Below, piece by piece: positions 1 through 64,000 of a DNA stretch of 64,000 nt. Source of the DNA: Metridium senile (taxonomy: Eukaryota; Cnidaria; Anthozoa; Actiniaria; Metridiidae); NCBI GenBank assembly GCA_949775045.1, contig OX459103.1, positions 8,651,842-8,715,841 on the forward strand, in the 5' to 3' direction. The position numbers and the translations under genes were made by a program. The notes below the pieces were generated by a model. It was not told where the DNA came from. It was given only the letters and a program-made list of their open reading frames with translations, and searched no databases. Within the stretch, counting starts at the first letter, position 1, and each line of letters opens with the position of its first letter.

Positions 1-7
1 CTGCATC

Positions 8-3000
8 ATGGCGTTGGTTAGCTCGCTCACTTTGCTTCTTACAGCATCAGTCTTGTGTATTTCCAATGCAGCCCTCGTTGACCAGTATGATCACTTCGCA
101 GCTCTTGATCCCGACGAGAAAATCAAGCTATACTGGACGATCAATCGAGCTGATGAGACCGTCTCGTTCGCCTTAGATGGCGCTACTACTGGCTGGGTTG
201 GTTTTGGTATTTCAACGGGTCAGGGTAAAATGGACAAAGCTGACATGGTCATTGGATGGGTTAAGGACGGCAAAGCGTATCTATCGGTAAGGTTGAACTA
301 ATTTTCAACACAGGAACCCCAAAATCACGAAAATCCCTCTCGGACTCAGGAGTTGCCTGCGGAGGAGGCTACATTGAGCATTATATTCAGCTGTTTCAGC
401 TTTCAGCCGTTTCAGTCGTTTCAGTTTCAGCTTTTTATCGCGACCCTTGTTTATATAAGCCTTTCTTAAGCTCTCCACACATATCTTATCTATAATAGAC
501 AAAAATGTAATATATAATTGTAAAATGTATGTTTATATGTGAAATAAAATTGATTGGGTAGAAAAAAGACCATTTCGAGGCGTATAGACCCCGGGGACCA
601 CTTGGACAAAGGGAGTACCCCCCCGGGGTATAGACCCTTTTAAATAAGTCCCGAAGTGTTGTGTTTTCCGCGCTTGACGTCAAATTTATTCTTTTCATTC
701 CTTTCATATTATACAAATTTCAAAATAATAAATTTGACGTCAAGCACGGAAAATAGAACACTTCCCAGTTCGGGACTTATTAAAAGGGTCTATACGCAAA
801 GAAATCGGCAGTGTTGATTAGAAACTCGTGACTCGTGACTCGTGACTCGTGACTAAGGCAAACACCAGAAGTTCACTAAAGTTCAAATCAGATACAATAG
901 AGGAGGAAATTGCGATTAAAAAATGTACTTTGAGAGACACTGCAGTGCTACGAAAATAAACATAAATATCCAATCACGATCTAGCCTGCGTTACAGACCC
1001 TTGTAAGCGCTCGACAACAAGCGGGAGACGTTTCGAGCGCTTACAAGGGTCTGTAACGCAAGCTAATCACGATCGGGATGTGTGGATGTGTAATTACTAG
1101 TTCTTATTTAGTGACTATAAGTCACTCTCAAAGACAAGTAAAATTGTAATGATGTTTCTGGTTGAGTTATAGTGCAACTAAAGTCATTAATTAGAAACTA
1201 TTTTGTTTCTATTTCATGGTTTAAACGTTTAATTTCGCTCTATATTTGAACAAAATACATCAAGACTGAACACGAAATATCTAAGCATGTGGGGACCCCC
1301 TACAATTTTTTTCTGTTTGATCTCAAACTATTTATTTTGAAAATTGGAACTAATCCACCTTTTCTTACTAAGATCACGTGGTATAAATGTCGCTTTGTGA
1401 TTGGTTCAAACGAAAGTTAGGACAACTCTACATTGGTTTGGAAGTCGCTCATATGGAGAAATTTGTAAAGTTTGGATTGTCTCGTTATTAAAATGGTTAA
1501 ATATTGCTCTGTTAGGAAGCACATATATACAAATCTAAACAATAGATAGAGGCTAAAGCTATCAATGAAGAAGTAAGGACTTTACACGTGAAATTCGGCA
1601 ATGGATCGACGTCAATGGATTCAGCTACAGAAAGCCGAATACCACCCACTTGTCAATGATAACTTTTGGTAGGTTTTCTCAATATTTTCCGAGCATTACA
1701 AAGATAAATCGACCAAAGCAAGTAATTTTAACTTCAAAGAGTTTAAAAGCAAATGATTAACTTGCTAATACACGAGTTTTGCTTTACTGAAAAAAGAGCA
1801 ATTTTTATCCTGAGACTTGGCGGGAAAAGCGATCATTTTCTTTCGCTTCGATTCGCTTGCTTAGTTTTATTATAGTCGCTGTTTTCACGGCTTGAACGGC
1901 AATCAAAGATAACATTTTTAATCATCAAGTTACTGTTCTAGAGTTGTGGAACATAAACTTAACAGCCAGACAATTTCAAAATAGGTATTAATGAGCTATA
2001 TTTTCAATTTCACGGGTAGTTTGCACGCTTCAACCTAAACTCATTAAATAAAAATACAAACATAATAATAATAAGAAAAACTAATAGCTAATAGTTTGTG
2101 ATTCATTGGAAAACTTGCAGCTTTGAACATGTTCATTGCAGTACTAGTTTCAGTGTATTTCTTCTTCCTTTAAAAAGTAGAAGTTAAAAGTTTGAAATTT
2201 TTACTCATCTTTGGCGTTTTTGATTGAAATTATAAGCGAAAACTTGACTAAAATAGATTTGTAATTTTTTAGCCGTTTCTTCAAAACTTAGTTTGACTGA
2301 CACCATTTAAAAGAAACAAACATACCTAAAGATGATTTGCAGCCAACAGTCGGCTTTTGAGAGGATTTTTTGTCGGTTTAACTTTCATAAAACAACATCT
2401 TCAGTTTGTTTTTTTTCCTTCGTCGTTGCATCGTAGCTGAATCCATTGACGTCGATCCATTGCCGAATTTCACGTGTAAAGTCCTTACTTCTTCATTCAT
2501 ATGATAGCTAACTGGTCTCTACTAAATATTTGTTTAGATTTGTATATATGTGCTTCCTAACAGAGCAATATTTAACCATTTTAATAACGAGACAATCCGA
2601 GCTTTACAGATTTCTCTATATGAGCGACTTCCAAACCAAGTAGAGTTGTCCTAACTATCGTTTGAACCAATCACAAAGCGACATTTATACCACGTGATCT
2701 GTATGAAATTTTAGTAAGAAAAGGTGGATTGCAAGGACTTGAAATCCCGTCCAGTACACATTGTCGTACTTGAAACATTACTTAAAGTCATTTTATGAAA
2801 GAAAGATATATCATCATACCGTCAATCTTCATAAAAAAAAATGGAGCAATATTTTCCCAATTTTTGCTGGACATCCAAATTAGTGAGATCACATTTGTTT
2901 TGGGGAAAAGAGCAGTAAATATTTAAAAAATCACACTGATGTTTCTTTTACTATTGAGTTTAGATAATCGGCAAGAGGGACTTGTTGTATCCATCCATTT

Positions 3001-6000
3001 ATTTATCCATCCATCCATCCAACCTCGTTCCCAGGGCCCTCTCCCTTCGCTTTTTACATCCAGCCATCTATTGTTTGCTCATCCATCCATCCATTCATTC
3101 ATTCATTCATCCATTTAAACATTATTCCATCCATCTATTGCTCTATCCATCCTTTTATTAATCCATCCATCCTTTTATTAATCCATCCATCCATCCATCC
3201 TTTTATTAATCCATCCATCCTTTTATTAATCCATCCATCCTTTTATTAATCCATCCATCCATCCATCCATCCATCCATCCATCCATCCATCCATCCGTTC
3301 ATTCAATTGTTCTATTTCTACTAGGATCGACATGGTGTTGGTCATTACCCCAAGATAGACGACCGCAATGACTACAAGTTAATCTCTGGCACGGAAAGCA
3401 ATGGCCATACTATCATCAAGTTTAGCCGTAAGATAGACACTTGTGATCCACAGGACCTGAAACTACAGGTACTAGATTACAATGACAATAACAATAACAA
3501 GTACCAAGTACAGCTACAGCCACAGCTACAGGAGCAACAAAAACAATAACAGCAATGAAAATAGACCTCTTTACCTTCCTTGTTTGTTGGCCCGTTTCAG
3601 ATCACGTGATGCTACCTTTGGGAGTTGTTTCTTTCACTTGTAAATGATATAACACGTTCATCGTAAAAGAACAATTCTCAAAGGAATGACACGTGGTATG
3701 AAATGGGCAATTTGCATACGGAGGTAAAGAGGTCTATTGCTGTAGACCAAATCGGCTAACATGTTGCTATGCACGTCTCCTCTCTCAATGCCAAACCTCT
3801 GAAAATATAATGTTCACGTAATATTGTTCAACATGAGACAAAAAAATATTCTTCTTCAAAGATTTGAATTGCGCGCGTCATAATGTACATAACAACGCGT
3901 TAGCCGATTTTGTCTATTGCAATGACAATAGTTATAGAGCTATATAGTAGCTACAATAGCAAAGACACCAATAACAACCGCAGCAACAGCGACAACAACA
4001 ATAACCACAGCAATTACAATGACGACAACAGTACCAACAACAACATCAAAAGCTAAATAACAACAACAACAACAACAGCAACAACAGCAACACTCTAAAT
4101 AACAACAACAACACTTGCTACAACAGCAACAACAATAACAACCAAAACACACAAACAACAACAACAACAACAAATATTATATAAAAACAATAAACAATTT
4201 CAATATTACAAATTTGTCTCTCCAGGAGGGTACTTCTAAGGTCATTTTTGCACTCAACGATGAAGATCCTGAGTCTGCAGAATCAATCAAACAGCACACG
4301 TTTAGAAATGCACGCAGTATTCTGCTGCTAAATTCACAGGGAAACAGAAAGGAGCCTGACTCTTCTTGGAAACATTTTGACATTCTAAACAAAAACGTAA
4401 GTAGATTGCGATACGTTAAAGAGACGTTGCAAACACTCTACGAAACGTCTCTACGAAGTTTATTGTCACAATGTTTGTTCCGTTACAGTACAGCTTACCA
4501 GCCAAACACACGACCTACCACTGCAGTGTACACAAAATACCTGACTTTAAGAAAAAGACACATATTGTTAGGGTAAGTAGTTGTAATACACATCAATTAT
4601 TAGCTTGTGTGGAGGCTTTGGGGGATTGGGGAGGAGAGAAAAGGGAAGGGCGGGCTAGTCAGTTATAAATGATCATGGACATGTACACAAGTCTATACAA
4701 TAATCAATATAAATGATGATGATGATGATGATCATACTGACGTGATGATAATTACTATCTATTCGATTATATTAACGTAGATATATGAAAATGATGAGGA
4801 TGATGATTATTATAGATGATATAGCTAGATGATGATGATGATGTTGGCGATTAATGGTGCTAAAAACAATAATGACAATGATTTGAAGATATCATTAATG
4901 AAAATAAAAACAAATATGATAATGATTTAGAGATAATATGAATATTGATGATGCTCCATCTACAGTTCGATCCAGTGGTTCAGCGTGGTAATGAAGGTGT
5001 GGTTCACCATTTCATCGTCATGGTCTGTGATCCTGACTTCCCTGAACATCACATTAATATCTCAACTGACTGTGAGAACAAACAGAATATGCCTGCAGAA
5101 GTGATGAAGTGCCATGGCATGGGACTACTGGTTGCAGCATGGGGAATAGGTGGAGGGGTAAGTAGGTCAAGGGAAAGAGAGGGTGTGGTAACATAATTCT
5201 TGGGGGAGGGGTATACAATGAACAGAGATTTGGGGCAGCATAATTCTTGAGGGAGGGGTATATAGTGAGGAGAGAGTTGGGGCAGCATAATTCTTGAGGG
5301 AGGGGTATATAGCGAAGAGACAGTTAAGGCAGCATAATTGTTGGGGGAGAGCTATATAGTGAAGAGAGTGTTGGGGCAGCATAATACTTGAGGGAGGGCT
5401 ATATAGTGAAGAGAGTGTTGGGGCAGCATAATACTTGGAGGAGGGGAACACACGCTTTTTTCTATTTCTTCACTGGATGTCCGTTAGGAAGTAAATTCCA
5501 GTAAATATTTCAGCCACGTGTAAGGCAATTTGGATATCCTGGCAACATTGTTATCATTTCCATCCACAAATACTAAAATATCTGGCCAGTGATATCTTTG
5601 TAATTTCTATACCTGTCAGCCATTTGTGTATCCTGACCATGTGGGTTTTCCTATCGGTGTTGAGTATACTGGAAGACATTTTGTCATGGAAGTACACTAC
5701 GATAATCCTGACATGAAACCTGGTAAGAAATGTCTTAACCATATATATAGAGCAATCATCCACCAACCACCACAAAGAACATACCCGCCGGCATCAACAA
5801 ACGACTATCATCCCTTTCATCCGACAAAGCATCCTTCGACCAAGCCGCCCCTACATACCAAAAAGCACTCGACGATAACGGATACCAATACACCCTACAC
5901 TACGAGCCAACTACGACCACTAAAAGGAAAAACAGACAACGGAACAACATACTTTGGTACAACCCACCATTCAGCAAAAACGTCAGCAACGACATCGGAC

Positions 6001-9000
6001 ACAGATTCCTTACCCTAGTAGACAAACACTTCCCTAAAGACCACAAGCTTAGAAAAATTATTATATATATATATATATATTAATTGTTAAACTAATGCAG
6101 ATTTAATCATAAGTCATATTGTGCAGTTTAACTTAAAAAAAAAGAAACTAATCACGATTTATACGAATGGCTGCAATTACATTTGCTAATAAATTATTTT
6201 TTTAGATGTCGTTGACAGTTCGGGAGTAAGGTATTTTTACACTGAAAAGATTAGAAAATACGATGCTGGGGTTTGGAGTATTGGTAGAGAAATTAAATCG
6301 TGGTTGATGGTCCCTCCTAAACAAAAGGCCTGGAAAACAGCTGGATATTGTAGAAAACAGTGCACGGAGGAGGTAAGAAAACGTATTCCACTTTGCATTT
6401 GGGCCAACGCAGCAAAATATATAAAAATCTGGTTCACTTTGACTTCCTAGTTTTTTTTAAAAATTCCTGTAACTCCATTTATTTTTGCTCGATTCTCAAA
6501 TTTTAAGTTTTTCTTATCAGCATGCACGCCAAATTCAAAATGACGGACGGAAGCATTAAGGTGACTGGCTACTTTTGAACGCCTTGGAACGTTCGATTCG
6601 AGCCCACGATGTGCGCGCGCACAAAAACCGCTGAATAAAATACAAATTTGTATTTAGGAACCATACACGTTTTGAGCTTCAACAGGGCAAAACCCTCGAA
6701 TTTTGCGCGGGACTCTCTACTTTTGTTATGCTTAGTTGAAAGAACCTAATAAAATTTACCATATATAAAAAAGTTAATTTCTATAACATATAAAAAAAAA
6801 TCGATTTTCGTAGTATTTTTTGTCCGACTTCATGCGAGTTTTGAATGCAAAAGGACGAAATATGTCAGATCAAGGTATTTCTTTGTGTTTTATTCAAAAC
6901 CATTCATATTGTATTGTAGAATGATTTATTACCCGGCATTTGTGCTTGATATAGTATGAAAAAATCTATTTTCTTATGAGTTGTGATGTTTTTCATATCG
7001 CTTCCGTTTTCGCAGGTTTTTCTTCAAAATCTCTAGATACGCAGCCGGACAATGTATAGTATTGGGCAACTTTGGGAGTCCCAGGGCGATATTAATCTCT
7101 TAGGTAAATTTGAACACCGTAAATGGAAACACAGAAGTGAAGTGAATGCGTTCGGTGTATAATGCTCCTTAATAAAACACTAACCGGCGTACTCTTGTTG
7201 TAATGTGTTTTAAATTCTAAACCAGTGATCTGTCTTTCTTTTAAGGCTTTGAAAAACAGCTCACTTCCCGAGAAGGGAATCAAGATTTTCTCAGCGTTTT
7301 TGCATACTCACTTGACAGGTAAGAGACTGGAAACGAGTCATGTCGACTTGGTACCAATCCTCGTCTACTTTTTATCCCACAGGTGAGACAACTATATGGT
7401 CCATCTTTTAGGTATTAAAGATTCTCTCTTTTCTAGGTGTTGCCACGTGGACCAAGCATGTCAGAAATGGAGTGGAACTGCCTGAGATCTCTCGTGACAA
7501 CAACTATGACTTTAACTTTCAAGTACGTATAGAAAGGTCCTATAGCTGAAAACAGCTTATGCTTTAATGGGGCTTTTATTTTTAAAGATATTTTATTTGA
7601 AAAGGTCTTGTCTTACTGACAGCACTTATAGTATACATATTTGCAAGTATGAATATTTGGAAGTGTCTTATGTTAACAAGGAATCCCTTACATTGCTTTA
7701 GTGTAAGTTACACTATAAATAATGGTAATAGAACTGAGTGGAGTGCAATTTGGTCTGAAATCATACGAGTGATGACAAAATTGCACGACCGCGCAGCGGG
7801 AGTGCAATTTGTTAATTACAAATATGATTTCAGACCAAAATTGCACGACACGATGTTCTATTACCACTTAATCATATCCATTTTGTAATCTTTTTAAATA
7901 AACACAAACTGGAGTATTTTGTTGAAAAGCCAAACATTCACAATGAATTGAACATGTCATCATTATGAGTGATCAAGCGTTTCACAAATTCACACAAATA
8001 AAGCTAAAATATACCACTAAAATCACAGAACAATTTATTTTATTTTATGAAATTCTGATGATGTTACTTAATACAAGAATATTTAGTGAGGATGTCAACA
8101 AACTTCAAACAAATTACGCTGAAAAATTAAACGCGCAAATTCTCAATCTTTTTTTCATTTCAAGTTGACAATTTTCTGAAAGACTGTACAAAATTGAGAT
8201 AAACAATAGTTTTTTCTTACAAATACTAGCAAATTGTCTTGTTAAATAATATTGATAAATTCTTCGGGGATTTATTATGCAGTCATCACACTTACAATAT
8301 GTAGATTTCAATCAAAAACATCCAAAAATGCAAAAATTATGCTTTGATAAATCCTGTGTCTTCAAATAGAGAAAATAAGTTCACCAAATGTTCTGACATT
8401 TCAAAAATGTTCTTGATAATGGCAATTCCTTTGAATTCACAATAAAACAAGAAGCCAAGAGTGTCCATAACTAGTCTCTAATAAATAATATGCGATTTGA
8501 GTCTTTTTCCGCTGTTTTTCAGTGAAATATTGTTGGTTTGCTAAAGCAGGTCCTTCAAAAAGATACTATGAACAATTCCACACCAGTAGAAAGTCTTGTT
8601 AATTGTGTTTGACGACTTTTCCTCTCCAAAAGTACTTCAAAAATCCCCCCAAAAACGTTTTCCCATCAAAATGGCGGTTTTTTCTCCAATAGTAACATCC
8701 GAATGGCTTCTTTGATTTTTTGTTGTGATTGGTTTAAAAATAACATGTCTGTCTTGTGATTGGCTGTTTTTAAAAATGATGTAAGATTTCAAAATGATGC
8801 TATTAATGATCCAAAATAGTGCAATTAATGCTTTATTCGCACACTTTTCAGCCAATCAGATTGCAGGATTTGCTTGTGATTACAAAATGAATATGATTAT
8901 GATAATTATTGCTTTTTCAACGTGTAGGATATTCAGTTTCTACAAAAGGAGGTTCACTTCAAACCTGTAAGTCAACATCAACAATATCACTATCATTTTA

Positions 9001-12000
9001 AAATTGGATTTTTTTTAATCAACATCATTACCATTATCATCACTGTCATCATCACTGTCATCATTAACACCATCATCATCACAATGGCCTAAATACAGAA
9101 AGCCCAACTATTCTATCTGAGGATTCCTTTTTAAAGCGAATAAGATTCTTTTTTAACGCACGCCATTATGAGGAAAACAAAATATCCAAACCATAATTAT
9201 CATCACCATAATTATCACTATCATTACCACAACCATAACTATCATTGTTATATACCAACTGTCAAAGTTAATGTTCCCGCACTTTGATTGGGCAAGAGGG
9301 TATCACGTGAACGTGAACTATTTTGGATGTTTCCGCGGCAACGACTCTCAGCGGGCAACAATATGTTATTGACCGGGAATAACAAAACCGGAAGTCAATT
9401 ACCGGAAGTCGATTGAGCGGGAAAATCCCAGCACAAGGCGCGCGTTTCAAAATCGTTGAACCAGAAAGACAACATGGAGGAAAGTAAGAGATATGCAAGC
9501 AGAACAGAGGAAGATATTGAAAAGTTGTTGGACGAAAAAAAGTCTAAATCCACAAAGAACTCCACCAAACTAGCCGTGAAAATTCTAAGGGATTTTTGCT
9601 TAGGAAAAGGAGTTTCTGTGGCGACTTTGAAGAACTAAGCAATCCTGAATTAAAACAGTTCTACGCAAGTGCAAGAAAACGAGATGGCTCGTTTTTTCTT
9701 TGACAGTTGGTATATAACAAAACACTTATAGACTAAAACCTCGGGAAACAGTATGTTTCCCTCGGTCCCAGTCAATAAGTGATAATTATCACAACCATTA
9801 TTCTATACCGATATTTATTATTATTATTATTACCATCTTTATCATAACGATAACGAATCACCATCACCATCACCATCACCATCAATATCTAAATTCATTG
9901 CTATTATTGTTCACAGGGAGATGATTTAACCCACACCTGTATCTACAATACTATGAACCGTAACAAACTCACTTACGTAAGTATCGGGCAATATCCGGAC
10001 CCAACATCTTACAAGTACAAATGAAAACAAATATTAAATTAGAGCACGGTTCTATTCATTTATTTACAGGGTGGTTTGTCTACCAGAGAAGAAATGTGCT
10101 TAAACTTTATTTTCTACTATCCATATATTCCTACACTCCCCAGGACTTGTGCATCCAGTGATCTTCAAGCTGGATCAAAAATGATGAAAAAGTACTATCC
10201 GTAAGTGTAGACTACACAACGCAAAAACTACAAGGAAACGAGTTGAAGTTCGATCGTTAAATGTTGCTTAGTGTTGGTCAATGTTGGTGATGTGATGTGA
10301 TGTGATGTGATGTGATGTGATGTGATGTGATGTGATGTGATGTGATGTGATGTGATGTGATGTGATGTGATGTGATGTGATGTGATGTGATGTGATGTGA
10401 TGTGATGTGATGTGATGTGATGTGATGTGATGTGATGTGATGTGATGTGATGTGATGTGAGTGATGTGATGTAATGTGATGTGATGTGAATGATGTGATG
10501 TGATGTGTGTCATGTTATGTGATGCGATGCGATGTGATGTGATGTGATATGATGTGATGTGATGTGATGTGTGTGATGTGATGTTATGGGATATTATGTG
10601 ATGTGATGTGAATGATGTGATGCGATGTGATGTGAATGATGTGATGTGATGTGATGTGATGTGATGTGATGGGATGTGAATGATATCATTTGAATGATGT
10701 AACGAGATGTGATGTGATGTGAATGATGTGATGTGATGTGAGCTATGTGATGTGATGTGATGTGATGCATGTGAGCTATGTGATGTGATGTGCTGTGATG
10801 TGATGTGTGTGATGTGATGTTATGGGATGTGAATGTGATGTGATGTGAGCGATGTGATGTTATGTGATGTGATGTTATGTGATGTGATGTGATGTGATGT
10901 GATGTGATGTGATGTGATGTGATGTGATGTGATTGATGTGATGTAATGTGATGTGATGTGAATGATGTGATGTGTGTCATGTTATGTGATGCGATGCGAT
11001 GTGATGTGATGTGATATGATGTGATGTGATGTGTGTGATGTGATGTTATGGGATATTATGTGATGTGATATGAATGATGTGATGCGATGTGATGTGATGT
11101 GATGTGAATGATGTGATGTGATGTGATGTGAATGATATCATGTGAATGATGTGACGAGATGTGATGTGATGTGAATGATGTGATGTGAGCTATGTGATGT
11201 GATGTGATGTGAGCTATGTGATGTGATGTGATGTGATGTTATGGGATGTGATGTGATGTGATGTGAGCGATGTGATGTTATGTGATATTATGTGATGTGA
11301 TGTGATGTGATGTTATGTGATGTGAATGATGTGATGTGATGTGAGCTATGTGTTGTGATGTGATGTGATGTGATGTGATGTGATGTGATGTGATGTGATG
11401 TGATGTGATGTGATGTGATGTGATGTGATGTGATGTGATGTGATGTGATGTGATGTGATGTGATGTGATGTGATGTGATGTGATGTGATGTGATGTGATG
11501 TGATGTGATGTGAGTGATGTGATGTAATGTGATGTGATGTGAATGATGTGATGTGATGTGTGTCATGTTATGTGATGCGATGCGATGTGATGTGATGTGA
11601 TATGATGTGATGTGATGTGATGTGTGTGATGTGATGTTATGGGATATTATGTGATGTGATGTGAATGATGTGATGCGATGTGATGTGAATGGGATGTTAT
11701 GTGATGTGGATGATGTGATGTGATGTGAGCAATGTGATGTGATGTGATGTGGTGTGATGTGATTTGATGTGAATGATGTGATGTGATGTGTGTGATGTTA
11801 TGTGATGTGATGTGATGTGATGTGATGTGATGTGATGTGATGTGATGTGATGTGATGTGATGTGATGTAGAACGGCCTCTTATATTGTAACTATTACATG
11901 TCTTACATATAGTGAGCTTCTACCAAGAGGAAGTGTATGGTGGAATGCTATCATAGCAAGCAACAAGACCTGGACGGGCGAGATGTCCGCTGACTACAGG

Positions 12001-12591
12001 AAGATGATTGACGAGCAGACCGGTTATTACGTGTCATACGGTTGCAAAAAGTTTGACAGGAATAGAACTCTTACGGTAGGTTTTTGGGCTACCTTTTTTA
12101 TTGGAAGAAACATGTGCTATTTTCGAATTTTCTGGAGAGTCACCATTGATAATGCCTAAAACACATTATTGGTGCAATTCCATGGCGCAGAATGCTTCCC
12201 CTAGGACAAGATTAATCACCGGTTAGGTGAGATATAGGCATAAATAGCGAGATACAGTCCAAAATCTAGTCTGCAAAAAGATATAAAAGAGGTTTATCCT
12301 TGGAAGACCCATCCACCTCCCCTCAGTTATGATCACATTCTCCTTTTAGTATGAGCTTCCCGCTCCTACCTCCTCAGGCTGATCTTCTCAATATCTTACG
12401 AATACCTTACCTTTGAGAGTCATCAATGAAAATGTACAACTGTTTCTTCATATACATTCACAAAAAACGTTTTCTGTATGATATGCTTACTTTGTGGCTC
12501 AGCAGAGATTCATATGCATTATGGCATCATCATCATAATCATCATTACCACAACCACCACTACCATCATTATCATTATCATCATCATCATC

Positions 12592-12623
<32 letters not shown>

Positions 12624-12856
12624 CATCGTCATCATTGTTATAATCTTTAAACTGATATAACTAAATGAAGCTATTTTTTTTGTTATTGTTCTTCCAGGAA
12701 GCGATCAAAGATAAATACCAAACCCCGGTAGTAAAGATCACTACCCCACTACCAAAACCAACAGACAACTGTGATGTTATCAGTTCAGCCACAGCACTCA
12801 CTGTCTGGGTGTTGTCACAACTCATTGGACTTACAGCAGTGTTGCTTGTAGTCTAA
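8..12856 (+). CDS. DBH/MOXD1-like copper monooxygenase, copy 1 (14 exons, 616 aa)
   Basis: Exons read from splice sites and frame: 8-286, 3325-3468, 4226-4396, 4489-4572, 4966-5157, 5620-5722, 6206-6372, 7246-7318, 7437-7522, 8928-8966, 9917-9976, 10070-10200, 11913-12075, 12698-12856 (TAA). All introns are GT-AG and phases match. Residues 1-21 are a signal peptide (cleavage after SNA). DOMON spans about 30-150, Cu2_monooxygenase N domain about 190-330 and C domain about 335-520. Copper ligands by family homology: H240/H241 (VHHF), H316 (VHYDNP), H400/H402 (HTHLTG) and M475 (EEMC). The last 25 residues are hydrophobic and end without a basic tail, which suggests a GPI signal or a tail membrane segment. 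The family hydroxylates a substrate carbon using copper, ascorbate and O2 in the secretory lumen or outside the cell. DBH uses dopamine and the MOXD1 substrate is unknown, so I do not assign one. The start ATGGCGTTGG is the one conserved in all copies; the window begins 7 bases before it. Confidence 0.93.
580..797. mobile_element. MITE with GCGTATAGACC terminal inverted repeats, holding a 38-bp insert
   Basis: GCGTATAGACC at 580-590 is matched by its reverse complement at 787-797. Inner arms also pair (about 628-690 with 735-797, sharing CTTGACGTC/GACGTCAAG). It lies in intron 1 of copy 1. Bases 591-628 are a separate 38-bp remnant of the CCCGGGG family, with TATAGACC duplicated on both sides. 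Confidence 0.75.
982..1064. mobile_element. 83-bp foldback element, 10-bp TSD
   Basis: The arms TAGCCTGCGTTACAGACC and GGTCTGTAACGCAAGCT form a near-perfect hairpin, flanked on both sides by AATCACGATC (972-981 and 1065-1074). The AGCCTGCGT terminus is shared with the elements after copies 1 and 2. A 9-10 bp duplication is typical of Mutator-like elements; that assignment is inferred. Confidence 0.75.
1352..2730. mobile_element. 1.38-kb element with ~280-bp terminal inverted repeats
   Basis: 1352-1629 is repeated inverted at about 2431-2730, starting AATCCACCTTTTCTTAC and ending in its complement. Landmarks such as CACGTGAAATTCGGC occur in both arms. The roughly 800-bp centre is AT-rich with no long ORF, so it is a non-autonomous DNA transposon in intron 1 of copy 1. 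It is absent from intron 1 of the other copies. Confidence 0.85.
2985..3300. repeat. (CATC)n microsatellite, intron 1 copy 1
   Basis: CATC/CATT tetranucleotides with interspersed CCTTTTATTAAT blocks end about 25 bases before exon 2. The same repeat sits at this place in all four copies. Confidence 0.9.
3560..3738. mobile_element. MITE with ATAGACCTCTTTACCT inverted ends, intron 2 copy 1
   Basis: AATAGACCTCTTTACC at the left pairs with GGTAAAGAGGTCTATT at the right. It is found only in copy 1 at this location. A second inverted pair (AGACCAAATCGGCTAAC with GTTAGCCGATTTTGTCT) follows directly at 3745-3917. Confidence 0.65.
3745..3917. mobile_element. Second small foldback, intron 2 copy 1
   Basis: AGACCAAATCGGCTAAC at the left end pairs with GTTAGCCGATTTTGTCT at the right end. 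No coding content. Confidence 0.55.
3950..4185. repeat. CAA-rich satellite, intron 2 copy 1
   Basis: Short remnant of the ACAACAACAGCAA satellite that is far longer in copies 2 and 4. It ends just before exon 3. Apparent Cys- or Val-rich reading frames on the minus strand are artefacts. Confidence 0.85.
5180..5450. repeat. 47-bp minisatellite, intron 5 copy 1
   Basis: About five units of GGGGCAGCATAATTCTTGAG + GGAGGGGTATATAGTGA..., period 47 bases where measured (5232 to 5279). Related arrays are in intron 5 of copies 2 and 3. Confidence 0.85.
5775..6056 (+). pseudogene. Penelope-like retroelement fragment (linker before GIY-YIG)
   Basis: An open frame encodes [20 protein letters not shown] followed by a [10 protein letters not shown] region, [11 protein letters not shown] and a [13 protein letters not shown] stretch. 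This is the conserved region between the reverse transcriptase and GIY-YIG domains in Penelope-like elements of cnidarians and other animals, recognised from family knowledge. It starts and ends abruptly, inside intron 6 of copy 1, and is followed by (TA)n. It is absent at this site in copies 2 and 3. Confidence 0.65.
7030..7170 (-). repeat. SINE-like repeat fragment, intron 7 copy 1
   Basis: Shares ACGCAGCCGGACAATGTA, CCCAGGGCGATATTAATC and CGTAAATGGAAAC with 40805-40930 and, inverted, 31015-31145. It lacks the tRNA-like head seen at 40740-40800. Confidence 0.6.
7719..7866. mobile_element. Inverted-repeat insertion, intron 9 copy 1
   Basis: AATGGTAATAGAAC at the left pairs with GTTCTATTACCACTT at the right, and TCTGAAATCATA pairs with TATGATTTCAGA inside. 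The empty site is seen in copy 2, where the flanking GTGTAAGTTACACTATAATG is continuous. Confidence 0.55.
7869..8899. mobile_element. 1.03-kb element with 22-bp TIRs, intron 9 copy 1
   Basis: TAATCATATCCATTTTGTAA at 7869 is matched by the near-complement ending at 8899. It fills the difference in intron length between copy 1 and copies 2 and 3. No convincing ORF. Confidence 0.6.
9247..9718 (+). mobile_element. 472-bp TIR element carrying a Crypton-like N-terminal coding fragment
   Basis: Perfect 21-bp inverted ends starting GTTATATACCAACTGTC. Inside, ATG at 9474 (or the in-frame 9456) opens [20 protein letters not shown]...[14 protein letters not shown]. After a frameshift this continues as [20 protein letters not shown] before running into the right terminus. 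The pattern matches the N-terminus of the DUF3504/Crypton-type tyrosine recombinase and ZMYM/QRICH-like family, from family knowledge. The catalytic part is absent. The region upstream is rich in ACCGGAAGT motifs, suggesting a captured promoter plus first exon. Confidence 0.6.
9723..9781. repeat. Near-perfect 59-bp hairpin
   Basis: CACTTATAGACTAAAACCTC pairs with GAGGGAAACATACTG and GGGACCGAGG-type bases of the right half, ending AGTCAATAAGTG. It abuts the Crypton-like TIR element. Role unknown; probably a tiny MITE. Confidence 0.55.
10288..11868. repeat. (TGATG)n satellite, intron 12 copy 1
   Basis: About 1.6 kb of near-perfect TGATG pentamers with variant blocks. A variant block with TGTGTCATGTTATGTGATGC recurs at about 10505, 10974 and 11561, showing local higher-order duplication. 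Minus-strand reading frames rich in HITSH are artefacts. Confidence 0.95.
12528..12640. repeat. (CAT)n microsatellite, intron 13 copy 1
   Basis: CATCAT/CACCAC repeats. The same place in copy 3 (48139-48215) holds a shorter version; copy 2 has a SINE-like insertion in this intron. Confidence 0.85.
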
Positions 12857-12877
12857 GTTTGTTGTTTAAAACAACCT

Positions 12878-13101
12878 AACCTGCGTGGCGGCTCTTGGGC
12901 TGATTTGGGGAAAGAGGGGGAGGGGAGGGGTGGTGCGGAGAAGGAAGGAAGGAAGAGCCTGCAGACAAACCCCACTTTTTTGTTTCAAACTACGTCCACC
13001 AAATGGCCTAGAGTCAAAACAGAAGGGTTTGTCTACAGGCTCTCCCTTCTTCCTTCTTCCCTCCCCTTTCCTCCCCAAACCCTAGAGCCGCAACACAGGC
13101 T
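12878..13101. mobile_element. MITE in 3' flank of copy 1 (AGCCTGCGTGGCGG ends)
   Basis: CTGCGTGGCGGCTCTTGGG at the left pairs with CCTAGAGCCGCAACACAGGCT at the right with polypurine/polypyrimidine arms between. It starts 21 bases after the stop, so it probably lies in the 3' UTR. AAAACAACCT / AAAAACAACT flanks look like a 9-10 bp duplication. The same insertion is after copy 2. Confidence 0.75.
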
Positions 13102-13267
13102 AAAAACAACTAAGTATACGGATTTGTGATGTAGCATTCTTTTGAAAAAGGTAACAGTTTATGATTGCAAAGTGTAGATTAGTTAGTTAGTCAATTGGAA
13201 GGTAGATAGCTGAGACTGACAAAATTATGAGGCCGATTGTTTATTGTTTCGAGTGTTTGGAAGCCCT

Positions 13268-13273
13268 AATAAA
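13268..13273 (+). terminator. Putative poly(A) signal AATAAA, copy 1
   Basis: AATAAA lies about 410 bases after the stop in a 3' flank (roughly 13160-13390) that is conserved downstream of copies 1, 2 and 3. Conservation and hexamer support a polyadenylation site, but no transcript evidence is available. Confidence 0.4.
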
Positions 13274-13389
13274 CCATGAAGCACGAGTTTTTAGAATAAT
13301 TTCTCTAACGAGCTATCCGTATGCGCATGCCGTTTGGGAAACTAGTGAAGAGGTTTGTGATAATATTTGCAAAATATCTCAAGTGTTGA

Positions 13390-14490
13390 GGTTATACCCT
13401 TCAACAATGTAATTATAATTTTCACTTCCGTTTTTTTCTGTTATTTCAACTTCCGTTTTAATAACGTGCTTCTTCCGTCCGCTAACAGTTATAGCGCGGG
13501 CATATTTAGTTAACCACCCACTATTACAAATAACGCACCGGAAGTAAGGGCTTACCAGAACTTCTCAGCTTGATACTAACTGGTCTTTTGTGTACGTTGG
13601 TAGTTTAACTTTGAATACGCCATTTCTTGTGAAAAAAAAAATTACCCTCATAGAAAATCTAACATTCATAGAACGACGAGGGATAATTTGTTTTATTTCA
13701 AGTAAAAATAAAGTCAGGTTTTACGAGCGATTTATCGAACACAGAGACGGTTGTAATTCGATCGAACCTTTATGGCATAATCAACGGCTGCATGTGAGAC
13801 AACAATAAAACCAGTTCGAATCATCTTCAAAATAACTATTAATAAATGTAGCTTAGATTGAGGAACATTGAGAGAGTTTCAGCTCGTCGAGAAATCTCGC
13901 TGGACCTAATATTATAACAGCATATCCGCTTCATCGGATAGATCGGCTGTCGTCAGGCCAAAATAATTTACCTTACTTGAAAGTTGAGTAATACTCGCCG
14001 TTCACTACCAAAACTTTATATAAACATTTACAAGCAAAGAAACTGAATGAATGTGTGTTCTGTTTTCCGCCAGGATCCAAATAAGTGTCTGAGCTGCCAA
14101 TCACTTGTCAATAATAAGCCAATCAGCATTTACGGTCGCCAGCGACCGTTAGCATGTAAAATACATGGCCTTGCAGGCAGGCCCTCCTTTCCCTCTCTTC
14201 CCCTCCCCTCCCCTCCCCTCCTCTCCCCAATCCCTACGCCCCTCTCCCCAATCCCCCAGGGCCAGCTATGCAGGCTAGTACAGACGCAAAGAACAATTGT
14301 CACATCATTAGCTGTCTTTGTTTTTTCTTTGTATGATTTCATGTCTGAGGGAAATCTTAGTTGATAACTAAATATTATTAGGTGCTACAGAATATATAGA
14401 ATGCATTCTATGTTGTATGTAAACAAAGGTCATCAATTTCAATTTTCCTCAATTTCAATCCTCTATGTAGCCCGACTAAGCGCTCTCAGA
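13390..14490. other. Intergenic, nothing assigned
   Basis: AT-rich spacer. A purine/pyrimidine asymmetric stretch at 14170-14275 (TTGCAGGCAGGCCC to GGCCAGCTATGCAGGCTAG) looks like a degraded member of the AGCCTGC MITE group. No gene seen. Confidence 0.5.
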
Positions 14491-14559
14491 GAGTCTAGTT
14501 TTTTAATAAGTACCAGATATGATGTCTCTGCATTCTTATAAAGAAGAAGCAACCACTCA

Positions 14560-15010
14560 TCGGAAAGCTAATCGATAAATCGATATCACACGATTTATTT
14601 AGTTGCTAAAAATCGATTTATCTCGGTAATCGATAAAACTCGATAATCACAAATTTTCTGGCTGATTAGTATCGATTAATATTGATAATCGTTGAAAATC
14701 GATAGTAGATGAAAACGTGCTGTTGAACATGAAATAAAGTACAACAAAGACACAGTTATAAATATCGATAAATATATCGTTATTTACATTGATAAATATC
14801 GATATACAACATCCATTCGATATAAATCGATTTAATCGATAATCATAAAAAAGCTGTGTATCCATTTTTATTAGCTTCTGGCTCGGCCATGTAGGGTGAC
14901 CTTATCCCACGTTATGACTTTGATAAATTGATTGATTGATTTCACTAGTTATTATCGGAATGTATTGATAAATATCGATTTGTATCGGGTAATCGATTTA
15001 TCGATTAGTT
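14560..15010. repeat. ATCGAT-rich palindromic block, between copies 1 and 2
   Basis: Dense ATCGAT/TATCGATA motifs in AT-rich DNA. The same block recurs at 33415-33740 plus 34550-35330 between copies 2 and 3, so it belongs to the duplicated unit. Confidence 0.75.
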
Positions 15011-15585
15011 ACTCTTGGAGACTATAAAGTTACGCCTCATGAATGTGGGCCAGGAGCGAGAGAACAGAACAGGGATGGGTGTCTGAGAAACACGGCTTAA
15101 CGTATACTTAAAGAAGGGAGCAATGATTAAAAAAACAAACGAGGTTGATGAAACATTAAAAAAGGTTTTAAAAAAACACTTTTAAGGTAAGCAACGACAA
15201 AGGAATTTTGTAAAAACTCCCGGACATTGTTGGAAATGAAAGCGAATAATAGTATTTTTTGCAGGTTACGAAATTTCTTTTATAAAGAACAACTGACATT
15301 TATGATACTCACGTTATTTTTTATAGCATGTGGTGTGCAAAATGACCTTATGGAGTTTAAATACGGTACGGATTAATTACAGCAATTTTGACCTTGTCCA
15401 AATGATGCAACAGAAAAATGCTGAAGGATAAATATTTACCGTAGAAATTCCGAGTAAATTCTGAATATAGATCATGCATCACCAATTATCATAATCATCA
15501 AAAATTCTAACTTGATATATTTAATATATTTAGTTACGCAACAATAGAATAAACCGAGCTCTAAATCTCGAATATTATCGGAGTA

Positions 15586-15593
15586 TGACGTCA
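15586..15593 (+). promoter_or_regulatory. CRE-like TGACGTCA upstream of copy 2
   Basis: TGACGTCA sits 73 bases before the ATG of copy 2 inside a block (TATCGGAGTATGACGTCATT) that is repeated upstream of copies 3 and 4. The motif is the consensus for CREB/ATF-type bZIP factors; its use here is inferred from conservation between paralogues. Confidence 0.5.
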
Positions 15594-15658
15594 TTGTCTA
15601 CACATCATCCTATGTAAGATTAACATTACGGTGAGTTCACTGAATGTTTCCCTGCATC

Positions 15659-18600
15659 ATGGCGTTGGTTAGCTCGCTCACTTTGCTTCTTACAGCATCA
15701 GTCTTGTGTATTTCCAATGCAGCCCTCGTTGACGAGTATGATCACTTCGCAGCTCTTGATCCTGACGAGAAAATCAAGCTATACTGGACGATCAATCGAG
15801 CTGATGAGACCGTCTCGTTCGCCTTAGATGGCGCTACTACTGGCTGGGTTGGTTTTGGTATTTCAACTGGTCAGGGTAAAATGGACAAAGCTGACATGGT
15901 CATTGGATGGGTTAAGGACGGCAAAACCTATCTATCGGTAAGGTTGAACCTTAATTAGTTTGTCGAACAAGGACTAGGAAGCAGACAGTTTTGTAGTTTG
16001 CGTGTCAAAGATCCCGTATGCAATCTTGAAAACAATGTCATTTGGATATATGGTAGTGTAGGTGAGAAGTAACAAAAGACTTTGATTAGCGCACGAGATT
16101 TTTTTCTTTTTTTTAACAGGTTGAGATTTCAACATAGCAATAGGCATATCTTTGATACGGAAACGTTTTCTTTGTCAAGGAAATTTGTTTGTGTATAAAG
16201 ATTATGGGCGCGGACCGTGAGGAGAATGAGAACGACAACGAAGAAGCACATGACAATGCATTATATCCTAAGTTCATAGCATATTTTGTACGTGTTTGTG
16301 TTATATGACCATAACACATGTTGCAGTGGTATATGATGAAACAATTAATGGAAGTACATGAAAGTACTGTTGAACATCTTTTTATATTTTATTTTATATA
16401 TTATTATTAGCTAGTATTAATTAGTAAACTATTGTATTCACCCACCATCCATTTATCCATTTATCAATTTATTAATCCATCCATCCATCCATCCATCCAT
16501 CCATCCATCCATCCATCCATCCATCCATTCATCCATCCATCCATCCATCCATCCATCCATCCATCCATCCATCCATCCATCCATCCATCCATCCATCCAT
16601 CCATCCATCCATCCATCCATCCATCCATCCATCCATCCATCCATCCATCCATTCATTCAATTGTTCTATTTCTACTAGGATCGACATGGTGTTGGTCATT
16701 ACCCCAAGATAGACGACCGCAATGACTACAAGTTAATCTCTGGCATGGAAAGCAATGGCCATACTATCATCAAGTTTAGCCGTAAGATAGACACTTGTGA
16801 TCCACAGGACCTGAAACTACAGGTACTAGAATATAATGACAATAAGCAATTATTGGATGAGGTTGAGCATGATATCGTAAATTATTAAGGCCGAGGTCTG
16901 TGTTATCTGCCGAAGCCTCCTGGCCTCCTGGTCTTGATAATTTACGATATCATGCGAAAACCGAAGTAAAAGTACAATATTATTATAATCAGGCAAAAGA
17001 GACAATAACAAGCAAATCTCGCTGACATTTTCCATCAACTCCCTGAGAACGGAGAGAGCCTGGGAACTTGACAGTGATATACTGTCAAGTTCACATGCTA
17101 CTCAGATTTAACCTTGTGCTCTCGGCCAATCAGATTCAATGTAGTTAGTAAAATGTATAATAATAATATTTACAGTACTTACTGCCAGCGCAATAACAAC
17201 ACTAACACCAACGCTAATAGCAATTTCCACTGTACCTGCGTCATCTTGAAAGGTAGCTGGACCTTTGCATCTTGCAATGATAGAGACCTTTTAACACCTC
17301 GCGGGGCAATTATTCACGTGACTCATTGTAAGCTCAACGTTTGTCTCGCATCGATGCAAAGGTCGAGCTACCTTTCAAGATGGTGTTTGAAACTTTGAAG
17401 GGGACGATTGCAGACTATAGACATAGCATTGCGCACGAAAAATAAAAACAACAGCAACAACGACAGCAATGACAATAGCAACTACAGTAGCAACAATAAC
17501 AACAACAGCAACAACAACAGCAATGACAATATCAACTACAGTAGCAGCAATAACAACAACAGCACCAACGACAGAAATGACAATAGCAACTACAGTAGCA
17601 ACAATAACAACAACAACAACAACAACGACAGAAATAACAATAGCAACTATAACAACAATAGCAACAATAACAACAACAGCAACAACGACAGCAATGACAA
17701 TAGCAACTACAGTAGCAACAATAACAACAACAGCAACAACGACAGCAATGACAATAGCAACTACATTAGCAACAATAACAACAACAGCAACAACGACAGC
17801 AATGACAATAGCAACTACAGTAGCAACAATAACAACAACAGCAACAACGACAGCAATGACAATAGCAACTACAGTAGCAACAATAACAACAACAGCAACA
17901 ACGACAGCAATGACAATAGCAACTACAGTATCAACAATAACAACAACAATAACAACAACAGCAACAACGACAGCAATGACAATAGCAACTACAGTAGCAA
18001 CAATAACAACAACATCAACAACGACAGAAATGACAATAGCAACTATAACAACAATAGCAACAATAACAACAACAGCAACAACGACAGCAATGACAATAGC
18101 AACTATAACAACAACAGCAACAACGACAGCAATGACAATAGCAACTACAGTAGCAACAATAACAACAACAGCAACAACAATAGCAATGACAATAGCAACT
18201 ACAGTAGCAGCAATAACAACAACAGCAACAACGACAGCAATGACAATAGCAACTACAGTATCAACAATAACAACAACAGCAACAACGACAGAAATGACAA
18301 TAGCAACTATAACAACAACAGCAACAACGACAGCAATGACAATAGCAACTACAGTATCAACAATAACAACAACAACGACAGCAATGACAATAACAACTAC
18401 AGTATCAACAATAACAACAACAGCAACAACGACAGAAATGACAATAGCAACTATAACAACAATAGCAACAACGACAGCAATGACAATAGCAACGATAACA
18501 ACAACAGCAACAACGACAGCAATGACAATAACAACTACAGTATCAACAATAACAACAACAGCAACAACGACAGCAATGACAATAGCAACTATAGTAGCAA

Positions 18601-21600
18601 CAATAACAACAACAGCAACAACAACAGCAATGACAATATCAACTACAGTAGCAGCAATAACAACAACAGCAACAACGACAGCAATGACAATAACAACTAC
18701 AGTATCAACAATAACAACAACATCAACAACGACAGCAATGACAATAGCAACTATAACAACAACAGCAACAACGACATCAATGACAATAGCAACTACAGTA
18801 TCAACAATAACAACAACAGCAACAACGACAGCAATGACAATAGCAACTACAGTAGCAACAATAACAACAACTGCAACAACCACAGCAATGACAATAGCAA
18901 CTACAGTATCAACAATAACAACAACAGCAACAACGACAGAAATGACAATAGCAACTATAGTAGCAAAGTAGCAAAACTAACAACAACAGCAACAACAACA
19001 GCAGAAACTGCAACAACAATATCAATTGAAGTTGCAATGTCAACAACAGTAGTAGCAATTACAACAACAACAACCCAAACATCAACAACATGTACTTTAA
19101 ACAACAACAATGGCAACATCACTTGCAACAACAACAACAAAGGCAACATCACTTGCAGCAACAACAATAACAACACTAGCAACAACACTTCAAACAACAA
19201 CAACACTAGCAACATCACTTGCAACAACAAACATAACAACAAGAACACTTGCAACAACCAATATTAAAAGCAATCAACATTAACTTGAATATTCCATATT
19301 TGTTCGCCAGGAGGGTACCAGTAAGGTCATTTTTGCACTCAACGAAGAAGACCCTGAATCTGCAGAATCAATCAAACAGCACACGTTTAGAAATGTACGC
19401 AGTATGCTGCTGCTAAACTCGCAGGGAAACAGAAAGAAGCCTGACTCTTCTTGGAAACATTTTGACATGCTAAACAAAAACGTAAGTAGATTACGATACG
19501 TTAAAGAGACGTTGCAAACACGACAACGTTTTATGTACATGCAAATAAAGAAAGGTTTCAATAAATGTTTCGTTCTCTACGAAGTTTATTGTCAAAATAT
19601 TTGTTCCGTTACAGTACAGCGTACCAGCCAAACACACGACCTACCACTGCAGTATACACAAAATACCTGACTTTAAAGACAAGACACATATTGTTAGGGT
19701 AAGTAAATGGAATACACATCAATCTTTATAATAATACTGACAATGATTTGAAGATAACATTAATTAAAATAGAAAAATACACACAATGATTTGAAGATAT
19801 AATTAAAGAAAATAAAAACAATTATGATAATGATTTAGAGATAATATGAATGATGATGATGCTCCATCTACAGTTCGATCCAGTGCTTCAGCGTGGTAAT
19901 GAAGGTGTCGTTCACCATTTTATCGTCAAGGTCTGTAATCCTGACTTCCCTGAACATCACATTAATACCTCAGCTGAATGTTACGACAAACAAAATATGC
20001 CTGCAGAGGCGTTAAAGTGCAATGGCTATGGTCTACTAGTTGCAGCATGGGGAATAGGCGGAGGGGTAAGTATAGGTCAAGGGAAGAGAGGGTTTGGTAT
20101 TAAAATTGTTGGAGGAGGGTTATATAATGAACATAGATTTGCGGCAGCATGATTATTGGGGGAGGGGTATATAGTGAAGAGAGAGTTGGGGCAGCATAAT
20201 TCTTGGGGGAGGGGTATAGAGTGAAGAGAGTTGGGGCAGCATTATTCTTGGGGGAGAGGTATATAGTGAAGAGGGAGTTGGGGCAGCATAATATTTGGGG
20301 GAGGGGTATATATAATCAAGAGAGAGTTGGGGCAAGGGCGCTAGGACACTAAAATATGCAAATTTATGCTAGTTATTTGTTAATTTATCCTAGTTTAGAT
20401 AAATAAAGGTCTACTTAACTGAAAGGTATCCTGATTATGCTGATTTAGCCGCCTAAAATCCCTTTATTTCCGTAGTTTTCTTGTAGCTTGCTTTCAACGT
20501 TCGAACGATCGTTACACAGGTTTCAAATATACAAACGCTTCGCGCGAGTACCGCTGTACTAGCTGAACGCTGTCACACGAAAAGATATGACTCACCTATA
20601 AGAGACAGGGGCAGGAAACAAGAAGAGAGGGGAGAGAAAAAAACAATAGTTCTATTTCTTCACTTCCAGCATGTCCGTCCATTAATTGTAATATCCCAGT
20701 AAATGTTGTAGCCACATGTGAGGAATTTGAGTACCCAGATAATTAATATTATCAATATCAGATCACCATTATATATCTTCATTTGTTTCATTGGAATGAC
20801 CACATTGATCACTTTAAGATCCAAAGAATGCTTAATTTATTACATAGAACATGTAGAGATATATCGGATATCAAAACCAAGAAATTACTTTATATAACAT
20901 TGGTTAGATCACGCCTTGATTATGCTAGCGTAGTATGGTCATATACTCAGAGAAACATTGTCAAATTAGAAAAAATTCAGCGTAGAGCAACTAGACTAAT
21001 TCTAGGTAGTACTCTTTCCGAATATGAACGCTTACATAAGCTAAATTTATTACCTCTACAATATCGCAGAGAAATCGCTGATCTAGTATTTTTCTCTAAG
21101 TGTCTTAATAACTTATGTAATTTAAATATTTTTGACTATGTATCTTTCCGCTTTTGTGATAAGCCTTTACTTAATGTTGATCATCTCACACTTACTGATT
21201 CCCTTTTGTCGTACAAAGGCCGATATGAACTCGTATTTTATTCGTATCTGTCGTATCTGGAATAATCTGCCTATACATATCGGGAAGTCATGCTATCTAT
21301 TTTTCGTAAAAAACTACTCACATTTTACTATGATAAGTTTCATGTTAATTATATTTTATAGTCGACGTAAATGTTTTAGTCTTTAGTCATTACTATACCT
21401 TTTAGGTATATAATTGTTTATTATTATTGTTTATATCTTTGTTATTTAAAGTTTACCAGTTATTTATCATAATATCTTGGGTGACCTATGTTAGGAAATC
21501 TGTGAATTCTGTTTTAGGTCTACCTCGGACCATTAGTATAGATTCCGATAATTAGACGATTGTAATTAGATAATTAGACGAATGTAATGTTTTCGAAACT

Positions 21601-24600
21601 TGATTAAATAGAAAAAAAAATCCACAAATACTAGAATACCTGGTCAGTAATATGTTTATAATTATTTTATTTGTTCAACCATTTGTGTATCCTGACAACA
21701 TTGTTATCATTTCCATCCACAAATACTAAAATATCTGGCCAGTAACATCTTTGTAATTTCTTTACCTGTCAGCCATTTGTTTATCCTGACCATGTTGGTT
21801 TTCCTATCGGTGTCGAGTTTATTGGAAGACATTTTGTCGTTCAAATACACTACGATAATCTTGCCTTGAAAACTGGTAAGAAAGAAATGTCTTAACAATA
21901 TTTTTAAACTAATGCAGATTTGCAGACTCAATTATATGTCATCTTGTGTATACGTAGTTTAACTTGATGAGGAAGCGTAGTTTAAGACCCACTTACCAGT
22001 ATACTTTGCCTTGTTCATTTTGATTAGCCATTGTTATAATTCATTCGCAGTCAGTCGTATTACGAGAAAACAAATAAAACAAATCGGTAAACGATTTAGT
22101 AAGTTTTTCCACTCACTTCGTAGCATACACCTATTTCAAAAAACGTTGTCAGAAGGAGATCTGCAATCTGCAATCTGAGACCGAAATGAATTCAGGAAAA
22201 TTGCGTACTGCAAAAACCAGGCCTGGCCCTGTTTTTTTGCGCTTAGCACCTTCAGATTTATATTTACCGTCGCCATATCCGAAGTCAGAAAGTGCACGCA
22301 ATGAGAAAAAACTGCCGTACTTCAGAATTCATTTCGGTCTCAGATTGCAGATTCAGATCTCCTTCTGACATAGGTGTATATCAAAATGCCTGAATGTGTG
22401 ATTTTCATGGTCAAGGAAATTTAATCTTTCTAATGCATGCTGGTAAGTGCTCGTGTCTTTTAAATAACCGGAAAGGACTTGTTCTTTGGCCTCTTCCTTA
22501 AAATAGAAATCATATTTTTGCTAGTTGATTATTTTTTTTTTAGATATCGTTGACAGTTCTGGAGTAAGGTTCTTTTACACTGACAAGATTAGACGATACG
22601 ACGCTGGGGTTTGGAGTATTGGTGCATCAGTAAAATCTTGGATGATGATCCCTCCTAAACAAAAGGCCTGGAGAACGACTGGATATTGTAGAAAACAGTG
22701 CACGGAGGAGGTGAGAATACGGCTCCCACTTTTAATTTGGGCCAACGCTGCGAAATATATAAAAATCTGGATAAATTTGACTTCCTAGTTTTTTTTACTT
22801 CCTATGCATGTTACCCCGCTTATTTTTGCTCGATTTTCAAATTTTAAACTTTTCTAAACTCTTAGGTTGATTTGAACACCGTAAATGGAAACCCAGAAGT
22901 GAAGTGAATAATGAATTGGAATGCGTTCGGTGTATAAAGCTGCTTAAAACACTTACGTACTCTTGTCTTATTGTGTTTTAAATTCTAAAGTGATCGGTCT
23001 TCATTTTAAGGCTTTAAAAAACAGCTCACTTCCCGAGAAGGGAATCAAGATTTTCTCAGCGGTTTTGCATACTCACTTGGCAGGTAAGAGACTGGAAACG
23101 AGTCATGTCGACTTGGTACCAATCCTCGTCTACCTTTTATCCCACTGGTGATACAACTATTTTTGTCCATCGTTTAGATATTAAAAAAACACTCTTGTCT
23201 AGGTGTTGGCGCGTGGACCAAGCATGTTAGAAATGGAGTGGAACTGCCTGAGATCGTTCGTGACAACAACTTTGACTTTAATTTCCAAGTAAGTATATAG
23301 GGTTTAATGGTTTATAGCTGAAAGAAGTTGGTGTTTTTTTTTCACGCATAGCCATGTATTACACATCAAAATGTCCGTAAAAGAATGGAGTTTTCGAAAC
23401 CATAGAGCTCTACGTTTTTGAAAGCGTTTGTTTTATTTTAAATAGAGCCAATACAGTAACTTGACATGAGAATAGTCGCACAATCTCTCTTGTAAAAGTG
23501 ATCAACCGTTCTCTTTTGACCTCCAAAAGTACGTGTACTTTTTGAACGGAAAGTAGATCAAAATCATTTGATAAGGTTAATAAAAGATTGAGGTAGCTGT
23601 TTCCATGGCTAAGTTTTTTAGTTTTCTGCAAATATTTCGAGAAAAGATCGACAAACCACGATTTTGAGGCCTTATTTCTACCAATTTGTATAGGCGCATT
23701 GAAGCGTGAACGTATAACTGGTCTATTGCTGACCAAATGTTAACACGTTTTTCCGATGATATTTTGTATAAATATTTGAAAGTATGAATATTTGGAAGTA
23801 TAAATATTTGGAAGTATAAATATTTGGAAGTATGAATATTTGGAAGTATAAATATTTGGAAGTTTATATGAATATTTGGAAGTATAAATTTGGAAGTATG
23901 AATATTTGGATCCCTTACATTGCTTTAGTGTAAGTTACACTATAATGATAATTACTGTTGTTTCAACGTGTAGGATATTCAGTTTCTACAAAAGGAGGTT
24001 CACTTCAAACCTGTAAGTTTACATCAACAATATCACCATCATTTTGGAGTGCTTTTGATATGATGAATATCACTATCATCATTAACTTTATTATTATCAT
24101 TTTCATGGCTGTCATCATCAACACCATCATCATCATCAGAATGGTCTAAAAACAGGAAGCTCAACTATTCTGTCTGAGGATTTTTTTTACAGCGAAAAAG
24201 ATTATTTTTAACGCATGCCATTTTGAGGAAAACAAGATATCCAAACCATAATTATCATCACCATAATTATCATAATCACTAACATTATCACCACCATTAT
24301 TCTATACCGATAATTATCATTATTATTATTACCATTATTATCATGACGATAACGAACCACCATCATCACGTATACTATCACTATCACCATCACCATCAAC
24401 ATCACCATCACCATCACCATCACCATCAATATCTAAATGCATTTCTATTATTGTTCACAGGGAGATGATTTAATCCAAACCTGTATCTACAATACTATGA
24501 ACCGTAACAAACTCACTTACGTAAGTATCGAGCAATTATTTGTAGTATTGTAATTGTAATATGTAATTCGGCACCAGTGGAGATAATGAATATCCTTTTC

Positions 24601-27600
24601 ACAAGTTTATTTGGTGAATTATTAAGTGTGTAAGGTAAAAAGTGTGTCTACATTTGCATGTTTTTTTTTTACCACAAACTTACCGCGCGCACTTCCGGTT
24701 AATATAAGCCAATCCGAAGCATTTTTGTCGCGTCACCAACAGTTCCAGGATGGCGTCGTGCGAGAGAGTTGCTTCCGGTGTCAAACTTCTATAAATATGT
24801 CCTTAACATAAATATAACTTTCATTGGGAAACCATTACAAGCGATCGATGTTTAACCAATCATTTTATCTAGGTATCGTACCTGACCATTTTAAACTCGC
24901 AAGAGTAATACCTGTCCATAGAAAAGGATCTCAACTTAACTTTTTACAGATATTTTACAGCATAATAGAAAAGCCTGCTTATGTCCAAAAGGTTGATAGA
25001 TTTCATTAATAAGAACAACATGTTATATGGAAAACAACTTGGCTTCATGTCCTCACATTTAACTATATCCACGCAATCTTGTCTGTTGTTGATAATATTC
25101 AAAAAGCTTTCAATGATAACTTGTTTTCTTGTGGAATATTTCTAGATCTGAGCAAGGCTTTTGACTCGGTCGATCACTGTATTTTAATAAATAAGCTTGA
25201 ACACTATGTAATAAGAGGAACGGCAAAAGACTGATTTACTTCATATCTACCTATAACAGAAAACGATTAGTTTCTCTGGAAAGCGTTAACTCAGAACTCA
25301 GTCGAGAACAGTTCATGTGGTGTGCCACAGGGGTCAGTTCTTGGCCCCACACTTTTTTGTTGTGTATCAATGATTTCCATAATTCTTCATTAACTTTTGA
25401 TTTACATCTCTTTGCGGACGATTCGAACCTCTTTTATTGAAATAAGAGCCTTCAAGTAATATAGGAACAAATAAATTCTCAAAAATTAGGATCAGAAATT
25501 GTCAAAATGTGCACTATTGACGAGTCTTAAAGTGCACCTGGTGCCCTTCATGATATTTTGCGAATCTGTTGTACATGAGGTGTATAATAAGTGTACTTAA
25601 TTTTTTTGATGTCGACCTTTCCTTTCTGAGATATAAACATTTGAAATCTGAAAATGCAAATGAAGTGACGTCATCACAGGCCTCATTAAATATACAAAAG
25701 CTCTCTGGAAATAATTATAGCAATTTTTTAAAGCTCAATATCTGTATTACTAATATTCACACTACCATTAACATTTTTACTACTTTACAAAAACAAGCTT
25801 GCTGTCAGCTTTGAAACAAAACTTTGACAAATTCCTGGGATGACGTCACCTCATTTGCATCAGAATTCAAATGTTCATATCTCAAAAAGGAGAGGTCGAC
25901 ATCAAGAAATATTAATTACTCTTATTATACACCTCATGTACAACAGATTCGCAAAATATCATGAAGGGCGTCAGGTGCACTTTAACATTGTCTTAAGGTG
26001 GCTGACTACTATACGAAAAACAAATCAGAATTTATTATTAGAAAGGTATTTCATAGGAAATTTAATGGTGATTCAGATGAAAAAGAGAAAATTGGGGTGT
26101 CCCGAGCTCGTTTCTGAGATATTGGACTTTGAATAGTATCCACTCTGCAAGTTTTCGAACGAAAAATGGCAAAAACTGCGCTTGGAACCAAATAATTCAC
26201 AACATCAAAACTAAAAGAGCTGTGGACGTATTTTTTTTTAGAAAATCTTACGTGAGGATTTTTCTCGAGATCTGTTAAATAATTAATAGGAAATATGTCC
26301 GAGTAAGGTGAACAAATATGTAATATGTATGCTCATAAAGTCCGAAATCGAGCGTAAACGAGCATTTGTATTAGCAGACACAGTATTTTTTTTATAGTTG
26401 TAGAAATCAGAAATTTCTTAAAGTTTGTCAAAACAACGATTTTTACCTGTTCTTCCTGAATATCAAAAACAAATCATAGGGTCCCGGGCGAATTTTTGAG
26501 TTTTAAGAGAAAAACGAGCCTAAAATCAGCTTTTTCCACCATTTTGACTACTCTGCCAGTCCTGGGAACGGGAGAATTACAACGTTATTTCTGATTGGAT
26601 ACATTTTACCCAATCCAATGAGCTGTTCCTTTTGAACTTACGCCATCTTGTCACGCAACACTCGTGCGATGTTGAGGGAAAGTTTTTCAACTACTCGAAG
26701 TATTTCTTTTCAAAAAACGTCCCTTAAAACAAGTTTATGGATTATTTCTCAAAGGCAATTCACTTTTCTGTAAGTAGAAGCTATAATAAATGTCGCTATG
26801 TATCATTTCATGTGTTCGTTGTTTTGTTTTAACTAATTTTCCATCGTCTTTTTGACATATTTCAACTTTCATATCCATTATTTTTCCAACAAAAACGTGC
26901 TAAAATTGTCTTTACGACAGAAAATGCCTTTTATATAATGCTTATGTTTTCGTTTTATTTCACTAATGTTGTGCAATTGTTGTTTGGATAAGTTTTGAGT
27001 CCTATTTTGCCGTTTTTCGTGAAATGTGAGTTTTGTAATTAAAATAATCGCCAGTTCGGCCACCTTTGAAGTTCCTTTTACTTTTATAAATTCACATATC
27101 AAGGTGAAACAGATCCCTTTCAAATGACAGCGTATCTAAATCATGATAATGGCTGTTAAATTGCTTAACGCTTTAAAATATACGGCACAAAAATGAATGT
27201 TTGGATTCCCTGTATCTCTACCGTGACTCGATGTCGTATGTGCGCGAAGTCATGCGCAGTTTTCTAGTTTTTGTATAGTAGTCAGCCACCTTAACATTGA
27301 AAAATCAAACTTTCTTATCTTTCATCCACGTACACAAGAACAAGTTTTAGCATGATATCGTAATTAGAAAAACCTGAGTAAGGTTTCGGTTCTTCAATTT
27401 TTTGAACGGGATTCGGACCCAATATCTTACAAGTACAAATGTAAACAAATAATAAAATAAAGCATGTCTCCTTTTATTTATTTACAGGGAGGTTTATCTA
27501 CTAGAGAAGAAATGTGTTTAAACTTTGTTTTCTACTATCCACATATTCCGACACTCTCCAGGAAATGTTCATCCAGTGATCTTCAAGCTGGATCAAAAAT

Positions 27601-30600
27601 GATGAACAAATATTATCCGTAAGTGTAGACTACACAACAGTGCCTGATTTAACGCAAAAACTACGAGGAAACGAGTTGAAGTTAGATGGTTTAATGTTGG
27701 TCATTATTGGTCAATTATGGTGATGTGAGTTATGTGAGCGATGTGATGTTGTTATATGATGTGAGCGATGTGATGTTGTTATATGATGTGAGCGATGTTA
27801 TGTGAGTGATGTCATGTTATGTCATTTCATGTCATGGAACTTTGTCAAAAACACCATCAATGAAGCCGAGAAATATTATGTACGTGTATATAAACGATCT
27901 TCCATCAGTACCGAAAGTATGCAACATTGAGTCCTATGTCGACGACTCAAAGGCTCTTTTATCTTTTCCGATAAAAGATGTAGTAACTGCCCAACACAAA
28001 CTTGAGGAAGATCTTCAGCATGTGGCGGCTTGGTGTTGCAAAAATCAATTACTCATCAATACAAAGAAGACCAAGTTCCTTTTGGTTGGCACGCGTCAGC
28101 TGTTACGAAGACTCCCCGAGGAAATGTCTCTGTCTTTCTTAGGAGAAAAAATTACATTTGTTTCAAGCGCAAAAGACCTTGGGATAACATTGGACAGCAA
28201 TTTGACATATGACAATCATATAAATGAACTGACATCTTCATGCATGTCCAAATTAAACTTTGTCAGATTAACAGGGTCAAAGACAGCTTTGATAAAGACA
28301 CACTTCATTTAATAATTTCTGCTTTAGTACTAAGTAAGTTGTACTCCCGGGGGGTGTACTCCCTTTGTCGAAGTGGTAGGGGTGATCGGCGTACCTTTTA
28401 GGGTTAAAAATATTTCCTGTACGTACCTTTTAGGGTCCTGGCTCAAAAATCACTTACATAACATGATTCCGTACCTGTAAGGGTCATTTTTACTCTGCTT
28501 TGTTGCTAAAAGTAAGCTTGGCTGGCAAGAACATCGCACAGCCGTACCTTTTAGGGGTTGAAATCAACAAGGCTTTAACAGTTATTTTTGTCTGTGCGTA
28601 CCTTTTAGGGGTCGTTTCCAAAACCTCCGCCGATCACCCCTACCACTTAGACAAAGGGAGAACCCCCCCCCCCCCCCCCGGGGTTGTACTACTGTTCGTC
28701 AGATTGGTCCAACACTTCAATTACTAACATTAAGAAACTTCAAGGTGTACATAATTTTGCTTGTAGAATAATTACAAATACTAGGAAATTTGAGCACATT
28801 ACACTTGCTCTTCGTGATTTAGGCTGGTTGCCTGTAAAGGAACATCTGTTATATAGAGACTCTATTATGTCGTTTAAGTGTATGAACGGGCTTGCACCGT
28901 CATATTTATGTGATCTATTCTGTAAACGCAAGGTAATACATGATCGTAATACCCGAAATCGGGAGTCCTTACAAATTCTTCTTCTTCTTCTTCTTCTTCT
29001 TCTTATTATGTCATGTCATGTCATGTCATGTAAGTGTTGTGATGTGAATGATGTGAGCGATATGATGCTATGTAATGTAATGCAATGTGATGTGATGTGA
29101 TGTCAGCGATGTCATGCCATGTCATGTGATATGAAGTCATGTAATGTGATATCATGTCATGTAAGTGACGTGATGTGATATGATGTAAAGTGACGTGACG
29201 TGATGTGATGCGGTGTGATGTGGTGTGATGTGATGTGATGTGATGTGATATGATGTAAAGTGACGTGACATGATGTGATGTGGTGTGATGTGATATGATA
29301 TGATGTGATATGATATGAAGTGATGTGATGTGATGCGGTGTGATATGATATGATATGATGTGATGTGATGTGATGTGATGTGATGTGATGTGATGTGATG
29401 TGATGTGATGTGATGTGATGTGATGTGATGTGATGTGATGTGATGTGATGTGATGTGATGTGATGTGATGTGATGTGATGTGATGTGATGTGATGTGATG
29501 TGATGTGATGTGATGTGATGTGATGTGATGTGATGTGATGTGATGTGATGTGATGTGATGTGATGTGATGTGATGTGATGTGATGCGATGTCAACGATGT
29601 CAGCGATGTCATGTGATATGAAGTCATGTAATGTGATATCATGTCATGTGAGTGACGTGATGTGATGTGATATGATGTAAAGTGATGTGATGTGATGTGA
29701 TCTGATCTGATGCGGCGAGATGTGATGTGATGTGATGCGGTGTGATATGATATGATTTGATATGATGTGATGTGATGTGATGTCATCGATGTCATGCCAT
29801 GTCATGTGATATGAAGTCATGTAATGTGATATCATGTCATGTGAGTGATGTGATATGATTTAAAGTGATGTGATGTGATGTGATGTGATGTGATGTGATG
29901 TGATGTGATGTGATGTGATGTGATGTGATGTGATGTGATGTGATGTGATGTGATGTGATGTGATGTGATGTGATGTGATGTGATGTGATGTGATGTGATG
30001 TGATGCGATGTCAACGATGTCAGCGATGTCATGTGATATGAAGTCATGTAATGTGATATCATGTCATGTGAGTGACGTGATGTGATGTGATATGATGTAA
30101 AGTGATGTGATGTGATGTGATCTGATCTGATGCGGCGAGATGTGATGTGATGTGATGCGGTGTGATATGATATGATTTGATATGATGTGATGTGATGTGA
30201 TGTCAGCGATGTCATGCCATGTCATGTGATATGAAGTCATGTAATGTGATATCATGTCATGTGAGTGATGTGATATGATTTAAAGTGATGTGATGTGATG
30301 TGATGTGATGTGATGTGATGTGATGTGATGTGATGTGATGTGATGTGATGTGATGTGATGTGATGTGATGTGATGTGATGTGATGTGATGTGATGTGATG
30401 TGATGTGATGTGATGTGATGTGATGTGATGTGATGTGATGTGATGTGATGTGATGTGATGTGATGTGATGTGAAGCGGTGTGTTGTGATATGATATGATA
30501 TGATGTGATGTTATGTGATATGAATGATGTGATGTAATGTGATCAGAACGGCCTCTCATATTGTAACTATTATATACAGTGAGCTTCTACCCAAAAGTAA

Positions 30601-31366
30601 TATGCGATGGAACGCTATCAAAACAAGCAACAAGACCTGGACGAACGAGATGACCGCTGACTACAGGAAGATGATTGACAAGCAGGCTGGTGTTTTCGTG
30701 TCGTATTGTAACAATGAGAGGAATATAACTTTTACGGTAGGTGTTTTGGCTACCTTTTTTTATTGGGAGAAACGTACTGGTGCTATTTTTGAATTTTCTG
30801 GAGACTCAGTGATAAAGCCTAAAAAGCATTATTGCTGCAATTGTATCATGTAGAGTGCTTCCCCTGGGAATAGATTACATCCCCTTTAGTTAGATCTAGT
30901 TCGGCTGCGTATGCATCCTTAATTGTAGTGTAGTGGTAACACGTCGGACTAGAAAGCCGAAACCGTAGGGTTCGATTTCCGCCAAGGGCATATGATATTT
31001 TTTTCATCTTTATTTCACTTATAAACTCATTATTCACTTCAATTCTGCGTTTCCATTTACGGTGTTCAAATTTACCTTAGAGATTGATATCGCCCTGGAA
31101 TCCCCCACAGTGCTCTATACTAATTTGTCCGGCTGCGTATCCAGCGTGGTTGGTACTTGAAGTGGAGCTAAATATAATGAAGCTATGTTTTGCTATTGTT
31201 CTTCCAGGAAGCGATCAAAGATGAATACCAAACCCCGGTAGTAAAGATCACTACCCAACAACCAAAACCAACAGACAACTGTGATGTTATCAGTTCAGCC
31301 ACAGCACTAACTGTCTGGGTGTTGTCACAACTCATTGGACTTACAGCAGTGTTGCTTGTAGTCTAA
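15659..31366 (+). CDS. DBH/MOXD1-like copper monooxygenase, copy 2 (14 exons, 614 aa)
   Basis: Exons: 15659-15937, 16679-16822, 19311-19481, 19615-19698, 19874-20065, 21773-21875, 22544-22710, 23011-23083, 23203-23288, 23974-24012, 24461-24520, 27488-27618, 30580-30736, 31208-31366 (TAA). All are open and GT-AG spliced, with the same phases as copy 1. Signal peptide, DOMON, both copper domains and all six ligands (HH, IHY, HTHLA, EEMC) are present. Exon 6 reads HYDNLALKT where copies 1 and 3 have HYDNP. Exon 13 is two codons shorter than in copy 1. An upstream in-frame ATG at 15644 would add MFPCI, but the other copies do not share it, so 15659 is preferred. The gene is stretched by a LINE before exon 6, a second decayed LINE plus two TTAA elements in intron 11, and a third LINE inside the intron 12 satellite. 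It looks functional. Confidence 0.92.
16441..16655. repeat. (CATC)n microsatellite, intron 1 copy 2
   Basis: Near-perfect CATC tandem ending just before exon 2. Reading frames of repeated DGWM or HPSI are artefacts. Confidence 0.95.
16849..17000. mobile_element. Foldback MITE, intron 2 copy 2
   Basis: GCATGATATCGTAAATTATT at about 16869 pairs with AATTTACGATATCATGC at about 16939-16955, with an inner pair around CCGAGG. Absent from the other copies. Confidence 0.6.
17242..17382. mobile_element. MITE with CTTGAAAGGTAGCTGG ends, intron 2 copy 2
   Basis: CATCTTGAAAGGTAGCTGGA at the left pairs with GAGCTACCTTTCAAGATG at the right; the centre holds GCATCGATGCAAAGG. The same element is at the same place in copies 3 and 4 but not in copy 1. 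Confidence 0.75.
17446..19265. repeat. CAA-rich satellite with 54-bp unit, intron 2 copy 2
   Basis: About 1.8 kb of a unit built from ACGACAGCAATGACAATAGC, AACTACAGTAGCAACAATAA and CAACAACAGCAACA. Because 54 is a multiple of three and the unit lacks stops in some frames, 500-619 aa reading frames stay open on both strands. These are not genes: they sit between exons 2 and 3 and have no other support. Confidence 0.95.
20085..20335. repeat. 47-bp minisatellite, intron 5 copy 2
   Basis: Units of GTTGGGGCAGCATAATTCTT with GGGGGAGGGGTATATAGTGA, as in copies 1 and 3. Confidence 0.85.
20336..20760. other. Private insertion, unassigned
   Basis: Unique sequence in intron 5 of copy 2 that is missing from copies 1 and 3. 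No ORF or inverted ends found. Confidence 0.4.
20760..21620 (+). mobile_element. 5'-truncated non-LTR retrotransposon, intron 5 copy 2
   Basis: The frame 20783-21265 encodes a reverse transcriptase C-terminal region: [28 protein letters not shown] and the [20 protein letters not shown] segment typical of jockey/CR1-like LINEs. The end frameshifts into [12 protein letters not shown], with a further piece in another frame to 21386. It is followed by a 3' UTR with tandem TAGACGA(T/A)TGTAAT and a poly(A)-like run at about 21611-21620. No N-terminal part, so it is dead on arrival. Confidence 0.75.
21620..21770. other. Duplicated exon 6 acceptor region, copy 2
   Basis: CCACAAATACTA(A/G)AATA...CCAGTAA and CCATTTGTGTATCCTGAC occur at about 21621-21700 and again at 21716-21790, where the real exon 6 begins. 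Copy 3 has a single version. The first copy has a changed acceptor (TTCAACC rather than GTCAGCC), so it is likely unused. Confidence 0.6.
22125..22379. mobile_element. MITE, intron 6 copy 2
   Basis: Arms with TACACCTAT, GTCAGAAGGAGATCTGCAAT and GAGACCGAAATGAATTC are repeated inverted at the right end (22325-22379). Copy 3 shows the empty site. Confidence 0.75.
22863..22960 (-). repeat. SINE-like repeat fragment, intron 7 copy 2
   Basis: Shares TTGAACACCGTAAATGGAAA and GCGTTCGGTGTATAA with copies 1 and 3 at the same place. Confidence 0.55.
23765..23910. repeat. 16-bp minisatellite TATGAATATTTGGAAG, intron 9 copy 2
   Basis: About eight imperfect units. Copy 3 has about four (41400-41480) and copy 1 a single unit (about 7646), a graded expansion among paralogues. 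Confidence 0.8.
25531..25981. mobile_element. 451-bp long-TIR MITE at a TTAA target
   Basis: The left arm AGTGCACCTGGTGCCCTTCA onward is repeated inverted at the right end (…AGGTGCACT), arms about 150 bases. TTAA flanks both sides (25527-25530, 25982-25985). Copy 3 carries the uninterrupted LINE as the empty site. Confidence 0.85.
25997..27290. mobile_element. 1.29-kb element with GGTGGCTGACTACTATAC ends at a second TTAA
   Basis: GGTGGCTGACTACTATAC at the left and its exact complement at the right, flanked by TTAA (25993-25996, 27291-27294). No intact transposase seen. TTAA duplication is typical of piggyBac and Kolobok groups; the ends do not settle which. A one-ended relative starts at 6557 (TTAAGGTGACTGGCTAC). 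Confidence 0.8.
27717..27835. repeat. Start of TGATG-type satellite, intron 12 copy 2
   Basis: GTGAGCGATGTGATGTTGTTATAT repeats in degenerate TGATG sequence, cut off by the LINE at about 27840. Confidence 0.7.
27840..28975 (+). mobile_element. 5'-truncated LINE inside the intron 12 satellite of copy 2
   Basis: Encodes a reverse transcriptase C-terminal half: [22 protein letters not shown] (motif C) and [11 protein letters not shown]-like region, [16 protein letters not shown], then after the inserted MITE the [20 protein letters not shown] block typical of CR1/L2-type elements. Removing 28346-28690 restores one continuous frame (…[11 protein letters not shown]…). It ends at (TTC)n at about 28978. 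Confidence 0.8.
28346..28682. mobile_element. hAT-like MITE, CCCGGGG family, 8-bp TSD
   Basis: Arms CTCCCTTTGTCGAAGTGG / CCACTTAGACAAAGGGAG and GGGGTGATCGGCG / CGCCGATCACCCC with G/C-run termini. GTTGTACT is duplicated at 28338-28345 and 28683-28690. Relatives at 591-628, 58173-58343 and 59618-60209. The 8-bp duplication suggests hAT-type mobilisation. Confidence 0.85.
29036..30540. repeat. (TGATG)n satellite with 420-bp higher-order repeat, intron 12 copy 2
   Basis: TGATG pentamers with variant blocks. The block starting TGATGCGATGTCAACGATGT at 29581 recurs at 30001 and stays nearly identical for about 300 bases, giving a 420-bp period. Confidence 0.95.
30900..31150 (+). mobile_element. tRNA-derived SINE-like repeat, intron 13 copy 2
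   Basis: AGTGTAGTGGTAACACGTC resembles a pol III A box and GGTTCGATTTCC a B box with one extra T, followed by a body shared with intron 7 of all three copies. GGCTGCGTAT occurs at both ends. It replaces the CAT microsatellite found in this intron of copies 1 and 3. It does not fold as an intact tRNA that I can support. Confidence 0.6.
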
Positions 31367-31387
31367 GTTTGTTGTTTAAAACAACCT

Positions 31388-31567
31388 AGCCTGCGTGGCG
31401 GCTCTTGGGGTTTGGGGGAGAGAGGGGGAGGGGAGGGGAGAAGGAGGGAAGGAAGATAGATAGATAGATAAACTTTATTTAGACACGGTGTCAAATCACA
31501 CTCCCTTCTTCCCTCTTCCCTCTTCCCTCTCCTTCTCTCACCAAACACTAGAGCCGCCACGCAGGCT
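31388..31567. mobile_element. MITE in 3' flank of copy 2 (same as after copy 1)
   Basis: AGCCTGCGTGGCGGCTCT at the left and its complement AGAGCCGCCACGCAGGCT at the right; flanks AAAACAACCT and AAAAACAACT. Its centre has GATA repeats. Copy 3 has no insertion here. Confidence 0.8.
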
Positions 31568-31722
31568 AAAAACAACTAAGTATATGGATTTGAAAAAGAT
31601 TTACGATAATAGTTTATGATTCCAAAGTGTAGATTAGTGAGTTAGTCAATTGGAAGGTAGATAGCTGAGACTGACAAAATTATGAGGCTGATTGTTTATT
31701 GTTTCGAGTGTTTGGAAGCCCT

Positions 31723-31728
31723 AATAAA
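31723..31728 (+). terminator. Putative poly(A) signal AATAAA, copy 2
   Basis: This is the same position in the conserved 3' flank as in copy 1 (CCCTAATAAACC). In copy 3 the homologous position reads CTAAGAAATC, so the signal is lost there. Confidence 0.4.
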
Positions 31729-31869
31729 CCATGAAGCACGAGTTTTTAGAATAATTTCTCTAACGAGCTATCCGTATGCGCATGCTGTTTGGGAATCTTG
31801 TGAAGTGGTTTGTGATAATATTTTCAAAATATCTCAAGTAAACAGTTAAAATATTGCAGTCCAATAGAT

Positions 31870-33380
31870 TGCTGTCCAATATCGCATATTTAACAATTAT
31901 TCGCCGAAGGCGAAGTGGTTATCGGGCGAATATTTACCGAGCCGCGAGTCTTCGAGCGTATTATATGCACAATTCACAACCGAACAAAAACATAAAGAAA
32001 CGAAAATTATTGATAAAATAAAAAATGATTGCGTAATATTACAAAGCGTGACAAGACGCACGAGCTTCAGCTGTAGAGATGGTCTAATATCCCGAGATAG
32101 CGAACCAATGAGAACGCGCACGTTCTTTAGACTGCAAAACAGTCCCTACTTTTACGTGACAACTCCGAGGAAACGAGTTGAATTTCGATCGCGAGAGGAT
32201 GAGGAGATGATTAACGGCCGAGCGGGGAGTGAGGCGAGAGGGGAGAGACGCGAAAAGTATGAGGTTTTGAATTGTGTATATGGTCAATTCCATGATCATG
32301 GACGTTACATTTGAAGGCTTTTTTTTTTACTTCAATTCCATATAAAATTTAGAAAAAGGCATGAATTTGCTAATTGTCCTTTTGATAAGATACTTTGGGT
32401 TGAGCCTTATTGGTAAGTGGATGAAGAATTGCTCTACCTCAAATCTATAAGAAAATATGAATTAATAAGTTATTGTCATGGACGTTACAAAATATAAACC
32501 ACACTTTTCAGTGAACAATTTCAATATAAAAATGCTCAGAATTTTTCCACCATAGAAAACCAATAAGGGCATATAGATATGGCAGTGGAACTATATTTAT
32601 GTTATATATTGTTATTTTGACATCTTATCCTTTTCGCTCGTGTTAATGAGTGAAAAACCAGTGTCATGGACGTTACAGGTCCTGTCATGGACGTTGCGTT
32701 GTATGAAATATTCACCTGTTTTAACCTGTTTTAACCTCTTTATTACCCTATCTTTCTGCAATCTACTCATATCACACTTTAAATGGTTGCTTTTTGCCTG
32801 GAATTTTGCAGTTTTGACTGAGGGGGGAGGGGTGGGGAGGAACAAATTGGGATTTGTACCGAAAGCTAAAAAATCAGTTGAAAACAGCCATGCTATAGCT
32901 AATAATGAAGCTTTTTAGGGTATATTATGGATAAATAGTTAAGTAAGAACAATCCAAGGTGCCAGATCTACCTTAAATACTTCTGAAATATGCCGAAGAC
33001 CCCCCTAAAAGTTAACGAAGTGCCGATTTCTACTTGAGTCATATATTTTCCAATCACTCAACTATTACTCTATTCAAATATGATATAGTTTGCCTCGGAT
33101 TATTTGTTTTCATTTTGATGAATTTTTGCTCTCTCATATGGAATTGCCCATATACTAAATTGAGTTGTCGACCTACATATTCTGCTCTAATGGGCTCGCA
33201 TGAATCCAGTAAGTGTTTAAGTGTATAGGTCGCAACGTGACTAAAATACAGAGATGTGATTGGACGATTAGTTTTTGCCAGAAAAGAGGCATAACTAATC
33301 AATTCAAAGACCCACAATTCCTTCCGGTCGTGCCACTCACCGTTCTTTCCTTTAAACTTTTTTTAAAAATAAGTAGATGT
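31870..33380. other. Intergenic between copies 2 and 3, no gene
   Basis: Not found after copy 1. TTCGCCGAAGGCGAA at 31899-31913 is a short palindrome. CATGGACGTT recurs at about 32295, 32480, 32665 and 32687, an unexplained short repeat. Small reading frames here look like chance. Confidence 0.5.
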
Positions 33381-33414
33381 GGTGTCTCTGCATTCTTATA
33401 AAGAAAAGACAACC

Positions 33415-33740
33415 TTCTATCTAATCGATAGAAATCGATCATCGGAAAGCTAATCGATAAATCGATATCACACGATTTATTTAGTTGATAAATATCGATT
33501 TATCGAAATTTATCGAAACTCGATAATCACAAATTTTCTGGCTGATTAATATCGATTAATATTGATAATCGTTGAAAATCGATAGTAGATGAAAACGTGC
33601 TGTTGAACATGAAATAAAGTACAACAAAGACCGTTATAAATATCGATAAATATATCGTTATCTATATTGATAAATATCGATATACAAAATCGATATAAAT
33701 CGATTTAATCGATAATCATAAAAAGCTGTGTATCTATTTT
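33415..33740. repeat. ATCGAT-rich block, between copies 2 and 3
   Basis: Homologous to 14560-14860. It is separated from its second half (34550-34668 and 35283-35330) by two insertions. Confidence 0.75.
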
Positions 33741-33741
33741 T

Positions 33742-34539
33742 ACTCGTGCCTAGGCCTTTGGCCGTGGCATGAGTCTTAAAATGCAGTATTTCCATGTAGA
33801 TTTGCCGAGTCCTTTGCTGGCCAGCACGAATAGAGGGAGATTGGGGATATTGTAATACCAGTGCACGAGTACATGGATATATATTTGATTTGTCGAAGGA
33901 ATGATTTCTCGGTGGAAGTAATCGCGAATACTCTCATATTTTATGCCCTCACACCAAATCGTTCGCAGTAGAATTACACTTAAGTTTATATCGAATATTT
34001 TCGGAAAGGGTCACTCTGTGAATTTTACTAAAGATCATGCAATTTACGGGCGAACTAAGTGAACCAACTTATTATGATTGAATTTATCGAGAAATCTTCG
34101 CTGTTAGCAGAAGCTACTTTTTATCCATCATTTCATAATGCTATGGAATGGATTCACAACCAGTTACATGACAAAGGACGAAGCTGTTACTACTGGATAT
34201 TTAACAGTATTGTAAGCATTCTTATTGTAAGTACGATACAGCGAAGACAACAACAGTATAATACTTTAGTGATGTTTAGGGTAAATATATTGCTTCTTGT
34301 AATTATTTCTTTTATATTTTTGATTAAAGTAACAAGTTTATCTGTCAATAGTTTAATTTTATTGCCGACTACTACAAGCTTCATGTTATTGATCTGATAA
34401 GTAAATGATTCATAACATTCTATTGACAATTGTTTTGTGATCGCGATCAGAATTTTGTGCGTGCAACTAGAGAGTTGACATCTGGACTGGGTTTTCACAA
34501 TCTACATGCTGTTATCAATGTCCTCTCCAGGGCACGAGT
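33742..34539. mobile_element. 0.8-kb insertion with ACTCGTGCC ends
   Basis: ACTCGTGCC at the left, GGCACGAGT at the right. The paralogous spacer after copy 1 (about 14860) is continuous across this point, showing the empty site. Contents non-coding. Confidence 0.6.
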
Positions 34540-34668
34540 TAACCCTGAAAGCCAGGGTCTAGTTTTTATTAGCCTCTGGCTCGGAATGTATTAAAGGGTG
34601 ACCTTATCCCACGTTTTGACTTTAATAATTTGATTGATTGATTTCACTAGTTATTATCGGAATGTATT

Positions 34669-35282
34669 CTTCGTTTGCAACCACGTGATAATCGGGACAT
34701 AATAGACCATAATAAGCCAATTTCTGCCGATCTCAAATTTCACAACCTTATTTCTTAGTCGTATTGAAAAATGACATTCATATTCTTTTAGAGCATTTAA
34801 AACTGAGTATATTGACCGATTTTTGAATCTGTAGAGTATTTGGATGCAGAATTATTCGCGATCAAAGTTGCGCGATATTTGGTAAGAATGTATGGAGCGG
34901 CCATGCTGGAGGACATCTCATATCCTCCAAGATGGCGGCCAAAACTTCTAAGGTCTGATATGAAGGGAAACTGAAACATTTTTAAAATATTTCGTTAAAA
35001 TATACTTGAATTAGATGCTAAAAGTCTTTACGAACCAAATGTTTTGAAAAGGAACAAATTATTCTTGATTTTTATCGCCCGATTAGGATACGTGACCGGC
35101 ATTGCGTGACACAATTCTAACTTGAATATCTCGGGAACCAAAAACTTTTATAAACCCAAACTTCAGAAATGTCTTTTTAAAACAGTTAACTATAACATAT
35201 ATAGTGCATGTTTTAATACGAGATATAAAAAATATTTCGGTTTGGTGATGACATGTGATGACGTCAGTTGCAAACGAAGAAT
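34669..35282. mobile_element. 0.6-kb MITE with CTTCGTTTGCAAC ends
   Basis: CTTCGTTTGCAACC...TGACGTCAGTTGCAAACGAAG. The empty site is the continuous GGAATGTATTGATAAATAT at about 14957, which indicates an ATT duplication. Confidence 0.75.
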
Positions 35283-35870
35283 TGATAAATATTGATTGGT
35301 TTCGATTTATCCTGATTAGTTACTCCGGTATACTGGTATAAAGTCATGAAGAGAGAACAGAACAGGGATGGGTGTCTGAGAAACACGGCTTAACGTACAC
35401 TTCAAGAAGGGAGCAATGATTAAAAAAACAAACGAGGTTGATGAAACATTAAAAAAGGTTTAAAAAAAAAAAACACTTTTAGGGTAAGCAACCACAAAGG
35501 AATTTTGTAAAAACTCCCGGAAGTGAAAGCGCCGGAATAATAGTATTTTTTGCAAGTTACGAAACTTCTTTTATAAAGAACAACTGACATTTATGACACT
35601 CACGTTATTTTTCATTGCACGTGGTGTGCAAAATGACCTTATGGAGTTTAAATACGGATTAATTACAGCAATTTTGACCTTGTCCAAATGATACAACAGA
35701 AAAACGCTGAAGGATAAATATTTACCGTAGAAATTCCGAGTAAATTCTGAATATAGATCATGCATCACCAATTATCATAATCATCAAACATTCTAATTTG
35801 ATATATTTAATATATTTAGTTACACAACAATAGAATAAACCGAGCTCCAAATCTCGAACTTATCGGAGTA

Positions 35871-35878
35871 TGACGTCA
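35871..35878 (+). promoter_or_regulatory. CRE-like TGACGTCA upstream of copy 3, displaced
   Basis: This is the same conserved block as in copy 2, but 398 bases from the ATG because about 325 bases (roughly 35935-36260) are inserted between the promoter block and the start codon. The context TTTGCCTGCATCA at 35923-35935 is repeated just before the true start. Confidence 0.45.
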
Positions 35879-36268
35879 TTGTCTACACATATTATTTGAG
35901 TTATCCTATACGGTGAGCTCACGGAAAGTTTGCCTGCATCAAGGTGGAAAGGGAGGATAAATACTAATTAAGTAGCAAAGTAAATGTCAAGACAAAAGTT
36001 TAAATAATAACTAAATAATCACAAGGATTGTTTCATTTTAAAAGCTTAAAAAAGTGCAACTTTTTTTAACTCTCTAGATGATACCGCCCCCCCCCCCCCC
36101 ACCCCCCACGGTTATAGCCCGTGATTATTGATTTTGGTCATTGACCCAGTTGTTGCCCTACGACCACCCCCGCCCCCTCCCCCTTAAAACTATCAGCGCC
36201 CCCTATGGCCTTAACGACCTTGGCACGCCTGTGCAACTCGAAACCTTCACTGAGTATTTGCTTGCATC

Positions 36269-37929
36269 ATGGCGTTGGTTAGCTCGCTCACTTTGCTTCT
36301 TACAGCATCAGTCTTGTGTATTTCCAATGCAGCCCTCGTTGACGAGTATGATCACTTCGCAGCTCTTGATCCCGACGAGAAAATCAAGCTATACTGGACG
36401 ATCAATCGAGCTGATGAGACCGTCTCGTTCGCCTTAGATGGCGCTACTACTGGCTGGGTTGGTTTTGGTATTTCAACGGGTCAGGGTAAAATGGACAAAG
36501 CTGACATGGTCATTGGATGGGTTAAGGACGGCAAAGCGTATCTATCGGTAGGGTTGAACCTTAATTTGTTTGTCTTTAAATTTCAGGCGGAAATTTCGAA
36601 CGAACAAGGACTAGGAATCCCCATTAAAACAGACAGTTTTGTTTGACAAGGAAATTTGTTTGTGTATCTGGAGGGAGAAAACTTCATAAATCTTCCTTTG
36701 CTAAATGACGGGTAAATGATAAAGCTAGATAGCATGCAAGCTAAAGATTATGGGCGCGGTAACGTTGATTAGAACAATAGCGAGAAGTATCCTCTTTCGC
36801 ATCATCAGCAGGCAACTCCTTTTACTCCTTTGGGATTCCTTTGTAACGGTTTTATTGACCGTGAGGAGAATGAGAACGAGAACGAGGAAGCACATATCCT
36901 TCATATTTGTTTTTTTGGTTGTACGTGTTTGTGTTATATGACCATAACATATGTTGCAGTGGTATATGATGAAACAATTAAAAAACCCGTAAAATTGGAA
37001 AAATTTGCTCGTAAAAGGAAGTACTGTTGAACATCTAGTATTATTTAGTAAACTTTTCATTCACCCATGCATAATCCATTAATTAATTAATTAATTCATC
37101 CATCCATTCATCCATTTATCCATTTATTAATTTATCTATACTAGTTTACTCGCTAGTTTCCATTTATAATTTATCAATCCATTCATCCATCCCTCCATCC
37201 ATCCATTCATCAATCTATCCATCCATCCATCCATTCACCCATCCATTCATTTAATTGTTCTATTTCTACTAGGATCGACATGGTGTTGGTCATTACCCCA
37301 AGATAGACGACCACAATGACTACAAGTTAATCTCTGGCATGGAAAGCAATGGCCATACTATCATCAAGTTTAGCCGTAAGATAGACACTTGTGATCCACA
37401 GGACCTGAAACTACAGGTACTAGAATACAATGACAATAGTAGCTACAGTATTTACAGTAACAACAGCAATGACAATAGCAATAATCCCCTCTACAGTTCG
37501 CTGCGCCATTTTGAAAGGTAGCTGGACCTTTGCATCGTGCAATGATAGAGACCTTTTAACACCTCGCGGGACAATTATTCACATGACTCATTGTAAGTTC
37601 AACGTTCGTCTCGCATCGATGCAAAGGTCCAGCTTCCTTTCAAGACGGTGCTTGAAACTGTGAAGGGGACTTTTGCAGTCTTTATACATAGCATGGCTCA
37701 AAGAAAATAAAAACAACAGCAACAACGACATCAATGACAATAGCAACTACAGTAGTAGCAATAACAACAACAGCAACAAAAACAGCAGCAGAAACAGCAA
37801 CAACAATATCAATTGCAATGTCAACAACAGTAGTAGCAATTACAACAACAGCCCAAACATCAACAACAACAACAACAATGGCAACATCACTTGCAACAAC
37901 AACAACAACAACAATACCAACATCACTTG

Positions 37930-37962
<33 letters not shown>

Positions 37963-40900
37963 TAACACTAGAAACATCACTTGCAGCAACAACAATAACA
38001 ACACTAGCAACAACACTTCAAACAACAATAACACTAGAAACAACATTTCAAACAACAATAACACTAGAAACAACACTTCAAACAACAATAACACTAGAAA
38101 CAACATTTCAAACAACAATAACACTAGAAACAACACTTCAAACAACAATAACACTAGAAACAACACTTCAAATAACAATAACACTAGAAACAACATTTCA
38201 AACAACAATAACACTAGAAACAACATTTCAAACAACAATAACACTAGAAACAACACTTGAAACAATAACGACACTAGCAACATCACTTGCAACAACAACA
38301 ACACTTGCAACAACCAATATTAAAAGAAATCAACATTAATTTGAATATTCCACATTTATTTCGCCAGGAGGGTACTTCTAAGGTCATTTTTGCACTCAAC
38401 GATGAAGACCCTGAGTCTGCAGAATCAATCAAACAGCACACGTTTAGAAATGCACGCAGTATGCTGCTGCTAAACTCGCAGGGAAACAGAAAGGAGCCTG
38501 ACTCTTCTTGGAAACATTTTGACATGCTAAACAAAAACGTAAGTAGATTACGATAAAATAAGAAAGAAAATAAAGAAAGGTTTCCAAAAATGTCTCGTTC
38601 TTTACGAAGTTTATTGTCACAATATGTGTTCTGTTATAGTACAGCGTACCAGCCAAAGACACGACCTACCACTGCAGTATACACAAAATACCTGACTTTA
38701 AAGACAAGACACACATTGTTAGGGTAAGCTAGTAGTTGTAATACACAATTATTTATTTATTAACAACATTTATACATTATTATAATTTTTATAAAAATAC
38801 TGACAATGATTTGAAAATAACAATAATGAAAATAAAAACAATTTTGATAATGATGTATATAAACATAATATGAATGATGATGATGCTCCATCTACAGTTC
38901 GATCCAGTGCTTCAGCGTGGTAATGAAGGTGTCGTTCACCATTTAATCGTCAAGGTCTGTGATCCTGACTTCCCTGAACATCACATTAATACCTCAGCTG
39001 AATGTTACGACAAACAAAATATGCCTGCAGAGGCGTTAAATTGCAATGGCTTTGGTCTACTAGTTGCAGCATGGGGAGTAGGCGGAGGGGTAAGTATAGG
39101 TCAAGGGAAGAGAGGGTTTAGTATTACAATTCTTGGAGGAGGGTTATATAATGAACATAGGTTCTTTTAGGAAGGGGTAGTGAAGAGAGACTTGGGGCCG
39201 CATAATTCTTGGGGGAGGGGTATATAGTGAAGAGAAACTTGGGGCAGCATAATTCTTGGTGGAGGAAGGGGTAGTGAAGAGAGAGTTGGGGCAGCATAAT
39301 TCAAACACATTTGTTCTATTTCTTCACTTCCAGCATGTCCGTCCAGTAATCGTAATATTCCAGTAAATATTTCAGCCACATGTGAGGCATTTGAGTACCC
39401 TGATAGTTAATATTATCAGTATCAGATCACCATTATATATCATCATTTTTTTCATCCACAAATACTAGAATATCCGGCCAGTAATATGTTTATGATTATT
39501 TTATATATCTGTCAGCCATTTGTGTATCCTGACCATGTTGGTTTTCCTATCGGTGTCGAGTATATTGGAAGACATTTTATCCTTCAAATACACTACGATA
39601 ATCCTGTCTTGAAAACTGGTAAGAAAGAAATGTCTTAACAATATTTTTGAACTAATGCAGATTTGCAGACTCAATTATAAGTCATCTTGTGTAGTTTAAC
39701 TTGATGACGAAGCCTAGTTTAAGACCCATCGCCACTTACCAGTATGCTTTGCGTTGTCTATTTTGATTAGATTGTTATAATTTATTCGCAGTCAGTCGTA
39801 TTGCGAGAAAACAAATCAAACAAATCAAACAAATCAAACAAACAGGAGGAGCCAACGATCAGCTGGGACAATTATAACTGTTCTTACATCCCAGCCAGAT
39901 ATGAGTCAATTTGAGTCCCAGGAAACGTTTGGGTTGGCCCAAGAATGTTTCCCAGGAAAATAATTTTTTTAGAACCCCCAAAAAAGAACGCTTAGCAGTG
40001 ATCAGTGTTTGAGATTTGTACAAGAAACGGGGCTACCCGAAAATTTACGTTTTCCAGGTAATTTCAGAATGACAGGATGTATATAATGAAAAACGTGAGA
40101 GCGTAGAATAGTCAAGGTACAGGATTTAATTCCCAGGAACTTACTTATAAGAACAGTTTTTTTAAAGAACACCCCCGTTGGCTCCTCCTAAACAAATCGG
40201 TAAATACCCACTCGCATCGTAGAATATATCAAAATGCCTGAATGTGTAATCCTTCTGAGGTGCATGCTGGTAAGTGCTCGTATAACCGGAAAGGACTTGT
40301 TCTTTGGCCTCTTTCTTAAAATAGAAATCATTTATTTGCTAGTTGATTATTTTTTTAGATGTCGTTGACAGTTCTGGAGTAAGGTTCTTTTACACTGACA
40401 AGATTAGACAGTACGATGCTGGGGTTTTGAGTACTGGTGCTTCAGTAAAATCTTGGATGATGATCCCTCCTAAACAAAAGGCCTGGAGAACGACTGGATA
40501 TTGTAGAAAACAGTGCACAGAAGAGGTGAGAATACGAACGTCTTCCACTTTGAATTGGGGTCAACGCGGCAAAATATATAAAATTTACTTTTACTCCCTG
40601 TTTTTGTTTTACTTTTTTACTTCTTTTACCTGTAACTAGCTCCGCTCATTTTTGCTCCATTTTCAAATTTTAAATGTCCGACGGAAGCATGAAGCTGCTT
40701 AAATTAGATACATGAGAAAAATATCACATACCCTTTGCGGGAATTGACCTCAGTGCCATGGTTTCGGCTTTCTATTCCGATGTGTAAACCACTACACCAA
40801 AAGGACCAACCACGCTAGACACGCAGCCGGACAATGTAGTATAGGGGAACTATGGGGGGTCCCAGGGCGATATTAATCGTATGGAAACGCAGAAGTGAAA

Positions 40901-43900
40901 GGAATAATGAATTGAAATGCGTTCGGTGTATAAAGCTGCTTTAAACACTTACGTACTATTGCCGTAATGTCTTTCTTGTAAGGCTTTGAAAAACAGCTCA
41001 CTGCCCGAGAAGGGAATCAAGATTTTCTCATCTGCTTTGCATACCCACTTGGCAGGTAAGAGACTGGAAACGAGTCGTGTTGACTTGGTACCAATCCTTG
41101 TCTACTTTTTATCCCGCAGGTGACAAACTAATTTTGTCCATCTGTTAAATATTAAAGATTCATTCTTGTCTAGGTGTTGCCGCGTGGACCAAGCATGTCA
41201 GAAATGGAGTGGAACTGCCTGAGATCGCTCGTGACAACAACTATGACTTTAACTTTCAAGTAAGCATACAGCCGCTCTTATGAATCTTGATATTGAAAGG
41301 GTTTATATCTGAAAACAGCTTATGTTTGAATGGGGCGTTTTTTTTTTTCAAAGGTATTTCATTTGAAAAAGACTCGCATTACTGACAGTACTTATAATAT
41401 AAATATTTGAAAGTATAGATATTTGGAAGTGTAAACATTTGGAAGTATGAATATTTGGAAGAATGAATATTTGGAAGTGGCTTATGTTAGCAAGGAATCC
41501 CTCGCATTGCTTTAATGTAAGTTACACTATAATGATAATTACTGTTGTTTCAACGTGTAGGATATCCAGTTTCTACAAAAGGAGATTCACTTCAAACCTG
41601 TAAGTTTACATCAACAATATCACCATCGTTTTAAAATTGGAGTGCTTTTGATATGATGAATATCACTATTATCATAAGCGTTATTATTATCATTTTCATG
41701 ACTATTATCAGCATCATTACCATTATCATCACTGTCATAATAAACACCATCATCATCATCATCAGAATGGTTTAAATACAGGAAACTCAACTATTCTACC
41801 TGAGGATTTCTTTTAAAAGCGAAAAAGATTCTTTTTAACGCACGCCATTTTGAGGAAACAAAATATCCACACCATAATTATGATTATCACTATCATTACC
41901 ACAACAACAACTAGTAGTCTGGGAGCATCTGTAGTGCCGTGAGATTTTCGTGAAGATTAAACGCGACCTGTGCAGAAGTGTTCAGTAGGACCTAAAGAAC
42001 ATTTTAAATGTTGTCGGCAATTCTGTAAGTTCTGCAGGGGGGGCCTACGGGGCGTTTGAAAACTACCCACTCTAATCTTGCATGAAAACGAGGCTGAATC
42101 ATAAAAACTAAATGAAAGCTGGTCTTAATTTAGTATTTTTCATTATAATACTGAGTTTCTTGATAGTCTGAGATGTTGTACTGAATATCATCGTTTGTAG
42201 GGATAATTATAGGGGTCACGTGACCGGAAGTTAAGGCTCAATCTTTTTGTTATCCTAAAAATGACTTAAAATTTGGACTAGACTGACTAAACATGAACCT
42301 ACAAATGAAATCTCGATTCTACTAACATTTTAATCATCACTGTCATCAGTGGAGGGGAGGGGGGGTCAGTGGAGGGGAGGGGAGGGGGGGGGGTGTCAAA
42401 TGCAATTTTTTAAAATCTCTTAAGCCTCGGTCAAACGGCAATGATAGTTCATGATAGTTGATGATAGTTCCAACTATCATGTGCGTTTGACCACCAACTA
42501 TCATGCACTATGATGGATTATCATAGAGTTTGAACATGTTCAAATTTCATATTATAGTCGATAATAGTCTTTGCCGTTTGACCGCGCGTACAGGATAGTT
42601 GATAATAGTTGAGACACAGCTGTCGTTGTTCCACACTAGCATCTGGTAGTGTACACGCAGAATCGCTTTATAAAGTGCGCTCTTTGTTGGTGGTAGCTAT
42701 AGACTGTTTGACTGAACCTGATTCTTGTGAAATATCTTCCACCTGTAGTGAGGTCTTTGACTTCGGTGATGGCTGTCCTAGGCTGATACAGTTAGCAGAC
42801 ATGCTTCTCTACACGTCTCTGTTGGATGCAGTGTTGTTCCAAGGTTCCAAAAAGCGTTTATGACATCTTCAACTGCATTTAGTGTAATTGCTTTCCAGCA
42901 AGCAACTTTTCTCTTTTCCAAAAAAAAACCTCCCAGCTATATCAGCGGCGTGGAAGACGGGTAGTGCTGCCAATTTACCACTGCCCAGAGCACAATCAAT
43001 CGGATCAAGCTCAATCACACCATGATTATTACCAGTGCCAGCGACAAACAGTGTCTTCTGACACAGCTCTGGGTATCGTCTTCAAGATAGAACGAGGACG
43101 TCCATGACGTTGGCAGTTTCGTCTAGAGCATTGAGCAAGATCTTTGTATCCAGCTTTTCTTGATTACTTTGAAGATGGTCTACACCTTTATGTGTTGCAA
43201 GACTTGTACATCGTCAGGCCACATCATCCCGTAGTTACGTCATTTCAGCTTGATCGAGGAAGGGGGAACGAGAAACTGACAGGTACTTCGTTAGTTCGTT
43301 CTTAGTCGTACCCATGATGAGACAGGAGTCTTTGCATGGCGACCTTAATAAAAACTTATAATAAATTGACTTTAAATTTTGCGGAATATAGCATGAAACT
43401 GATCAATTGCACATTACAATATATGGGATCTTGACCAGCCTGTCTTTTATCTTGGGTACTTGTTTTAATGGACTATGGTAAATCATATCGGTCGAAAATC
43501 AAGCAGACCTTATCGATGCATTCATACTTCCTTGTAATTATACTGTTAAAGTGCTCAGCCAGTTGCGAACAGTATTTTATATCGTTTGGCTTATCATGGA
43601 ATCGGAGCTCTCAGTGTGTCACACTGCATCTCCCAGACGTGTGGAGTTAAAAGTGAGGCTGGTCAAGATCCCATATATCGCTAAATGCATGCATGATGTG
43701 TAATTGACCATTTTCATGCTATATTCCGCAATATTTGAAAATCAATTTATTGTAATTTTATTATGCTAGGTCGCCATGCAAAAGATCCTGCCTCATCATA
43801 TTGCTAAGACTAAGAACGAGCTAACAAAGTACCTGGCAGAGAAGTTCCTCGATCGTGCTGAGATATGATGTAACTATGGCCTGGGGATGTACAAGTCTTG

Positions 43901-46900
43901 CAACATATCAAGGTGTAGACCATCTTCAAAGTAATCAACAAAAGGTGGATACAAAGTGCTTGCTCCATGCTCTAGGCGCAACTGCCGACAGTGCTTCTGA
44001 GCATTCCCATGCAAACACGGACGTCCCCGTCCCCGTCCCCTGTTGTATCTAAGGGTTTCCAAGACATATTCTTTGGCACTGACACTGGTAAAAAACATGG
44101 TATCATTGAGCTTGGTCCGATTTCTTGTGCTTTGGGCAAAGAACATACTACAGGCTGGAGATGTTTCGCAGGAATCAGGTTCAGTAAAACAGGCTACCAC
44201 CAACGCAGTGCGCACTTTATGAGGCGCTCACTACAAGATGCTACAATCATGTGCAAAATACCTTGGGACATTATCTGGTTTTAACATGAAAAATATTTCA
44301 ACATCATTTTTCCGTTTCCCCCTCTCCCCCGTATCAATGTTGAATTATATATGGGAATGTGAAACGGTTGTCATTTGAAAGACCAATCAACATTGCTTAG
44401 GGGGAAGGGGGTTTGCAAATCAAATTGATAGATTTTGTATATATTTTTTAAAACGAAAACGATCATAAAAAGTGACATTTCCCAACAATTTTGCACATGA
44501 TTGTAGTGCTACAAGTTGCTAGAATAACGACTGTGTTGGCAGTCCCAGTTTGCATGCCACAACCAGATGATTGATGTGAGAAAGATGAATGGATCCCTGT
44601 AATGACAAAACAACAGCCCTCACCGCAAGCAGTAATCTATTTGGTGTGGGTGTAAATAAAAACAAATGCTCACTCAGTGTCGAAAACCGGGCTTGAACTA
44701 CACCAACCTCTGTTCTTCTTGTAACAGTGATAATTCGTGTGGAAAGACAGCTACTATCAGCAAGAGTGAGTGCGACGAAAATGATGACAGTGATGATTAA
44801 AATGTTAATAGAATCGAGATTTCATTTGTAGTTGCAAGTTTAGTCCGTTTAGTCCAATTTTAGTCATTTTTAGGATAACAAGAAAATTGAGCCTTAACTT
44901 CCGGTCACTTGACCCCTATAATTATCCCTACAAACGATGATATTCAGTACAACATCTCAGACTATCAAAAAACGTAATATTATATTGAAAAATACCAATT
45001 TAAGACCAGCTTTCATTTAGTTTTTATGATTCAGCCTCGTTTTCATGCAAGATTAGAGTGGGTAGTTTTCAAACGCCCCGTAGGCACCCCTGCACGACTT
45101 ACAGAAGTGCCGACAACATTTAAAATGTTCTTTAGGTCCTACTCAACACTTCTGCACAGGTCGCGTTTAATCTTCACGAAAATCCCAAGGCACTTCTTTC
45201 AGCGACATCTGCTCCCGGACTATAGAGCGGATTTTGTATGACTGTGCAAACAGCACGGACACAGCACGGTACACTACAAATGAAATTTAGAGAGTTTTTC
45301 CTGTGCCTATCAAAACACCACAGGTTGGTTACGGCAGTGATTTCGAATGTCTTTATAGAAACTACGGCAGGAACACGGCACGGCCGTGAAGGCACGGCAC
45401 GGTCACGGCAAAAACTTCGAATCTTTTTATATAAATTACGACACGGTCACGGCACGGTACCGTACGTTGCACAGTCATACGAAATCCGCTCTATCATCAT
45501 CACCACCATTATTCTATACCGATAATTATCATTATTATTACCATCATTATCAGACTTATCATGACAATAACGAATTACCATCATCACGTGCACTATCACT
45601 ATCACTATCACCATCAATAACTAAATGCATTTCTATTATTGTTCACAGGGAGATGATTTAATCCACACCTGTATCTACAATACTATGAACCGTAACAAAC
45701 TCACTTACGTAAGTATCGGGCAATTATTTGAAGTATTTTACCATATTTATTTTTTGAATTATTAATTAAGTGTGTAAGGTAAAAAGTGCGTCTAAAAAGT
45801 GTCTGGCTGCGGGTCCCTGTAGTATACCTACTATATATAGTGTACCTACTATATATAGTATACCTACTGCAATATTAAAATTGCTACAAAGCGTCATTTC
45901 GAAACCATTACAAACGATATTTAACCAATCGTTTTCTCTAGGTATCGTTCCTGACCACTTTAAACTCAAAAGAGTAATACCTATCCATAAAGAAGGATCT
46001 CAACTTAACTTGAAATATCGCCCTAACACTTTGCTCTTTCGAATTTTACAGAATTCTAGAAAAGCTTATGTCCAAAAGGCTGATAGTCGATGATAGGTTA
46101 ATTTTAATCTTATTAAAATAAGAACAACATATTATATGGAAAACAACTTGGCTTCAGGTCCTCACATTCAACTGTCCATGCAATCTTGTCTATTGTTGAT
46201 AACATTCAATGATAACTTGTTTTCTTGTGGAATATTTCTAGATCTGAGCAAGGCTTTTGACTCGGTCGATCACTGTATTTTAATAAATAAGCTTTAACAC
46301 TATGTAATAAGAGGAACGGCAAAAGGCTGGTTTTATTTCATATCTACCTAACAGATAACAATTATATTAGTTTCACTGGGGAGCATTAACTCAGAACTCT
46401 AGAACATTTCCACAAGGGTCGGTTCTTGGCCGCACACTTTTTTTTTGTTATCAATGATTTCCATAATTCTTCATCAATTTTTGATTTCCATCTCTTTGCA
46501 GACGATTCGAACATCTTTTGTTGTAATAAGTATTCAAGCCTTCAAGTATTAGAGGAACAAATTAATAAATTCTCAACTAATTACCATCCAAAATTGGCAA
46601 AATGTGCACCACTAACAAGTTATGTCTTAACATTGAAAAATCAAACTTTCTTATTTTACATCCACCCAAGAAAACGTTTTAGCATGATATCGTAATTAGG
46701 TATAAGCCTGAGTAAGGTTTCGGTTCTTCAAGTTTTCAACAGGATTCGAACCCAAGATCTTACAAGTACAAATGTAAACAAATAATAGAATAAAGAATGC
46801 CTTTTTTTTATTTATTTACAGGGAGGTCGGTCTACTAGAGAAGAAATGTGCTTAAACTTTATTTTCTACTATCCACATATTCCGACACTCTCCAGGAAAT

Positions 46901-48427
46901 GTTTATCCAGTGATCTCCAAGCAGGATCAAAAATGATGAACAAGTATCTACACAACAGTCCCTGATTTTACGCAAAAACTATGATGTGATGCGATGTGAG
47001 TGATGTGAAGTTATGTGATGTGATGTTATGTAATGGGATGTTATGTGATGTGATGTGATGTGATGTGATGTGATGTGATGTGATGTGATGTGATGTGATG
47101 TGATGTGATGTGATGTGATGTGATGTGATGTGATGTGATTTGATGTAATGTGATGTGATGTGAAGTTATGTGATGTGATGTTATGTAATGTGAGTTGATG
47201 TTATGTAATGTGATGTGAGTGATATCATGTGATGTGATGTGATGTGATGTGATGTGATGTGATGTGATGTGATGTGATGTGATGTGATGTGATGTGATGT
47301 GATGTGATGTGATGTGATGTGATGTGATGTGATGTGATGTGATGTGATGTGATGTGATGTGATGTGATGTGATGTGATGTGATGTGATGTGATGTGATGT
47401 GATGTGATGTGATGTGATGTGATGTGATGTGATGTGATGTGATGTGATGTGATGTGATGTGATGTGATGTGATGTGATGTGATGTGATGTGATGTGATGT
47501 GATGTGATGTGATGTGATGTGATGTAGAACGGCCTCTTATATTGTAACTATTACATACAGTGAGCTTCTGCCAAGAGGAAGCGTACGTAGGAACGCTATA
47601 ATAACAAGCAACAAGACCTGGACGGACGAGATGACCGCTGACTACAGGAAGATGATTGACGAGCAGGCTGGTTATTACGTGAACTACCCGTACTGTTACA
47701 ACCATGAAAGGAACATAACTTTAACGGTAGGTTTTTGGGCTACCTTTTTTTATTGGAAGAAACTGGTGCTATTTTTGAATTTTCTGGGGACTGCAATTCT
47801 ATCGTGTAGAGTGCTTCCCCTGGGAATATATTACATCACCCCTTTAGTGAGATCCAGTCCAAAATCTATGTTAGTCTCTGCCATAACGCTCAAAGAGGTT
47901 TAGCCCTGGAAGACTCACCCACCTCCCCTCAGTTATAATCACATTCTCCTTTTTAGAGCTACACGCTCCTACTACCTCAGGCTGATACTCTCCATATCTT
48001 ACAAATACCTGAGGCTTTGTCTTTGAGAGTCACCAATGAAAATCTACAACTGTTGTCGTCATACATTCACCAAAAAAGCTTTCTGTATAATGTGTTTATT
48101 TTGTGGCTCAGCAGAGATTTATATGCATTATATATGGCATCATCATCATAATCATTATTACCACCACCACTACCATCATCATCATAATGATCATCATCAT
48201 GATCTTAATTATCATCTTTAAACTGATATCACTAAATGAAGCTATTTTTTTTTTTATTGTTCTTCCAGGAAGCGATCAAAGACAAATACCAATTCCCGGT
48301 AGTAAAGATCACTACCTCACTTCCAAAAGCAACAGACAACTGTGATGTTATCAGTTCAGCCACATCACTCACCGTCTGGGTGTTGTCAAAACTCATTGGA
48401 CTTACAGCAATGTTGCTTTTAGTCTAA
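36269..48427 (+). CDS. DBH/MOXD1-like copper monooxygenase, copy 3 (exon 12 donor lost; possibly truncated)
   Basis: Exons: 36269-36547, 37273-37416, 38368-38538, 38640-38723, 38898-39089, 39516-39618, 40359-40525, 40983-41055, 41174-41259, 41561-41599, 45649-45708, 46822-about 46943, 47561-47726, 48269-48427 (TAA). All reading frames are open and the copper ligands are kept. Compared with copies 1 and 2, about 16 bases carrying the end of exon 12 and its GTAAGT donor are missing near 46947. Read-through reaches TGA at 46963-46965 and gives a 513-aa protein with all ligands but no C-terminal exons 13-14. A weak GT at 46944 (GTATCT) has the right phase and would rescue a protein of about 614 aa. 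The exon 1 donor is GTAGGG rather than GTAAGG. Exon 4 has KDTTY where the others have KHT. Exons 13 and 14 remain open, arguing for recent damage or for rescue. Confidence 0.85.
37065..37252. repeat. CATC/CATT microsatellite, intron 1 copy 3
   Basis: Shorter and more degenerate than in copies 2 and 4, ending before exon 2. Confidence 0.85.
37508..37646. mobile_element. CTTGAAAGGTAGCTGG MITE, intron 2 copy 3
   Basis: Same element and position as 17242-17382. Confidence 0.7.
37709..38330. repeat. CAA-rich satellite, intron 2 copy 3
   Basis: Begins with the CAGCAATGACAATAGC unit, then ACAACAATAACACTAGAAAC units of about 30 bases (38020-38265). Open frames of about 200 aa are artefacts. Confidence 0.9.
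39105..39300. repeat. 47-bp minisatellite, intron 5 copy 3
   Basis: About three units with GGGGCAGCATAATTCTTGG, as in copies 1 and 2. Confidence 0.8.
39844..40189. mobile_element. MITE with AGGAGGAGCCAACG ends, intron 6 copy 3
   Basis: AGGAGGAGCCAACG at the left and CGTTGGCTCCTCCT at the right, inserted in a CAAAT-repeat tract; AAAC on both sides may be the duplication. Absent from copy 2. Confidence 0.8.
40735..40960 (-). mobile_element. tRNA-derived SINE-like repeat, intron 7 copy 3
   Basis: On the minus strand: GGTGTAGTGGTTTACACATC (A-box-like) after the GTCCGGCTGCGT body. The most complete copy at the intron 7 site shared with copies 1 and 2. Confidence 0.6.
41914..45222. mobile_element. 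3.3-kb imperfect palindrome (long inverted repeat element), intron 10 copy 3
   Basis: The outer arms 41916-42350 and 44775-45221 are clear reverse complements. Inner segments also pair: about 42665-42730 with 44150-44215, 43150-43215 with 43890-43960, and 43305-43445 with 43660-43800. The dyad centre is near 43550. The arms carry decayed coding-like stretches (TEPDSCE in both arms; frames 42609-42863 + and 43874-44215 -) that I do not recognise. Copies 1 and 2 lack it. Confidence 0.8.
45222..45494. mobile_element. 273-bp MITE with ATAGAGCGGATTT ends
   Basis: ATAGAGCGGATTTTGTATGA at the left, TCATACGAAATCCGCTCTAT at the right, directly abutting the 3.3-kb palindrome. The interior is rich in CACGG repeats. 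Confidence 0.8.
45890..46700 (+). mobile_element. Decayed LINE, intron 11 copy 3
   Basis: Same truncated element as 24820-27350: [34 protein letters not shown] and ADDSNIF pieces with frameshifts. It lacks the two TTAA insertions, so it shows the empty sites. Confidence 0.75.
46983..47525. repeat. (TGATG)n satellite, intron 12 copy 3
   Basis: About 540 bases, the last 290 almost perfect TGATG. It ends in GTAGAACGGCCTCTTATATT just before exon 13, as in copy 1. Confidence 0.95.
48139..48215. repeat. (CAT)n microsatellite, intron 13 copy 3
   Basis: CATCATCATAATCATTATTACC repeats, matching the place in copy 1. Confidence 0.8.
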
Positions 48428-48736
48428 GTTTGTGTTTAAAAGTATCAAGTACACGGATTTGTGATGTAGCATTCTTTTGAAAAAGATTGACGATTACAGT
48501 TTATGATTCCAAAGTGTAGATTAGTTAATTAGTTAACTGGAAGGTAGATAGCTGAGACTGACAAGAATTATGAGGCTGAGTGCTTTTATTGTTTGGAGTG
48601 TTTGGAAACCCTAAGAAATCACGAAGCACGAGTTTTTAGAATAATTTCTCTAACGAGCCATTCGTATGCGCATGCTGTTTGGGAATCTAGTGAAGTGGTT
48701 TGTGACTAACATCTTTCAGTTGCAGCCATTGACTTA

Positions 48737-48742
48737 AATAAA
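48737..48742 (+). terminator. Putative alternative poly(A) signal, copy 3
   Basis: AATAAA about 310 bases after the copy 3 stop. It is not at the position used in copies 1 and 2, where the hexamer has changed to AAGAAA. Confidence 0.3.
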
Positions 48743-48759
48743 ACCTTAATCTTAAAAAA

Positions 48760-50790
48760 AAATAAGCACCACCATCAGAAAAAGCAAAGAGGAATATGTA
48801 TTTTTGGAAAGTGTTATTTATTTAAATATAATTCAAATCAAGCTATTTGGAATCAAAATTAGAGATATTTGTATGTGATCAGCGAACTGTTTCCTTGCTA
48901 GCCTTGTTGTGGTGTTTTTGTACTTTTGAACTTCTCATAACTTCTCAAAAATTTAGTATTTTTGTCTCAAAGTTAAAACCTTTGTTGAGGTCATTCTAAT
49001 CTATAAGTTAAATTTGATAGTGGTCAATTAGAATAGGAAATCTTGAGTACAATTCGTAATTTAAAAAAATGCAGTCAGGAATACTTCTAAAAAAAAACTT
49101 CCTCGACTCACCGCCAATTTGTAGTTAACCTGAAATTTGTTGAAGATAAACCCAATTGAAGTGACATGCTAGGGCTGAAAGTGCATATACGTATACGATG
49201 AAAATAGTGGCTGTTATTTGTGCTATTCGTTTCTAAGTGATGATGATAATGTTATGGAATTCATTGAGTGCAACCTTCTTGTAAAATATGGACATTCAGT
49301 GTTTTTCAAGTAACCTGGAGGATCTTAGCACTGGGATCTCATAAGGTTGATCAACCTACACGAAATACATCAGTCACTGTATTTTGTTCACATTGAATGA
49401 TCATCATCAGTAGTTTCTTCACTAAACTCACAAGTAACTTCCCGTCTGGCAGGCAGGTCAGGAATTTGAACTTTCCCAGTTCGGTTTTCATGTACATCCT
49501 CTCTCTCTTAGAAAGACCTGTTATTATGTATATAGACTGAGGTTATCACACAGTGGCGTGAATGTATGTAAAGATTACATACCGTTACCGAGTTATATGA
49601 GTTACAGTGGTTTCAAAAAGGTTGATAAAGGTTTTGTTGTATGTTGCTTGTTGCATTCAGCATGTTGCTTACCAAGCTTGAAATAAGTATATTATATTCA
49701 TATGTCAATAATATCAGCACAGAATAGAAATATGCTGGAAAGCACTGCAGACTTAGTTAAAAAAAATATTGTTCTGATGTACTCGAAGCACGTCAAGGCC
49801 TGGGCGTTTGAATGGCCCGAAAAATAAATTAAAACTGCAATATCTCTAAAAGTATTACATGTAAAGAAGAATAGTTTGGACCCAAAGAAGCAATTGGGAT
49901 CCTTAACATTTTTATTTATGAATGGTCCGATTTTGGTAATCACGTGACCTAATACAATGAAAAATTGAAAATGGGGTTGATAAAATGCATTTTGGGAAGA
50001 TTGTTTTTGATGTTAAAATGTTAAGAACACCAAGATGGACACGTAACCGCCTGGAATGGATGAATTTATCTGAACAATGAGGACTAATATGGATATTTGT
50101 AATTAATAGCATTGCTCACGTGACCATTTTTACCCAATATCCCCTAAAGAATCAATGATGGACAACCATTCCAAGCCACGTCAATTTATTAAAGTCCTGA
50201 TCTAATGGCATATTTTTATCATTACTTTAATCATTTTATTTTGATTCTCTAGTTACCCCATTTTGCATTGAATATCGGATAAATACATTTTTCAATTTCA
50301 ATGGGCCAATCAGTTACAAGTTTATATCGACAGGCGGAGACTTTAGAAATTTTGATGTCTGTAATTGGTACGATTGAGATGAAAAAATGTAAAAAAAATG
50401 TAAAAAATTCATCAAAGGTGTTTGAAGGTGACTACGGTACGGCGAGCCGCACAATAACATGCTTCAGACCATTTGCTTCTTGAATTCATGTCATCAATTC
50501 CAGGTTGCAACAACACAAAGATTTAGTTTGGGTTACCTGTGGTTTAATAAACTGATATTGATTATAATATTGAGTAGTTTAAATAATCGAAGTACAGATG
50601 ATTTTTAGACCCAGTTCTCCTCAATTTGACCTGTGACGTCATTTCTTGGATTCAATCCCGTCAAACAAGAGAGGCCTGTTATCAGGTTGTAATGAAAATA
50701 TCCAATGTTAGTTTATTGGCTATTTTGTACGGTTAATCGTTTGGCTGCAGCTCATTGACGCTTTGCATTGTGGGGGGAGTTGATGATACA
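48760..50790. other. Intergenic after copy 3, no gene
   Basis: AT-rich unique sequence with only short reading frames. I see no recognised coding or repeat content. Confidence 0.5.
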
Positions 50791-50793
50791 ACA

Positions 50794-51748
50794 TTAGCCC
50801 TTTCGGAGTTGCTCAGTGAACTGGTACGAGTCGGGAACGCGATGCATTTTGGGGTTGTTCTATGGGACGCTACCAAAACATTTGCCGCTAAAGACCACGA
50901 AACCTTCCAGTGAATGTTGAAATACTCAGATGAAAAACAATCATTTTAAGTCAGAACAAGATATTCTTTGAGCAGAACCACCGAAGCCATCACAGCTGCC
51001 CTTGAAAGCTATTTTGAAACGCTTGCGTTCGCTAAGAAGCGCAAAATTATCGGGCATTCGAACGAGCTAATTCGAAGGTGAGCTGAGGTTGTTTGAGACT
51101 GGCAATTTATTGTCTAGGTATCGACGAAATTAGCCATATTTTTGCCAGCTTAATTGCAATTACAAATTACTACAGTTACCTGTAGACAACAACTTAGATT
51201 AAGAGATCATGTCGTCAATTCTGATGGTTGAATTCATCACGAAAGAATGAACACAAACCCCGGGAAACCTTGTAATCACGAAAGAAGCGGTAGCACTTTC
51301 GAAACATTTTCAAGCGAAAGATCAACAATCTATTTTTGCCGTCAGACTATATAGTTACTAACTTTAAAAAGATAAATATAGACAAAAGTGAATATGTGAT
51401 GAAAATAAAACGAGCACAAATATGAAGTATATGTCTAAAGCAAGACCGTAAACAACCTCATCTTCGAATTTATAGCTCTTTCGATTAACCGGATAATTTT
51501 GCCAATAATAACGCCAGCGTTTCAAATTAGCTTTCAATCACAGCTCTGATGGCCTTGGTGGATCTGCTCCAGGAATTGCTTGTTCTTATAACTTAAAACG
51601 ATCGCTTTTCGTCTCAATATCTCAACATTCACTCAAAGGTTTTGCAGTCTTTAGCGGCAATATTGTGGTAGCGTCCCATAAAATAACCCCATAATGCAGC
51701 GCGTAGCCAATTAGTTACCAGTTCCCTGCGCAACTCCGAAAGGGCTAA
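50794..51748. mobile_element. 955-bp foldback with TTAGCCCTTTCGGAGTTG ends
   Basis: The arms pair for about 330 bases each: TTAGCCCTTTCGGAGTTG, ATGGGACGCTACCA and TTGCCGCTAAAGAC on the left recur inverted on the right. No ORF. Non-autonomous DNA transposon. Confidence 0.85.
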
Positions 51749-51749
51749 T

Positions 51750-53090
51750 AGTCTTGGACGTCATTCGAGTTAGAGTCCAGTCCTTCTTTGCTGTGTCTGT
51801 AGCCATAGAAACCATAGATAATACAGCCTTAATGAAATACACGATTTTAGCGTCAACATTATCAGTATTATTATTGATTTTTTCATCATCATCCATTGTC
51901 ACCATATCATCATTATTAATCCTTCTAGCACCATCACTAACAACGACAACATCATTATCATAACAAAATAATGAACATCAAATATCACCATTATTTAAAA
52001 AAAGTCATCTTTACATCTAATGCAGTTAGATCGTACAAGCGTACTTCCAAAGAGCAAGAAATAAATGTTTCTGAGATTCTTTATGGTGCTGCAGCTAAAA
52101 AGTTCAAGCAGGAAGAAGAGAAGCAATAGCATGAACGCCCAACAAAAAAAGAAAATCAAGATAGAAATCGAAAGGTCCCTATCAATATTAACTTGAATTT
52201 TGTTTTGAATTAAGCTTGAAATTTTGATGTACTTTGATGCTAAATGTTAAATTAAGAATTTCTAAATGTTTTGGGCTAAAACCTATTAATAAAACGTTTA
52301 TTACTAAATCTATGTCTAAATTAAAGACCTGCACCGGGTCTTTAATTTGATTTCCAAGACCGGGTAAAGAGTCTATAGTCAGCCCCGATCTCCCCTGATG
52401 ATAATCAATGCCGCCACCGACTTTTAGAATGCTGCCACGGTTTTTCCTAAAATACCAAAACCGATTGGAAACAAAAGAAATGGGTGTGGTAGGTCTGTAA
52501 TTATTCATAAAAGTTAGTTTGGCTGTGTGACAGTGCCTTTGTCACCGGTGGATCCCTTGCGCCCCAACCCCAAAACAAACACGCTTTTTTCTTTACTTCT
52601 GAATATAGCTTTAGTGAAATAATTATATCCTATAACTATGCACGGATCTATGAAAAACATAATATAATATACACATTGAAAATAGTGATGTTCCAAAATT
52701 TCAATGTAGTAACATAAACTGATCAAAAGTTACAGCTTTTTGAGTTTATAAAGATTTGACTTAAAATTTGCACTTGGGCCTTTAGAGCCTCGCTTTCGCG
52801 TTTTTGGTATATTCCAAATGCTGATAACTCTGGAGTGATTCAATATGTGTAAACAGAACTTTACAAAATTACTAATTTGGACAATCTCTTTCTTGTAAGG
52901 GAAAAATACTATTGAAATATTTTTAATTATTGTTCATGGTGTTTCGTGTTGCTCGTTCCCAGTCCCTTGCTCTTTTTGCATAGGGCGTATAACCGACAAT
53001 AGTGGCAGCTTAAGGCTAACCAACAAGAAATGAATCATTAACCAACTGTAATGATTACTAATTAAATATTAATATTAATATTACAGTTTT
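51750..53090. other. Intergenic, nothing assigned
   Basis: Short reading frames only. CAT-rich stretch at 51880-51960. No recognised gene. Confidence 0.45.
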
Positions 53091-53221
53091 TCAGTTCAGT
53101 TCTTTATTACATTTAGCTTAATTATTTATTTATTTAGAGGGCCGTATGTTAGATAACCTTTATAGTGTTAATACGTATTTTTCCCTCGTTAAATAAAGTA
53201 TATTGTATTGTATTGTATTGT
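53090..53221 (+). mobile_element. Retroposon 3' end with (TATTG)n tail
   Basis: GAGGGCCGTATGTTAGATAA...CCTCGTTAAATAAAGTATATTGTATTGTATTGTATTG is the usual layout of a LINE or SINE 3' end with a short tandem tail. The 5' extent is unclear. Confidence 0.5.
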
Positions 53222-53489
53222 ACATTCACTTGAACTAACGAGTACAATAATAGCAAGCTGATACTTATCATTCACTTCCACTGCAGCGTTTGGTTCTTTT
53301 CTAGCTCTAGTATATTAGGCCTTTTATACAGTACATGCAGTATTAGGTCTGTTTCATTTACTCGCATGCAGACAGTACTTCTAGTAGAATAGAATCTGCT
53401 CTTTGTACGGTAAAGAGCGGTAATATTGTAAACAGATTAAACAAAGAAAAAAAAAAGTTTAGAAAAGAAAAAAGAGAATAGAACAGGAA

Positions 53490-53522
<33 letters not shown>

Positions 53523-56500
53523 TTAATTTTTATATAGCGCCTCTTCCATAAATGCCCAGAGGCGCTTTACAATCTTTATAGTTAAATATTTACAAAAATA
53601 CATGAAATGATGAAAATTCCTAAAATACTAATTTCAAAACTAAGCTAAAAAAAACGTTTAAAAATAATATCATATATATACATATCCTAATTAATTTAAA
53701 TTAAATTAAGTCCTTAAAAACAGTTTTAAAAAAATAGGTTTTAAGTTTTGATTTAAAATCATTGACTGATGTGCACTGGCGTATATTTTGTGGTAAGGTA
53801 TTCCACAGCATTGGTGCACAAATAGAGAAAGAACGTTTGCCATACGTTTCTAATTTATATTTCGGTACAACTAATTTATTGTCCGATGAAGATCTTAACT
53901 TGCGTGTTGGTTTGTATACTTGTAAAAGCTCATTTATATATTGTGGTGCCAGTCCGGATAGAGACTTAAACGTTATTAACATTATCTTATACATAATTCG
54001 TTCTTTCACTGGTAGCCAATGTAGTCTACAAAGTGCTGGCGTTATATGGTCTGTTTTCTTTGTTAGCGTTACAATTCGTGCAGCAGCATTTTGCACTTTT
54101 TGAAGTCGTTCTATTGTAGTATTTGGTAGTCCATAAAGTAATGCATTTCCAAAATCCAGTCGAGATGTAATCAGTGCATGTACTAATGTCTCTGTAGATT
54201 TGAAGTTGAGATATTTCCTTATCTTACTTATTTTCCTTAGATGATAGAATCCAGATTTACAGATGTTTGTTACATGCATTTCCATAGTTAAATTTGTGTC
54301 CATTAAAATACCAATGTTCCTAGCCTTGGACGATAGATTGATTTCATCACCACATACATCTAGAGAGGGTAAAGATAAACAGGGTTGATGACGAGAAGAT
54401 AACACCAGTATCTCCGTCTTGTCACTGTTTAGTTTCAGTTGATTTGCACTCATCCACTTGTCCAATATACAAACGCACTTTTCGATCTTTGACTTTGCTA
54501 CAGTTAGTTGGTCTGGATCATTCGTTTTGAAGGTTATATATAGTTGCGTATCATCGGCGTAGAGATGAAAGTTAATGCCTAATGTTCGCAGAAGGTCTCC
54601 AATGGGTGCTATGTAAAGCGAGAAAAGCATTGGGCCTAAAATGCTACCCTGTGGAACGCCAGATCTTAGAATGCGCTTCGTGGATTGACCATTCGGTACT
54701 TTAACCGTAAAAGTCCTTTCAGTAAGATACGATTTGAACCATTTATGAGCTTTCCCAGTTATTCCATATCGTGAAGAAAGTCTGCGCAGTAGTATTTTGT
54801 GATCTAACGTATCAAAAGCCGAAGAAAGGTCGAGGAGCAGCAAGATCACTGAGCTCTGATTGTCAATTGCTCGTAGAATGTCATTCTGGACCTTAATTAA
54901 TGCTGTCTCAGTACTATGGTACTTTTTATACGCAGATTGTAGTGGCTCACCCAGATTGTTATTTGTGATGTGTTGGTCAAGCTGAACTGCTACAACTTTC
55001 TCTATACATTTTGATACCATCGTGAGATTAGAAATTGGACGGAAATTGGAAAATTCGTCAGGGCTAAGATTATCTTTCTTTAAACGTGGATCAATAGTGG
55101 CGCACTTCAGTTTATCATGAACTGTCGCTGATTCCAAAGAGTTGTTAATGATCTTGTTGATGAGAGGCAGAAGATCAGTAAAGCACTCCATCAACACCCT
55201 GGAGGGAACTGGGTCGAGTATGCATGATTTTTTCTTTATATTTCGCGTGAGTAAACACTGCTCCTCCATAGTTACCGGCAAGAAAGATTCAAGTTTAGCA
55301 TCATTTTTTGGTAGGACTGTCTCTGTATTTTGAAAGCATGTTGAGTCTACGGGTTGTGCTAGCAAATCGTTCCTGATGTTGTCAATCTTGTTTTCGAAAA
55401 AGTCTGCAAACTTATTTGCAAGCTGCACGGGTGAAGCACATGGTGGGTACTTCCTTTCTACTGTCCCTTTAAACATTCGATCTATATTCTTAAAGAGTTC
55501 TCTTTGGTTAGTCTCACAGTCAGTTATCATATCTTTATAGTAGTTGGTCTTTGCTGAAAAGATGAGCCTGTTTACAACGGTACATTGTTGGATATACAAC
55601 TCTCTATGTACTGTAAGTTTTGTGGTCCTCCACTGACGTTCCAGGCGCCTCCTAATGATCTTTTGTTCTCTTATCTCTTGAGTGTACCAAGGAGAAACAG
55701 GGCGCAGTGTTATTGTCCTGGTTTTAGCCGGTGCGTGGGTGTCTAGTAAAGATGACAGCTTGTTCTCATAAGCATCAACGAGATTGGATGTAATGGGTGA
55801 ATCAAGAAGGCCAGAATCTTTCATATCAGCACGAAACGACTCAAAATTAATCGATTTTATATTTCTGCAGGTTATTTGTTTCCTTATTGAAGGTGGTTTA
55901 GCAAGCAAAAGTTTACAGTTCACCGCAAAATGGTCAGAGATGGCTGGATCAATTACGTCTATGTTTGATACGAATTTGTCGTCTGATCTTGTTAATAGTA
56001 GATCCAATGTGTGGCCTTTTTTATGAGTAGCGTTGAGTACGTGATTTTTGTAGTCGAATGATGTAATTAGGTTGAGGAATTTCTTTGCTGATAAATTATT
56101 TGCATCATTTACGTGAAAATTGAAATCTCCTCCAATTAGAACGTTCCCGCTACCACTCTCAGGAACAAGTTCTTCAAGTAAGTTAGAGAACTCACTGAGA
56201 AACATAGATTCACTTAGACTATTTTGTTTTGACGGTGGAGGTCGGTATAACACGATTATTCTTGTAGACTTAGATGTAGATTTTAAAGTTATGTCCATAT
56301 GCTCAAAGGATTTAAACGTTTTACGGTTGGAGTTCATCTTAAGATGTAGAGAATTTCTATAAACTACAGCAACTCCTCCACCACGAGTTCCTCGTGGGAC
56401 GTGAAGAAATGTATAGCCATCAGGTGTAGTTTCATTTATTTCCATTTCATCAATGTTTCCTGGAGAAAGCCAAGTTTCTGTTAAAGCTGTGATATCTATT

Positions 56501-57123
56501 TTGCGGTCTACGATGTAATCATGTACAATGGAAGCTTTATTTTTAAGTGATCTTGTATTTAGTAGGCTGAAATGTATCGCTGAGCTTGGTTGAAAAGACG
56601 GAACCATAGGTTTACAGGCGATTGTAATCAGATTGTTACGCTTAGGTCGTTTGTGGTTCAGTGGCTCGCCGTTTTTGGTGTTGTTTTGATCTGTACGGCT
56701 GGATGATTTCACCGGCGGCTGAGTGATTATGGTAATGATGTTTTGACGATGAAAAGGCTTTGTTCTGGGTGTGTCGGATGTTGAATGGTTTCGTAATGAG
56801 TAGCCAACTTCACAACGTTCAGAGCGTTGTGTGATTCGAACCGAGATTGCCAAAGACACTTCAGGAATTGGGCCAGGTTGAGGGTGTACATCTCCGCTGA
56901 GTTCTATAGATAGCTCTAGAAAATTAAACGATGAAACGGTGTTGCTGTAATAGAGGATACGGGAGTTGAAATACCTCTTTGTTTTTGTCCTGTATAATGG
57001 CACTCTTAAGAATTGTTTGACAAAGTACACAAACTTGTAATAGCGTGACACATATCTCGTAGTAGAAACAAAAGAAGCTGAGGCGTAGCTAATTGCAGGC
57101 CGCATTTTTGTCATGTTCACCAT
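53490..57123 (-). mobile_element. CR1/L2-type LINE, near full length, with (ATT)n tail
   Basis: On the minus strand the ORF is followed by a 3' UTR, a stem-loop at 53536-53566 (AGCGCC...GGCGCT) and an (ATT)n tail at about 53490-53522. This is the usual 3' architecture of CR1/L2-like LINEs. No target-site duplication could be fixed. The 5' end is uncertain and may extend to about 57340. Confidence 0.85.
53701..57123 (-). CDS. LINE polyprotein: endonuclease + reverse transcriptase (1140 aa, intact)
   Basis: Single open frame. Residues 76-85 read SGDVHPQPGP, a 2A-like motif with a changed core. The AP-type endonuclease lies about 184-400: FSLLNTRSLKNK, catalytic E216 in TETWLS, GGDFNFH, and SDHFAV at its end. 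The reverse transcriptase is about 660-930: D765 in LLLDLSSAFDTLDH, SGVPQGSILGP, and Y855-A-D-D858. The C-terminus has the RLHWLPVKERIMYKIMLITF block common in CR1/L2-type elements. All catalytic residues are present and there is no stop or frameshift, so the insertion is probably young. No separate ORF1 is seen upstream. It lies between copies 3 and 4, opposite to the host genes. Confidence 0.92.
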   Translation of the reverse strand: MVNMTKMRPAISYASASFVSTTRYVSRYYKFVYFVKQFLRVPLYRTKTKRYFNSRILYYSNTVSSFNFLELSIELSGDVHPQPGPIPEVSLAISVRITQRSERCEVGYSLRNHSTSDTPRTKPFHRQNIITIITQPPVKSSSRTDQNNTKNGEPLNHKRPKRNNLITIACKPMVPSFQPSSAIHFSLLNTRSLKNKASIVHDYIVDRKIDITALTETWLSPGNIDEMEINETTPDGYTFLHVPRGTRGGGVAVVYRNSLHLKMNSNRKTFKSFEHMDITLKSTSKSTRIIVLYRPPPSKQNSLSESMFLSEFSNLLEELVPESGSGNVLIGGDFNFHVNDANNLSAKKFLNLITSFDYKNHVLNATHKKGHTLDLLLTRSDDKFVSNIDVIDPAISDHFAVNCKLLLAKPPSIRKQITCRNIKSINFESFRADMKDSGLLDSPITSNLVDAYENKLSSLLDTHAPAKTRTITLRPVSPWYTQEIREQKIIRRRLERQWRTTKLTVHRELYIQQCTVVNRLIFSAKTNYYKDMITDCETNQRELFKNIDRMFKGTVERKYPPCASPVQLANKFADFFENKIDNIRNDLLAQPVDSTCFQNTETVLPKNDAKLESFLPVTMEEQCLLTRNIKKKSCILDPVPSRVLMECFTDLLPLINKIINNSLESATVHDKLKCATIDPRLKKDNLSPDEFSNFRPISNLTMVSKCIEKVVAVQLDQHITNNNLGEPLQSAYKKYHSTETALIKVQNDILRAIDNQSSVILLLLDLSSAFDTLDHKILLRRLSSRYGITGKAHKWFKSYLTERTFTVKVPNGQSTKRILRSGVPQGSILGPMLFSLYIAPIGDLLRTLGINFHLYADDTQLYITFKTNDPDQLTVAKSKIEKCVCILDKWMSANQLKLNSDKTEILVLSSRHQPCLSLPSLDVCGDEINLSSKARNIGILMDTNLTMEMHVTNICKSGFYHLRKISKIRKYLNFKSTETLVHALITSRLDFGNALLYGLPNTTIERLQKVQNAAARIVTLTKKTDHITPALCRLHWLPVKERIMYKIMLITFKSLSGLAPQYINELLQVYKPTRKLRSSSDNKLVVPKYKLETYGKRSFSICAPMLWNTLPQNIRQCTSVNDFKSKLKTYFFKTVFKDLI

Positions 57124-57539
57124 AGATGGATTAAACCATTCAGTTTCGAAATCTAAGCCATCGAAAAATAAACCTTGAGTTTCGTCTCAAGACAAAAACA
57201 ATCTTGACCATTTTCAGTCTGTCTTCTAGTCCCTCCAGTTAGACACCATTTGGTGTGTGAAATATCCCCATGAAGGTTATTTCCAATGTAGAGTAGTAGA
57301 AAAAGTAGAGAGTGCACAATAGCGTGGCTAGTCATTATGCAATTTTATGCAAAAACACTAAATAAAACACTAATATATACAAAATTATATTAAATAAAAA
57401 TAGTTTTTATAAAGTAAGTAATATAAATAGAGGTTATTTTTCTTAATAAAGATATATATACTATGTATCATTGTGAGTTTTGAGTACTCAATAAGTACGC
57501 TTTCACTTTTTTATCAAATGAAAGCACACTTAATATTTT

Positions 57540-57712
57540 AAGGTGGATGATTTTGAAAAAAAATTTCCTGCACGGCCAAAATCGCCACTCAAATCTTTGC
57601 ATTTTTATCAAATAAATTTCGTGTTCATGGAAGCGGGCAAAAGAAAATGTCCTCCACGGACCAAATCATCCACCCCCCCCCCCCCCCCCCTCAACAGTCA
57701 AATGGTCCACCC
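57540..57712. mobile_element. Possible MITE (GGTGGATGATTTT / AAATCATCCACC)
   Basis: AAGGTGGATGATTTTG at 57540 is answered by CAAATCATCCACCCCCC at about 57662, with a C run like those of the CCCGGGG family. Weak support. Confidence 0.35.
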
Positions 57713-58172
57713 CTTATTCGTACTTGTTGTGTAGATTATTGATGGCTAATCTTTCAGAGCTTAGCGTTGACTCCTGGGCATGTAAAGTTGTCACTTTTGT
57801 GGATGGGTTCCACGGTATCTTGACTTAGTCTCTTCTAAAATGAGTTTTTAGATTTGAACTTCTTTTTCTTACTCTGTGGCACGTACGCGTCCCTGCATGA
57901 CGACTTCGTTGAGCTTTCGTCTCACTCTCTCGTATAACTCTGGTTGAAGTGTGTTCGTTCCGCTTGCTCAAAACTAGTTATACTTTCTTTACAATAATAC
58001 AATAAGATTTCATTAATACAAAATGAGTTACATAACCTAAAATACAAGTGAAACGTGAACTACATATCGATACACACGGGAAAGTGACTTAATTTAACTA
58101 TAAAGGAAAAACAATAACAAACAGGAGAATACGAAATAAACTTATATACTTAGAAACGAAGGAATTCGGGAC

Positions 58173-58343
58173 TGGCTGCCAAAACATTGTACAGCCGTAC
58201 TGTTTAGGGGTTTAAATCAACAAGGCCAGTATCAGTTCTTTTATTTTGTGCGTACCTTTTAATTTAGGGATCGTTTTCAAAAACTCCGCCGATCACCCCT
58301 ACCACTTGGACAAAGCCCCCCCCCCCCCCCCCCCCGCCCCCCA
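58173..58343. mobile_element. One-ended copy of the CCCGGGG hAT-like MITE
   Basis: Shares ACAGCCGTACxxTTTAGGGG, AATCAACAAGGC and CGCCGATCACCCCTACCACT with 28540-28660 and ends in a long C run. The left end is missing. Confidence 0.7.
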
Positions 58344-58894
58344 TCATCATTTTTTTCCGCGAGGCACATTGTCGGCCTTAGGGCGCTTCTGATTGATTGG
58401 TGTTGTAAAGCGAACTCTAATCAGTTGCTGTGTGGCTGTTTTGTCCTCAAAGAAGGTACCCCCCTGATTTGTGTAAGAACTCGCCAGAAATTGTTGGAAG
58501 TGAAAGCTAATGATATTTTCTGCAGGTCACGAAACTTCTTTTCTAAAGAACAACTGACAGCCTGACACTCACGTCAGTTTCCATTGCGTGCATGTGTGAT
58601 ATGAAAAATATATATATGTTATTTACCGGCTGGGAGGTCCGTATAGTGAAAAACTGCCCGAGGTCTTGGATGTACGGTCCGAGGTCCGATACGGATTACA
58701 GCAAATTTGACCTTGACCAAATAATGACGCAGCAGAAAAACACTGTGGGATATACCGTCGAAACTCTGAGTAAATTCTAAATAAAGATCATGCATCACAA
58801 GTTATCATAATCATCAATCTTAGTATACCAAGTATATATTTGGTCACGCAACAATATAATAAATCGAGCTCGAAATCCAAATATTATCGGAGTA

Positions 58895-58902
58895 TGACGT
58901 CA
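58895..58902 (+). promoter_or_regulatory. CRE-like TGACGTCA upstream of copy 4
   Basis: The motif lies 83 bases before the ATG, in the same conserved block as copies 2 and 3. The region from about 58480 to the ATG aligns with 15190-15658 and 35500-35930, with some local indels. Confidence 0.45.
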
Positions 58903-58977
58903 TTGTCTGCACATATTTACTTTAGTTAGCCTATGTGAGGAGTGAGGTTAACATTAGTGAGATACTTTGCCTGCATC

Positions 58978-61900
58978 ATGGCGTTGGTTAGCTCGCTCAC
59001 TTTGCTTCTTACAGCATCAGTCTTGTGTATTTCCAATGCAGCCCTCGTTGACGAGTATGATCACTTCGCAGCTCTTGATCCCGACGAGAAAATCAAGCTA
59101 TACTGGACGATCAATCGAGCTGATGAGACCGTCTCGTTCGCCTTAGATGGCGCTACTACTGGCTGGGTTGGTTTTGGTATTTCAACAGGTCAGGGTAAAA
59201 TGGACAAAGCTGACATGGTCATTGGATGGGTTAAGGACGACAAAGCGTATCTATCGGTAAGGTTGAAGTTTAATTAGTTTGTCGTTAAATTTCCAGGGGG
59301 AAATACATGGCATTATATCCTTCATAGCATATTTTGGTGGAACGTGTTATATATGTTAAACTCGCTCAGATGATAGATTAGGCACCAAGTGAAAACACAC
59401 TGATTTTCAACTGTAGAAGGAATTCCTTACAAAACCACTATCCTTACTTAGGTCCGTACTTTCTAGTACAAGTCAAACTACAGTCCTAGTCCCGGCAGTG
59501 TACAAGTTACAATAGTATCATAATTGTGCGAAGTTACATTGTCAATCTTCGGTTTTATAATGATCTGCACTAACACAATGTCCTGTTATCCAGCTATATA
59601 CTTAGTAGTCACAACATCCGGGGGGGGGAGGTACTCCCTTTGTCCAAGTGGTAGGGGTGATCGGAGGAGGTTTTGACAACGACCCCTAAAAGGTACGCAC
59701 AGATAAAAATAACTGATAAAGCCTTGTTGATTTAATTTCTACCCCAACAAAGCAACAAAACAGAGTAACAATTAATCTTACAGCATAACGCGCATTACCG
59801 TGGCCACCCAATTAAAGTTTTGTACAAGGCTCATCAGCTTAGCGTTCAAAAGTTTCTCTTTTCAAAATATGCTATACCTTTTTCAAATTTAAACATCCTG
59901 GGAGGTTTTTCAGACACATATACACTTCACTCTTGTCTTCGCTTTGAACGTTTCAAAATGTTTATCGTTTGTCATTCGGCGTGTCTTTTATATTAAGTTC
60001 AAATTTTCGCTTTCTGATTGGTCAACTTGTACAAAACTTTGATTAGGTGGCCACGGTAAGGCGCGTCGCGCTATAAAGGTACGAAATCATGTTACGTAAC
60101 TGATTGTTGAGCCAGAAGGACCCTAAAAGATACGCACAGGAAATATTTGTAACCTACAAGGTACGCCGATCACCCATCCCACTTGGACAAAGGGAGTAAT
60201 CCCCCCGGACACAACATTTAATTTACTTATGACAACGATGCCTATCATAAGAGGGATCGTCACACACGAAGCTATACAATAATAGTAATAATAATAACTG
60301 AATTTCACTCTAACAGTTGTATGACCATAACAAGTTGTAGATAATGAAAACAAAAACCCCGTGTAATTGAAATCTAAAATTATGTTCATATTACCAAAAT
60401 CCTTTTCAGGATTCAAAGTGTCGAAAGTAGCTTCGGCTTCAGAACCAATTTATGAAATCGGTGTAAAGATAAGTGTTGTATCGCTTGAGAAGAACATTCC
60501 CGAATTTAGCAATTAATCATATCATTTCAATTTTATTTCTTGGAAATATTGAATTAAAAAATTTGCTCGTAAATGGAAACCACCGTTGAACATATTTTTT
60601 TATTTTATTTCATATTTATCATTAACTAGTATTATTTAGTAAACACTTGTATTCACTCACCATCCATTTATCAATTAATTAATCAGTTCATCCATCCATC
60701 CATCCATCCATCCATCCATCCATCCATCCATCCATCCATCCATCCATCCATCCATCCATCCATCCATCCATCCATCCATCCATCCAATCATCCATCCATC
60801 CATCCATCCATTCATTCAATTGTTCTATTTCTACTAGGATCGACATGGTGTTGGTCATTACCCCAAGATAGACGACCGCAATGACTACAAGTTAATCTCT
60901 GGCATGGAAAGCAATGGCCATACTATCATCAAGTTTAGCCGTAAGATAGACACTTGTGATCCACAGGACCTGAAACTACAGGTACTAGAATACAATGACA
61001 ATAACAAGTACAGCTACAGCTACAGGAGCAACAAAAACAATAACAGCAATGAAAATGACAATGACAAATACATCTGCAACAACAAAATAACACCAATAAC
61101 AAGTTCGCTGCGCCATCCTGAAAGGTAGCTGGACCTTTGCATCGAAGCGAGACGAACGTATTGCTCTTGCAATGATAGAGAAATTTTCATCTCGCGGGAC
61201 ATTTATTCACGTGACTCTATCATTGTAAGCTTAATGTTTGTCTCACTTGGATGCAAAGGTACGGCCACCTTCCAAGCTAGATGGTGCTTGAAACTGTGGG
61301 GACTATTGTAGTCCACATAGCCAGGAAAATAGGAACAACAGCAACAACGACAGCAATGACAATAGCAACTACAGTAGCAACAATAACAACAACTGCAACA
61401 ACGACAGCAATGACAATAGCAACTACAGTAGCAACAATAACAACAACTGCAACAACGACAGCAACTACAGTAGCAACAATAACAACAACAACAACGACAG
61501 CAATGACAATAGCAACTACAGTAGCAACAATAACAACAACAACAACGACAGCAATGACAATAGCAACTACAGTATCAACAATAACAACAACAGCAACAAC
61601 GACAGCAACTACAGTAGCAACAATAACAACAACAACAACAACGACAGCAATGACAATAGCAACTACAGTAGCAACAACAACAACAGCAACAACGACAGCA
61701 ATGACAATAGCAACTACAGTAGCAACAATAACAACAACAACAACAACAACGACAGCAATGACAATAGCAACTACAGTATCAACAATAACAACAACAGCAA
61801 CAACGACAGCAATGACAATAACAACTACAGTAGCAACAATAACAACAACAGCAACAACGACAGCAATGACAATAGCAACTATAATAGCAACAATAACAAC

Positions 61901-64000
61901 AACAACAACAACGACAGCAATGACAATAACAACTACAGTAGCAACAATAACAACAACATCAACAACGACAGCAATGACAATAGCAACTACAATAGCAACA
62001 ACATCAACAACAGCAACAACGACAGCAATGACAATAGCAACTACAGTAGCAACAATAACAACAACAACAACAACAACCCAAACAACAACAACACCAACAA
62101 CACCAACAACAACAACAACCCAAACAACAACAACACCAACAACAACCCAAACAACAACAACAACACCACCAGCAACACCAGCAACACCAGCAACACCACC
62201 AACAACACCACCGCCACCACCACCACCACCAACAACAACCCAAACAACAACAACACCAGCAACAACACTTCAAACATCATTAACACTAGCAACAACGCTA
62301 GCAACAACAACAACACTTCAAACAACCAATATTAAAAACAATAAGCATTGATTTTAATATTCCGCATTTGTTTCCCCAGGAGGGTACTTCTAAGGTCATT
62401 TTTGCACTCAACGAAGAAGATCCTGAGTCTGAAGAATTAATCAAAAAGCACACGTTTAGAAATGTACGCAGTATGCTGCTGCTAAACTCACAGGGAAACA
62501 GAAGAGAGCCCGACTCTTCGTGGAAGCATTTTGACGTTATAAACCGAAACGTAAGTAGATTACAATACGTTACGAAGATGTTACGAACACGACAACGTTT
62601 TACGCACGTGCAAATAAAAAAATGTCTCGTTCTCATTACCAGAAATCAGGGACAAAATGGCGGATAATCTAATTAGTATTCATACATTTCTGGCCTTTAA
62701 AATGGTCAGCCGATAGAGAGATTTGTATGCCCAGGCCTATCTAAAAGTTGGATAGAATTAAATCTGTTTATCGTTTTATTTGTCTAGTTTTCTTCATAAA
62801 CAACTTGGAGTGAATAAAAGTCCAAAACAATATGTGTTCCCTCGGTCAAAATGGCTTATTATTATCAATGTTTTTTTGCTGATTAACTCCATACATCCCT
62901 TGTAATCGTCCTAATAATTATCCACAATAAAAGTTTAAAATTGCCGTACACAGAAATCGTTAATTTATCGTTAATATTTACAACTTTATCGCGTGTTTCT
63001 AGAACACCACAATAATAAAAGGATAAGCCGATTTAATTTTATCAAACTTTTAGACAAGCCTTCCATACAAATCTCTCTATCGGCCGGCCATTTTAAAAGC
63101 TAGAAATGTATGAGTATTAATTAGATTATCCGCCATTTTGTCCCTGATTTCTGGTAATGTCTACGAAGTTTAGTATATTGTCACATTATTTGTTACGTTA
63201 CAGTACAGCGTACCAGCCAAACACACAGCCTACCACTGCACTGTACACAAACTACCTGACTTTAAGGACAAGACACATATTGTTAGGGTAAGTAGTTGTA
63301 ATACATGTCAATTATTCGGGAGAAGAGAAAAGGAGTGGGAGAGCTAGTCAATTACAAATGAGCATGGACATATACACGTCTATACAATAATTAATAATAA
63401 TGATGATGATAGTTACGATCTATTCGGATTACTGTGCGGAAGGTCTGGGTTCAAACCTAGCTGGCCGGACCATTACTCAGGGTCTTTAAATAATTGAGAA
63501 GAAATTGCTGCCTTTGTTTCTTATAAAATCTACAAATGGTTAGAACTTCACGTCCCCTCGGATAACGACGTAAAATGGAGGTCCCGTCTCTCAATATTTA
63601 ACAACATTGAGGGACGTAAAAGAACTCCGTTTTCAGACATGGGTTGTATGGTGGCAGCTTAATGCGCCTTGATATACCTTCAACTCGAACACGTTGAATA
63701 ATTATTATGGTTATTATTATTATTATTATTATATGGTTTTTATTATATATGATATTGCTAGATGATGATGATGATGATGATGATGTTGGTGATGATGACA
63801 AGAGAGCATATTTATACTTTCTTAACGATAATTATGATGATCACAATGATGTTGCTGATAATATAACGATAAGAAGAAAACATCAATGAAAATACAAGCA
63901 ATATTGATAATGGTTTGAAGATAATATGAATGCTGATGCTTCATCTACAGTTCGATCCAGTGGTTCAGCGTGGCAATGAAGGTGTCGTTCACCATTTCCT
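58978..64000 (+). CDS. DBH/MOXD1-like copper monooxygenase, copy 4 (5' part, cut by window end)
   Basis: Exons: 58978-59256, 60838-60981, 62380-62550, 63204-63287, and 63951-64000 (partial). These encode the signal peptide, DOMON domain and the start of the first copper domain up to the VHHF copper motif, where the window ends. Splice sites and phases match the other copies. Exon 1 differs from copy 3 at only a few bases (one change gives KDDKAY). Exon 3 is more diverged, with EELIKKHTF and RREPDSS. An upstream in-frame ATG at 58942 adds 12 residues that other copies lack, so 58978 is chosen. The rest of the gene must be outside the window; whether it is intact cannot be seen. Confidence 0.9.
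59618..60209. mobile_element. CCCGGGG hAT-like MITE, intron 1 copy 4, with nested element
   Basis: CCGGGGGGG...GTACTCCCTTTGTCCAAG at the left; its inverse ends CCCCCCGGA at the right; CACAACAT is duplicated at 59610-59617 and 60210-60217. Split by a second element at 59789-60065. Confidence 0.85.
59789..60065. mobile_element. Nested MITE with TTACCGTGGCCACC ends
   Basis: CGCGCATTACCGTGGCCACC at the left pairs with GGTGGCCACGGTAAGGCGCG at the right, then AAAGTTTTGTACAAG with CTTGTACAAAACTTT. It sits inside 59618-60209, so it is the younger insertion. Confidence 0.8.
60659..60815. repeat. (CATC)n microsatellite, intron 1 copy 4
   Basis: Near-perfect CATC array before exon 2, as in the other copies. 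Confidence 0.95.
61115..61280. mobile_element. CTTGAAAGGTAGCTGG MITE, intron 2 copy 4
   Basis: Diverged version of the element in copies 2 and 3 at the same site, including GGTAGCTGGACCTTTGCATC. Confidence 0.65.
61330..62330. repeat. CAA-rich satellite, intron 2 copy 4
   Basis: Same CGACAGCAATGACAATAGCA unit as copy 2, then ACAACACC/CCAACAAC variants at 62070-62260. The 356-aa Thr-rich frame is an artefact. Confidence 0.95.
62634..63159. mobile_element. 526-bp foldback with CATTACCAGAAATCAGGG ends, intron 3 copy 4
   Basis: CATTACCAGAAATCAGGGAC onward is repeated inverted at the right for about 110 bases (AAATGGCGGATAATCTAATT on the left, AATTAGATTATCCGCCATTT on the right). Copy 2 gives the empty site GTTCTCTACGAAG, implying a TCT duplication. 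Confidence 0.85.

What the first reader, a model, noticed from the sequence alone, without database searches (positions are those of the whole stretch)
46822..46980. Copy 3 has lost the exon 12 splice donor
Copies 1 and 2 read TACTATCC|GTAAGTGTAGACTACAC and TATTATCC|GTAAGTGTAGACTACAC; copy 3 reads AAGTATCTACACAAC, so about 16 bases with the donor are gone. Read-through stops at 46963, giving 513 aa with all copper ligands but no C-terminal anchor: possibly a soluble, secreted form or a pseudogene. A weak in-phase GT at 46944 could rescue.
Basis: partly seen in the sequence, partly recalled or inferred. Interest (0 to 1): 0.75.

Follow-up and report, generated by a model that had tools for sequence, protein, structure and literature searches.

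The report
Broken splice donor in duplicated gene
In a sea-anemone-like animal, one of eight side-by-side copies of a copper enzyme gene has lost 16 letters that hold a splice signal, so it most likely makes no working enzyme; this looks like an ordinary early step in the death of a duplicated gene.

Summary
Copy 3 lacks exactly 16 nt spanning the end of exon 12 and the GTAAGT donor. The seven other copies found in the array keep that donor. Read-through gives 513 aa and a TGA at 46963-46965. The gene is a 14-exon DOMON + Cu2-monooxygenase (DBH/MOXD1-like) gene, probably of an anthozoan; all six copper ligands are encoded.

The "soluble secreted enzyme" reading is weak. Truncation removes more than an anchor: two conserved cysteines go too, whose counterparts in human DBH tie the C-terminus to the CuM and DOMON domains. 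Intron retention, use of the donor-like GTGAGT at 46996, and exon skipping each leave a stop 163-761 nt before the last junction. The in-phase GT at 46944 scores below all 101 array donors; 34% of the window's plus-strand GTs score as well.

Copy 3 also has a ~300-bp insertion between the conserved upstream block and its ATG, and a changed exon 1 donor. A sister copy is plainly frameshifted.

Best reading: a young pseudogene or strong hypomorph in a birth-and-death array. No transcripts or reads were available, and copy 3's other exons are still open.

The parts
36269..36547 (+). copy 3 exon 1 (hydrophobic N-terminus, start of DOMON); donor GTAGGG, GTAAGG in the six other copies that have this exon
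37273..41599 (+). copy 3 exons 2-10 (37273-37416, 38368-38538, 38640-38723, 38898-39089, 39516-39618, 40359-40525, 40983-41055, 41174-41259, 41561-41599); frames open, AG/GT ends present
45649..45708 (+). copy 3 exon 11
46822..46947 (+). what is left of copy 3 exon 12 (holds the CuM ligand Met); acceptor AG present
46947..46948 (+). junction of the 16-nt deletion that removed the exon 12 donor
46944..46949 (+). in-phase GT (CAA|GTATCT), chance-level donor score
46963..46965 (+). TGA that ends the 513-aa read-through frame
46996..47001 (+). GAT|GTGAGT, the best-scoring GT of 46822-47010 apart from one 4 nt into exon 12; moderate (3.8, below 100 of 101 array donors); lies after the stop
47561..47726 (+). 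copy 3 exon 13, open, AG and GT present; holds the cysteine matching DBH C565
48269..48427 (+). copy 3 exon 14, open to its stop; holds the cysteine matching DBH C596 and the hydrophobic C-terminus
35945..36246 (+). 302-base insertion in the copy 3 leader or promoter, between the two arms of a 26-nt direct repeat (35919-35944 and 36247-36272); absent from copies D, W1, W2, W4
10070..10208 (+). copy 1 exon 12 with its donor (comparison)
27488..27626 (+). copy 2 exon 12 with its donor (comparison, closest copy)

Best explanation
Copy 3 is a recently disabled (or nearly disabled) member of a tandem array of DBH/MOXD1-like copper monooxygenase genes. A 16-nt deletion removed the donor of intron 12 (shown). 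Its transcripts, if any, should then skip exon 12, retain intron 12, or use the GTGAGT at 46996 (inferred). Each of those puts a stop well upstream of the last exon junction (shown by computation), so the mRNA should mostly be degraded (inferred). Any protein made would lack the CuM methionine (after skipping), or lack the C-terminal segment with two conserved cysteines plus the hydrophobic end (after read-through). An insertion in the leader and a changed exon 1 donor point the same way. The remaining exons are still open, on this view because the damage is recent.
For: Unique 16-nt deletion, donor kept in 7 of 8 copies. Outcomes: retention 513 aa with the stop 761 nt before the last junction; 46996 donor 513 aa, 196 nt; exon 12 skipping 466 aa, 163 nt. 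In-phase GT 46944 scores -0.7, the 101 array donors (23 distinct by exon and sequence) 2.1 and more, median 9.7. Cysteines C554 (21 of 23 proteins) and C589 (20 of 23) lie in exons 13 and 14 and align with human DBH C565 and C596, which bond to C394 in the CuM domain and C154 in DOMON (PMC4846438, passages). Leader insertion. Unique exon 1 donor GTAGGG. Sister copy C is frameshifted in exons 2 and 6, so copies do die in this array. [quoted passage not shown] Weak: none of six poly(A) hexamers lies in intron 12 of copy 3, but none lies in that of copy 1 either.
Against: Copy 3's exons are free of internal stops (read in frame) and the other 25 splice ends keep AG or GT. Copies 2 and 3 differ under net constraint in exons 3-12 (dN/dS 0.33). 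Copy-3-only changes in exons 3-12 are 7 nonsynonymous to 5 synonymous, and none of the changed residues is a copper ligand. These are also what a very recent loss would show. Exons 13-14 show no significant relaxation by the N:S test (Fisher p=0.69). The donor-like site 46996 is itself only moderate, so which outcome prevails is open. No transcript data.
Confidence: 0.7

Rival explanations
1. The in-phase GT at 46944 is used as a donor. Copy 3 then makes a nearly normal 614-aa enzyme with its C-terminus, in which KYYP at the exon 12/13 join is replaced by N.
For: The frame is kept across the join. Exons 13 and 14 and their splice ends are intact. The exon would be only 9 nt shorter than the normal 131.
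Against: CAA|GTATCT scores below every one of 101 array donors; 34% of 3818 plus-strand GTs in the window score as well or better (34-35% by either of two matrices). A better donor-like site (46996) lies 52 nt downstream. Open exons 13-14 are expected even without function: P(no stop) is 0.63 for 13 neutral substitutions, indels not simulated.
Confidence: 0.12
2. Copy 3 is a neofunctionalised, constitutively soluble, secreted monooxygenase of 513 aa.
For: DOMON, Cu2_monooxygen and Cu2_monoox_C domains are all present; all copper ligands are kept. In copies 1 and 2 read-through stops at once because the donor GTAA supplies an in-frame TAA, and public gene models P0003 (Nematostella), P0040 (Porites) and P0084 (Acropora) end at or close to that place.
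Against: Expected decay of the mRNA (for the distances; the rule is recalled). Two conserved cysteines lose their partners and, by homology to DBH, a strand of the CuM sheet and one of the DOMON sheet are lost. Only 5 of the 113 aligned sequences with the CuM methionine (112 homologues and copy 1 itself; the 120 homologues held are the best of 386 hits) end near this place, and those may be incomplete gene models; P0084 also lacks the His-x-His stretch.
Confidence: 0.08
3. The deletion is an assembly error or a haplotype-specific allele, and most animals carry an intact copy 3.
For: Paralogous array beside a long TGATG microsatellite, where assembly is hard; only one assembly is held and no reads.
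Against: A clean 16-nt gap outside any homopolymer, with ordinary paralogue divergence on both sides; the genome search (best candidates only) found eight places, none of them a second, intact version of this copy.
Confidence: 0.1

Closest known systems
MOXD1 (DBH-like monooxygenase protein 1) genes of anthozoans, e.g. Actinia tenebrosa and Nematostella vectensis models
   Same: DOMON + Cu2_monooxygen + Cu2_monoox_C architecture, copper ligands, cysteine pattern; best match P0001 (unnamed) 77% identical, Nematostella 62%, Actinia tenebrosa 44-65%
   Different: Copy 3 lacks the donor needed to splice normally between exons 12 and 13; the intact copies look like ordinary members
Human dopamine beta-hydroxylase (PDB 4zel)
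   Same: Nearly full-length match to the family profile (E 3.4e-146); the predicted fold of the relative P0001 matches chain A with TM 0.75 (by query) and 0.83 (by target); cysteines aligned
   Different: Read-through copy 3 lacks the C-terminal segment of the family, including the matches of DBH C565 and C596
Tandem-array pseudogenes formed by loss of a splice site (a general kind; recalled)
   Same: One lesion disables an otherwise intact duplicate; neighbouring copy C is also broken
   Different: Copy 3 has no frameshift or internal stop in its exons, so the death is recent or incomplete

Membership tests
DBH/MOXD1-type copper type II ascorbate-dependent monooxygenase (gene family of the array) | DOMON domain followed by Cu2_monooxygen and Cu2_monoox_C | tested here: met
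   Pfam E 1.9e-33, 1.8e-39 and 4.6e-48 for read-through copy 3
DBH/MOXD1-type copper type II ascorbate-dependent monooxygenase (gene family of the array) | Copper ligands His-His, His, His-x-His and Met | tested here: met
   Invariant in 23 aligned proteins including copy 3; positions by alignment with DBH and PHM, which residues are ligands is recalled
DBH/MOXD1-type copper type II ascorbate-dependent monooxygenase (gene family of the array) | C-terminal segment with the two cysteines matching DBH C565 and C596 | tested here: not met
   Encoded in exons 13 and 14 but absent from the 513-aa read-through product
Pseudogene | At least one lesion that prevents a normal product | tested here: met
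   Donor of intron 12 deleted; that no other donor replaces it is inferred
Pseudogene | Relaxed selection after the lesion | tested here: inconclusive
   Exon 14 has 10 copy-3-only changes (7 N, 3 S) against 12 in exons 3-12; the seven other copies pooled 16 against 136, p=0.0002; W2 alone p=0.045, W4 alone p=0.14; gene conversion of exon 14 among other copies confounds it; N:S test p=0.69
Pseudogene | No stable functional transcript | not testable with these tools
   No RNA data for this species
Soluble secreted enzyme variant | A stable mRNA ending in or before intron 12 | tested here: inconclusive
   None of six poly(A) hexamers in 46944-47560; other signals not tested

The most novel reading that the evidence does not exclude
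In this family the intron 12 donor can itself carry an in-frame TAA (seen in copies 1 and 2), so intron retention gives a short enzyme that ends at exon 12 without the C-terminal hydrophobic stretch. Copy 3 would have fixed a form of that kind by deleting the donor, giving a dedicated soluble monooxygenase beside anchored sisters.
Probability: 0.06. Interest if true: 0.5.

Novelty: new member of a known kind. Interest (0 to 1): 0.2.

Why it matters
It is a clean example of how a copy in a young tandem array may start to die: one small deletion removes a splice donor while nearly everything else is still intact. It also warns gene finders, since an annotation by homology alone would call copy 3 a full-length enzyme. 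It would matter more only if the short form were shown to be made and active.

Tried and rejected
Rescue by non-canonical donors: a GC at 46921 is out of phase (phase 0), a GC at 46850 is out of phase and very weak; no ATATCC in 46801-47000. Premature polyadenylation: six hexamers searched in intron 12, none in copy 3, none in copy 1, five in copy 2, so the absence says little. Selection tests on exons 13-14: underpowered and confounded; a looser count polarised against copy 2 gives N:S 13:10 in exons 3-12, 5:5 in exon 13 and 8:3 in exon 14 for copy 3, against 16:11, 10:4 and 3:1 for copy 2. A GT at 46826 with score 4.67 was set aside because it would leave a 4-nt exon. The reverse-transcriptase look of frames in intron 11 of copy 3 (45770-46692) was read by eye only; three frames gave 0 Pfam matches at E 0.01. 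Species name: not determined; the best named proteins are anthozoan, so sea-anemone-like is an inference. A genome-wide count of the family and the spread of the leader insertion in the whole genome could not be obtained. The AlphaFold model of P0001 is confident overall (mean pLDDT 90.3) but has 10-residue blocks of 53 and 64 at 541-560 and 50 at 591-600, so it does not by itself show the disulfide geometry; that rests on homology to DBH. The N-terminal signal and C-terminal anchor were read by eye, no predictor was run. NMD and its 50-nt rule are recalled; of the papers in the listing none was read. The listings were seen; passages of two papers were read.
Full report
What the locus is. The window lies at G000:C9:8651842-8715841 of a 389-Mb genome in 169 contigs. 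It holds three complete copies and part of a fourth copy of one 14-exon gene. With the flanks read (C9:8545000-8769999) the array has eight copies: A (+), B (-), C (-), D (+), W1, W2, W3 and W4 (+); these are also the eight places of the DNA search. W3 is the finding's copy 3. The product has a DOMON domain followed by the two copper type II ascorbate-dependent monooxygenase domains. It is a DBH/MOXD1-type enzyme: human DBH (4zel) matches the family profile over nearly its whole length. The best named protein relatives are anthozoan (Oculina, Nematostella, Actinia); the best of all, P0001, is unnamed, 77% identical, and comes from a 1895-base contig too short to hold the introns, so probably a transcript (inference). 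P0001 reads DKYYPELKPK across the exon 12/13 join, which supports the ordinary splice.

The observation. Copies W1 and W2 carry GTAAGTGTAGACTACAC at 10201 and 27619; nothing else in the window matches it with up to 3 mismatches. In the eight-copy alignment, seven keep GTAAGT at the end of exon 12 and W3 lacks 16 nt there. The gap against W2 is clean, with near-identical sequence on both sides. Read-through runs to 513 aa and a TGA at 46963-46965.

State of the rest of copy 3. The other 13 exons are open, and 25 of the 26 splice ends keep AG or GT. The six copper ligands are encoded. Three more things set W3 apart. First, its leader: the block conserved upstream of the ATG in D, W1, W2 and W4 is separated from the W3 ATG by about 300 bp, between the two arms of a 26-nt direct repeat at 35919-35944 and 36247-36272. 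The upstream arm looks like a decayed leader-plus-start (CATCAAGG for CATCATGG). B and C are more diverged in this region. Second, the exon 1 donor is GTAGGG in W3 and GTAAGG in the six other copies that have exon 1. Third, exon 14 of W3 carries 10 changes seen in no other copy, 7 of them nonsynonymous. Against 12 in exons 3-12, this share is higher than in the seven other copies pooled (16 to 136, p=0.0002) and than in W2 alone (p=0.045), but not than in W4 alone (p=0.14). Exon 14 encodes the same peptide in A, B and W1, which looks like gene conversion, so this is weak evidence.

What splicing can do. Four outcomes were computed. Retention of intron 12 gives 513 aa with the stop 761 nt before the last junction. 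Use of the GTGAGT at 46996 gives the same 513 aa with 196 nt to the last junction. Skipping exon 12 gives 466 aa, because exon 13 then begins with TGA; that product lacks the CuM methionine, and its stop is 163 nt before the last junction. Use of the GT at 46944 keeps the frame (614 aa). By the usual rule (a stop more than about 50 nt before the last junction; recalled), the first three mRNAs should be degraded. The 46944 site scores -0.7 on a matrix built from the array's own donors. The 101 donors score 2.1 and more (median 9.7; they are paralogous, 23 distinct by exon and sequence). Of the 3818 plus-strand GTs in the window, 34% do as well as 46944, and 35% on a recalled human matrix. The 46996 site is itself only moderate on the first matrix (3.8, below 100 of the 101), though it scores higher than the normal exon 12 donor on the recalled one (83 against 74). 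[quoted passage not shown] None of six poly(A) hexamers lies in intron 12 of W3, but the same is true of W1.

What the 513-aa protein would lack. The loss is not only of an anchor. In human DBH a strand after the dimerisation domain (residues 561-566) joins the CuM sheet and is tied by C394-C565, another strand (608-614) joins the DOMON sheet, and C154-C596 ties DOMON to the C-terminus (PMC4846438, passages). The array's C377, C554, C133 and C589 align with C394, C565, C154 and C596 (numbering of copy 1, DBH positions counted by me with an offset of 39). C554 is present in 21 of 23 aligned proteins and C589 in 20 of 23; the two rows without C554 are the read-through product itself and P0116, and P0062 also lacks C589. 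So the read-through product would leave C377 and C133 unpaired. That makes a stable, secreted, active form unlikely, though it was not tested.

Evidence that bears against a dead gene. Copies W2 and W3 differ with dN/dS 0.33 in exons 3-12 and 0.51 in exons 13-14, and the N:S counts unique to W3 do not differ between the two parts (7:5 and 9:4, p=0.69). No stop or frameshift has appeared in exons 13-14, but 13 neutral substitutions would leave them free of stops with probability 0.63 (indels not simulated). This fits a recent loss as well as a living gene.

A point outside the finding. Because exon 12 ends in phase 2, the normal donor GTAAGT supplies an in-frame TAA: W1 and W2 read through as ...KYYP*. 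Of the 120 homologues held (the best of 386 hits) plus copy 1, 113 have the CuM methionine aligned. Five of these, all homologues, end near this place. Three of the five are cnidarian models ending at or within a few residues of the junction (P0003, P0040, P0084). They may be unfinished models (P0084 clearly is) or intron-retention products. This is the only thread that keeps the soluble-enzyme reading alive.

Verdict. Copy 3 is most likely a young pseudogene or strong hypomorph in a birth-and-death array; copy C, with an 8-nt duplication in exon 2 and a 19-nt deletion in exon 6, is a clearer one. Shown: the deletion in this assembly, its uniqueness among eight copies, the frames, the domain content, the leader insertion. 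Inferred: decay of the mRNA, misfolding of the product. Not shown: expression of any copy.

Noticed in passing
C9:8545000-8769999 (window 1-64000 and flanks): Eight copies in the stretch read, two of them inverted (B, C); none to the right of W4 in the flank read, and copy A on the left has no recognisable exon 1 in the 36 kb before its exon 2.
   Followed up: partly
copy C, minus strand, C9:8627054-8627205 (exon 2) and about C9:8625070-8625152 (exon 6): Copy C is a pseudogene: 8-nt tandem duplication in exon 2 and a 19-nt deletion in exon 6, both frameshifts.
   Followed up: yes
exons 1 and 2 of the copies: Exons 1 and 2 differ by a mean of 1.4% and 1.3% between copies, exons 3-14 by 3-17.5%, which suggests gene conversion at the 5' end of the genes.
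   Followed up: no
window 35919-36272: Insertion between the arms of a 26-nt direct repeat in the leader of copy 3; pieces of it resemble sequence about 7 kb upstream of exon 2 of copy A, so it may be a dispersed repeat.
   Followed up: partly
window 41600-45648: Intron 10 of copy 3 is about 4 kb, against about 450 bases in copy 2: a large insertion of unknown nature.
   Followed up: no
window 46983-47525 (copy 3), from about 10290 (copy 1), from about 17300 (copy 2): Long TGATG-type satellite in intron 12 of copies 1 and 3 and another simple-repeat array in intron 2 of copy 2; the copy 3 deletion lies about 35 nt upstream of its satellite.
   Followed up: no
copy D, exon 14 (C9, left of the window): Copy D has a 24-nt in-frame insertion just before the hydrophobic C-terminus (NRQQTTVM).
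   Followed up: no
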